NCBI GenBank assembly: GCA_017508285.1
Contig: JAFVZG010000056.1
Coordinates: 1-41,109, forward strand
Length of the DNA: 41,109 nt
Source: Lentisphaeria bacterium
GTDB lineage: Bacteria > Verrucomicrobiota > Lentisphaeria > Victivallales > Victivallaceae
Reading direction: 5' to 3'
Part shown: positions 1 to 41,109 of the stretch, in pieces
Position numbering within the stretch: position 1 is the first letter of the stretch
How the letters are laid out: each line of letters starts with the position of its first letter
Position numbers and translations under genes: made by a program
The notes under the pieces: model-generated
Told to the model about the DNA's origin: nothing
The model's input: only the letters and a program-made list of their open reading frames with translations
Databases searched by the model: none

Positions 1-482
<482 letters not shown>

Positions 483-525
483 TTATTTCCTATTATATAG
501 GAAGGTTGATAATGTGCGTTCTATT

Positions 526-554
526 AATATACACCTTTTATATTATTTTTTCAA
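526..554 (-). promoter_or_regulatory. Promoter of the PFOR gene
   Basis: On the minus strand TTGAAA (549-554), a 17-bp spacer and TATATT (526-531). It lies about 60 bp before the start codon. Its -35 box overlaps the T-tract of the terminator of the upstream pseudopilin gene, so termination and initiation are packed back to back. Confidence 0.65.
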
Positions 555-585
555 GCAAAAAAATAACGGGGAGAAAACTCCCCGT
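551..585 (-). terminator. Intrinsic terminator of the H-X9-DG pseudopilin gene
   Basis: A 7-bp perfect stem CGGGGAG/CTCCCCG (567-573 with 578-584), a 4-nt loop and, on the minus strand, a run of Ts directly after it. It sits 14 bp past the stop codon of the minus-strand pseudopilin gene. Confidence 0.8.
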
Positions 586-598
586 ATTGCGGTGCGGA

Positions 599-1288
599 TC
601 ACTTCTCGCTGACGAGCATTGCAGCAGTGACTTTGGCTGCGGCGGAATTATCCGCTTTGGGATAAAAGATGCTGTTGGTGGTGAAAGAATCTTTGTCAGA
701 TGAGATCACGCTGCCATCCAGAAAGAAGATGTTTACTTCGCCGCGGTGGATCGCGGTCAGATAAGTTTTATTCTCACCTTCCAAAACCAGTGCGGCCTGT
801 GCTTTGGCATCGTCGCCCCACTTGTTGGCAGAACATCCGCCGATCATGAGTTTGTTGGCGGAAATCTGCCGTTTTTCAAAGGTGCGGGTTTTGGTGGATA
901 CAAAGTTGAGTTTACCATCCTGAGTATCCTGGGCAACGACCACTCCGTAAGCCTCTTTGCGGGCATCTGCGCTGGTTTCGTCTTTTGAGGTGTACTCAAA
1001 AGCGGGGCAGCGGGCAACTTCCAGACTGGTGAGGATATTCCGGTCATAAAGAGAAGTTGTCCAGAGTTTCCGGTTGCCGTTGTCTGCGGTGGCGGAACAA
1101 AGATAATCTTTGGCACGGGTCATGCCATCCATGAGCAGTTTGCTCACCTGCCCCTGATTTCCGGCGCAGCTGGTTTTTTTGGCCTTTTCCCTGGCGATGC
1201 TCAAAGCGGGGAAAAGCAGTGCCGCCAGAACGCCGATAATAGCGATAACGGTCAACAATTCATTAAGCGTGAAGTTATGTCTTTTCAT
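599..1288 (-). CDS. Pseudopilin-like protein with H-X9-DG motif
   Basis: 229 residues. It begins MKRHN|FTLNELLTVIAII, a type IV prepilin cleavage/methylation segment with Phe at +1 and Glu at +5, followed by a hydrophobic helix to about residue 28. Near the C-terminus, HRGEVNIFFLDG fits the H-X9-DG motif typical of the many solitary pseudopilins of Lentisphaerae, Planctomycetes and Verrucomicrobia. The start at 1288 follows a GGAGGT box at 8 nt spacing; a longer in-frame reading upstream has no ribosome site and overlaps the promoter. It probably sits in the inner membrane or is exported after cleavage; its function is unknown. Position -1 is Asn instead of Gly and +4 is Asn instead of Ile. 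It is divergent from another pseudopilin gene and outside the T2SS operon. Confidence 0.85.
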   Translation of the reverse strand: MKRHNFTLNELLTVIAIIGVLAALLFPALSIAREKAKKTSCAGNQGQVSKLLMDGMTRAKDYLCSATADNGNRKLWTTSLYDRNILTSLEVARCPAFEYTSKDETSADARKEAYGVVVAQDTQDGKLNFVSTKTRTFEKRQISANKLMIGGCSANKWGDDAKAQAALVLEGENKTYLTAIHRGEVNIFFLDGSVISSDKDSFTTNSIFYPKADNSAAAKVTAAMLVSEK

Positions 1289-1337
1289 GGTGCTGAACCT
1301 CCATTTTTCCGGTGGATATTTGATCTCTGCTGACCAT

Positions 1338-1366
1338 AAGATAACCGTACAAAGGTTCAATGTCAA
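1338..1366 (-). promoter_or_regulatory. Promoter of the H-X9-DG pseudopilin gene
   Basis: On the minus strand a perfect TTGACA (1361-1366), 17-bp spacer and TATCTT (1338-1343), 50 bp before the start codon. The spacing and consensus -35 make this a strong sigma70-type promoter. Confidence 0.75.
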
Positions 1367-1492
1367 GGATTTTTTATGTTTTTTTGGCAAAAAAGAGCGT
1401 TTCCGGTTTGAAAAAAGCCTTTTATTGCGGTATCGTATTGAGGAAGACAGGAAAACTGTAATGCTGAAATCAAGCAGGGAGGATAACCGCAT

Positions 1493-2215
1493 ATGAAAAG
1501 AAAAGTACAATATTTTACTCTGGTGGAAATGCTGACCGTGGTCGCCATTATCGGTATTCTGACCGCGATAGTCGCTCCGATCGTTATTATTGCCCGTGAC
1601 CGGGGCAGGGAAACTTCGGCAAAGAGTGATATTACCAGTATCATGACTGCTTTGAAGCAGCTTCACTCTGATTACGGGAAAGTGCTGGCGAAAAGCGGTA
1701 CTGACCTCAAGATCGGCAATACCAAAATATTCACGAGAAGCGGTTTTAATAATATTGCGATATTCGGTATCGATGATACCAACAGAAAATCAGAGGACGC
1801 ATACGATGCGATGATCGCAGAACTTACTGCACCTAAAAACGGAAAATTTTCTTCCACCAATCCGGTCAGTGTCAACAAACGCAAAAAAATCTATCTTGAG
1901 CCGCGCAAAGAGTTCAATCCGGAAGTCGATTACGATAACCAGGTGACGGCATTGTACCGTGACCCGTGGGGTAATCCTTATAAGGTATATGTCAATATCA
2001 TGCTTGATGACAGAATGACGATCCCTTACCTTGATGATGATACCGGTCTTAAACCGCCGACCACGATTTTCGGGAATTTTGCCGTCTATTCATTTGGAGC
2101 CAACGGAGAGGATGACCGGGGGTGCAATTCTGAATTTGAAACCTGTCTTGTTGAAGACAGTACAGAAAAGAGCAACCATAAAAAACATGATGATATCGCC
2201 AGCTGGTGGATTTGA
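1493..2215 (+). CDS. GspG-like stand-alone pseudopilin
   Basis: 240 residues. The N-terminus MKRKVQY|FTLVEMLTVVAI is a prepilin-type cleavage and transmembrane segment (Phe +1, Glu +5; Tyr at -1 where Gly is usual). The C-terminal half has YRDPWGNPYKVYV and a later YSFGANGEDD...DDIASWWI, the same layout as the DPWGNDY...SYGADGESG...ADISSWE end of the GspG pseudopilin at 18844-19263, the region that binds calcium in that family. It is 100 residues longer than GspG, mostly between helix and C-terminal domain. A GGGAGG box precedes the ATG. It ends in its own terminator. Its role is unknown; it could be a minor or alternative pseudopilin or a free-standing secreted protein. Confidence 0.85.
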   Translation: MKRKVQYFTLVEMLTVVAIIGILTAIVAPIVIIARDRGRETSAKSDITSIMTALKQLHSDYGKVLAKSGTDLKIGNTKIFTRSGFNNIAIFGIDDTNRKSEDAYDAMIAELTAPKNGKFSSTNPVSVNKRKKIYLEPRKEFNPEVDYDNQVTALYRDPWGNPYKVYVNIMLDDRMTIPYLDDDTGLKPPTTIFGNFAVYSFGANGEDDRGCNSEFETCLVEDSTEKSNHKKHDDIASWWI

Positions 2216-2233
2216 TATTATTTGATGTTTGTT

Positions 2234-2274
2234 CCTGCCGGGAAAAGTGATTTTTTCCGGCAGGATTTTTTATT
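2234..2274 (+). terminator. Intrinsic terminator after the GspG-like gene
   Basis: Stem CCTGCCGG (2234-2241) with CCGGCAGG (2257-2264), extended inward by GAAAA/TTTTT pairing around a short loop, then a T-rich tail. The same 8-bp stem recurs in the terminator at 38920-38963. Confidence 0.85.
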
Positions 2275-2366
2275 TGCCCGGAGTATTCCAGATATGTTGA
2301 AATCTGTTTCATCCGGCAAGTGAAGCGGATTTTTTACCTTTTTATCTCTTTTTTTTGTTTTACGAC

Positions 2367-2394
2367 TTGCAAAAAAGAAAAAACGGTGTATTTT
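2367..2394 (+). promoter_or_regulatory. Promoter of the tRNA pair
   Basis: TTGCAA (2367-2372), 16-bp A-rich spacer and TATTTT (2389-2394), 14 bp before the first tRNA base. The -10 is preceded by GGTG, as at several other promoters in the window. Confidence 0.55.
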
Positions 2395-2408
2395 ATAAGA
2401 CATGATGT

Positions 2409-2485
2409 GGCGGGTTAGCTCAGTTGGTTAGAGCGTCGGAATCATAATCCGCAGGTCCCCGGTTCGAGTCCGGGACCCGCTACCA
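2409..2485 (+). tRNA. tRNA with CAT anticodon (elongator Met, or Ile2)
   Basis: 77 nt including an encoded CCA. The cloverleaf is complete: a 7-bp acceptor stem GGCGGGT/ACCCGCT with a G-U first pair, D arm with AGCTCAGTTGGTTAGAGC, anticodon loop ATCATAA giving CAT, and T arm GGTTCGAGTCC. It is most like an elongator tRNA-Met, but a lysidine-modified tRNA-Ile2 has the same anticodon and cannot be excluded by eye. It is followed 9 nt later by tRNA-Leu. Confidence 0.92.
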
Positions 2486-2494
2486 TTTTGAAGT

Positions 2495-2579
2495 GCCGGA
2501 GTGGCGGAATGGCAGACGCGCTAGACTCAAAATCTGGTGTACCCAGTACGTGTGGGTTCAAGTCCCACCTCCGGTACCA
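2495..2579 (+). tRNA. tRNA-Leu (CAA)
   Basis: 85 nt including an encoded CCA. Acceptor stem GCCGGAG/CTCCGGT (again a G-U first pair), anticodon loop CTCAAAA giving CAA, a long variable arm as expected for a class II tRNA, and T arm GGGTTCAAGTCCC. It is co-transcribed with the tRNA 9 nt upstream and ends just before a terminator. Confidence 0.94.
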
Positions 2580-2596
2580 TTTTTTTTTGCCCTTTT

Positions 2597-2631
2597 ACCC
2601 TGAAATGAAAAAATTTCAGGGTGTTTTTTTT
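2597..2631 (+). terminator. Terminator of the tRNA operon
   Basis: A perfect 10-bp stem ACCCTGAAAT/ATTTCAGGGT (2597-2606 with 2613-2622), a GAAAAA loop and 8 Ts at 2624-2631. Confidence 0.9.
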
Positions 2632-2858
2632 GCCCGGATTTGTATGCCCTGTTGTATGCCCCCGGTTTTCAAAGCCTCATCGGCGTTTGGTGAACTTTTC
2701 AACATTATTGTGCAAAGTTGTCCTTTTTGTCCATGTCGTCCATTGACAACTTTTCCCTGTTTATGCTTTACAGAATAGGTGCGATATTCCGGGATGATGT
2801 AAGTGCCGGTGAAAGATCGTAAGTTTCCGGATACAAAAAAGGACTGCTGCGAACTTCT
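2616..2858 (-). other. Gene-poor stretch with a short open frame and 9-bp spaced GTCC repeats
   Basis: The 325 bp between tRNA-Leu and pta hold no clear gene. On the minus strand one frame is open for 81 codons and ends near the tRNA terminator with NADEALKTGGIQQGIQIR; its only convincing start codon leaves 29 residues and there is no clear ribosome site. Such a tail beside a tRNA 3' end could be the remnant of a gene from an integrated element, but I cannot identify it. The plus strand has GTCC at 2720, 2729 and 2738 (9-bp period) and a 9-bp inverted repeat AAAGTTGTC/GACAACTTT (2714-2722, 2745-2753). Confidence 0.35.
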
Positions 2859-2881
2859 TCAATGAAGTTGGCAGCAGTCCT
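2835..2881 (-). terminator. Terminator of the ackA-pta operon
   Basis: A perfect 11-bp stem AGGACTGCTGC/GCAGCAGTCCT with an inner TTC/GAA extension. On the minus strand it is followed by six Ts. It lies 24 bp past the pta stop. Confidence 0.85.
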
Positions 2882-2904
2882 GATCTGTTTCAGGCAGTTA
2901 CCGC

Positions 2905-3912
2905 TCAGAGAGTCTGGCAGACGGTAATGACGATCTCACCGTAGATATCTTCGGCACTGCAGCCGCGGGAGAGGTCGTTCAAGGGGATCGCCAAGCCCTG
3001 AAGCACCGGGCCGTAAGCCTGGGCGTGGGCAAGACGCTGAACCAGTTTGTAAGCGATGTTTCCGGCATTCAAATCGGGGAAGATCAGAATGTTGGCAGCA
3101 CCGCCCAGCGGGCTATCCGGAGCTTTGGATTTCGCCACGGCGGGGACGATGGCAGCATCGGCTTGAATTTCACCGTCGCAGAGGATATCCAGATTTTCAG
3201 CGGCAACTTTATCCGCAAATTTTTTGGCAGCTTCGGAGATCTTCTCCAGAATCTCATTCTGGGCACTGCCCTTGGTGGAGAAGGAGAGGAACGCCACTTT
3301 CGGCTGTTTGCCGATCAAAGCACGGTAGGTGGTGCTGGTCGCCATGGCGATATCCACGAGCATATCGGCATCGGGATTGGGGTTGACGCCGCAGTCAGCG
3401 AACATCAGCACATCATCACCGGCGGGGCTGGGGGTGGCAAGATCCATCACGAAACAGCTGCTGGCGCTTTTGATCCCCGGCGCGGTACCGATGCAGTGGA
3501 AAGCGGCACGGAGCATATCCGCAGTGGAAGCGATACTTCCGGCGACCAGACCGTCAGCCATTTTGTTTTTGCACATCATGGCGGCGAAATAGATGCGGCT
3601 GGAAACCATGGCGAGAGCCTTTTCCGGGGTGACGCCTTTGGCTTTGCGCATTTCATACATCTGGTCAGCGAATTTCTGAAGCAGATCGCTTGCCATGTAA
3701 TCAAGAGTTTCAAATTTGCGTTCAGTAATACCGGCTTCGGCGCAGGCGGCGGAAATTTCCGCCTCAGTGCCGAGAACGATGATGTTTTTGACGACTTTCT
3801 CATCGACGGCTTTGTTGGCGGCGATGACGACTCTCGGATCCTGTCCTTCGGGCAGTACGATGGTGCGCGCCACGGTGCGGGCGCGCTCTGCGAAACGGTC
3901 AATAGCAGACAT
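2905..3912 (-). CDS. pta: Phosphate acetyltransferase
   Basis: 335 residues, the usual length of the short, single-domain Pta. It converts acetyl-CoA and phosphate to acetyl phosphate and CoA in the cytoplasm. The sequence aligns along the family: TIVLPEGQDPRVVIAANKAV at the N-terminus, KMADGLVAGSIASTADMLRA mid-protein, and DGEIQADAAIVP...KSKAPDSPLGGAANILIFPDLNAGNIAYKLVQRL toward the end, the last part being the strongest Pta signature. A GGAG box lies 8 nt before the ATG. It is the second gene of an operon, 20 bp behind ackA, and is followed by a strong terminator. It lacks the regulatory N-terminal domains of the long enterobacterial Pta. Confidence 0.97.
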   Translation of the reverse strand: MSAIDRFAERARTVARTIVLPEGQDPRVVIAANKAVDEKVVKNIIVLGTEAEISAACAEAGITERKFETLDYMASDLLQKFADQMYEMRKAKGVTPEKALAMVSSRIYFAAMMCKNKMADGLVAGSIASTADMLRAAFHCIGTAPGIKSASSCFVMDLATPSPAGDDVLMFADCGVNPNPDADMLVDIAMATSTTYRALIGKQPKVAFLSFSTKGSAQNEILEKISEAAKKFADKVAAENLDILCDGEIQADAAIVPAVAKSKAPDSPLGGAANILIFPDLNAGNIAYKLVQRLAHAQAYGPVLQGLAIPLNDLSRGCSAEDIYGEIVITVCQTL

Positions 3913-3932
3913 TTTTCTTTCTCCAGATTATA

Positions 3933-5135
3933 TTATTTGTCGAAGACGATTTTCTTGGTGGTCAGAGCGATCATCTTTTCCTCATCAGTGGGCATGACGA
4001 TCGCTTTGAGTTTGCTGTCAGCGGTGGAAATGACACCGGCTTTGCCGAAGCAGGCTTCGTTGGCAGCGGCATCCAGTTTGATGCCGATGGGGCCGAGCTG
4101 CTCAAGGATCTTGGCGCGGGTGTTGGTGGAGAATTCACCGATACCGCCGGTGAATACGATCGCATCGGTGTTGCCGACCATCAGGAAGTAACTGCCGATG
4201 TATTTGACGATGCGGCGCACGAACATCTTGATCGCCAGAGCAGCCTGTTCATTGCCGGCAGCCGCCGCTGCTTCCATATCACGCATATCGCCGGTACCGA
4301 TACCGCCGACGCCGAAAAGACCGGATTTTTTGTTGAGGATATTGTCGACTTCACGGGGAGAAGCACCCAATTCGATCATGCGGATGACCGCTGCCGGATC
4401 CATATCACCGGAACGGGTTCCCATCATCAGACCTTCCAGCGGGGTAAGTCCCATAGTGGTATCAACAACTTTGCCGCCTTTGACTGCCGCCATGCTGCAG
4501 CCGTTGCCCAGGTGGCAGGTGATGATATTGGTATCTTCCACTTTTTTGCCGAGGAATTCAGCAGTGGCGAGAGTCACATAGTGGTGGCTGGTGCCGTGGA
4601 AACCGTATTTGCGGATGCCGTACTCTTTGTAGTATTCATAAGGAATGGCATAGAGATAGGCTTCCGGGGGCATGGTCTGGTGGAACTGGGTGTCAAAAAC
4701 CGCCACATTGGGAACGCCGGGGATGGCTTTTTCGCAGGCTTCGATACCGGCGAGGTTGGCGGGGTTGTGCAGGGGGCCGAGGGGGAAACATTCTCGGATG
4801 ATGGCTTTGACATTCTCATCGACCTGCATGGGGAGAGTGATTTTTTCTCCGCCGTGGAGGACACGGTGACCGACTGCACCGATCTCAGAGAGATCTTTGA
4901 TTACTCCGCACTCCGGATCGACCAGTTTTTTGCAGATTTCGGTAAAGGCACCGACATGGTCGGCAACGGGGATTTCCTGAGAGAGTTGGAATCCATCCGG
5001 GCGTTTGTAGACGAGGTTGGGGTTGCTGCTGCCGAGGCGTTCAAAAACACCTTTGGCGAGAACGGCTTCGTTCTCCATTTCAAACAGCGTGAATTTCATT
5101 GAACTGCTGCCTGCATTGACGACCAGAATTTTCAT
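3933..5135 (-). CDS. ackA: Acetate kinase
   Basis: 400 residues, the normal family length. It makes ATP and acetate from acetyl phosphate and ADP (ASKHA fold, cytoplasmic). Visible signatures are VNAGSSSMKFTLF at residues 5-17, VGHRVLHGGEK near 90, FDTQFHQTMP and YGFHGTSHHYV in the middle, and CHLGNGCSMAAVKGGKVVDTT with the GLTPLEGLMMGTRSGD motif. The start at 5135 is preceded by AGGAGG. With pta downstream it forms the ATP-yielding end of pyruvate fermentation, and the PFOR gene 3.5 kb away supplies acetyl-CoA. The order ackA-pta and a shared terminator indicate a single transcript from the promoter at 5189-5217. Confidence 0.97.
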   Translation of the reverse strand: MKILVVNAGSSSMKFTLFEMENEAVLAKGVFERLGSSNPNLVYKRPDGFQLSQEIPVADHVGAFTEICKKLVDPECGVIKDLSEIGAVGHRVLHGGEKITLPMQVDENVKAIIRECFPLGPLHNPANLAGIEACEKAIPGVPNVAVFDTQFHQTMPPEAYLYAIPYEYYKEYGIRKYGFHGTSHHYVTLATAEFLGKKVEDTNIITCHLGNGCSMAAVKGGKVVDTTMGLTPLEGLMMGTRSGDMDPAAVIRMIELGASPREVDNILNKKSGLFGVGGIGTGDMRDMEAAAAAGNEQAALAIKMFVRRIVKYIGSYFLMVGNTDAIVFTGGIGEFSTNTRAKILEQLGPIGIKLDAAANEACFGKAGVISTADSKLKAIVMPTDEEKMIALTTKKIVFDK

Positions 5136-5188
5136 GACTTTGGATCCTCCTTTAGATGGTTGAAAATCTGTTTGGTTGTAATCTGATT

Positions 5189-5217
5189 AATATACACCGC
5201 CTTTGCCGAAATTTCCA
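5189..5217 (-). promoter_or_regulatory. Likely promoter of ackA-pta
   Basis: On the minus strand TATATT at 5189-5194 preceded by GGTG, the form seen at other promoters here. The best -35 at 17 bp is TGGAAA (5212-5217), a weak match. It lies 54 bp before ackA and is divergent from the mraZ promoter. Confidence 0.45.
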
Positions 5218-5286
5218 CAATTTTGCATTTTTTTTATCAAAATCCGGAAAAATTCAAAAAAAATGGCAAAAAATTTCAAAAAACAG

Positions 5287-5315
5287 TTGAAAAAAGGGGG
5301 GATGTGTGGTAAAAT
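5287..5315 (+). promoter_or_regulatory. Promoter of mraZ and the division cluster
   Basis: TTGAAA (5287-5292), 17-bp spacer and TAAAAT (5310-5315), 35 bp before the first mraZ ATG. The first ATAGG box of the presumed MraZ operator overlaps the -10. Confidence 0.75.
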
Positions 5316-5348
5316 AGGTACGGATAGGAATAAATAGGAGCAAATAGG
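5314..5348 (+). promoter_or_regulatory. Likely MraZ operator: four ATAGG boxes at 10-bp spacing
   Basis: ATAGG starts at 5314, 5324, 5334 and 5344, exactly one helical turn apart, with unrelated bases between. MraZ proteins are known to bind short G-rich direct repeats spaced about 10 bp in front of their own gene and repress it. The boxes cover the -10, the expected transcription start and the ribosome-binding region. The core differs from the TGGG-type boxes described in Escherichia coli. Confidence 0.7.
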
Positions 5349-5349
5349 A

Positions 5350-5859
5350 ATGCAATCGATGTCGGCAGAAAATCTTTTTCCCGGTCTTTTTGTCGGGAAT
5401 TACGACCATGTGCTTGATGCACAGGGGCGGGTTTCTCTGCCCAGCGATTGGCGCAATAAGGATCAGGATACCGAATTGGTCATGATCCCGACCCGCGATC
5501 AGGCGTTGCTGCTTTTGCCGCTGGCTACCTTTATGGAGTTTGTTAGCAAAGCCGGCAAACTGGCGATAGCCAATCCTAAAATGCAGATGGCTCTGGCGTA
5601 TCTCGGCTCGGCATCGCGCCGCTGCCGCTGTGACAAACAGGGGCGTATGGCTCTTGACCGGGAGAAGTTGGATTCGATCGGAGTCGGCAAAAAATTGAAG
5701 CTGATCGGCGCAGTGACGCACATCCGCATTTGCGCTCCGGAAAATTGGAAACAACCGGATAATCCGGATTTTTATCTCAATGAGATCCAGCAGGTAAGCG
5801 ATGGAACTGACGGCTTGGAGGCATTGGGCGGTCTTTTGCAGGGGGTATTCAATAAATGA
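5350..5859 (+). CDS. mraZ: Transcriptional regulator MraZ
   Basis: 169 residues with two AbrB-like half-domains: GNYDHVLDAQGRVSLPSDWR at about residues 17-36 and SRRCRCDKQGRMALDREKL further on; the DxxGR motifs are the family's DNA-contacting signatures. MraZ forms a ring and autoregulates the division and cell wall cluster. It heads such a cluster here and overlaps rsmH by 4 bp. Either ATG 5350 (AGGAG 9 nt upstream, inside the third operator box) or ATG 5359 (AGGA 9 nt upstream, inside the fourth) could be the start, so the operator and ribosome sites coincide. A roughly 20-residue tail after the second domain is a little longer than usual. Confidence 0.95.
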   Translation: MQSMSAENLFPGLFVGNYDHVLDAQGRVSLPSDWRNKDQDTELVMIPTRDQALLLLPLATFMEFVSKAGKLAIANPKMQMALAYLGSASRRCRCDKQGRMALDREKLDSIGVGKKLKLIGAVTHIRICAPENWKQPDNPDFYLNEIQQVSDGTDGLEALGGLLQGVFNK

Positions 5860-6803
5860 GTCAACTTCCGGCATTTGAACATATTCCGGTATTGAAAGAT
5901 GAAGTTCTGCAATATTTGACTTTTGCGGAAGATCATCCGGTGCGCCTGATCGACGGCACAGTCGGCGGCGGCGGACACAGTGCCGCACTGTTGGAAAAGT
6001 ATCCGAAACTGGAGCTTCTCGGTATCGACCGCGACGATATGGCATTGAATGCGGCGGGTAAACGCCTGGCATTTGCCGGCAGCCGGGTGCGTCTGGTGCG
6101 CGGCTGCTATGCCGATCTGGCGGCGATCGCCGTTGAAAACGGCTGGGATCAGGTGGATGGGATACTGCTGGATATCGGGGTTTCTTCTCCGCAGTTGGAT
6201 CTGCCGGAAAGGGGTTTTTCCTGGCGCAATGATGCGGTATTGGATATGCGTATGGATCGCCGTTCCGAATTGACTGCCGGCAGGTGGTTGAACCGGACCG
6301 GTGAAGCGGAGATGGCGAGGGTTTTCCGGGAATACGGTGAGATCCGCCGGGCAGGGGCTCTGGCAAAAAAAGCAGTGGAAATGCGTGAAAATAAACCCTT
6401 TGCCATGACTTCGGATCTGGTCGCTTTGTCAGATGCGGTATTGGGCAGGGCAAAACCGGGGCATCTGCCTCACCCGACATTGGTGTTTCAGGCGGTGAGG
6501 ATCGCGGTGAATGATGAATTGCGCCAGTTGGAAAGCGGTTTGAAATCAGCACTCCGGATGCTGGTACCCGGCGGCAGAGTGGCGGTGATAAGTTTTCACT
6601 CTCTGGAGGATCGTATCGTGAAAAACTTTTTCCGTAAAGAGAGTACTGCTTGTATCTGTCCTCCCGGACTTCCGGTATGCTGCTGCGGGCATGAAGCGGT
6701 TTTGCAGACAGTGACCAGACATGCGGTCACTGCCAAAGAAGCGGAGATCGCCGCCAACAGCCGTTGTGCCTGTGCCAGATTGCGGGTGGCGGAAAAACTT
6801 TGA
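5856..6803 (+). CDS. rsmH: 16S rRNA (cytosine-1402 N4)-methyltransferase
   Basis: 315 residues, the normal length. RsmH (MraW) methylates the N4 of C1402 in the 30S decoding centre using S-adenosylmethionine. Seen are HIPVLKDEVLQYL near the start, the SAM-binding LIDGTVGGGGHSAALLE, GILLDIGVSSPQLDLPERGF, the insert with RAGALAKKAV, HPTLVFQAVRIAVNDELRQL and VISFHSLEDRIVKNFFR. The C-terminal part has a Cys-rich stretch (CICPPGLPVCCCG). The start ATG overlaps the mraZ stop as ATGA, so the two are translationally coupled. This gene order is the classic head of the dcw cluster. Confidence 0.97.
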   Translation: MSQLPAFEHIPVLKDEVLQYLTFAEDHPVRLIDGTVGGGGHSAALLEKYPKLELLGIDRDDMALNAAGKRLAFAGSRVRLVRGCYADLAAIAVENGWDQVDGILLDIGVSSPQLDLPERGFSWRNDAVLDMRMDRRSELTAGRWLNRTGEAEMARVFREYGEIRRAGALAKKAVEMRENKPFAMTSDLVALSDAVLGRAKPGHLPHPTLVFQAVRIAVNDELRQLESGLKSALRMLVPGGRVAVISFHSLEDRIVKNFFRKESTACICPPGLPVCCCGHEAVLQTVTRHAVTAKEAEIAANSRCACARLRVAEKL

Positions 6804-6848
6804 TGATGATGTGATTGATTATTATTTTGTATACAGTGGAGAAAAGAG

Positions 6849-7319
6849 ATGTTCAACATTCAACCGGGCAATTCCAGCGGTCGCCGGGTAATCCGGAAAA
6901 GTTCATCTGACAACGGTCAGGGGGTCGATGCACTGTGCGGTTTGTGCGCAAGAGTTTTTCAAACGGCATTGATCCTTCTGGTGATCGGTGCATTTTTCCA
7001 TACCTATATAAAGCTGGATAACGAGATCGACCGTGCCGCATTGGAGATCCGTAAAGTCAATGAAAAGATCGCCGCAGTTGAACGCAATATCGACGGTTTG
7101 AAAGGCCGGTACGCCATTTGCAGTTCCCGGCAGTTCATTATCCGTCAGATCGCCCGTTTCAATTTGCCGCTGGCTCCCATCCGTCACGATCAGCGGCAGG
7201 AAATCCGGCTTTACAGCAATAAGCAGTTGGCAAATCTGCGTTATCCCCTGTTCCGTTCTGTTCCGCCGGTGGCAATGGATATGCGCCGTCAGGTATCCTC
7301 ACGCATGAGGGTACGCTGA
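6849..7319 (+). CDS. ftsL: FtsL-like division protein
   Basis: 156 residues. One transmembrane segment (about 38-55, TALILLVIGAFFHTYIK) is followed by a predicted coiled coil (LDNEIDRAALEIRKVNEKIAAVERNIDGL) and a basic C-terminus. FtsL proteins are poorly conserved and are recognised by this topology and by lying between rsmH and ftsI, as here. In the family it forms a complex with FtsB and FtsQ and activates FtsI/FtsW at the septum. GAGAAAAGAG precedes the ATG at 6849. The periplasmic tail after the coiled coil (RSVPPVAMDMRRQVSSRMRVR) is longer than in typical FtsL. The call rests on position and topology rather than sequence identity. Confidence 0.75.
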   Translation: MFNIQPGNSSGRRVIRKSSSDNGQGVDALCGLCARVFQTALILLVIGAFFHTYIKLDNEIDRAALEIRKVNEKIAAVERNIDGLKGRYAICSSRQFIIRQIARFNLPLAPIRHDQRQEIRLYSNKQLANLRYPLFRSVPPVAMDMRRQVSSRMRVR

Positions 7320-7322
7320 ACG

Positions 7323-9248
7323 ATGAATCATCCTCTGCGGCAGGTCAGAATCAGAATAATATGCTTGGCGGCAGTATGCCTGATGGTGGCATTTGCGCTG
7401 GGCTATCGTTTTTATGTGGTGCAGATCCGCCGTCACGATGAGTTGTATAAGAAGGCCTTGCGCTGGTACACCACCAGTGAGGCAAAAATGAAACAGCGCG
7501 GCAGGATCTACGATGCCGAAGGTAATCTTCTGGTCGGTAATATGCCGCGTATCTATGCGATCTGTTCCCCGTATTCAGTGGTGCATGAACCGTTTGCCCA
7601 TCTGGAAAAATCTCTCAAGCCCGGTATCCGGGAAAGTATTCCCCGCCGCCGTGAGAACCGGAGGAGAAAAGTTGCATCACTGCTTGCACAGCACTTCGGG
7701 CGCAGTGAAAAAGAGTTTTACGATATTCTTGAGCCTTTTGTTCCCCGCCGTGGAGCGGATGGCAAGCCGCGCCGGGATGGATCCGGCAAGGTGATCATGC
7801 GTAAAAATCATCATTTCGTGCTGGATAAAGCCGCTGAACCGGAAACCGTATCCCGCTTCAAGGCGGCAATGAAAGAGGCGGATCTGCATCTGGGCGGATT
7901 CCGTTTTGAAAATATCTTTGTCCGGCATTATCCCAAACGGAGGATGCTTTCCAATGCTCTGGGGTATGCCAATATCGGCAAGGATATTCAGGCGGAGCAG
8001 GGTGGCTTGGAAAAAACCATCGGCAGGGAATTGCGGGCGGAAGACAGCAGTGAGACTTACCAGCGCAGCGGGGACGGCAATATGCTCTCTTACGGTGAAA
8101 GCATGGTCAATGTCGCCGGTCACGACGGCAACGATGTTTACCTGACCATCCGCGAACCGGTACAGGCTATTTTGGAAGAGGAACTGGATAAGGCAGCTGT
8201 GGAGTTCCCGTCTGAAAGCATTTACGCGGTTATCGTCGATCCGCGAACCGGTAATATTCTGGCGATCAGCCAGAGGCCGAATTTCGATCCTCACGATCAG
8301 AGCAGTTTTTCCAATGCCAATCTGAGCAACCGGATCGCTGTCAACGCTTATGAACCGGGATCGGTGATGAAGCCGTTTACCATCGGCAAAGCGTTGGATT
8401 GGGGGGTGATCACTCCTCATACGGTCATTGATTGCGGTTCATCCCGTGATTGGTATTACGGAGGCAGAAGATTGAGTGACTTCCGCGGATACGGCGAGAT
8501 GCCGCCGGGGGGGATTTTGAAAAAATCCAGTAATATCGGTACTGCCAAAGTGGCATTGATGATGGGGGATGAAAAAGTTTACAAAATGCTGCAGACCTAT
8601 AAATTCGGCAAGCGAACCGGATTGCCCTTTGCATCTGAATCCCGCGGCAGACTGCCCCGTTATCCATTCCGGGATAAGGTCACGGTCACCCGTGCGCCGA
8701 TCGGTTACGCCATTCAGGTGACTGCTTTGCAATTGGCAAGGGGATATTGCGCGATTGCCAATAAGGGGATGATGCCGGAATTGCGGCTGCTTGACCGGCG
8801 CAAGATCTCCGCCACCGGGGAGTTTGAAGAGTATCCTTACGCTGAAGCAGTAAAGGTTTTTGACCGGCAGGAAACAGCAGCGGAACTTACTGAAATGCTG
8901 ATTTCAGTTACGGCTCCCGATGGTACTGGCAAGCGGGCGGCGATCCCGGGATACGAGGTGGCGGGGAAAACCGGAACCAGTCAGAAGATCTCGTGGGATC
9001 CGGTGACCCGCAAGCCGTTTTACGGCAACAGTTACCGGGCGACATTCTGCGGTTTTGTGCCGGCAAGACGGGCGGAATTGGTGATGGTCATCACCTTTGA
9101 CGGCGTCAGCGGTGCCAATCACGGCGGCGGTAATGTGGCTGCTCCGGTGTTTCAAAGGACGATGAGCAGAGTTTTACAGCTGCTTAATGTGCAGCCGGAT
9201 GATCCGGAAGCATTGAGCAGATATCTGAGAAAAAATGGCAGTCGCTGA
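7323..9248 (+). CDS. ftsI: Division-specific peptidoglycan transpeptidase (PBP3 type)
   Basis: 641 residues. An N-terminal membrane anchor (about 11-29) is followed by a pedestal domain and a class B PBP transpeptidase domain. The catalytic triad of motifs is complete: Ser347-V-M-Lys350 in EPGSVMKPF, Ser402-S-Asn404 in KKSSNIGTAK, and Lys549-Thr-Gly in VAGKTGTSQK. The family cross-links septal peptidoglycan in the periplasm. The pedestal domain has an unusually Arg-rich stretch (residues ~105-125, PRRRENRRRK). It starts 3 bp after ftsL. Usually murE, mraY and other wall genes follow; here the cluster stops after ftsI, so the rest must be elsewhere. Confidence 0.95.
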   Translation: MNHPLRQVRIRIICLAAVCLMVAFALGYRFYVVQIRRHDELYKKALRWYTTSEAKMKQRGRIYDAEGNLLVGNMPRIYAICSPYSVVHEPFAHLEKSLKPGIRESIPRRRENRRRKVASLLAQHFGRSEKEFYDILEPFVPRRGADGKPRRDGSGKVIMRKNHHFVLDKAAEPETVSRFKAAMKEADLHLGGFRFENIFVRHYPKRRMLSNALGYANIGKDIQAEQGGLEKTIGRELRAEDSSETYQRSGDGNMLSYGESMVNVAGHDGNDVYLTIREPVQAILEEELDKAAVEFPSESIYAVIVDPRTGNILAISQRPNFDPHDQSSFSNANLSNRIAVNAYEPGSVMKPFTIGKALDWGVITPHTVIDCGSSRDWYYGGRRLSDFRGYGEMPPGGILKKSSNIGTAKVALMMGDEKVYKMLQTYKFGKRTGLPFASESRGRLPRYPFRDKVTVTRAPIGYAIQVTALQLARGYCAIANKGMMPELRLLDRRKISATGEFEEYPYAEAVKVFDRQETAAELTEMLISVTAPDGTGKRAAIPGYEVAGKTGTSQKISWDPVTRKPFYGNSYRATFCGFVPARRAELVMVITFDGVSGANHGGGNVAAPVFQRTMSRVLQLLNVQPDDPEALSRYLRKNGSR

Positions 9249-9287
9249 CTGTGCTTTTTGTGGAAGCAGGCTGTCATTCGGCAGCCG

Positions 9288-9316
9288 TTGACAAATTATT
9301 CCTCAAGTGATATATT
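9288..9316 (+). promoter_or_regulatory. Promoter of the esterase gene
   Basis: Perfect TTGACA (9288-9293), 17-bp spacer and TATATT (9311-9316). It lies in the 128-bp gap after ftsI, showing that the esterase is a separate transcription unit. Confidence 0.8.
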
Positions 9317-9376
9317 CAGTAAAATTATAGTTTGATATTTAACAATAAATTGAGATTTTCCGGAGATTTGAGAGTT

Positions 9377-10216
9377 ATGGAAAAATTTTATTTGTGGCAT
9401 GATGAAAATATCCGCACTGCCGATGATCAGCCGTCGATCACTTTTGTGCCGGTCGCTGATGGTGAGGTGCATCCGGCGGTGCTGGTTATTCCCGGCGGAG
9501 GTTACGGATGTGTGTGCAAAAGCAGTGAGGGTTTTCCCATTGCCGGGAAATTCAATGAGTTGGGGTATCATGCATTTGTCCTTGATTACCATACCGCTCC
9601 TTCGCGCTGGCCCGAACCGCAGCTGGATGCCATGCGGGCGATGAAAATGATCCGTGCCAATGCGGCAAAATGGCGGGTCGATCCGGCGATGGTGGCGGCG
9701 TGCGGTTTTTCTGCCGGAGCTCATCTGGCGGGGTCATTGGGGATCCTTTGCGGTAATTTGGATGCTTCAGCCGGTGATGAGGTGGATGAATATTCTCATA
9801 TTCCGGATGTATTGATCCTCTGTTACGGAGTGCTGGCTTTTGCTCCGTGGAGTCATTTGGGGACCCAGAATAATTTGCTGGGTGATGATTTTGAAAAGAT
9901 TGCGGTTGATTACTCTCTGCCGGAAAAAGTTTCTGCGGATACCCCTCCGGCATTTTTGATGCATACGGTTTGTGATCAGATGGTTTCTTACCGCAACAGT
10001 ATGGAGTTTGCATCGGCGATGGCAGAAAAAAAGCGGCCGTGTGAGTTGATGCTGAATTATTGGGGTGATCACGGGATGGTTTTGGGTAAAGATACTCTTG
10101 ATGTGGTGCATTGGCCCGAAGCGGCGGATAATTTCATCCGCTCTTTGCGGATGTCGTCAGAGGATGAAAATTTCCGCAGGCGTTACACCAATGCTTATCA
10201 GATCAGAGAGTTCTGA
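9377..10216 (+). CDS. Alpha/beta-hydrolase, acetyl esterase/xylan esterase-like
   Basis: 279 residues from the ATG at 9377. An upstream in-frame ATG at 9332 has no ribosome site and lies only ~16 bp past the promoter -10. The protein has the oxyanion-hole motif VIPGGGYGCV, the nucleophile elbow CGFSAGAHLAGSLG with Ser112, a likely acid in HTVCDQMVSY and a likely catalytic His in YWGDHGMVLG. This is the BD-FAE/acetyl-xylan-esterase branch of the alpha/beta-hydrolases, which remove acetyl or similar groups from carbohydrates. No signal peptide is visible, so it probably acts in the cytoplasm on imported oligosaccharides. Substrate is not determinable from sequence alone. Confidence 0.85.
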   Translation: MEKFYLWHDENIRTADDQPSITFVPVADGEVHPAVLVIPGGGYGCVCKSSEGFPIAGKFNELGYHAFVLDYHTAPSRWPEPQLDAMRAMKMIRANAAKWRVDPAMVAACGFSAGAHLAGSLGILCGNLDASAGDEVDEYSHIPDVLILCYGVLAFAPWSHLGTQNNLLGDDFEKIAVDYSLPEKVSADTPPAFLMHTVCDQMVSYRNSMEFASAMAEKKRPCELMLNYWGDHGMVLGKDTLDVVHWPEAADNFIRSLRMSSEDENFRRRYTNAYQIREF

Positions 10217-10280
10217 AAGTTGTTTCCGGAATAAAAAATTCAAATTTTCAAACGACCCTGTGAAATATTTTCCGTATTCT

Positions 10281-10309
10281 TTGCGTTTTAAGGTAGTGTG
10301 GTGTATATT
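10281..10309 (+). promoter_or_regulatory. Promoter of the type II secretion operon
   Basis: TTGCGT (10281-10286), 17-bp spacer ending in GGTG, and TATATT (10304-10309), 37 bp before the first gene. No other clear promoter was seen before the end of the operon at 22411. Confidence 0.65.
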
Positions 10310-10345
10310 GTTCTGATCTGGCAAATGTTTTGAAAGGGGGGAATC

Positions 10346-10972
10346 GTGAAGTTTTTGATACTTATTGCGGCGGCGGCAGTTGTGATGCCGGTGTATTCAG
10401 CCGATCATGGTTCGGCAATTCAGCGCGGCCGCTTCGGTGAACGCCGGGATTTCCGGCAGAACCGTTCCGGGGGAAATATGATGATGCGCAATCAAATTTT
10501 CGTGGAAATGCAGATCGCGCAGAAATTTCCCGATGAGTATGCCAAAGTCGATGCTCTGCGTAAAGAGTATGAGGGAAAACTTGCTGAATTGGCAAAAAAA
10601 GCCTCTGTTGAACTTCCGGCATCCCGGGATGCCGCATTCCGCAAACTCCGTGAAGCCGATCAAAAGGCATTTGATGCTGCTGCTGCTAAAATGAATGTTT
10701 CGCCGCGGGAAGCGATGGGCGAATTGATGGCACTGGCAAAAAAGCACAATATCGAGTTGTTCAATCGCAGCGGTTTCCGTCAGGGGAGCGGATTCCGGAA
10801 GCCGGCCGCTCAGGAGAGTGCGAGAGTATTTGCCAGACCGGATATGGCAAAATTGCGGAAAAAATATCCGGCAGAGATGAAAAAATATGATGAATTGCGC
10901 CAGACCGACCGGAATAAGGCAAGAGAGATGCTGTTGCAGATCATCGAATCGGATAAGAGTGGCAAAAAGTGA
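10346..10972 (+). CDS. Secreted or periplasmic helical protein heading the T2SS operon
   Basis: 208 residues from a GTG start with a strong AAAGGGGGG ribosome site. The first 19 residues (MKFLILIAAAAVVMPVYSA) are a signal peptide. The mature part is charged and helical, with two similar segments, KFPDEYAKVDALRKEY near residue 57 and KYPAEMKKYDELRQTD near 177, suggesting an internal duplication. I do not recognise the family; it resembles small periplasmic helical proteins of the Spy/heavy-metal-resistor kind only in general character. It overlaps the gspL-like gene by 4 bp (GTGA), so it is part of the operon and may be an accessory factor or substrate of the secretion system. Confidence 0.8.
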   Translation: MKFLILIAAAAVVMPVYSADHGSAIQRGRFGERRDFRQNRSGGNMMMRNQIFVEMQIAQKFPDEYAKVDALRKEYEGKLAELAKKASVELPASRDAAFRKLREADQKAFDAAAAKMNVSPREAMGELMALAKKHNIELFNRSGFRQGSGFRKPAAQESARVFARPDMAKLRKKYPAEMKKYDELRQTDRNKAREMLLQIIESDKSGKK

Positions 10973-12219
10973 AAATGTTTTGGAAAAAACTGCATTTGGG
11001 CAGAGATTTTTCGGTGATTTCGATTACTGAAAAGTGGGTGCGCGGGTTGAATTTTCACCGCAAGAGCAAGGTGTGGCATTTGACACAATTTTATTCGGAA
11101 GCGGTCACTTCTGACGGAGTGGAGTCTGCCTGCCGCAAAGTGTGGAAGAATTTGGGGAAGTCTGAATTTACTGCCGTGACCGGTAAGATAAACGGTGCGG
11201 CATTTTTCCGTTTTCAGTCATCCCGCATGGAAAGTTCCTCTCAGATGGGGGCGGTGGAGTTTGAATTGCCCCGGCAGTTGTTGAAAGTTCCGGAAAAACG
11301 CGTTATCCAATTTTGTGAATCCGGTAAAATTTCCGGAGATCCCAATGGTATTTGGATCAATGCCGCTGTTTTTCCCCGGCGTGAGGTGAATCTTTTTACC
11401 GGGATTTTGCAGAAAGCCGGAGTGCAGGCGGATGAATTTATCCATCCCATGCTGGCGATAGATGAGGATTGTGATACTTTGTACCTGCCTGAAATCGATC
11501 CGGATTTCGGCTATGCCGGGGAATCCTGGATGCCGTTCCCCTCCGGTGAGGAACTCGACAGAAATATGGGCATGTGGCGGGAAAAATTCCGGAAGTGTTT
11601 TATTATGCCAAGTGAGGCGGATTTCAGTGTAGATGATTATACTCTTGCGCTTCTGGCGGCGAAGCTGATCGTCAGTGGAAAACTTCACAACTCTCCGGAA
11701 TCATTCCGGGTATTTCCGGATACGATCCGTCCGGTGCGTTTCCGCGGGCATCTGGCAGTGACGGTGATATTGTCGGTTTTGCTGCTGGCGGCATTGGGGT
11801 GGCGGTTCATGCTCACTTACGGAGTAGATATCCGGGAGTACCGCAAAGTCACTTCAGAAATAAGCCGGTTGAAAAAGAAAAACGCTGAAATGAAACGCTC
11901 CATCAAACGCAACTCCAAGGAACTCAAAGAGATGACCCGGCTGGTCGCTATGAGCATCGGAGAGGCGGATGCGGTGGCTGAATTCGCCCTGCTTTCGGAA
12001 ACTCTGCCCAATGATGTACTGGTTTCCAGTATCCGCTGGAATGAAACGGATATCGATGTGGTCATGCTCTGTGAAAACTCCCAGCTTGATCTTCCGGCAT
12101 TGATCCAGCCGTTGAAATATTGGAAGGTCGGTTCTCTTCAGCAGCGTCAGACCGGCGACAGTGCGGTGGCGACGATCAATTTGAAACTGGTTCCGTTTGA
12201 TGCAAGGGGGGTAAAATGA
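10969..12219 (+). CDS. gspL: GspL-like inner membrane platform protein
   Basis: 416 residues. The N-terminal ~255 residues form a cytoplasmic domain of the PilM/GspL actin-like type (FSVISITEKWVRGLNF, later MLAIDEDCDTLYLPEI). One transmembrane segment lies at about 262-280 (LAVTVILSVLLLAALGWRF). A coiled coil (ISRLKKKNAEMKRSIKRN) and a small PilN-like domain follow, the usual GspL architecture. GspL anchors the GspE ATPase at the membrane and contacts GspM. The GTG at 10969 overlaps the upstream stop; an ATG at 10975 is an alternative. Divergence is high, so the call relies on domain layout and its place before gspM, gspC and gspD. Confidence 0.8.
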   Translation: MKMFWKKLHLGRDFSVISITEKWVRGLNFHRKSKVWHLTQFYSEAVTSDGVESACRKVWKNLGKSEFTAVTGKINGAAFFRFQSSRMESSSQMGAVEFELPRQLLKVPEKRVIQFCESGKISGDPNGIWINAAVFPRREVNLFTGILQKAGVQADEFIHPMLAIDEDCDTLYLPEIDPDFGYAGESWMPFPSGEELDRNMGMWREKFRKCFIMPSEADFSVDDYTLALLAAKLIVSGKLHNSPESFRVFPDTIRPVRFRGHLAVTVILSVLLLAALGWRFMLTYGVDIREYRKVTSEISRLKKKNAEMKRSIKRNSKELKEMTRLVAMSIGEADAVAEFALLSETLPNDVLVSSIRWNETDIDVVMLCENSQLDLPALIQPLKYWKVGSLQQRQTGDSAVATINLKLVPFDARGVK

Positions 12220-12917
12220 ATTTGAGGCAGTTGTCATCCGACAAAAGAAAAGTTCTGATCCTCTGTTGTGTGATCCTCGGGATCGTCTGGGGCTTTTTGC
12301 TGATCCGTTACGGCATGTCATTTTTAAAAGATCTGCCGGATAAGAAAAAAATTTCAAAAGCTGCCGCTGAGCTGACCAAATTGCGGGCTGAAAATGAGAA
12401 AATCAAAGCAGAATATTCCGAAACGCAACTTATCCGCAAGCGTTACCGCAATATGGCGGCTTCTGCGTGGATAACTGCGGTCGATGGCGGCGTGGAAACT
12501 GCCATGAGACGCAAGATCAGTGAGGTCTCTGAAAAACTGGATTTCCACCTTTCCACCATCGGTTCAGTGCGGACAGGCAGGATAAATCAGGAGTTTATTT
12601 ATGCCGATATCGACATTCAGGGCAATGGGGAGTTGGAGGATGTGATCCGTTTTCTTGCCGGGCTGACCCGTATCCAGCCGCAACCGGCGTGGCGGAGATT
12701 GGATCTGCGGCCGGATAACCGTTTCCGCCGTACTCAGGGTGCTGGCAGTGCCAATCTGGCAGCGCAGTTGAATACCGTTCCCCAGACAAGGTTGAATTTC
12801 AGCGGTACTTTGCGGGTTCTGGTCTATGAGGGAAGTTTGACGGCTGAGGATTTGAATATCACCCGCAAACAGGAACCGGAGAAAACGGCGGCAGCCGCCG
12901 GGAGGAAACTCTTATGA
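12216..12917 (+). CDS. gspM: GspM/PilO-like inner membrane protein
   Basis: 233 residues. One N-terminal transmembrane segment (about 13-33, ILCCVILGIVWGFLLIRYG), a coiled coil (ISKAAAELTKLRAENEKIKAEY) and a C-terminal domain containing FIYADIDIQGNGELEDVIRFLAGL, which matches the ferredoxin-like fold of GspM and PilO. The family dimerises with GspL to form the assembly platform. It overlaps gspL as ATGA and gspC as ATGA. The C-terminal ~60 residues (RPDNRFRRTQ onward) are an extension of unclear role. Confidence 0.78.
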   Translation: MNLRQLSSDKRKVLILCCVILGIVWGFLLIRYGMSFLKDLPDKKKISKAAAELTKLRAENEKIKAEYSETQLIRKRYRNMAASAWITAVDGGVETAMRRKISEVSEKLDFHLSTIGSVRTGRINQEFIYADIDIQGNGELEDVIRFLAGLTRIQPQPAWRRLDLRPDNRFRRTQGAGSANLAAQLNTVPQTRLNFSGTLRVLVYEGSLTAEDLNITRKQEPEKTAAAAGRKLL

Positions 12918-13666
12918 AAAAGGCATTGATCATTTTTAATCTGGTTCTGGCGGCAGTGGTTGCCGTGATCGTTTTCAACAACCTGACCCACCGCCCTGTT
13001 GCGGTAAAAAAAGTCGCTGCGAAAACAGCTGTCAAAAGCAGTTCCAAGCGTCAGAGTGTTTCTGCGGATAAAGTAAAAGAAGAGGCAAAATCCGGGGCAA
13101 AACTGCTTGCACCGGATGCTGCTGCCGCCAAAATCGTGGAAAAAGATGTATTCAATCAAATCCGCAGTCCTCTGGCTTATACCCGTACCGGGCGTTCCGA
13201 GATGACACTTGTCGGGGTGATCGACGGCAAAGCAGCGATCATCAAAACCAATACCCGCCAGCGGCAGTACAATCCGTTTCTTGCTCAGGCTATGCGTATG
13301 AGTTCGGGGATGACCGGCAGAGGCGGCGGCCGCTTCACCCAGTGGAGTCAGATCTCCGGCAACCGTAATAACGGACCGGTGCAGCAGTATGTCCGCATCG
13401 GGGAAACTATGAGCAGCGGCTATGTTTTGTCAGAAGTTTCCCGCAGCCGGGCGGTGTTGGTGCGCGGTAATGACAAAGTTGAATTGGAGTTGCAGGATCC
13501 GTCAAAGAATCGTGCGCAGGCACGCCGTGCCGGGATCCGGTTGAATTCCACACAGCAATTCCAGCAGGCGCAGATGTTCATGCAGTCACAGATGATCCGC
13601 ACGATGCGTGAGATCCAGCAGAACAGCCGCAGTAATGCTCCGGCTGGCAATCGCAACCGCCGGTAA
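12914..13666 (+). CDS. gspC: GspC-like inner membrane protein
   Basis: 250 residues. It has one N-terminal transmembrane segment (about 3-22, KALIIFNLVLAAVVAVIVF), an Ala/Lys-rich linker and then a homology-region domain: EKDVFNQI, MTLVGVIDGKAAIIK and YVRIGETMSSGYVLSEVSRSRAVLV, ending in KVELEL. This is the HR domain of GspC (equivalent to PilP), which links the inner membrane platform to the N0 domain of the secretin. The C-terminal tail is Gln/Met/Asn-rich rather than a PDZ or coiled coil. A 58-bp gap separates it from gspD. Confidence 0.82.
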   Translation: MKKALIIFNLVLAAVVAVIVFNNLTHRPVAVKKVAAKTAVKSSSKRQSVSADKVKEEAKSGAKLLAPDAAAAKIVEKDVFNQIRSPLAYTRTGRSEMTLVGVIDGKAAIIKTNTRQRQYNPFLAQAMRMSSGMTGRGGGRFTQWSQISGNRNNGPVQQYVRIGETMSSGYVLSEVSRSRAVLVRGNDKVELELQDPSKNRAQARRAGIRLNSTQQFQQAQMFMQSQMIRTMREIQQNSRSNAPAGNRNRR

Positions 13667-13724
13667 ATGAATTTGGAAAAACAGCAGTTTAACGACTGAA
13701 AATATATTCAGGAGAATGAAAAAA

Positions 13725-16058
13725 ATGGGTGTGATGTTGAAAAAATGTCTGTATCTGGGGATAAGCGGTGTACTTGCCGTTTTGATGCTCTCTTCCTGCG
13801 CTTCACTGAAGGAAGATGAAAAAAAGGCGGATAAGAAAGACCGCTTCGCTTTTTTACGCAAAGATGAACAGCAGAAATTGAAGGATAAACGGGAGACTAT
13901 CGAACAGGAGAAGGTAGATCCTTCCAAAAATATCAAACCGGTCATCTCTGCTGAAAGTATGAAGAAATTGGAAGTGGAGGCCGCTCCGGAGGTGCCGGCA
14001 GCAAAACTGACTGCCGATGCACCGAAATTTTATGAAGATCTGATCGCCCTCAACGGCGATGAGATGCTGGATGTCTCTCTGGTATTCAACAGTGCCCCGA
14101 TCCTGGATGTGCTGTCGGCATTCGGTGATCTGCTGCAATTCAATTTTTCTGCAGACAGTGCGCTCAATGGTACGATCACTCTCAATTTGAACAGCAAAAT
14201 GAGCCGCCGTGAATTGTGGAATACCTTTGACCGGATGCTTTATGTCGCCGGAGCCGGAGTAAAAGTTGACGGTTCGCTTCTCCGGGTCATGGCGAGAAAC
14301 AAACTTGCCCAGCAGCCGGATTCCAAACCCGGTACTCTTTCTGAAATCTATTACCGGCAGCTTCACAATGCCACTGCCAACGAGGTCGTCCGTCAGATCC
14401 GTTCCTTTGTCGGAACGGGGGCGGTTTTTGTGGAACTCACCCGGCCGAATGCGGTCATGGTGTGTGATTCGCCGGAAAATATGCCCAAGATCCGGCAGAT
14501 CATTGAATATCTTGACAAATCCGGTAAATCCGGATGGCCCCGCCGGGTGATCCCCTGCAACAATGTTCTGCCCCACAAGGTCGCCAATGAATTGCAGGAG
14601 ATTCTGCCGGTTCTCGGTTTGAATATTTATAAAACCACCGATCGTACCGTCGCCCCCGGTGCCGTGCAGATCGTCGGTCTTGACCGGATGCGGTTGATCA
14701 TTGTTTCTGCCGCCACGCAGGAAGCGGTCAATCTGGTCACCGAATGGATCCAGCTGCTGGATGTCGCCGGCAGTGATGATCAGGAAAATGTATTCGTTTA
14801 CAAGATCCGCCATAACAAAGCCGCTCATCTGGCACGGGCTCTGGCGGTGGTTTTTGAAACTCAGGGAACAGCTCTGACCATTGACGCCGCAACCCGGCGT
14901 ACCCGGACTGAAACGATCAATTCTCCGGTCACCCGCAATACTTCCCGTTCCACCACCCGGGCATCAAGCCGTTCCGATGTGGTCAATACCGGAACCAATA
15001 TCCAGACCGATCAGGATTCCAAGATATTCGGTTCGACAGTGCGGGTTTTTGCCGATGGGGTGCTGAACCGTCTGGTTTTGCGCTGTACTCCCCGCACTTA
15101 TGCTTCAGTCAAGGCTCTGTTGGATAAACTGGATGTGGTTCCGGCGCAGGTATTGCTGCAGGTACTGATGGTCGAGGTGACTTTGACGGAATCCACCCAG
15201 TTCGGTCTGGAGTTTTCCGGAGTTGGCAGTCACGGCAATACCAAGGCGGTATTCGGTACGAATTTCAGCAACAACAGTTCTGCCGGTAATTCGCTTACGC
15301 CGTTTATAACTGATGCTGCCGGTAAAACATCCATGCGTACCGGCAGTCAGCGGCAGGATGGGATGACTTTCGGTCTTGCGGATAAGAATGACCCCCAAAA
15401 ACAATTCGGTTATATCCGGGCGCAGGCGGGTAATGGTCAGGTGAAGGTTATTTCCAGCCCTCAACTGCTGGTTTCCAGTCACACCGAAGCAAAAATACAA
15501 GTCGGTCAGGATGTCCCGGTGATCACCGGCAGTGTAACATCCTCTGACGGAGGAACGACTAATTCGACAACCTATAAAGAGACCGGTGTGGAGTTGACCG
15601 TCACCCCCTATGTGACCAGTACCGATCTGATTTCGCTGGATATTCTGCAAAAGATGTCGCAGGCGACGCCCAATACGCTTTCTCCGGATATCTCTTCGCC
15701 GATCATGACCACCCGGCAGATCGAGACCAGTATGACCATTGCCAACGGTCAGACGATGGTGCTTGGCGGCTTGATCCAGGAAAGGGTGAATGATACATTG
15801 GATTCTCTGCCGATAATCAACAAGATACCTTTCCTCAAACGGCTGCTCGGCTCTACCAATGCTTCAGTTGAAAGAACCGAAGTTCTGGTGCTGATCACCG
15901 GTTATGTGGTCAATGAACACAGTGAAGTCGATGCCCTGATCCGCCGTTATAATGATGCGGTCAAGGCCCTGAATGATTACGATGCCAAACTCGGCGACCG
16001 CCCGGATGCTGATAAAAAACGGGGCGTTTTGATGCAGGATAAGGAATTTTGGCTGTGA
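13725..16058 (+). CDS. gspD: Type II secretion secretin, predicted lipoprotein
   Basis: 777 residues from ATG 13725 (AGGAG 10 nt upstream); ATG 13716 is too close to that box. It has a lipobox LMLSSC with Cys25, a charged linker, an N0 domain (LDVSLVFNSAPILDVLSAFG), N1-N3 modules (YYRQLHNATANEVVRQIRSF; VFVYKIRHNKAAHLARALAV) and the secretin core (VLLQVLMVEVTLTESTQFGL, VISSPQLLVSSHTEAKIQVG, ETGVELTVTPYV, MVLGGLIQERV, PFLKRLLGS). Secretins form the outer membrane gate. A Thr/Ser/Arg-rich loop (~residues 390-430) sits in N3. The predicted lipid anchor may let it reach the outer membrane without a separate pilotin. Confidence 0.96.
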   Translation: MGVMLKKCLYLGISGVLAVLMLSSCASLKEDEKKADKKDRFAFLRKDEQQKLKDKRETIEQEKVDPSKNIKPVISAESMKKLEVEAAPEVPAAKLTADAPKFYEDLIALNGDEMLDVSLVFNSAPILDVLSAFGDLLQFNFSADSALNGTITLNLNSKMSRRELWNTFDRMLYVAGAGVKVDGSLLRVMARNKLAQQPDSKPGTLSEIYYRQLHNATANEVVRQIRSFVGTGAVFVELTRPNAVMVCDSPENMPKIRQIIEYLDKSGKSGWPRRVIPCNNVLPHKVANELQEILPVLGLNIYKTTDRTVAPGAVQIVGLDRMRLIIVSAATQEAVNLVTEWIQLLDVAGSDDQENVFVYKIRHNKAAHLARALAVVFETQGTALTIDAATRRTRTETINSPVTRNTSRSTTRASSRSDVVNTGTNIQTDQDSKIFGSTVRVFADGVLNRLVLRCTPRTYASVKALLDKLDVVPAQVLLQVLMVEVTLTESTQFGLEFSGVGSHGNTKAVFGTNFSNNSSAGNSLTPFITDAAGKTSMRTGSQRQDGMTFGLADKNDPQKQFGYIRAQAGNGQVKVISSPQLLVSSHTEAKIQVGQDVPVITGSVTSSDGGTTNSTTYKETGVELTVTPYVTSTDLISLDILQKMSQATPNTLSPDISSPIMTTRQIETSMTIANGQTMVLGGLIQERVNDTLDSLPIINKIPFLKRLLGSTNASVERTEVLVLITGYVVNEHSEVDALIRRYNDAVKALNDYDAKLGDRPDADKKRGVLMQDKEFWL

Positions 16059-17635
16059 GTACGCAGAAGTTTGATCTTAATGGAGCACTTGCAAAGATAG
16101 CGGAGGAGTTTTCCCGCCGTTTTCCCGAATTTGCCTGTATGCCCGGTAAAGAGCTGGAAAGAAAACTGGTGTTGGAAGGGAAGATCACCGAGGCTGCGCT
16201 GGTGGAGCTGTATTCAAGGGCTTTTGAAGTGCCGGTACTTGAGGAGGATGAGATCGTTCTGCCGGAGATGCGGGAGGAGTTTTCTCTGGCGTTTTTCAAT
16301 GCTCACGATTGCGTGGCACTGGAGTTTGAGGATGAATTGGTGACTTTGCTGGTGACCTCTCCTTATACGCTTGGGGAATTGGCATTTCAGGTCAAAAGGA
16401 TGTGGCAGAGTGATCTGGCGGTCAGATTTGTGCGCCGTCCGTTTCTGGAAAGATTGCTGAGCAAACTGCAGAATGAAGAGGATGAGGCGGAAGAGGAAAA
16501 GAGCGCCGAGGATGAAAATACTTTGCGCACTCTTGCCGGTGAAGCACGGATAGTCCGTCTGGTCAACGATATATTCACCCGGGCATTGGAATTGGGCGCA
16601 AGTGATATCCATATCGAGCCGGGTGAAGATGCTGTATCAGTGCGCTGCCGGGTGGATGGGGTTTTGACCGAGATCCTCTCAGTGCCGCTGAATCAATTTC
16701 CGGCGATCGCTTCGCGTATCAAACTTCTGGGCGGTTTGAATATTGCCGAGAGCCGTCTGCCTCAGGATGGCAGAACCAATGTTTCTCTGGGCAGGATGCA
16801 GCTGGATATGCGTATAAGTACTATTCCGATATTGACCGGAGAGAGCATCGTATTGCGTCTGCTCAATAAAGAGAGTGTCAGTTTTGATCTTGCCCAGCTT
16901 GGCATGTCTGAAGCACACTTGAAGCAGTTTGAAAAATTGATCCGCATCCCCCATGGAATAATTCTGGTGGTCGGACCCACCGGCAGCGGGAAAACCACCA
17001 CTTTATACAGTGTTATCAGTCAACTCAATGATGCGCGTAAAAAGATCATCACCATTGAAGACCCGGTGGAGTACCGCACTCCCGGACTTTGTCAGGTGCA
17101 GGTGAATCCCAAAGTCGGGGTGACATTTGCCGCCGGATTGCGTTCCATCGTGCGTCAGGATCCGGATATTATTCTGGTCGGTGAGATCCGCGACCGGGAA
17201 ACGGCGGATATTGCGATCAATGCGGCATTGACCGGTCATCTGGTGTTAAGTACATTGCATACCAACGATGCTGTCGGAGCGGTTACCCGTCTGCTGGATA
17301 TGGGATTGGAGAATTTTCTGGTTTCCAGTGCGCTTTTCGGTGTGCTTTCCCAGCGGTTGGTGCGCAAGATCTGTCCGGTCTGCCACGGTGAAAAGCAGGC
17401 GGTCAAGTGCCGTAAATGCAACGGCACCGGTTTCAAGGGCCGCAGCGGTATTTTTGAATTGCTCATCCTTGATGATGAGTTGCGCAATGCGGTCAACCGC
17501 AATGCTTCAAGCAGTGAATTGGAAAAGATCGCCGTCAGTCACGGGATGATAACCCTTGCTGAAGACGGTGCCGCCAAAGTCGCTTCAGGAGTGACCACTC
17601 AGGAAGAATTGAACAGGTCAACTGCGGAGTTGTGA
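16055..17635 (+). CDS. gspE: Type II secretion ATPase GspE
   Basis: 526 residues. The GTG at 16055 overlaps the gspD stop as GTGA with AAGG about 10 nt before it; a TTG at 16049 is less well spaced. An N1E-type domain (LERKLVLEGKITEAALVELYS) precedes the ATPase core: ASDIHIEP, Walker A GPTGSGKTTT at about 307-316, Walker B region IILVGEIRDRETADIA near 371 and TLHTNDAVGAVTRLLDMG. The zinc module is C440-P-V-C443 and C452-R-K-C455. The spacing between the two Cys pairs is much shorter than in classical GspE. The protein powers pseudopilus assembly from the cytoplasm, docked on GspL and GspF. Confidence 0.97.
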   Translation: MSTQKFDLNGALAKIAEEFSRRFPEFACMPGKELERKLVLEGKITEAALVELYSRAFEVPVLEEDEIVLPEMREEFSLAFFNAHDCVALEFEDELVTLLVTSPYTLGELAFQVKRMWQSDLAVRFVRRPFLERLLSKLQNEEDEAEEEKSAEDENTLRTLAGEARIVRLVNDIFTRALELGASDIHIEPGEDAVSVRCRVDGVLTEILSVPLNQFPAIASRIKLLGGLNIAESRLPQDGRTNVSLGRMQLDMRISTIPILTGESIVLRLLNKESVSFDLAQLGMSEAHLKQFEKLIRIPHGIILVVGPTGSGKTTTLYSVISQLNDARKKIITIEDPVEYRTPGLCQVQVNPKVGVTFAAGLRSIVRQDPDIILVGEIRDRETADIAINAALTGHLVLSTLHTNDAVGAVTRLLDMGLENFLVSSALFGVLSQRLVRKICPVCHGEKQAVKCRKCNGTGFKGRSGIFELLILDDELRNAVNRNASSSELEKIAVSHGMITLAEDGAAKVASGVTTQEELNRSTAEL

Positions 17636-17638
17636 TAT

Positions 17639-18847
17639 ATGGCATTATTCAGATACATGGCAGCTTTGCCGGGCAACCCTCCTGAAGAGGTGGTCATCGA
17701 GGGCGATAATGAAAAGGAGTCGCTGGCAAAACTGCGCCGCAAGGGGATGATCCCGGTTCGCTTTCTCGGTATGGATGATGCCGGAGCCAAGCGGATGTGG
17801 AATGGCAAAAAGCCGGATGTTTTTGAGTTTACCCGGCAGTTGTCTCCGCTTTTATCTGCTCATATCCAATTGGAACAGGCGTTGGCTATCATCAGTGAAG
17901 GAGCCACCGAAGTTGTGCAGCGGGATTTTGTCAATTCGCTGCGGCAGGGGTTGCATGAGGGTAAGAAGTTTTCCGAAATGGTGCGTTCCTACGGATCGCT
18001 TTTTCCGGATTATTATGCCAATCTGATCGAGAGCGGGGAGGAGACCGGTTGTCTTCCGGATGTAACTGCCGAACTTTACAAATTCATGTCAGAGAGCCGG
18101 GAACTGAAGAATTTTATTGTTTCCAGTTCCATTTATCCGATAGTGATCTTTGCGGTGGTTCTGGTGGTATCGGTGGTGCTTTTTACGGTGTTTGTGCCGC
18201 ATTTTTCACAGATATTTGCCGATATGGGGCGGGAACTGCCCGGTTCGATGAAAATATTGAATTCCATCGGCGGGGTATTCAAGTGGCTGTGGTGGTCGCT
18301 GCCGCTGCTCGGCATCGGCGGCTGGTTTTTCTTTCAGCATCAGCTGGGAATTGATGAGTGGAAACGGCGGGTCGGTGGTTTCCTGATCAAAATACCGGTG
18401 GCGGGCAGGATCATCATTGATTTGGAGATCTGCCGTTATTTGCGGACATTGGCAATTTTGATCGGCAATCATGTGGAGATCATAAAGACGGTCAAAATCG
18501 CCGGAAAAGTGGTCTCCAATCCGGTGATCGCCGCCGGATTTGACGGTATCGACCGCCGGTTGAAAAGCGGAGAGAAACTTTCTGCCGCGCTTAAAGAGAA
18601 TAGTTTCCTTCCCCGCAGTACGGCAAGTATGCTGCGGGTCGGGGAGGAATCCGGGCAGGTCGGTGAGATGCTGGATAATATCGCCGGCAATCTGGAAGCC
18701 GATACCCGGCAGAAGATCAAACGGGCGTTGAGTCTTTTTGAACCGCTGGTCATTATTTTGCTTGCCGTGATCGTTTTAGGGGTCGTAGTGGCGATATTCA
18801 TTGCCATGATGGAAATAAATTCTGTAAGTGGAGGTCAAAAAATATGA
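17639..18847 (+). CDS. gspF: Type II secretion inner membrane protein GspF
   Basis: 402 residues, family length. It has an N-terminal MALFRYMAALPGNPPEEVV segment, then two repeated GspF/PilC domains: one with FTRQLSPLLSAHIQLEQALAI...LIESGEETGCLPDV, the other with RYLRTLAILIGNHVEIIKTV...MLRVGEESGQVGEMLDNIA. Transmembrane segments lie at about 167-190, 220-238 and 372-395. GspF is the polytopic core of the assembly platform that works with GspE. It starts 3 bp after gspE and overlaps gspG as ATGA. Confidence 0.96.
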   Translation: MALFRYMAALPGNPPEEVVIEGDNEKESLAKLRRKGMIPVRFLGMDDAGAKRMWNGKKPDVFEFTRQLSPLLSAHIQLEQALAIISEGATEVVQRDFVNSLRQGLHEGKKFSEMVRSYGSLFPDYYANLIESGEETGCLPDVTAELYKFMSESRELKNFIVSSSIYPIVIFAVVLVVSVVLFTVFVPHFSQIFADMGRELPGSMKILNSIGGVFKWLWWSLPLLGIGGWFFFQHQLGIDEWKRRVGGFLIKIPVAGRIIIDLEICRYLRTLAILIGNHVEIIKTVKIAGKVVSNPVIAAGFDGIDRRLKSGEKLSAALKENSFLPRSTASMLRVGEESGQVGEMLDNIAGNLEADTRQKIKRALSLFEPLVIILLAVIVLGVVVAIFIAMMEINSVSGGQKI

Positions 18848-19263
18848 AAAAGTTGCAGAAAAAGCGTTTTACCCTTATCGAAGTAGTGATCGTGATCGTT
18901 ATTCTGGTCACACTGGCATCTATTGCCACTCCGATGTATCTTAACTACATCAGCAATGCCAATATCGGGGCTGCCAAAACCCAGGTGAAATTGCTTTCTG
19001 ATGCTTTGACCGGTTACAAAACCGACAACAAGGATTTCCCCAGTGAGGAAAGCGGATTGCAGGCATTGGTCGAGAATGTCGATGATCTGGAAACCTGGCG
19101 CGGACCTTACTTGCAGGGTTCTTTGCCCAAAGATCCGTGGGGCAATGACTATATCTACCGCTGCCCCGGAGAAGAGGGGCGTCCTTTTGAGGTGATCAGT
19201 TACGGTGCCGACGGTGAGTCAGGCGGCGAAGGTGAGAATGCCGATATTTCCAGCTGGGAATAA
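18844..19263 (+). CDS. gspG: Major pseudopilin GspG
   Basis: 139 residues, typical for GspG. The N-terminus reads KKR|FTLIEVVIVIVILVTLA, with Glu at +5 and Arg in place of Gly at -1. It continues with YLNYISNANIGAAKTQVKLL, the FPSEESGLQALVEN loop, PYLQGSLPKDPWGNDYIYRC and a C-terminal SYGADGESGGEGENADISSW, the calcium-binding region of this family. GspG forms the body of the pseudopilus that pushes substrates through the secretin. It needs a prepilin peptidase, which is not in the window. Confidence 0.96.
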   Translation: MKKLQKKRFTLIEVVIVIVILVTLASIATPMYLNYISNANIGAAKTQVKLLSDALTGYKTDNKDFPSEESGLQALVENVDDLETWRGPYLQGSLPKDPWGNDYIYRCPGEEGRPFEVISYGADGESGGEGENADISSWE

Positions 19264-19284
19264 AACTTTTCCGGAAAAAACGCC

Positions 19285-19812
19285 GTGGCAAAGAGATGTT
19301 TTACTCTGATTGAAGTGATCGTGGTACTGGTTATCATTATGCTGGTAACCGGTATCGCCGTCGCATCATTGCGGGGGGAAAGCCCGGCGGCGGCATTGAA
19401 CCGTACTGCGCTGGAGTTGGAGGCATATCTGGCGAAAGTACGGTTTTTGTGTGCCGAAAGCGGCAGGGATTATGTCGTGCGTTTTTATCCGGATAAAAAA
19501 ATGTTCTGCGCCCATCCTGATTACACTGAAGATGAATTGCAGGATATGGAAACGGAGGTGGTTGACGATCCGTTGACCAGTAAATTCACATTCGGCGAAG
19601 ATTTTGAAGTTTCTACGGTGGAAAGTGCCGAGGATCAGGCGAGGGAGTTTGATTATGTGGAAATATTCCGTTTTTACCCATCCGGCGGCGGTGTTTGTGC
19701 CAACCGCCCGGTGATCCGCAATGATAATCTGGCGAAAAATTTTGATCTTTCATTTTTCAATGGAATGTTGATCGTCCGGGATGGTGACGGTACACCGGAG
19801 GTGCTGCCATGA
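19285..19812 (+). CDS. gspH: Minor pseudopilin GspH-like
   Basis: 175 residues from a GTG start. MAKRC|FTLIEVIVVLVIIMLVTG is the prepilin segment, with Cys at -1. The following ALELEAYLAKVRFLCAESGRDYVVRF matches the helix-to-strand transition of the GspH family. The rest is acidic and divergent. The ribosome site is weak (CCGGAA about 8 nt upstream) and the gene starts 21 bp after gspG, the only gap among the pseudopilin genes. Its 4-bp overlap with gspI and position between G and I support the call. Confidence 0.82.
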   Translation: MAKRCFTLIEVIVVLVIIMLVTGIAVASLRGESPAAALNRTALELEAYLAKVRFLCAESGRDYVVRFYPDKKMFCAHPDYTEDELQDMETEVVDDPLTSKFTFGEDFEVSTVESAEDQAREFDYVEIFRFYPSGGGVCANRPVIRNDNLAKNFDLSFFNGMLIVRDGDGTPEVLP

Positions 19813-20219
19813 GAAAATTTACGCTGATCGAAGCGGTGGTGTCACTGGTGATACTCTCTTTGGCTCTGGCAGGTATGCTGCGTTTGCTGACTCACTCCCA
19901 GAGCCGGATAAATGCCGCAGAGGAGAAATGGCGCGAAATGCACATGCTTACTCAGGGAGCGGAATATTTTCTTCTGACCGGCAGTGAAAATGATCTGAAT
20001 GTACCGGATGAGGTCTTTCCTTATGAAGATCACCGGATAGATTGTTCGGTCAGCGATGCCGAAGGTCTTCCTGAAGAGCTGGTCGATCAGGATAATCAAC
20101 TGCCGTTGAAAAAGTGGGAGATCCGTCTGTTGAGAACATCGGATAATTCCGAAAGAATGAAAGTGATCATCGACCGTTTCGACTATCAATCCATGGAGAG
20201 CGAAAATGCGGCGGAGTAA
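19809..20219 (+). CDS. gspI: Minor pseudopilin GspI-like
   Basis: 136 residues. MRK|FTLIEAVVSLVILSLALAGM is a very short leader with Lys at -1, and the EAVVSLVILSLALAGMLRL stretch is characteristic of GspI. The C-terminal part (KKWEIRLLRTSDNSERMKVIIDRF) fits the family's beta-sheet domain. GspI, J and K are thought to form the pseudopilus tip. It overlaps gspH by 4 bp and gspJ by 14 bp. Confidence 0.85.
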   Translation: MRKFTLIEAVVSLVILSLALAGMLRLLTHSQSRINAAEEKWREMHMLTQGAEYFLLTGSENDLNVPDEVFPYEDHRIDCSVSDAEGLPEELVDQDNQLPLKKWEIRLLRTSDNSERMKVIIDRFDYQSMESENAAE

Positions 20220-21051
20220 CTTTACTTTGATCGAATTGACGGTCTCCATTGCGATATTGATCGTTATCGCCGGTATCGTCGGAGTATCCGGGGCGGCGTT
20301 TTACAATGGTTATGAGCGTTCACTGCGGGTCACGGAAAGATTGAAACAGTTGATGGCAGTTGACAACCTGATGGATACTCATATCCGCAACATGGTCCCA
20401 TTCAACTGGAAAGACGACGAAGGCACTTCCCGTCTGGTTTTTGACGGGGAAGAGAACCGGATACTGTTTACCACTTTGCGCCGCAGTTACGGTGACCGGC
20501 CGGGAGCATTACTTTTTATCCGGGTTTTTGTGGAGGATGAAAAACTGGTTGCGGAATATTCACCGTACCCCCGGCTGCCGTGGCTGGAAGAGGGGGATGA
20601 AAGCATGCCGGTCACCCGGGAAATCATCGCTGAAAATGTTTTGCAGGCAACCTTTTATTACGCAGAAATATCTGCAGAAAACAGTGATTCAGTGGATTTT
20701 CTTGAGGAGTTCCGCGAAGAGGGCAATTCGGTATTGCCTCTGGCGGTGATGTTGAAACTGGAATTTACCGACGGCACGACAGAGCAGTGGCTGCGCCGGG
20801 TGGCAGGAGTATCCAAAAACAGTACTTTCGGCACCCGGCAAAACAGTAATTCCGGTACCGGGAGTGAAAGTACCGGCAGCACTGCTGCATCGGCTCAGTC
20901 ATCCGGAAGCAGTACCGGAAATTCTGCCGGGCAGAACCGGATTCCGGGCAGGCGACCGGGCAGACGACCGGGCAGATTACCCGCGGCAGGGCAGAATCAG
21001 AGCGGCAGCCGGAATCCGGCGGGCAGCACAACCGGCGGAGGCGGCAAATGA
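20206..21051 (+). CDS. gspJ: Minor pseudopilin GspJ-like with low-complexity tail
   Basis: 281 residues. MRRSN|FTLIELTVSIAILIVIAG is the prepilin segment with Asn at -1. The domain from ~35 to 200 (ERLKQLMAVDNLMDTHIRNM, LLFIRVFVEDEKLVAEYSPY, LKLEFTDGTTEQWLRRVAGV) fits GspJ. From about residue 205 a tail of ~75 residues rich in Ser, Gly, Thr, then Arg/Pro/Gly follows, with RRPGRRPGRLP and NPAGSTTGGGGK; this is unusual for GspJ. The start lies inside the end of gspI. It overlaps gspK as ATGATGA. The tail could be a flexible surface-exposed extension at the pseudopilus tip or drifted sequence. Confidence 0.82.
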   Translation: MRRSNFTLIELTVSIAILIVIAGIVGVSGAAFYNGYERSLRVTERLKQLMAVDNLMDTHIRNMVPFNWKDDEGTSRLVFDGEENRILFTTLRRSYGDRPGALLFIRVFVEDEKLVAEYSPYPRLPWLEEGDESMPVTREIIAENVLQATFYYAEISAENSDSVDFLEEFREEGNSVLPLAVMLKLEFTDGTTEQWLRRVAGVSKNSTFGTRQNSNSGTGSESTGSTAASAQSSGSSTGNSAGQNRIPGRRPGRRPGRLPAAGQNQSGSRNPAGSTTGGGGK

Positions 21052-22052
21052 TGAGACGGAAAAATCGCATTATCCGCCACAATGCCGCATTGATCTCGGT
21101 TTTGTGTCTGATATTTACTGCCGGTATCCTTACGGCGGCGACCTTGGCTCTCTCTCAGAAAGGGACATTCAGCGTATATGCGCATGTGGAATTACAGCGG
21201 TCGATGCTGGTCGCAGAAGGGGTCGCCAACCGTATCCAATTCCTTTTGGCAGCTGACCGGAATCTCAACCCGGAAGACAAACCCGGGGAGGTCGATTATA
21301 CCGCTTACGAATATGACCGGTTTCTGGCGGACGGAGTTAAACACACTCTTGACTACTATGGGGAATCTGTCGATTTTACGGTGCTTGATGCCGTGAATGG
21401 CTGGGATATGAGCAGCAGCAGTTATCAGAGTACCATCAAAAAAATCTATCTTGATGAAGATGCCGGAGAGGATATTCTGGATCTGGCAGACCGGGTGTTG
21501 CACCGGATGGATGATTACATTGACAGTGATGAGGATATCATGGAATATGGTGAGGAGGCGGCGGATTACGAATCAAAGGGATCCAAGCCTCTGCCGCGCA
21601 ACGGCGACATGCAGTACCGTGAAGAGCTGCTTTATATTGAAGGATTCACCGGATTGTACCCGTTGGATAAAGACGGGCGGTTGAGCAATATCCGGCTGAT
21701 GGTTCCATCCGGCAGCAGCAGTTTGAGTGGTACGCCGTCACTTTTTTCTGCCGACCGCAAGATGCTGGAGTTGATGTGTGATCTTTCTGAAGATGAACTT
21801 GACACGGTGATGGATGCGTTGAAGCAGTGGAAAGAGGAAAAAATACTGTTGAGCGACACTCTGGATGAGGAGGTGCTTGCCAAACTTAAAAGCGAATTCA
21901 GCACCACTGAAAGCGGCGCATATACAGTGATGATAATGCCGCCGTCGGATCGTCCCCGGCCGTTTCGCAAACTGGTCTTTACCTATGACGGTTTTGAAGT
22001 ATCCGGGCCGGAAAATCAAATACTGCGTTATATGGAGTGGAATTTCCTGTGA
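21048..22052 (+). CDS. gspK: Minor pseudopilin GspK-like
   Basis: 334 residues. The N-terminus (RIIRHNAALISVLCLIFTAGILTAATLALS) is a hydrophobic helix after a basic leader, with no Glu at +5, as is usual for GspK. MLVAEGVANRIQFLLAADRN, the acidic LDLADRVLHRMDDYIDSDED stretch and EELLYIEGFTGLYP match the GspK family, whose SAM-like domains carry DxxD-type acidic loops. It is the largest minor pseudopilin and caps the tip with I and J. Its place at the end of the pseudopilin series supports the call. Confidence 0.85.
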   Translation: MMRRKNRIIRHNAALISVLCLIFTAGILTAATLALSQKGTFSVYAHVELQRSMLVAEGVANRIQFLLAADRNLNPEDKPGEVDYTAYEYDRFLADGVKHTLDYYGESVDFTVLDAVNGWDMSSSSYQSTIKKIYLDEDAGEDILDLADRVLHRMDDYIDSDEDIMEYGEEAADYESKGSKPLPRNGDMQYREELLYIEGFTGLYPLDKDGRLSNIRLMVPSGSSSLSGTPSLFSADRKMLELMCDLSEDELDTVMDALKQWKEEKILLSDTLDEEVLAKLKSEFSTTESGAYTVMIMPPSDRPRPFRKLVFTYDGFEVSGPENQILRYMEWNFL

Positions 22053-22411
22053 AAAAGTTTGTGGCAATTGTTTTGATCATTTCCGGAATGAGTGTATTTA
22101 TTCCCCGTGCCGAAGCAGAACCGGTAACTATGGTGGTGCTTGCTCCGCTTGCTCTGGAAGCGGCAAAGCAGGCATCCCCATATGTTATTACCGCCATGAG
22201 AAATGGCGGGATGCAGTTGCTGGAAGTCGGCAAAGATCTGGGCAATATCCTGCGTCTGCCGCTGGGAATAATACAGGCGACCATTGGGGCACCATTCGGC
22301 TTATATGGAAGCGGCTGGGAAAATATTTTACGCGGGATCGCCGCCCCGGTGCAGCTGGTGGGTGATGTGTTGATACTGCCGCTGAGTTTTTTCGGCGTCG
22401 GCGTACCGTAG
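22049..22411 (+). CDS. Small secreted or membrane protein closing the T2SS operon
   Basis: 120 residues from GTG 22049, which overlaps the gspK stop as GTGA; GTG 22037 would add four residues ahead of the signal peptide. A signal peptide (MKKFVAIVLIISGMSVFIPR, then AEA) precedes a hydrophobic Gly/Pro-rich mature part (MVVLAPLALEAAKQASPYVI, LRLPLGIIQATIGAPFGLYG, LVGDVLILPLSFFGVGVP). I do not recognise it. It might be a small membrane component or pilot factor of the secretion system, inferred only from operon membership. Confidence 0.75.
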   Translation: MKKFVAIVLIISGMSVFIPRAEAEPVTMVVLAPLALEAAKQASPYVITAMRNGGMQLLEVGKDLGNILRLPLGIIQATIGAPFGLYGSGWENILRGIAAPVQLVGDVLILPLSFFGVGVP

Positions 22412-22432
22412 CGACCGCTTAGCGGCGGTCGC
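22411..22432. terminator. Hairpin shared by two convergent genes (terminator-like)
   Basis: A perfect 8-bp stem GCGACCGC/GCGGTCGC with a 6-nt loop lies exactly where the plus-strand T2SS operon and the minus-strand hlyD-like gene converge. The stop codon of each gene touches or lies within the hairpin. There is no T-tract on either side, so simple intrinsic termination is uncertain. Confidence 0.5.
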
Positions 22433-23543
22433 GCATCGGCAATCTTTTTCCCTGTAATCCGAGCATGACAAAGATGATCCGGTCATGGCCGGTGACGATG
22501 GTGACTTCGCAGCCTGAACCGAAACGCAGCGGATACTGTTCCTGATCCAGCACTATTCTTACCGGATAGTATTTCCTGCCGTCTTTTTCCACCGGCAACT
22601 GATAAATATCGGTGACTTTGCCGGTGAAAAACCCGTAATCAAGATAGTTGTATTGTTCACAATAGATCCGTACCGTCTGCTTGGGCGCGACCTTGAATAT
22701 CAACTTTTCGTCGATCATGGCGATAACTTTTTTATTCTGGTTTGCGGAGAATTTGACCACCACTTCTCCCCGTTCATAAAAGCCGCCCGGCCGGGGAGGG
22801 ATGTCGGTCACAACTCCGGCATCCGGGGCGTAGAGGCGGTAATCATCCAGCTGTTTGATTGCGATATCCACCTCCCGGACTTTGCCGGATATTTTCTTTT
22901 TCAGCAGAGACAACTCTTTTTCCGCTTTGTCGAGAATATCCTGAGCGATACCGGATTGAAGTTTTTTCCAGTCTTCCTCATGGCGTTTGACCTCCATCTG
23001 ACTGCCGAGATGGGCGAGTTCCACTTCCAGATATTCCCGCCGGGTGATGCTTTTTTTCTCAAAGAGTTCGGCATAGACTTTCAATTCATGAGAGTGCCGG
23101 GCATACCGTTCTTTAGCCTCTTCCAGCTGCAGTTTGGTATGGCGGAAGTGATCGGGCAGGGGAACTTTACGGAGAATAGTCAGAGCTTTTTTCTTTACAG
23201 CAAGTTCCTGCTGCATCTCTTCGAGATCCTGTTTGAGCATTTTTATTTTATCCTGCTGATCGCGGGAATCGAATTCCAGAAGCAATTCCCCGGGGGCGAC
23301 CTCTTCGCCGGTACTGCGGTGAACTTTGACGATCTTTGCTGAAACAAGGGTTTTCAGATCGTACTCCCGGATGCCGACCACGGTGCCGTCACCTTCGACG
23401 ACATCCTCCATTGAGCCGAAACACATGATGAGGAAGATCACCAATAAAAGCAGACCGATACAGTAGATTATCCGCCGGAAGACCTTGAAGCGGTTGCGGA
23501 TCGAAGAGGTGCCTGAGAAAAAATCTTTGGATTGCTGCTGCAT
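22419..23543 (-). CDS. HlyD-family membrane fusion protein
   Basis: 374 residues from ATG 23543 (AAAGG 8 nt upstream); a GTG at 23552 is possible. A short basic cytoplasmic leader and one transmembrane segment (about 25-44, IYCIGLLLLVIFLIMCFGS) precede a biotinyl-lipoyl-like half (TLVSAKIVKVHRSTGEEVAPGELLLEFD), a long coiled-coil hairpin (~75-200) and the returning half (YRLYAPDAGVVTDIPPRPGGFYERGEVVV). This is the adaptor architecture of type I secretion and EmrA-like exporters. It begins 1 bp after the ABC exporter gene, so the pair is an export unit. No outer membrane TolC partner is in the window. Confidence 0.9.
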   Translation of the reverse strand: MQQQSKDFFSGTSSIRNRFKVFRRIIYCIGLLLLVIFLIMCFGSMEDVVEGDGTVVGIREYDLKTLVSAKIVKVHRSTGEEVAPGELLLEFDSRDQQDKIKMLKQDLEEMQQELAVKKKALTILRKVPLPDHFRHTKLQLEEAKERYARHSHELKVYAELFEKKSITRREYLEVELAHLGSQMEVKRHEEDWKKLQSGIAQDILDKAEKELSLLKKKISGKVREVDIAIKQLDDYRLYAPDAGVVTDIPPRPGGFYERGEVVVKFSANQNKKVIAMIDEKLIFKVAPKQTVRIYCEQYNYLDYGFFTGKVTDIYQLPVEKDGRKYYPVRIVLDQEQYPLRFGSGCEVTIVTGHDRIIFVMLGLQGKRLPMRDRR

Positions 23544-23544
23544 T

Positions 23545-25335
23545 TTATGCACCTTTATTCATTTTTGACTGGGTTTGATAGAGTTCCCGGTAAATACCGG
23601 GATTTGCCATCAACTCTTCATGGTTGCCCATCTGGACGATTTTTCCGTGATCCATTACAATGATCACATCGGCATTTTTGATCGTGGAAAGCCGGTGGGC
23701 GATAATGATGGTGGTTTTGCCCTCCATCAGTTTATCCAGAGCATCCTGCACGAGATATTCGGAAACGGTATCCAGTGCGCTGGTCGCTTCATCAAGAATC
23801 AGGATGGCGGGATTTTTCAAGACCGCTCTGGCGATTGCAAGACGCTGTTTCTGACCGCCGGATAAGGAGGCGCCGTTTTCACCGATAACGGTGTCGTAAC
23901 CATCCGGAAGATCCTGTACGAATTCCTCCACATTCGCCATTTCGGCGGCGGCGGATATCTCATCATCGGTGACCTGCCGTTTGACGGCATAGGCGATATT
24001 ATCGCGGATGGTTCCGGAAAAGAGAAATGGCTCCTGCAGTACGATACCGATATTTTCCCGGTATGGTGTGAGTTTCAATCTGCGGATATCTTTACCGTCG
24101 ACCTTGATCGAGCCGTTGGTTATATCGTAGAAGCGCAGCAGCAAGTTGGTGATGGTCGATTTGCCTGAACCGCTGGGGCCGACCAGTGCGATCTTCTGCC
24201 CCGGCTGGATCGTTAACGAGAAGTTTTCAATGGTGTTTCCCTTTTCCGGATCATATTGGAATGAGACATCTTTGAATTCGATCCTGCCGGTCAATTTTCC
24301 CACCGATACTGCATTGGGAGCTTCGCGGATCTCCGGAATGGTGCTGAGCAGTTTGACGATACGCTTTGCTCCGGTCATGCCCTGCGCAAAGGTGGTGGAT
24401 AATCCCGACAGGATATTTATCGGAGCAAGCAGCATGCCGACATAGGTGTAAAACGCCACAAATTCCCCGATAGTGATACTGTTGGTCTTCACCATCCAGA
24501 TCCCAACTCCGATAATGGAGAGATAGGTCAACAGTGAAATGGTATCAAAAATCGCCCATAATCCGATACTGTCAACCGTCAATCTCATCTGCATATCAGC
24601 CAGCGGCCGGAGATTTTTGAAAAAGTGCAGACATTCGCTGTGTTCTTTGGCAAAGGATTTTACGACCTTCACTCCGCTGAGAGTTTCCGACAAATTGGCA
24701 GATATCTCTGACATTTTTTCCTGAATGACCATGGAGTCTTTGCGCATTTCCTTGTGGAAAAAGTGAAAATTGATATAGTGTATCGGCATGGCGATAAAGA
24801 CGATCAATGCCAGCTGCCAGTTGATCAGCAGCAGCAAAGTAGCGATCACCGCCAGCTGGAAGAGGTGTTCACCGAGTTGAGTCATCGTGCGCAGCAGCAT
24901 CTGCAGCATTGCCACATCGCTGATGACATTGCTGATGAGTTTACCGGTACGGTATTCCTGATAAAAGCGCAGAGAAAGACTTTGCAGATGGCTGAATACT
25001 TTCTGGCGCAGGTCGATCAGAAGTCTGACCCCGAGGTAATCGACCGTATATGAGGCGATATAGCGGAGCAGAGAACGCATCAGATACAATACCAGCATCA
25101 CGCAGGCAAGGATCCAGAATAGGACTTCATCCGCATTGGGCAGCACCCGGTCGATGGAAATTTTCAACATCCAGGGCATACTTAAGCCGACCAGATTGAA
25201 AAGGATCAGCGAAATGATTGTGCCGAAGATCATGGAACGGTAAGGTTTTAGCAATGCCCATACTTTGTCAAAAGATTGGTCTTCGTAACCGGACATGACA
25301 CTTTCTCTATCCGGTTCGTTCCGGTAGTTCTTCAT
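23545..25335 (-). CDS. MsbA-type ABC exporter (fused membrane and ATPase domains)
   Basis: 596 residues. Six transmembrane helices occupy about residues 30-320, followed by a nucleotide-binding domain with Walker A GPSGSGKST, Q-loop VLQEPFLFSGTIRDNIA, signature LSGGQKQR, Walker B ILILDEATSALD and H-loop IIIAHRLS; all catalytic motifs are intact. Proteins of this type export lipids, peptides or drugs from the cytoplasm. No C39 peptidase domain is present, so it is not a leader-cleaving bacteriocin exporter. Pairing with an HlyD-type adaptor suggests export across the periplasm. The start could also be the ATG at 25296, since the first ATG has a poorly spaced ribosome site. Confidence 0.93.
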   Translation of the reverse strand: MKNYRNEPDRESVMSGYEDQSFDKVWALLKPYRSMIFGTIISLILFNLVGLSMPWMLKISIDRVLPNADEVLFWILACVMLVLYLMRSLLRYIASYTVDYLGVRLLIDLRQKVFSHLQSLSLRFYQEYRTGKLISNVISDVAMLQMLLRTMTQLGEHLFQLAVIATLLLLINWQLALIVFIAMPIHYINFHFFHKEMRKDSMVIQEKMSEISANLSETLSGVKVVKSFAKEHSECLHFFKNLRPLADMQMRLTVDSIGLWAIFDTISLLTYLSIIGVGIWMVKTNSITIGEFVAFYTYVGMLLAPINILSGLSTTFAQGMTGAKRIVKLLSTIPEIREAPNAVSVGKLTGRIEFKDVSFQYDPEKGNTIENFSLTIQPGQKIALVGPSGSGKSTITNLLLRFYDITNGSIKVDGKDIRRLKLTPYRENIGIVLQEPFLFSGTIRDNIAYAVKRQVTDDEISAAAEMANVEEFVQDLPDGYDTVIGENGASLSGGQKQRLAIARAVLKNPAILILDEATSALDTVSEYLVQDALDKLMEGKTTIIIAHRLSTIKNADVIIVMDHGKIVQMGNHEELMANPGIYRELYQTQSKMNKGA

Positions 25336-25399
25336 TTTTTCTGCAATGTTTCCCCTGTTTAAGTTGATAATAGGTTCAAGTTTTCATTGCTTGGCATAG

Positions 25400-25427
25400 A
25401 ATATAGCACCGGGCAAAATCTTTTCAA
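25400..25427 (-). promoter_or_regulatory. Promoter of the ABC exporter/HlyD operon
   Basis: On the minus strand TTGAAA (25422-25427), 16-bp spacer and TATATT (25400-25405), about 65 bp before the ABC gene. Confidence 0.6.
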
Positions 25428-25466
25428 TACCGGAATTGAAAAAAAAGTAAATTTTTCGTTTGATTG

Positions 25467-25919
25467 TCAACGGGATGCACTGCCGGCAAATTTTCCGTTC
25501 CTGCCGTATCCGGCAGAGCGGCCGCCCTGCTGCCGGAGAGTGCCGGAGTATTTTCCCGAAGCATCATGGTAAGTGGTCTGGTTGCGGTTTTCTCTTGCAC
25601 TGCCGTCAAATCTGCCGGAAGAGTTGTAAAAGCGGGTACTGCTGCCGTTTTTTACTGAGTTCCCGGCATATTTTCCCGAAGCATCGTAGTAGACTGTCCG
25701 GTTGCCGCTGGTTACTGCTTTTCCGGCATATTTTCCCGAAGCATCGTAATAGATCGTGCGGTTGCCGTTTTTTACCGCCCTGCCGGAATATTTGCCGGAA
25801 GCATCACGAAAGGTGGTTCTGCCGTTTATTTTATCGGCGGGATAGCGGAAAAAATCATTCTCTGCAGCACTTGAATAGATTGCCGTCAATACAAAAAAGA
25901 GGCAAAACAGCGATTTCAT
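25467..25919 (-). CDS. Secreted protein of six 20-residue repeats
   Basis: 150 residues from the ATG at 25919 (GGAGG-like box upstream); an earlier in-frame ATG at 25955 would bury the signal peptide and lies in the promoter. A signal peptide (MKSLFCLFFVLTAIYSSAAE) is followed by six tandem units of exactly 20 residues with the pattern Y-Y-D-A-S-G-K-Y-A-G-x-A-V-x-x-G-N-R-T. The DNA repeats have a 60-bp period (25501-25848). The Gly/Tyr pattern with two short strands per unit suggests a closed or solenoid beta-repeat. I do not know its function. It lies upstream of the exporter pair on the same strand but has its own promoter. Confidence 0.8.
   Translation of the reverse strand: MKSLFCLFFVLTAIYSSAAENDFFRYPADKINGRTTFRDASGKYSGRAVKNGNRTIYYDASGKYAGKAVTSGNRTVYYDASGKYAGNSVKNGSSTRFYNSSGRFDGSARENRNQTTYHDASGKYSGTLRQQGGRSAGYGRNGKFAGSASR
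25501..25848 (-). repeat. 60-bp tandem repeats inside the secreted repeat protein gene
   Basis: Five full 60-bp units starting at 25501, 25561, 25621, 25681 and 25741 plus a partial one to 25848. The units from 25681 and 25741 are the most alike; the outer ones have drifted. The phase is kept, so the repeat is under protein-level selection or arose recently by slippage. Confidence 0.9.
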
Positions 25920-25945
25920 AGACCATCCTCCGGGTTTGTCAGAGT

Positions 25946-25974
25946 AAAATAGCATATTTATAATAAAAATGCAA
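25946..25974 (-). promoter_or_regulatory. Promoter of the repeat-protein gene
   Basis: On the minus strand TTGCAT (25969-25974), 17-bp spacer and TATTTT (25946-25951), 27 bp before the start codon. It is divergent from the homoserine dehydrogenase gene. Confidence 0.6.
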
Positions 25975-26058
25975 GGCGGTTTTGTGGTAAAATATAAAAT
26001 AGTGTGCTATATTAGATGATAAATGTATTTGTTTGTCCATTACAGGGAGAGTTTTACC

Positions 26059-27351
26059 GTGAAAGAGTATAAAGTAGGTATTATCGGATTCGGTACCGTT
26101 GGAGCAGGTGTTGCTGAAAATCTTTTGGCTAACCTTGATGTTATTGCCAGGCGTACCGGAGTGCGTCCGGTGTTGACCGGTATCGCCGATTTGGATATCA
26201 CCACCGATCGCGGGGTGAAAGTTCCTCAGGAGATACTGACGACCGATGCCGCCAAAGTCATCCGCGAAAGTGATATTGTAGTTGAGCTGGTCGGCGGTAC
26301 GACCATTGCCAAAAAATTTATTCTTGAAGCACTCAATGCCGGTAAAAGCGTCGTTACTGCCAACAAGGCTCTGCTGGCGCACTACGGTGAAGAGTTGTTT
26401 GCAGCTGCCGCCAAAAGCGGAGCGGATATCTGCTACGAAGCAAGTGTGGCAGGGGGGATCCCCATTATCAAATCCTTGCGAGAAGGATTGGTTTCCAACC
26501 GGATCAATAAGATTTACGGTATTATGAATGGCACTTGCAACTACATTCTGACCCGTATGGAGCGTGAAGGTGCTGATTTTGCCACCGTCTTGAGCGATGC
26601 CCAGAAACTCGGTTACGCTGAAGCCAACCCCTCTCTGGATATCGACGGATTTGACACCGCACACAAAACTGCGATCCTGGCGGCACTGGCTTACGGCAAG
26701 TGGTTCGGGATCGATGCGGTTTATGTGGAAGGCATCCGGGAATTGGAATTGGCAGATATCGTTTGCGCCGATGAATTGGGATACCGTATCAAACTTCTGG
26801 GTATCATCAAAAATGAGAATGGCAATATCCAGATGCGGGTGCATCCCACTTTGATCCCCAAGAGTGCATTGCTTGCTAATATCAACGATGTATTCAACGG
26901 GGTGATGGTCGATGGCGACACTGTCGGGCAGACTCTTTTCTACGGCAGAGGGGCAGGACGCAAAGCGACCGCCAGTGCGGTGGTGGCAGATATTACGGAT
27001 GCCGCACTCAATCTGGCGCACGATTGCCGTCAGCGGATACCCGGATTCACGCCGGGGATCCAGTTTGACCGTCAGCTTAAGGAAGAGGAGATCACCAGCC
27101 GTTACTATTTGCGTCTGGAAGTGAAAGATTGTCCGGGAGTTATCGCACAAGTCACACAGATACTGGCATCCCGTTCAATAAGCATATCCAGTCTGATCCA
27201 GCATGAAACACGCAAGAGTCAGGATGTGGTATCTCTGGTGCTGCTCACTCATCCGGCGCAGGAAAAAGAGATCCGGGCGGCACTGTCGGAAATAGCGGTA
27301 CTTTCAGTAAACAGTTCACCTGTAAAATTGTTGAGAATAGAGGATATTTAA
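26059..27351 (+). CDS. hom: Homoserine dehydrogenase
   Basis: 430 residues from GTG 26059, which follows GGGAGAG at 7-8 nt; an ATG at 26023 would add 12 unrelated residues with no ribosome site. The enzyme reduces aspartate semialdehyde to homoserine for Met and Thr synthesis. Seen are the NAD(P) motif VGIIGFGTVGAGV, VTANKALLAHYGEEL, the substrate region YEASVAGGIPIIKSLREGL, GIMNGTCNYILTRM, SLDIDGFDTAHKTAILA and a C-terminal ACT domain (VKDCPGVIAQVTQILASRSI). It is followed 1 bp later by aspartate kinase, making a two-gene operon for the first and third steps of the aspartate family pathway. A TATATT -10 at 26008-26013 with a poor -35 is the likely promoter. Confidence 0.97.
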   Translation: MKEYKVGIIGFGTVGAGVAENLLANLDVIARRTGVRPVLTGIADLDITTDRGVKVPQEILTTDAAKVIRESDIVVELVGGTTIAKKFILEALNAGKSVVTANKALLAHYGEELFAAAAKSGADICYEASVAGGIPIIKSLREGLVSNRINKIYGIMNGTCNYILTRMEREGADFATVLSDAQKLGYAEANPSLDIDGFDTAHKTAILAALAYGKWFGIDAVYVEGIRELELADIVCADELGYRIKLLGIIKNENGNIQMRVHPTLIPKSALLANINDVFNGVMVDGDTVGQTLFYGRGAGRKATASAVVADITDAALNLAHDCRQRIPGFTPGIQFDRQLKEEEITSRYYLRLEVKDCPGVIAQVTQILASRSISISSLIQHETRKSQDVVSLVLLTHPAQEKEIRAALSEIAVLSVNSSPVKLLRIEDI

Positions 27352-27352
27352 G

Positions 27353-28756
27353 ATGGGACAGCACACAGTTGAAAAAATCGGCGGCACCAGTATGACCCGC
27401 TTCGGTGAGTTGATGGATAATATTCTCATCGGTTCACGCAAAGGGGCGGATCTTTACAACCGTATTTTTGTGGTATCCGCTTACGGCGGTGTTACCAATT
27501 TACTGCTGGAAGATAAAAAGACCGGGGAGCCGGGTATTTACGGCAGTTTCGCCGCCGGAAACAACCGGGAATGGCAGGAGAAGCTGGAAGCGACCAGAGC
27601 GAAAATGCTGGAATTGAACCATTCTTTTGCCGGTTTGGATCTGGATATGGATGCGGCAGATGCCTTTGTCAACGAGCGGATGGATGGTATAAAAAACTGT
27701 CTGTTGCATCTGATGCAGTTGAGTACATTCGGTCACTTTCACCCCGCCAATTATCTGCCGGCGGCAAGAGAGCTGCTCAGTTCGGTCGGTGAAGCTCACA
27801 GTGCATTCAACTCGGTGTTGATCCTCAAAAAACATGGAGTGAATGCGGTTTTTGTGGATCTTTCCGGCTGGAAGGATCAGAATACCGGCTCTATGGAAGA
27901 TACTATCGCCCGTCATCTGGAGGGATTGGATTTTGCCGGATGCATGCCGATCGTTACCGGTTATGCCAAATGTGCCGAAGGCGTGATGGCGAAGTTTGAC
28001 CGTGGATACAGCGAGATCACCTTCAGCAAGATCGCCGTGGTCACCGGTGCCAGAGAGGGTATTATCCATAAGGAATTTCACCTTTCCACCGGAGACCCCA
28101 AGTTGATCGGTATTGACAAGGTGCGCACCATCGGTCACACCAATTTTGATATTGCCGACCAGCTGGCGGATATGGCGATGGAAGCGATCCACCCGAAGGC
28201 TTCAAAAGAGATGGAAAGACATGGTATCGTTATCCGGGTGGCGAATGCGTTTGATCCCGGCAGTCCGGGGACTTTGATCAGCCACGACTATGTTTCTCCG
28301 GAACCCAAGGTCGATATGATCTGCGGCCGCAAAGATATCGTAGCCGTTGAGATTTTTGATACTGAAATGGTCGGAGCCAGCGGCTATGATTACAAAGTGA
28401 TGGAGAGTTTTGCCGCCAACAATATCAGTTATATTGCCAAAAACACCAATGCCAATACGATCACGCATTATGTTTCTGAGCGTTATAAGAATCTGGGTGT
28501 TTGCCTTGATGAGTTGCGCCGCAGATTCCCGAGTGCCAAAATTTCCACCCGTGAAGTGGCGATAGTATCGGTCATCGGCAGCAATATGAAGATCCCCGGT
28601 TTCCTTTCAAGGGCGGCGGCGGCACTGGCATCAGCCGGTATCAATGTTCTGGCTCTGGATCAATGCATGCGTCAGGTCAATATGCAGTTTATTATCGGCA
28701 GAGAGTTCTTTGCCGAGGCTCAGAAAGCTCTGCACGCTGAATTGGTGGAAAAATAA
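27353..28756 (+). CDS. Aspartate kinase, ectoine-cluster-like subtype
   Basis: 467 residues. It phosphorylates aspartate to start Lys/Met/Thr (and in some bacteria ectoine) synthesis. The N-terminus HTVEKIGGTSMTRF differs from the KFGGTSV/KFGGSSL of LysC enzymes and, with NRIFVVSAYGGVTNLLLEDK and KKTGEPGIYGSFA, matches what I know of the Ask_Ect subtype encoded with ectABC. ACT-like segments are at the C-terminus (VAVEIFDTEMVGASGYDYKV; VSVIGSNMKIPGFLSRAAAA). GAGG precedes the ATG, 1 bp after hom. No ect genes are in the window, so a general amino acid role is inferred from the hom partner. Confidence 0.92.
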   Translation: MGQHTVEKIGGTSMTRFGELMDNILIGSRKGADLYNRIFVVSAYGGVTNLLLEDKKTGEPGIYGSFAAGNNREWQEKLEATRAKMLELNHSFAGLDLDMDAADAFVNERMDGIKNCLLHLMQLSTFGHFHPANYLPAARELLSSVGEAHSAFNSVLILKKHGVNAVFVDLSGWKDQNTGSMEDTIARHLEGLDFAGCMPIVTGYAKCAEGVMAKFDRGYSEITFSKIAVVTGAREGIIHKEFHLSTGDPKLIGIDKVRTIGHTNFDIADQLADMAMEAIHPKASKEMERHGIVIRVANAFDPGSPGTLISHDYVSPEPKVDMICGRKDIVAVEIFDTEMVGASGYDYKVMESFAANNISYIAKNTNANTITHYVSERYKNLGVCLDELRRRFPSAKISTREVAIVSVIGSNMKIPGFLSRAAAALASAGINVLALDQCMRQVNMQFIIGREFFAEAQKALHAELVEK

Positions 28757-28778
28757 ATTTCCCGGTATAAAATCAAAA

Positions 28779-28824
28779 CGGGCAGTTGTTTACCTTTTAT
28801 GGTTTGACAACTGCCCGATTTTTT
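28779..28824. terminator. Bidirectional terminator between aspartate kinase and glycosidase genes
   Basis: A perfect 11-bp stem CGGGCAGTTGT/ACAACTGCCCG (28779-28789 with 28807-28817) with inner ACC/GGT pairing. It is followed by a T-tract on the plus strand and preceded by an A-rich stretch giving Ts on the minus strand. Both convergent genes end within 30 bp of it. Confidence 0.88.
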
Positions 28825-28842
28825 GTGAATATGATTTTCCGG

Positions 28843-30258
28843 TCAGCCGAGAGTTATTTCAGTTTCTCCGGCTGAGATTTTGCAGCAGATGTGTTTGCCG
28901 TTTCCCTGAATGATCTCAATGGAAAAATCTACTGTCGAAGAGATGGAAATTTTGTCGCTGCCGTTGCAGATCAGGGAGATGACTCCACCGGCGAAGTTGA
29001 GATCTTTGATGCCGTTGCGGCAGGTTTGATCCAAACGCCAGACAACTTTTTTATTGATACCGTCAAAATCCAAGCCGAGGATATTTTCGATAAACATGGA
29101 AATCGGGCCGATGGCACTCCAGCCGCAGAATTCCTCTCTGACCAATTCGCCTTCGGCGCGTCTTGCCGGACGGGCGGGGGCAACGGGTGCATAACACTCC
29201 CAGATGCCGCCGTATTGCGGATCGAGCATGACTTCGGTCATGATATCCAGATGGCGGGCGGTAAGTTCTCTGGCAAGGTCAAAGTATTGGTATTTTTCCA
29301 GACCTTTTATAACCATGTAATTGGTCGGGGCCCATGCTGAACCGAGCCAGTAACCGCCGTCGGGATCGAAGTTGGGGTCATCCAGAGACAAACTGGGAAT
29401 GGGATAACCGGAATTGAATTCTTTGGGGTCATTGAGGTGATCGACCAGAGCTTGAGCCTGTTTCAAGTCGGCGGCGCATGAGAGTAAGGACCAGAAACCG
29501 GCAATGGTTTTATTGGCAAGGGCATTCATGGTCGCTTCAAAGCAGTCGTGATAAAATGCCGTTGCCGGTTTATAGTGGTAACGGTTGATCAAAGAGCGCA
29601 GCTCTTCTGCCTCAGTCTGCCACATTTTTGCATCATCATCAAATCCGATGACTTTTGCCAATTCGGCGAGGTAATTTGCGGCGAGGAGCTGCTGACAGGA
29701 GAGGTCGACGAAACAGACATCGCTTCCGGCGAGATTGGCGGCTGAGTAACCGCTGCGCGGGGAGTTATCCATGCCGCTGGAACCGGTATCTTCAAAGAAG
29801 TAGAGTTCATGTTTGCGGCGGCGGTTGTTTTTCAGCCAGAAGAAATATTTTTTCAGTATCGGGTAAACTCTTGCGATGCGGGAAGCATCCCCGGTAAAGC
29901 GGTAGTAATCATATTCCACCCAGGCGAAGAGGGGTGGATTTACTCTTTCGCCGTAGCGTTCTTTGCCGTCCGGCAGGCTGTAAGCCATACTGATATAGCC
30001 GTCGTCGCGCTGGAAAGAGTAGAGCAGATCGAGGTTATTCATTGGGGCGATGATCCCGTTGGAGTATTTGGCGTACATCGCCATGAAACAGGAATCCCAT
30101 TGCCAGATGGTCAGCACGCCGGGCATACAGGTCATGATCGGCGGATTGCCTTTGCCGGGGGAATCGTAATCGATTTTCTGCAGACAGGTTTCCCATGCGC
30201 AGCGGTAAAGTTGGAGCCATTGCGGTTTTTTGTCGTAAATGATTTCGGGGAAGTTCAT
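28843..30258 (-). CDS. Trehalase/GH63-like glycoside hydrolase
   Basis: 471 residues from ATG 30258, which has GAGG close upstream; the frame stays open to 30390 but the extra part lies across the promoter. The (alpha/alpha)6 barrel signatures of the GH63/GH37 group are visible: PGVLTIWQWDSCFMAM with the likely catalytic Asp55, GSSGMDNSPR, DPDGGYWLGSAWAPTNYMVIKGL and VREEFCGWSAIGP with the likely catalytic Glu near 375. Relatives hydrolyse mannosylglycerate, trehalose or similar alpha-glucosides. No signal peptide is seen, so it should act in the cytoplasm. Exact substrate is open. Confidence 0.82.
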   Translation of the reverse strand: MNFPEIIYDKKPQWLQLYRCAWETCLQKIDYDSPGKGNPPIMTCMPGVLTIWQWDSCFMAMYAKYSNGIIAPMNNLDLLYSFQRDDGYISMAYSLPDGKERYGERVNPPLFAWVEYDYYRFTGDASRIARVYPILKKYFFWLKNNRRRKHELYFFEDTGSSGMDNSPRSGYSAANLAGSDVCFVDLSCQQLLAANYLAELAKVIGFDDDAKMWQTEAEELRSLINRYHYKPATAFYHDCFEATMNALANKTIAGFWSLLSCAADLKQAQALVDHLNDPKEFNSGYPIPSLSLDDPNFDPDGGYWLGSAWAPTNYMVIKGLEKYQYFDLARELTARHLDIMTEVMLDPQYGGIWECYAPVAPARPARRAEGELVREEFCGWSAIGPISMFIENILGLDFDGINKKVVWRLDQTCRNGIKDLNFAGGVISLICNGSDKISISSTVDFSIEIIQGNGKHICCKISAGETEITLG

Positions 30259-30304
30259 GGAAACCTCATATTTTATTGTGTTGCAAGGTGTCGTTATCCG
30301 GCTT

Positions 30305-30333
30305 AATATAACCGGCTGAACCGGCAAATTCAA
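30305..30333 (-). promoter_or_regulatory. Promoter of the GH63-like gene
   Basis: On the minus strand TTGAAT (30328-30333), 17-bp spacer and TATATT (30305-30310), about 47 bp before the chosen start, which supports that start over the longer reading. Confidence 0.7.
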
Positions 30334-30404
30334 GCCGGAATAAAAGGTCGGAATTGAAATATTCTGCTGTACGGTGTTTTTTAGTGACAAAAGCCTCTTT
30401 TTAC

Positions 30405-30433
30405 TTGTAAAGCGTTTGCGTTAATGCTATATT
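30405..30433 (+). promoter_or_regulatory. Promoter of the polysaccharide locus
   Basis: TTGTAA (30405-30410), 17-bp spacer and TATATT (30428-30433), 59 bp before the first gene and divergent from the GH63-like gene promoter. Confidence 0.7.
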
Positions 30434-30491
30434 ACATATAATATTATATTGTTGTGGGTAATCCATTGTTTCTTGAATTTTTGGTGATAAA

Positions 30492-32000
30492 TTGTCAGAC
30501 AGATTGATCCGCTGGATAAAAGAGCCGGAAAAGGTTTTCGGATTGGCTTTGCTTACAGGAGTATTCTGTACGCTTTGCACGGTGCTGTTTTTAAGTGACA
30601 TTTACCGGGATACGGCGCATGTTTATGCGGTTTACGCCAGAGAGATCGGCAGGGGCAATTGGTATGGGGGTATAGCGACTCAGGTTCCGATGCTCAATAT
30701 CGCGCTTGCCGGCTTGCTTGCCCGTTGCGGGTTGGAAGCGGTGAAGGCGTTGAGTCTGGTTGGCGGGTTATTTTATCTGGCGACCTGTTTTCCTTTGCGG
30801 AAACTTCTGGAAAGATATGTTTCTCCATTGATGGCGGCTTGGGGGTGTGTGTTGTTTGCAACGGCTCCGAAGATGGTCAGATTTGCGTGTGCGCCATTGA
30901 TTGATTCGGCGAGTATTTTTCTGGTTACGGCGGGGGTACTGTTTTTTCTGCGGTTGTCAGAGAAGCCAACGGTGAAAGATGGAGTATTGCTCGGTTTGAG
31001 TGCGGGACTTCTGGCGGCGGCGCGGGGAGAAGGTTTTATAATCAGTGCGGTGCTGTTTTTTGGGGTGCCGTTATATGCCGGATTATTCAAGAAGCCGGTA
31101 TCGTGGCGCAAATTGGCGGGGTGCTGGCTGATTGCTTTGGTGTGCATACTGGCGGCGGTGTCGCCGTTTTGTGCGATGAATTATCGCAAAAGCGGTTATT
31201 TTGTTACCGATGCCAGGGTGATCGGTTATGCGAAAAATTTCGGCAAGGCATTGGGCTTTATTCCGGTGGAATCAGCGGAAGCGAAGAGTAAAATTTTCAC
31301 CAGCAGTGCCAATGGCAATCACAGTTGGAGTGCTAAATTCGGTCATCTTTTTTCCTGTTTGATGCGGGGAGGGTATGAGTTGTATGTAGTGCTTGCGGCA
31401 GTGGGGGCGGTGGTGATGATCCGCCGGAAGGAGTTGAAAAGCGATTATCTGGTGATCTTGGGGATCACGCTGCTGTATTTTGCGGTATTTCTGTTTACGG
31501 TATCGGCGACGCGCTATTATCTGTTTGTGGTGCCGTTTTATATGGTTTTCACCATTACTGGGGCGAAATTGGTTTATGAATTATCCTGCCGTTATATTCC
31601 GGGGAAGTACCTGCCGTTATTGGGTGTGTGTGCCGGGGTGATCCTGCTGGCGCAGACGGGAGATGGTTTGAAGAGGGCATTTTCCGGAAAGGGAAAAGAT
31701 GCACAGGCGGTCGGCAGATGGATAAAGCAGTGGGGTAGAGATAATATTGAAGGCAGGGAGTTTCTGATCTATGCTCCGGGAGCGACGGAAGCGGCATATT
31801 GGAGCGGAGCGAAACATACTGCCGGTTATGAAGAAGAGTGGCGTGATCCGGAAAAGTTTGCCGGATTTGATCTGGCGGTGGTTCACCGCAAAGAGAGTTT
31901 CGGTTTGGAAAAGCGCAAGGATCTGGTACGCATAGCAGGCACACCTTATGCGAAAGATTATTGGATATTCAAACCCATGACACGGGGAGAGAAAAGATGA
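30492..32000 (+). CDS. Polytopic GT-C (GT39/ArnT-like) glycosyltransferase
   Basis: 502 residues from a TTG start; no ATG or GTG with a ribosome site lies near and the next Met is residue ~65. The protein has about ten transmembrane helices in its first 390 residues. After the first helix comes SDIYRDTAHVYAVYAREIGRGNW, the acidic extracytoplasmic loop that in GT-C enzymes holds the catalytic Asp, and later YRKSGYFVTDARVIGYAKNF. A soluble C-terminal part (GRWIKQWGRDNIEGREFLIY) follows. Such enzymes use polyprenyl-phosphate sugars in the periplasm. It overlaps the next gene, a DPM-synthase-like GT2 that would make such a donor. Acceptor and sugar are unknown. Confidence 0.78.
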   Translation: MSDRLIRWIKEPEKVFGLALLTGVFCTLCTVLFLSDIYRDTAHVYAVYAREIGRGNWYGGIATQVPMLNIALAGLLARCGLEAVKALSLVGGLFYLATCFPLRKLLERYVSPLMAAWGCVLFATAPKMVRFACAPLIDSASIFLVTAGVLFFLRLSEKPTVKDGVLLGLSAGLLAAARGEGFIISAVLFFGVPLYAGLFKKPVSWRKLAGCWLIALVCILAAVSPFCAMNYRKSGYFVTDARVIGYAKNFGKALGFIPVESAEAKSKIFTSSANGNHSWSAKFGHLFSCLMRGGYELYVVLAAVGAVVMIRRKELKSDYLVILGITLLYFAVFLFTVSATRYYLFVVPFYMVFTITGAKLVYELSCRYIPGKYLPLLGVCAGVILLAQTGDGLKRAFSGKGKDAQAVGRWIKQWGRDNIEGREFLIYAPGATEAAYWSGAKHTAGYEEEWRDPEKFAGFDLAVVHRKESFGLEKRKDLVRIAGTPYAKDYWIFKPMTRGEKR

Positions 32001-32896
32001 GTTTATTGACGATAGTGATCCCTTGTTACAATGAAGAGGAGAATATACCGGTATTTTTTCCGGAATTATTGAAGTTTGCCAAAGAACACGACTTCAAGGT
32101 GATCGCAGTAAATGACGGTTCCAAAGATGCTACTGCGCAGGAGTTGGAGAAATTCAGCGGTGAAGAGTGTTTGCAGGTGTTGACGCATAAATGCAACCGT
32201 GGTTACGGTGGAGCGATCAAAAGCGGATTGCATGCGGTAAAAACGGAGTATGCCATAACGATAGATTCCGATGGTCAGCACCGTTTGGTGGATGTGCTGG
32301 CATGCCTTGAGAAGATACAAAAGAGCAATGCGGATATGGTCGTGGGTTCCCGTTTGAATAATGAATCAGGCGGTTACCGTACGCTGGGCAAGTGGTTGAT
32401 AAGAAGTTTTGCTTCATCGCTTTTGAAGTTGCCGGTGAAGGACTTGAATTCCGGCATGAAGTGTTACCGGATGAGAGAGACGGTGGATTATATAGATCTT
32501 TGTCCGGATACGATGGCGTACAGTGATTGTATTTTGCTGTTGCTGGTCAACGATCACAAACTGGTGGCGGAAGTGCCGATCGAAATAGCACCGAGGAAAG
32601 CCGGAAAAAGCACGATAGGAACTAAAACGGCGATCATTACGCTGGCGGAGATATTGAATTTGGCAGTGCTGCTGCGACCTTTGACAACATTCTGCCGTTT
32701 GGCAGCACTGTTTTTTGTGCTTGGTTTGGGGTGGGGTATTTTTATATATATCCGGGCGAGGGTGGTGACATCTCTGACCGTGATGCTGATAATGCTTGGA
32801 GTTTTGAGTGTAATGCTGGGCTTGCTCTGTGAACAACTTTCCCAGATACGGCTTGCTAATGCCCGGCAAAACCGTTTTTCAGATAATGGGAAGTAA
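31997..32896 (+). CDS. GT2 polyprenyl-phosphate sugar synthase-like (DPM1 type)
   Basis: 299 residues from ATG 31997, which overlaps the previous stop (ATGA) behind GGGGAGAGAAAAG. The GT-A domain has TIVIPCYNEEENIPVFFPEL, VIAVNDGSKDAT, CNRGYGGAIKSGLHAVKTEY, the DxD motif ITIDSDGQH, MVVGSRLN and the KDLNSGMKCYR segment. Two transmembrane helices follow (about 225-275). Relatives transfer a sugar from a nucleotide donor to a polyprenyl phosphate at the inner membrane. Pairing with a GT-C enzyme is typical of donor and user. Confidence 0.88.
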   Translation: MSLLTIVIPCYNEEENIPVFFPELLKFAKEHDFKVIAVNDGSKDATAQELEKFSGEECLQVLTHKCNRGYGGAIKSGLHAVKTEYAITIDSDGQHRLVDVLACLEKIQKSNADMVVGSRLNNESGGYRTLGKWLIRSFASSLLKLPVKDLNSGMKCYRMRETVDYIDLCPDTMAYSDCILLLLVNDHKLVAEVPIEIAPRKAGKSTIGTKTAIITLAEILNLAVLLRPLTTFCRLAALFFVLGLGWGIFIYIRARVVTSLTVMLIMLGVLSVMLGLLCEQLSQIRLANARQNRFSDNGK

Positions 32897-32922
32897 GAGT
32901 AAACATGGCTGAGGGTGATCCA

Positions 32923-33738
32923 ATGACTGTTGAAAAAAGCAAACTGGCGGTTATCATGCCGGTATATAATGCGGAGAAATTTCTTCAGCAGTCAATTGAT
33001 TCCATATTGCAGCAGAGTTTTGCGGACTTTGAATTTTTGATTTGTGATGATTGTTCCGTTGATGATTCTGCGGAAATATTGCGGCGGGCGGCATTGACTG
33101 ATAAACGGGTGAAACTTTTCCGGAATGAAAAAAATTCCGGGGTGACATATTCTTTGAACCGGTTGCTGCAGGAGGTGTCATCTCCTTTCATTGTCAGGAT
33201 GGATGCTGATGACATTGCCTTGCCTGACCGGTTGAAAAAGCAGTATGAATTTATGCAAAATCATCCGGAAGTGGCAGTCGCCGGAGGTGATTTGGAAATA
33301 ATTGATGAAAACAACAATACTCTTGGCATGCGTTATTATCTGCGGAGTTGGCAAGAGATAAAAAAGCAGATGATGTGCCGCAGTCCGTTGGCTCATCCGG
33401 CGGTGATAATGCGTAAAAGTGTGATAGACCGGCTTGGCGGTTATCTTGAGCAGCCGGGATGCGAAGACTATTACTTGTGGTTGAGAATAGTCGAAAACGG
33501 TTATGAATTGGCTAACCTGCCGGAAACGCTTTTGCGGTACCGCTTAAGCGCACATCAGATAAAACAGCGGGATATGAAAAAGAGTTTGCTTTCGACCATA
33601 AGATTGCAAAAAAAATACATTTTCAAGCGGGGATTTTTCTCCATAAAAGCTTTCTGCGTAATGATAGCGGAATACGGGCTGCTGCTGCTGCCCGATAAAT
33701 TGATATTAAAACTTTTCAGTCGGGTGACTTACAAATGA
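32923..33738 (+). CDS. GT2 family glycosyltransferase
   Basis: 271 residues from ATG 32923, chosen because GGGTGATCC just upstream closely fits the end of 16S rRNA; an in-frame ATG at 32905 has a weaker site. The GT-A core shows LAVIMPVYNAEKFLQQSIDS, FLICDDCSVDDSAEIL, NSGVTYSLNRLL, DxD motif VRMDADDIALPDRL and the later CEDYYLWLRIVENGYELANL with the catalytic Asp region ED. It transfers a sugar from a nucleotide donor in the cytoplasm onto a lipid-linked glycan. It overlaps the next gene as ATGA. Confidence 0.9.
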   Translation: MTVEKSKLAVIMPVYNAEKFLQQSIDSILQQSFADFEFLICDDCSVDDSAEILRRAALTDKRVKLFRNEKNSGVTYSLNRLLQEVSSPFIVRMDADDIALPDRLKKQYEFMQNHPEVAVAGGDLEIIDENNNTLGMRYYLRSWQEIKKQMMCRSPLAHPAVIMRKSVIDRLGGYLEQPGCEDYYLWLRIVENGYELANLPETLLRYRLSAHQIKQRDMKKSLLSTIRLQKKYIFKRGFFSIKAFCVMIAEYGLLLLPDKLILKLFSRVTYK

Positions 33739-34709
33739 AAGTATCAGTATGTATCCCCGTTTACGGTGTGGAAAAATATATTGAGCGCTGCGCCAGAAGT
33801 CTGTTTGAGCAGACCATGAAAGATGATATAGAATTCATCTTTGTCGATGACTGCACCCCGGATAAAAGCATAGAGATTTTGCAAAAGGTTCTTGAAGAGT
33901 ATCCGGAGCGCAAAAATCAAGTGAAAATCATCCGCCACGAAACCAATAAGGGGTTGACCGGGGCAAGGAATACCGCATTGAAGCATGTTTCCGGCGATTA
34001 TGTGATCCACTGTGATTCAGATGACTGGGTGGATGAAAACCTTTATGAAGTCATGTATAACAAAGCAATTACAGAACATGCAGACATTGTTTGCTGCTCA
34101 ATTGCTTTGGAATTTTCTCAACACAAAACAGTTATATTAAAGCCTAAGTATAATTCTATTGAAGATTTATTTAAAAGAGAATTTAATGCTGCTCATTTTG
34201 CCAGTGTTATTAATAAAATGGTTATCAGAAAAATTGCATGTGCGCCAGACATTATTACCCCTGATTATATAACGATGGCAGAAGATTTGCTGCGTTCAAC
34301 ACAAATGATTATAAAATGTGAACGCCTCGCAATTTGTCCTGAAGTTCATTACAGATATTTCTTCAGTAATCCAAAATCTGTTACCTTGAACTTGTCATTG
34401 AAAACATTCTATTCAGAGCATGAGGTAAGTGATATACTGCTAAATATTTTACCTGCCAAATATCAATCTTACGGTGCAATTTTAAAGGCGAAGACATTGC
34501 TTTCAGCTCTTCAGACTAAAGAGATAACCGCTAAACAGTATTATTCGTTCTACGGAAGATTATTCACTCTACAAGTAAGTTTTTCGCCAAATACTTTGGG
34601 TTTCGATAAGCGTGTGTTGTTGGGTGTTTCGTTTATCTCTTATATTTTAGCACGTTTTTTGAGCAAAGTTCGAGTAAAACTTGTGCATAAGCTTAGAGCA
34701 GGCAAGTAA
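33735..34709 (+). CDS. GT2 family glycosyltransferase, mosaic composition
   Basis: 324 residues. The N-terminal third (KVSVCIPVYGVEKYIERCAR, FIFVDDCTPDKSIEIL, GLTGARNTALKHVSGDYVIH, DSDDWVDENLY) is a classic GT-A GT2 core and is nearly the same as that of the gene at 38968. From about 34070 on, the DNA becomes clearly AT-rich and the protein no longer resembles that paralogue (TVILKPKYNSIEDLFKREFN and onward). The gene therefore looks like a chimera of a local GT2 head and a foreign acceptor-side tail. It overlaps the upstream gene by 4 bp. A 172-bp gap with a promoter follows. Confidence 0.88.
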   Translation: MKVSVCIPVYGVEKYIERCARSLFEQTMKDDIEFIFVDDCTPDKSIEILQKVLEEYPERKNQVKIIRHETNKGLTGARNTALKHVSGDYVIHCDSDDWVDENLYEVMYNKAITEHADIVCCSIALEFSQHKTVILKPKYNSIEDLFKREFNAAHFASVINKMVIRKIACAPDIITPDYITMAEDLLRSTQMIIKCERLAICPEVHYRYFFSNPKSVTLNLSLKTFYSEHEVSDILLNILPAKYQSYGAILKAKTLLSALQTKEITAKQYYSFYGRLFTLQVSFSPNTLGFDKRVLLGVSFISYILARFLSKVRVKLVHKLRAGK

Positions 34710-34799
34710 TGGTAACTATTTCAAAAAAATCGTGGTTTGAATATAGATCCATCCTCCATAACTCTTTTTTTTGAGTGTGGTTGATGGTGTCAAACTGCT

Positions 34800-34827
34800 T
34801 TGGCTGATTATTGGGATGATATATATT
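34800..34827 (+). promoter_or_regulatory. Possible promoter before the four-helix-bundle gene
   Basis: TTGGCT (34800-34805), 16-bp spacer and TATATT (34822-34827), 55 bp before the start codon. The -10 lies in an alternating AT stretch, so other registers are possible. Confidence 0.45.
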
Positions 34828-34834
34828 ATATAGT

Positions 34835-34861
34835 GTCCATTAAGTCCATTTAGTCCATAAA
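34835..34861 (+). repeat. Three GTCCAT repeats at 9-bp period
   Basis: GTCCAT starts at 34835, 34844 and 34853, each followed by three A/T bases. It lies in the leader of the four-helix-bundle gene, directly after the TATATT box. A similar GTCC triplet with the same period is at 2720-2741. Confidence 0.7.
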
Positions 34862-34881
34862 ACAAACGGAGTTTTTGTTTG

Positions 34882-35343
34882 ATGTCTGAGTTGATTGCGC
34901 CTCACTGCGGCTATAAAAATTTGAAGTGCTTTCAGATCGCCCGGTCGGTTTACGACCTGACCGTGCGTTTTGTGGAACTTTATGTAGACAGAAAAAGCCG
35001 TACTTGTGATCAGATGGTTCAAGCAGCAAGATCGGGAGTGCAGAATATTGCCGAGGGGAGTTTGGCTTCCGGAACCAGTAAAAAAACTGAGTTGAAATTG
35101 ACCAATGTCGCCCGGGCATCTCTGGAAGAGTTGAAATTGGATTACATTACTGCCAATGCCGGTTTGATATTGATCGAGGTCAGCAGCACTTTGCTGGATA
35201 AATTGATTTTGAAAATGGCTCAGGATTTCACTGACAAGGGGGGCTTTACCGAGAAGCTTTACCGGGTGCGTTCACAAAAGAGAGCGGAAAATTCCCGCAG
35301 ATCACCCGCTGACCCTGAAAAAGAGGGGGGAAGTTTTGAATGA
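34882..35343 (+). CDS. Four-helix-bundle protein (23S rRNA intervening-sequence protein family)
   Basis: 153 residues from ATG 34882 with GGAG about 11 nt upstream. The pattern (YKNLKCFQIARSVYDLTVRF, DQMVQAARSGVQNIAEGSLA, SKKTELKLTNVARASLEELK, LDYITANAGL) matches the S23/four-helix-bundle family first found in intervening sequences of 23S rRNA genes, including the conserved R-x-x-x-x-N-I-x-E-G motif. Its biochemical role is unknown; members form pentamers and often sit as stand-alone genes in surface polysaccharide loci, as here. It overlaps the flippase gene as ATGA. The basic last ~25 residues (RSQKRAENSRRSPADPEKEG) are an extension beyond the bundle. Confidence 0.85.
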   Translation: MSELIAPHCGYKNLKCFQIARSVYDLTVRFVELYVDRKSRTCDQMVQAARSGVQNIAEGSLASGTSKKTELKLTNVARASLEELKLDYITANAGLILIEVSSTLLDKLILKMAQDFTDKGGFTEKLYRVRSQKRAENSRRSPADPEKEGGSFE

Positions 35344-36593
35344 TCGCCCTGCTTAAAAATATTTTTGCCCAATACCGCACTATTTTGAAAAACTCCTTTT
35401 TTCTCACTGTTGTACACGGAGTAAAGTTGCTTTTGCCGTTTGTTGCCATGCCTTATATTATCCGGGTTTGCGGGGTGGAAAATTATGGAAAGATAATTTT
35501 GGCACAGACAGTAATTATTTACTTTGTCGCGTTTGTTAATTTGGGGGTGACAATTGTGGCTCCTAAAGAAGTTGCCAATAATTTACATTCTTTGCAAAAA
35601 ATATCAAAAATTACGAGCGCACTTATGATGATCCGGCTTGCTTTCGCATTTATCGGTATTGCTTTTTTGTTTTTGATAGTGTGCTTTGTTCCCCAATTAC
35701 AAAGTATTGCGATGTTGCTTGTTTTTGCTTATGTAACTGTTTTTGCCGAGGCGTTATCGCCTCATGTTATATTTCAGGGGATTGAGAAAATGCAAAATAT
35801 CACGCTTATAAACATTTGTGCAGTTGCGTTTTATATTTTTCCCTTGTTTTTGTTTGTAAAAGATGCCTCAGACTATGTGTGGGTTCCGCTTTTTCAGTCA
35901 TTGGCAACTCTTATATCTGTTTTGGTCGGAATCATCTTTTTACAGATAAAATACCATATAAGCATGTTTATGTTTTCATTAAATTCTACCGTTGATATGA
36001 TAAAAAAAAGTTCTGTATTTATGGTTTCGTGGATAGCTGCTAATCTGAATACGAATATATTCCGCCTTTTGGCAGGATTGGCATTGGGAGTCCAAGAACT
36101 GGCGGTGTTAGATATTGCACAAAAAATAACAGAAACGGCATCTATTCCAGCAAATATTGTTGAGCAGGCAATATTTCCTTTCAACGCAAGAAAGAAGGAT
36201 AAGTTGATTGCACGGCAGATGTTTTGGATAATGTTGATTTTCTCCTGTGCATGCGCAGGAGTTGTGATGCTTGGCACTCCTTTTGCAGTCAGATTCCTGG
36301 GGGCAGGAGAGCTTAATGCGGCAATTCCGATAACTTGTTATTTGAGTATAAAAGTCGTGTTGGCAGGATTAAACAGCTATCTGGGGATTCCGTTACTGGT
36401 GGCTTTCGGTTATCCGGAGCCGTACAATAGATCAATAATACTTTCTTCCGCATTGATGTTGCTTGTTTGTATTATGTTATTGTTTTTTAACATTTTATCA
36501 TTATCAATGCTGGTAGTTTTGATAATTGTGTGCGAGATCGTTATATTCGTTGCAAGGCTGTATTATTGCAGAAAGTTTATAAATGTCCCGTGA
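35340..36593 (+). CDS. Wzx-type polysaccharide flippase
   Basis: 417 residues with about 12 predicted transmembrane helices. FLTVVHGVKLLLPFVAMPYI, then VCGVENYGKIILAQTVIIYF, is the N-terminal pattern of O-antigen flippases (polysaccharide biosynthesis protein/MATE-like fold). The family moves undecaprenyl-linked glycan units across the inner membrane. The DNA from about 35500 on is AT-rich compared with the upstream housekeeping genes, a common sign of exchange in such loci. It is translationally coupled to the four-helix-bundle gene. No polymerase (Wzy) is recognised in the window. Confidence 0.9.
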   Translation: MIALLKNIFAQYRTILKNSFFLTVVHGVKLLLPFVAMPYIIRVCGVENYGKIILAQTVIIYFVAFVNLGVTIVAPKEVANNLHSLQKISKITSALMMIRLAFAFIGIAFLFLIVCFVPQLQSIAMLLVFAYVTVFAEALSPHVIFQGIEKMQNITLINICAVAFYIFPLFLFVKDASDYVWVPLFQSLATLISVLVGIIFLQIKYHISMFMFSLNSTVDMIKKSSVFMVSWIAANLNTNIFRLLAGLALGVQELAVLDIAQKITETASIPANIVEQAIFPFNARKKDKLIARQMFWIMLIFSCACAGVVMLGTPFAVRFLGAGELNAAIPITCYLSIKVVLAGLNSYLGIPLLVAFGYPEPYNRSIILSSALMLLVCIMLLFFNILSLSMLVVLIIVCEIVIFVARLYYCRKFINVP

Positions 36594-36662
36594 GAATTAT
36601 GAAAAACACAAGTAAATAGCTGGAAGTGTCGAAAATACTATAACAAAATCAGGGGTCAGACA

Positions 36663-37406
36663 ATGATACCAAAAAAGATACACTATTGTTGGTTCGGTGG
36701 AAATCCTCTTCCTCCATTGGCGGAAAAATGTCTTGCCTCATGGGAAAAGTACTGCCCGGATTATGAAATCATCCGCTGGGATGAGAGTAATTATGATTGT
36801 AAGAAGCATCCTTATATGTATGAAGCTTATAAGCAGAAAAAATTTGCTTTTGTTGCAGATTATGCAAGGATGGATATTATCTGCAAGCATGGCGGTATTT
36901 ATTTGGATACGGATGTCGAATTGCTTAAAAGTTTGGATGAGCTTTTGGATAATGATTTTTATATCGGGTTTGAAAGCAGAAAGCATGTTGCATCCGGACT
37001 GGGTTTCGGCGCAGTAAAGAACCATATTATCCCTGAGACCATTTTGAATAATTATGATGCGATCAGTAAAGTTAAAGATTTTTCGTTTACGCCTTGTCCA
37101 AGAATTGAAACTGCATGCCTGAAAAAATTGGGTCTTGTCGAGGATATCGGGGAAATACAATCTCTCGGCGTTGGCATTTCGATATATCCCGTGCGGTATT
37201 TTTGTCCGGTAAACATGGATAAAGAGGGGCAAGTCGAGAAAGATTCGTATTCAATACATCATTATTCTTCCACATGGGTTCCGGTTCATTGGAAAATTAT
37301 CCATTTTGTGGAAAAGTATTCTAAAAAGTTTTTCGGGACAAGATTTACCGAAGTTTTGCGCAAGATAAAAAGATTTTTCCTGCCTCCTCCCGGAGAAGGT
37401 GCGTGA
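36663..37406 (+). CDS. GT32-like glycosyltransferase (capsular sugar type)
   Basis: 247 residues; CAGGGG lies 7 nt before the ATG. The start MIPKKIHYCWFGGNPLPPLA, then KFAFVADYARMDIICKHGGI and YLDTDVELLKSLDEL, carries the DxD sugar-binding motif of the OCH1/GT32 family. PRIETACLKKLGL and the later SIHHYSSTW, containing the terminal His of the active site, complete the family's layout. It would add a hexose from a nucleotide sugar to the growing glycan in the cytoplasm. It is the last gene before the 605-bp gap. It ends with a basic tail (RKIKRFFLPPPGEGA). Confidence 0.9.
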   Translation: MIPKKIHYCWFGGNPLPPLAEKCLASWEKYCPDYEIIRWDESNYDCKKHPYMYEAYKQKKFAFVADYARMDIICKHGGIYLDTDVELLKSLDELLDNDFYIGFESRKHVASGLGFGAVKNHIIPETILNNYDAISKVKDFSFTPCPRIETACLKKLGLVEDIGEIQSLGVGISIYPVRYFCPVNMDKEGQVEKDSYSIHHYSSTWVPVHWKIIHFVEKYSKKFFGTRFTEVLRKIKRFFLPPPGEGA

Positions 37407-37613
37407 TTTTTTTGCGCCGTTACAGATAAGAGGTTGAATCCTGTTGCCCGGTTAAAGTTTGGGGCGATGAATTTTTTTTTGAAGGCTATTGTGGAATACT
37501 TTATCTTTTATTATTGTCCCATTTGTTGTGATAAAATCTAACCGTCCGTCTTCGTTGCACTACGCCGTGACAAGTCGGTGGCGCATCGCGGGCACTTTCG
37601 CGCCTTGCTTCTG

Positions 37614-37660
37614 TGCCGGTACGGTCGAGTACGGTAGTACACTCCCGCACCGTACCCGGC
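37614..37660. repeat. Imperfect inverted repeat in the GC-rich block
   Basis: GCCGGTACGGT pairs with ACCGTACCCGGC with a single bulge, and the loop contains a smaller GAGTAC...GTAC-ACTC dyad. Such nested hairpins are usual in REP-like or MITE-like elements, but I cannot count copies elsewhere in the genome. Confidence 0.6.
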
Positions 37661-37720
37661 GCAAAACACGACATTGCCGCCCGCTGCATCCACCGGGTGC
37701 AATCAAATCGTTTTATGTTC

Positions 37721-37749
37721 TTGACAAATCATAATGTAAGTGATATATT
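37721..37749 (+). promoter_or_regulatory. Consensus promoter in the gene-free stretch
   Basis: Perfect TTGACA (37721-37726), 17-bp spacer and TATATT (37744-37749). It has no obvious gene right behind it; the next gene starts 263 bp downstream, after a second promoter. It could drive a small RNA, a small peptide or a long leader. Confidence 0.75.
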
Positions 37750-37950
37750 CTATGTGTCACCATAAAATGTGTTCATTCGGTCTTGTATGTATGTTCCACA
37801 AAATTTGGGACATTACCTATCTTTTCTGTGTTTCAGGCACATCCACGCCGAGATAAAGAATAATTTGAAAATAAAAGCAAATTGATCACAGTTTTGTTCA
37901 ACAGATTATGTAAAAGTGTTGAATTTTTTACAAAAAATACTAAAAAGTAC

Positions 37951-37979
37951 TTGACTTTATTAAAAAATCGGTGTATATT
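37951..37979 (+). promoter_or_regulatory. Promoter of the helix-turn-helix gene
   Basis: TTGACT (37951-37956), 17-bp spacer ending in GGTG, and TATATT (37974-37979), 33 bp before the start codon. Confidence 0.75.
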
Positions 37980-38011
37980 TGTGATAGTGTGTACTCAAAG
38001 AGAGGTGAATA

Positions 38012-38434
38012 ATGAATAACTGCGATGATAATCAGATTGAAAAAATAAGTCCTCAAAACAAACAATTTTTGGTAACAGTTTTTCAAAGTTTGTTGAATTC
38101 GGTCGATAAGGATGAGATCAGAGACTTTCAAGTTTCAACGGACAAAAATAAAACCCAGATCATTATTGATGACTCTGATGGAAAAAGAACTGTTCTGCAA
38201 CAGATGAATTTTCCGGGATTGTCGCAACACACAATGATTGAATCCAAAAAAATGCCGCGAGAACAGAGGATTGAGACTGTCTGGCAGTTAAAGGAGCAGC
38301 ATAAAACTCAACAGGAAATCGCTATTTTACTGAATATCAGTCAGAAAACCGTTTCCAATGATTTGAAAAGAAAATCTGCTTCAGGAAAGACAATTTCATC
38401 TCTCAAAAACAGAAAGGAGGAGAATCACAAATAA
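38012..38434 (+). CDS. Helix-turn-helix protein of unknown family
   Basis: 140 residues; GAGAGG lies about 6 nt before the ATG. The N-terminal ~75 residues are acidic and likely alpha/beta (DEIRDFQVSTDKNKTQIIID). The C-terminal part, REQRIETVWQLKEQHKTQQE then IAILLNISQKTVSNDLKRK (about 88-126), is a clear helix-turn-helix like that of sigma region 4 or IS630-type DNA-binding domains. A basic tail follows. No transposase catalytic domain is attached and the gene has its own promoter, so a small regulator is more likely than a transposase fragment. It is followed 82 bp later by an orphan gene on the same strand, which may be its partner. Confidence 0.75.
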   Translation: MNNCDDNQIEKISPQNKQFLVTVFQSLLNSVDKDEIRDFQVSTDKNKTQIIIDDSDGKRTVLQQMNFPGLSQHTMIESKKMPREQRIETVWQLKEQHKTQQEIAILLNISQKTVSNDLKRKSASGKTISSLKNRKEENHK

Positions 38435-38516
38435 GTTATAATACTGTTTTTGGCAAAACTGTTTTAGGTGAAATTAATTGATAAATCATATAAATAATTA
38501 AACAAAGAGCTACAAT

Positions 38517-38900
38517 ATGACACTTGATGATGTACATAATATTATTTCTCAGGGATCTGCCCAAGATTGGATCATTGATGAACAGACTGGGGCATTCACT
38601 TATAAAAATGATCTTTTGCTCAGAATTGAAAGAGAAAAAAATGAAACCCTTTTTCAGGAACCATGGACTGATCGGCATCCTAATGCCAAAGCTTACAGAG
38701 TAGACTTTACGGTGTATTACGGGAACTCTTTTGTTTGCCGCAAAACACTTGTTCAAGTTGACGGCGGGCGTGGAATGGTGCCGATACCGGATCAACAGAC
38801 ATACTCTACTGTTGAAAAAGAAGATTACGATTTTGCCAGGATTGTTGCCTATGATTCGATTGATGAATATATGAAACGTTCACGATTCTCTGCTAAATAA
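38517..38900 (+). CDS. Uncharacterised 127-residue protein paired with the HTH gene
   Basis: 127 residues, acidic, soluble, with no signal peptide or membrane segment. Features are DWIIDEQTGAFTYKNDLLLR, EPWTDRHPNAKAYRVDFTVY, YGNSFVCRKTLVQVDGGRG and a Tyr/Asp-rich end (EKEDYDFARIVAYDSIDEYM). The pattern of short strands with an E-P-W motif suggests a small beta-rich domain. I do not recognise the family. The ribosome site is weak (AAAGAG about 8-10 nt before the ATG). It is followed by a strong terminator, so the HTH gene and this one form a two-gene cassette inserted in the polysaccharide locus. Confidence 0.7.
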   Translation: MTLDDVHNIISQGSAQDWIIDEQTGAFTYKNDLLLRIEREKNETLFQEPWTDRHPNAKAYRVDFTVYYGNSFVCRKTLVQVDGGRGMVPIPDQQTYSTVEKEDYDFARIVAYDSIDEYMKRSRFSAK

Positions 38901-38919
38901 CCTTTTCGATAATCATTAT

Positions 38920-38963
38920 CCTGCCGGAAACTTATAAAACAGTGCCGGCAGGGATTTATTTTT
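38920..38963 (+). terminator. Terminator of the HTH/orphan cassette
   Basis: Stem CCTGCCGG (38920-38927) with CCGGCAGG (38945-38952), 17-nt loop and a T-rich tail. It lies 20 bp past the orphan gene and directly before the next gene, whose ribosome site it overlaps. Confidence 0.8.
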
Positions 38964-38967
38964 ACTT

Positions 38968-39978
38968 ATGACAAAAGTTTCGGTTTGCATTCCTGTTTAT
39001 GGCGTGGAAAAATATATTGAACGCTGTGCAAGAAGTCTTTTTGAGCAGACTGTGCCGGAGTTGGAGTTCGTTTTTGTTAACGACTGCACCCCTGATAAAA
39101 GCATTGAGGTACTCCGGCAAACTCTTGAAGATTATCCACACCGCAAATCGCAGGTGACCATTATTGACTTGCCGGAAAATCGCGGTTTGGTCAATGCCCG
39201 GAATGTTGCTCTTGAATATCTTGCCGCTCATGGCAGCGGTGAATACATAATCCACTGTGATTCCGATGATTACGTCGAACCGGATATGTATGAGCGCATG
39301 TATGAGTGTGCCGCTGCCCATGATGCCGATATGGTTTACTGCGATTATCTTGCAGAATTTCAGAACTCCGGGAAAGTATTGCCCCTATCAGGCGGTACCG
39401 CCGAAACAGTGGATGAGATGATCAAAGAATTATTTTCCCGTTTTGCTCCGATGTTTTTGTGGAACAAAATGTTCCGGCGCAATATCGCTCTGAAAGATTA
39501 TTCACAATTCTGTCCGGTAGATGTCTGTTATCTGGAGGATGGCTGCCGGGTTTTCCCAATGTTGTGTAACTGCGGCAGCGCAGTTCATTGTCACGGTTAC
39601 TTTTACCATTACCGGCTCCGCCGTGGTTCTATGTCGGACAAATTGCCGGAGAGTGTCGTTTATCAGCAAAATATTGTCGATGCGATCGCCATTTGGGATG
39701 CCCGCTTTACTGAGGAAAAATACCGGCTTGCTCTTGATTATCGCCGCAGACAGGCTTTGTATATGGCGATGTCCATTCCCGGTTTTTCCGCAAAAAAGTG
39801 GCGCTCCCTTTACAACAGTGCCAAAAAAGGGATTTGGCATGACTGCTGGTTCCCATTACCGCTTAAATTGGTTTTCGCTTTGACAACGGTTAATTTCACA
39901 TGCGGAGTACTGGTCTACCGGATTTTACGATTTATTTACCGTAAATGCCGCCTTTTGACCGGAAAATCTCTGAAATGA
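38968..39978 (+). CDS. GT2 family glycosyltransferase
   Basis: 336 residues. The GT-A core reads KVSVCIPVYGVEKYIERCAR, FVFVNDCTPDKSIEVL, NRGLVNARNVALEYL, then the DxD motif IIHCDSDDYVEPDMY. Further on are MFLWNKMFRRNI, VDVCYLEDGCRVFPMLC and YHYRLRRGSMSDKL, usual for GT2 enzymes of surface glycan loci. The first ~45 residues nearly match the gene at 33735. No clear promoter lies upstream: a terminator ends 4 bp before the ATG and the nearest AGGG is 14 nt away, so expression may depend on read-through. Base composition is like the upstream genes rather than the AT-rich ones. Confidence 0.9.
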   Translation: MTKVSVCIPVYGVEKYIERCARSLFEQTVPELEFVFVNDCTPDKSIEVLRQTLEDYPHRKSQVTIIDLPENRGLVNARNVALEYLAAHGSGEYIIHCDSDDYVEPDMYERMYECAAAHDADMVYCDYLAEFQNSGKVLPLSGGTAETVDEMIKELFSRFAPMFLWNKMFRRNIALKDYSQFCPVDVCYLEDGCRVFPMLCNCGSAVHCHGYFYHYRLRRGSMSDKLPESVVYQQNIVDAIAIWDARFTEEKYRLALDYRRRQALYMAMSIPGFSAKKWRSLYNSAKKGIWHDCWFPLPLKLVFALTTVNFTCGVLVYRILRFIYRKCRLLTGKSLK

Positions 39979-40000
39979 TCCCCTGATTCTTTAAAAGCCG

Positions 40001-40036
40001 CAGTCCGCTGCGCCTGGGGGAAAGCGCAACGGACTG
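40001..40036 (+). terminator. Strong hairpin after the last GT2 gene (probable transcript end)
   Basis: CAGTCCG pairs with CGGACTG and, inside one mismatch, TGCGC pairs with GCGCA, giving a 12-bp stem with a G-rich loop. It lies 22 bp past the stop. No T-tract follows, so it may act with Rho or as an mRNA end-stabilising structure. Confidence 0.55.
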
Positions 40037-40201
40037 TGACTCTTCATAATCATTCCTCAATGATTACAATTATAATATAATGCAAAACAATTATTTTTCA
40101 AGATAAAAATAAAAAATAATGCTAATTTTATTTATTTTTATTTTTCAACCGCCGGTGCGCCGATGAAGCCTCCCCGAAAACCGGAATTCCCCACTGGCAG
40201 G

Positions 40202-40226
40202 ATGCGCCGTGTCAAATTTGGCGCAT
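40202..40226. repeat. 7-bp perfect inverted repeat between convergent genes
   Basis: ATGCGCC and GGCGCAT around an 11-nt loop, flanked by direct GGCAGGA/GGGCAGGA copies. It lies in the AT-rich gap between the GT2 gene and the convergent lipoprotein gene. It could stop minus-strand transcripts; no T-tract follows. Confidence 0.45.
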
Positions 40227-40258
40227 TGGGCAGGATTTACATTTTATTTAGATGTCCA

Positions 40259-40666
40259 TTATTTCTTTTTCCATTTGGTTTTGAGTTCTTCAATGCGCTT
40301 TTCAATAAAGGAAGCCATCTGCAAATTATGATCGCAAGGAGCCATAGAACCACCCTCAAATTCGCTGGGCTTTTGCGCTTCTGCATCAGCACGCTTTTCC
40401 CACGCCTTGCAATCAGCCAAAAATTCTTTTTCGATTTTCTCGTAGCCTGTCTGGTTCCAGATACGGTATTCCAGCAAATATTTTTCCATATTCGCCAGTT
40501 GCAGCATATACTGACTCAAAATATTCATTTCACTCTGGGTCATGGCATCATTCCACAGATAATCTTCCAGACGGTTCCGGGTCGATCTCAATTCATCTTC
40601 CGGCAAGCGGGATACACAGCCGGTTACGGTCAGCAAAATCAAAACACTGAATATGATCTGTTTCAT
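40259..40666 (-). CDS. LprI-like lipoprotein
   Basis: 135 residues. The signal peptide MKQIIFSVLILLTVTGC has a lipobox with Cys17. The helical mature part ends with FLADCKAWEKRADAEAQK, FEGGSMAPCDHNLQMASFIE and RIEELKTKW. This fits the LprI/DUF1311 pattern (Trp, a Cys pair, GGSMAP and a late R-x-x-E-L), a family with members that inhibit host-type lysozyme. It is anchored at the cell envelope. The start overlaps the stop of the PP2C-like gene (ATGA), so the two are co-translated; what links a phosphatase to this lipoprotein is unknown. Confidence 0.7.
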   Translation of the reverse strand: MKQIIFSVLILLTVTGCVSRLPEDELRSTRNRLEDYLWNDAMTQSEMNILSQYMLQLANMEKYLLEYRIWNQTGYEKIEKEFLADCKAWEKRADAEAQKPSEFEGGSMAPCDHNLQMASFIEKRIEELKTKWKKK

Positions 40667-41109
40667 CTTTTTTCTCCTGTTGTTAAAATTGTTAAACTGC
40701 GGTCATCATTGCCCCGGGGATCGCGGCTCCAGCGGGAACCGGTGAGATAATCAAGGATATCCTGACGGCGCAACAAGTCACTTTGCAAATCATCAAACAT
40801 CTTATTGAAAATCGGTCCCGGTATCATACTTGGCAGTTGGAACATCAAATATTCCGGACCGTCACTTGTAATGGCGATTCCGTCAATATCGCAACTGGCA
40901 ATCAAGCGGTGGTGATATGTGTTTTTGACCTCATCGCCGTACCGCAGAAAGGTTGTCTGATTGTCAAATTCTCCTTTGTCGGGTTCAAAAACACAGTAAC
41001 ACTCTCCATTTTCCCAAACGGTGATTGCACCATCCCCCACCTGAAAAAATCCGCACCGTTCTTTGCCCCACACCGCAAAAGCTATAGTGAAGTCAAACTC
41101 TTTTTCCGG
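40663..41109 (-). CDS. PP2C-like Ser/Thr phosphatase, C-terminal part (cut by window edge)
   Basis: The frame is open to the window edge, so the gene starts outside; the last ~148 residues are here. AFAVWGKERCGFFQVGDGAI, then FEPDKGEFDNQTTFLRYGDE, matches the PP2C_2 pattern in which GDG and the late Asp bind metal, and CDIDGIAITSDGPEYLMFQL is the G-x-x-x-x-S-D-G segment. Such enzymes dephosphorylate Ser/Thr on proteins in the cytoplasm. The C-terminal piece (RRQDILDYLTGSRWSRDPRG) is also typical, with the final NDD supplying a metal ligand. It overlaps the lipoprotein gene downstream by 4 bp. Confidence 0.82.
   Translation of the reverse strand, partial: PEKEFDFTIAFAVWGKERCGFFQVGDGAITVWENGECYCVFEPDKGEFDNQTTFLRYGDEVKNTYHHRLIASCDIDGIAITSDGPEYLMFQLPSMIPGPIFNKMFDDLQSDLLRRQDILDYLTGSRWSRDPRGNDDRSLTILTTGEKR

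Follow-up and report, generated by a model that had tools for sequence, protein, structure and literature searches.

Gene content of the locus

The window, that is, the whole stretch of 41,109 nucleotides analyzed here from a Lentisphaeria bacterium, carries mraZ as the first gene ahead of rsmH in a division and cell-wall (dcw) cluster. MraZ is a known DNA-binding protein, and in many bacteria this cluster is under its control. The genes concerned are the following:

5350..5859, plus strand: mraZ; product matching PF02381 with 45.5 bits (cut-off 23), with the motifs D23-A-Q25-G-R27 and D95-K-Q-G-R99
5856..6803, plus strand: rsmH (mraW); TIGR00006, 312.7 bits; overlaps the mraZ stop by ATGA
6849..7319, plus strand: ftsL-like gene; weak FtsL_COG5462 match of 21.7 bits, below the cut-off
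7323..9248, plus strand: ftsI/PBP2-like transpeptidase gene

The gene at 5350-5859 is a true mraZ. Its product passed the Pfam gathering cut-off for PF02381, while its score of 53.7 bits with TIGR00242 was below the equivalog cut-off of 98.35, which is a threshold for naming and not a family boundary; TIGR00242 was still the best-matching family, with the protein as a divergent member. The AlphaFold2 model (pLDDT 82) displays the two-repeat MraZ fold: it superposed on Mycoplasma genitalium MraZ with its promoter (9r4j) with Z 15.1 over 135 residues at 3.3 Å, and on the M. genitalium four-box promoter complex (9sz7) with Z 14.8, as compared to Z values of 4.3 or lower for unrelated folds. A single-sequence search of the PDB with the protein gave no match. 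Both DxxxR motifs (D23-R27 and D95-R99) were invariant in 24 aligned sequences. Divergently from mraZ, on the minus strand of the window (2905-5135), lie pta and ackA, which by sequence encode phosphate acetyltransferase and acetate kinase.

The box array on the mraZ promoter

The region upstream of mraZ contains the following elements:

5236..5295, plus strand: A-tracts with a 10-bp repeat, just upstream of and through the -35 element
5287..5292, plus strand: -35 element TTGAAA, with a spacer of 17 bp to the -10 element
5310..5315, plus strand: -10 element TAAAAT, with an extended -10 TGG at 5307-5309; conserved in relatives
5314..5318, plus strand: predicted MraZ box 1, ATAGG, fused to the 3′ end of the -10 element
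5324..5328, plus strand: predicted MraZ box 2, ATAGG, at the putative transcription start region
5334..5338, plus strand: predicted MraZ box 3, ATAGG, forming with 5339-5340 an AGGAG that is the likely Shine-Dalgarno of ATG 5350
5344..5348, plus strand: predicted MraZ box 4, ATAGG, Shine-Dalgarno-like for an alternative ATG at 5359

The initial annotation had described four ATAGG boxes at an exact period of 10 bp, lying over the -10 element, the transcription start and the ribosome-binding site, and this description agrees with what is found at 5314, 5324, 5334 and 5344. The -10 element shares its last two bases with box 1; judging from its position, transcription would start at about 5321-5324, near box 2. 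The AGGAG of box 3 (5336-5340) is 9 nt ahead of ATG 5350, and the AGGA of box 4 (5346-5349) is 9 nt ahead of ATG 5359. ATG 5350 is the conserved start among close relatives, where ATG 5359 is mostly missing, and across arrays AGGAG is found most often at box 3, which in the window serves ATG 5350. The A-tracts gave autocorrelation maxima at lags 10 and 20-21, both in the window and over 26 loci, and are likely to constitute curved DNA or an UP-like element that aids the promoter.

The 35-base four-box pattern occurred only once in the window with zero mismatches, and no match with up to three mismatches was obtained in 100 dinucleotide shuffles of the window. When periods from 5 to 20 were scanned, three or more copies of [AT]AGG were found at period 10 only. 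No [AT]AGG array of three boxes was found elsewhere in the same assembly (1.87 Mb, 71% complete).

Conservation of the array

The upstream regions of mraZ were compared, as the initial annotation had proposed, in 25 relatives picked by protein similarity, all Lentisphaeria/Victivallales and including Victivallis vadensis DSM 14823. In 25/25 there were four [AT]AGG boxes, no more and no fewer, spaced by 10 bp; the loss of spacing that the initial annotation had named as a refutation is thus not seen. In the 26 arrays formed by the window and these relatives, AGG was invariant in 104/104 boxes, while the spacer letters differed between boxes and between loci. The ATAGG core initially proposed is therefore too narrow and should be read as [AT]AGG, while its lineage-specific character, considered below, stands.

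Box 1 is fused to the -10 element in the relatives as well, mostly as TAAAATAGG or TATAATAGG, so that the position of the array relative to the promoter does not change. The start codon is 1 nt past the AGG of box 4 in most genus-level loci, in which box 3, often AGGAG, is the Shine-Dalgarno; in other loci it is 6 to 17 nt past box 4, and then box 4 can take that role. Over all loci, the start codon thus shifts from 1 to 17 nt relative to box 4 with the register of the boxes fixed.

These data bear on two readings in which the boxes are no protein operator. They could be repeated Shine-Dalgarno-like AGG sequences that enhance translation initiation, as the distance of boxes 3 and 4 from the start codons and the frequent extension of box 3 to AGGAG might suggest. 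However, box 1, overlapping the -10 element, is probably untranscribed or at the extreme 5′ end of the transcript, the exact 10-bp register was observed in 26/26 loci despite the movement of the start codon, and the same register recurs with a TGG core on the mraZ promoters of other Verrucomicrobiota and on that of a second mraZ (see below). Alternatively, the array could be a recent, functionless tandem duplication, a simple 10-bp repeat. Pure 10-bp tandem repeats do exist elsewhere in the genome of the window, ATGGGAGATC (G000:C23:1835-1878) and TTGGGAATTT (G000:C134:2630-2693), which match the TGG-box pattern by composition; but in the mraZ array only the core is repeated, with spacers that differ from box to box and from one relative to the next, and this core is kept unchanged in different genera. 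Core-only conservation, the fixed register and the location of box 1 at the -10 element lead us to reject both readings, with a very slight residual probability for the Shine-Dalgarno repeats and a negligible one for the tandem duplication.

In a wider sample, 89 of 106 operon-mraZ promoters (a non-redundant, phylum-wide set) had four or more NGG boxes spaced by 10 bp, as compared to 0–9 promoters at other periods and 0.35 in shuffles. From 137 genomes of the order, 30 four-box arrays were fetched, of which 29 were directly upstream of mraZ-rsmH. The few exceptions away from mraZ were tandem repeats (L084 and G118:C16) and one promoter (L267). Because a reversed-pattern control also matched often in some genomes, where tandem repeats are present, the argument about the regulon rests on the location of the arrays and not on their counts. 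Given where the arrays lie, MraZ seems in this order to be dedicated to autoregulation.

The core letter and comparison with known MraZ operators

The letter that changes is the base just before GG, which is A in Lentisphaeria versus T elsewhere in the phylum and in Escherichia coli. Considering arrays of at least three boxes, A was found in 99/106 boxes of the genus-level set, in 187/205 of the rest of the order and in 35/53 of other orders of the class, and T in 49/54 of other Verrucomicrobiota. This, together with the invariance of AGG in the 25 relatives, bears out the lineage-specific core that had been suggested at first.

As in the known MraZ operators, at least three direct repeats with a 10-bp period lie on the mraZ promoter, but the GTG/TGG core is replaced by AGG, both in the window and in the operon mraZ promoters of Lentisphaeria, and because of this the array is classified as a variant of the MraZ operator. 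Other Verrucomicrobiota also have four boxes, period 10 and the same gene order, but with a [GA]TGGGG core and a Lys-type MraZ instead of [AT]AGG and Gln. In Burkholderia cenocepacia, PmraBc carries at the start site four repeats of 7 nt separated by 3 nt, to which MraZ binds in gel shift (PMC7761207); they are laid out as in the window, downstream of the -10 element and over the start site, but have a GTG-type core that the window boxes lack. The GTG motif of the MraZ site has been described as conserved in distant bacteria (PMC7761207). The Mollicutes operator, (AAAGTGKN3)3 (PMC5282649), and the M. genitalium four-box complex (9sz7, 9r4j) share with the window the period of 10 bp, the MraZ fold and an arrangement of several boxes along a single promoter face, and differ in the GTG core and the Lys of the first DxxxR loop, against AGG and Gln in the window. 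E. coli Pmra (mraZ1p; L196), read as a control, also has direct repeats at a 10-bp period just upstream of mraZ-rsmH, but with only three good boxes (GTGGG ×3), plus a fourth, degenerate G-rich repeat at the ribosome-binding site, compared to four [AT]AGG boxes in the window with box 1 fused to the -10 element.

The G-rich fourth repeat of E. coli and, in the window, the location of boxes 3 and 4 over the ribosome-binding site could be taken to mean that MraZ, acting on these boxes in the mRNA leader, also blocks translation. The initial annotation had proposed such a dual use; the overlap with Shine-Dalgarno sites is real, but the translational repression is unsupported. The known complexes (9r4j and 9sz7) are with promoter DNA, we know of no RNA binding by MraZ, and the overlap is explained by a short leader with a core that happens to resemble a Shine-Dalgarno. 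A translational block is thus given a slight chance.

A second MraZ in Lentisphaeria

An unlinked paralogue, here named MraZ2, is present in many Lentisphaeria. Of 115 genomes sampled from the phylum, 20 had it, and these were all Lentisphaeria; it was not found in the incomplete assembly of the window, nor in several near relatives with completeness of at least 90%. In nearly all the loci examined, there are between four and six [AT]TGG boxes on the promoter of mraZ2 itself, mainly [AT]TGGA, spaced by exactly 10 bp, and when the order was searched for four [AT]TGG boxes, most matches were mraZ2 promoters. The period and the number of boxes are like those of the window, while the core ([AT]TGGA versus AGG), the loop (Asn/Ser-type versus Gln) and often the downstream genes differ. 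In many loci, mraZ2 is followed by genes for a small membrane protein, a protein with a PBP-dimerisation domain (PF03717) and an FtsW/RodA protein (PF01098), as in the operon at L190:6526-9345 and some 30 further loci alike; the PBP-dimerisation protein of L190 has 235 amino acids, and no transpeptidase domain was found there. In the genus of the window, what comes after mraZ2 is instead a gene for a small protein and then unrelated genes. From this second MraZ-headed operon, with FtsW/PBP-like products, it would seem that Lentisphaeria regulate two cell-wall modules separately.

In the phylogenetic tree, operon MraZ and MraZ2 formed separate clades with support of 100/99 each; MraZ2 grouped with E. 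coli on long branches, which make the root of the tree unsure. A limited literature search returned no paper on a second MraZ or on a MraZ site of Lentisphaeria, which is weak evidence of absence. MraZ2 with its [AT]TGG boxes, and the relationship between loop residue and operator core considered below, go beyond the initial annotation.

A candidate residue for operator recognition

At the third position of the first DxxxR motif, 31/31 sampled operon MraZ proteins of Lentisphaeria have Gln, which is Gln25 in the window. Lys stands there in 85% of other Verrucomicrobiota as well as in E. coli, M. pneumoniae and M. genitalium, and 95% of MraZ2 proteins have Asn. When this residue was tabulated per locus against the base before GG, leaving out 25 Lys-type and 9 Gln-type loci without a clear array in the scan, the counts were Gln-A 86, Gln-G 4 and Gln-T 1; Lys-T 28, Lys-A 3 and Lys-G 1; and, for the MraZ2-type residues, Asn-T 23 and Ser-T 3. 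Two of the three Lys-A cases (L210 and L219) are register slips within GTGGGG repeats, and the 86 Gln-A cases are not independent, because the operon MraZ of Lentisphaeria is a single clade.

So, the third residue of the first DxxxR follows the operator core, Gln going with AGG, and Lys, Asn and Ser with TGG. Since few independent evolutionary changes lie behind this link, it is a strong lead and not proof. Gln may be the residue that reads the changed base. The association bears also on the idea that the array is the operator of a regulator other than MraZ, to which only a very small likelihood can be assigned: the array co-occurs with mraZ and is found almost nowhere else in the searched genomes, and its core changes along with the recognition loop of MraZ.

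Proposed mode of action

Very probably, then, MraZ uses the boxes as an operator to repress its own promoter and with it mraZ-rsmH-ftsL-ftsI, the core having changed from TGG to AGG with the Lys-to-Gln replacement. From what the family does elsewhere, we infer that MraZ binds the boxes and acts as a repressor. The MraZ ring would bind the four boxes through its recognition loops, on one face of the helix and one turn apart, and would cover the -10 element, the start site and the early transcribed region up to the start codon. Bound MraZ would keep RNA polymerase from opening or leaving the promoter, such that abundant MraZ would shut off its own operon, the division and cell-wall cluster. In Lentisphaeria, the core has gone from TGG to AGG along with Lys to Gln in the first DxxxR loop. 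With a class-wide AGG core, a covarying loop residue and a paralogue that has TGG boxes at the same period, this class offers a natural experiment in the reading of direct repeats by a ring-shaped repressor, and the covariation between residue and core yields a prediction at a single residue, Gln25 to Lys.

A more tentative reading, which we hold at somewhat less than an even chance, is that Lentisphaeria have two insulated repressors, MraZ (Gln) acting on the AGG boxes of division genes and MraZ2 (Asn/Ser) on the TGG boxes of PBP-like/FtsW genes, with the third DxxxR residue as the switch. If true, this would provide a readable recognition code for MraZ and a case of paralogue insulation.

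Two other observations concern loci outside the window. The exceptional promoter mentioned above (L267:755-788, corresponding to G048:C57:8254-8287) has four [AT]AGG boxes over a TATAAT promoter, before a gene for a GntR-type-looking regulator; judged from the sequence, it is possibly an extra MraZ target, or a chance occurrence. Finally, two mraZ-rsmH loci, each with AGG arrays, were present in a single assembly in two instances, L268 and L269 in G117, and L056 and L058 in the metagenome bin SIG96; these may be mixed bins or duplicated clusters.
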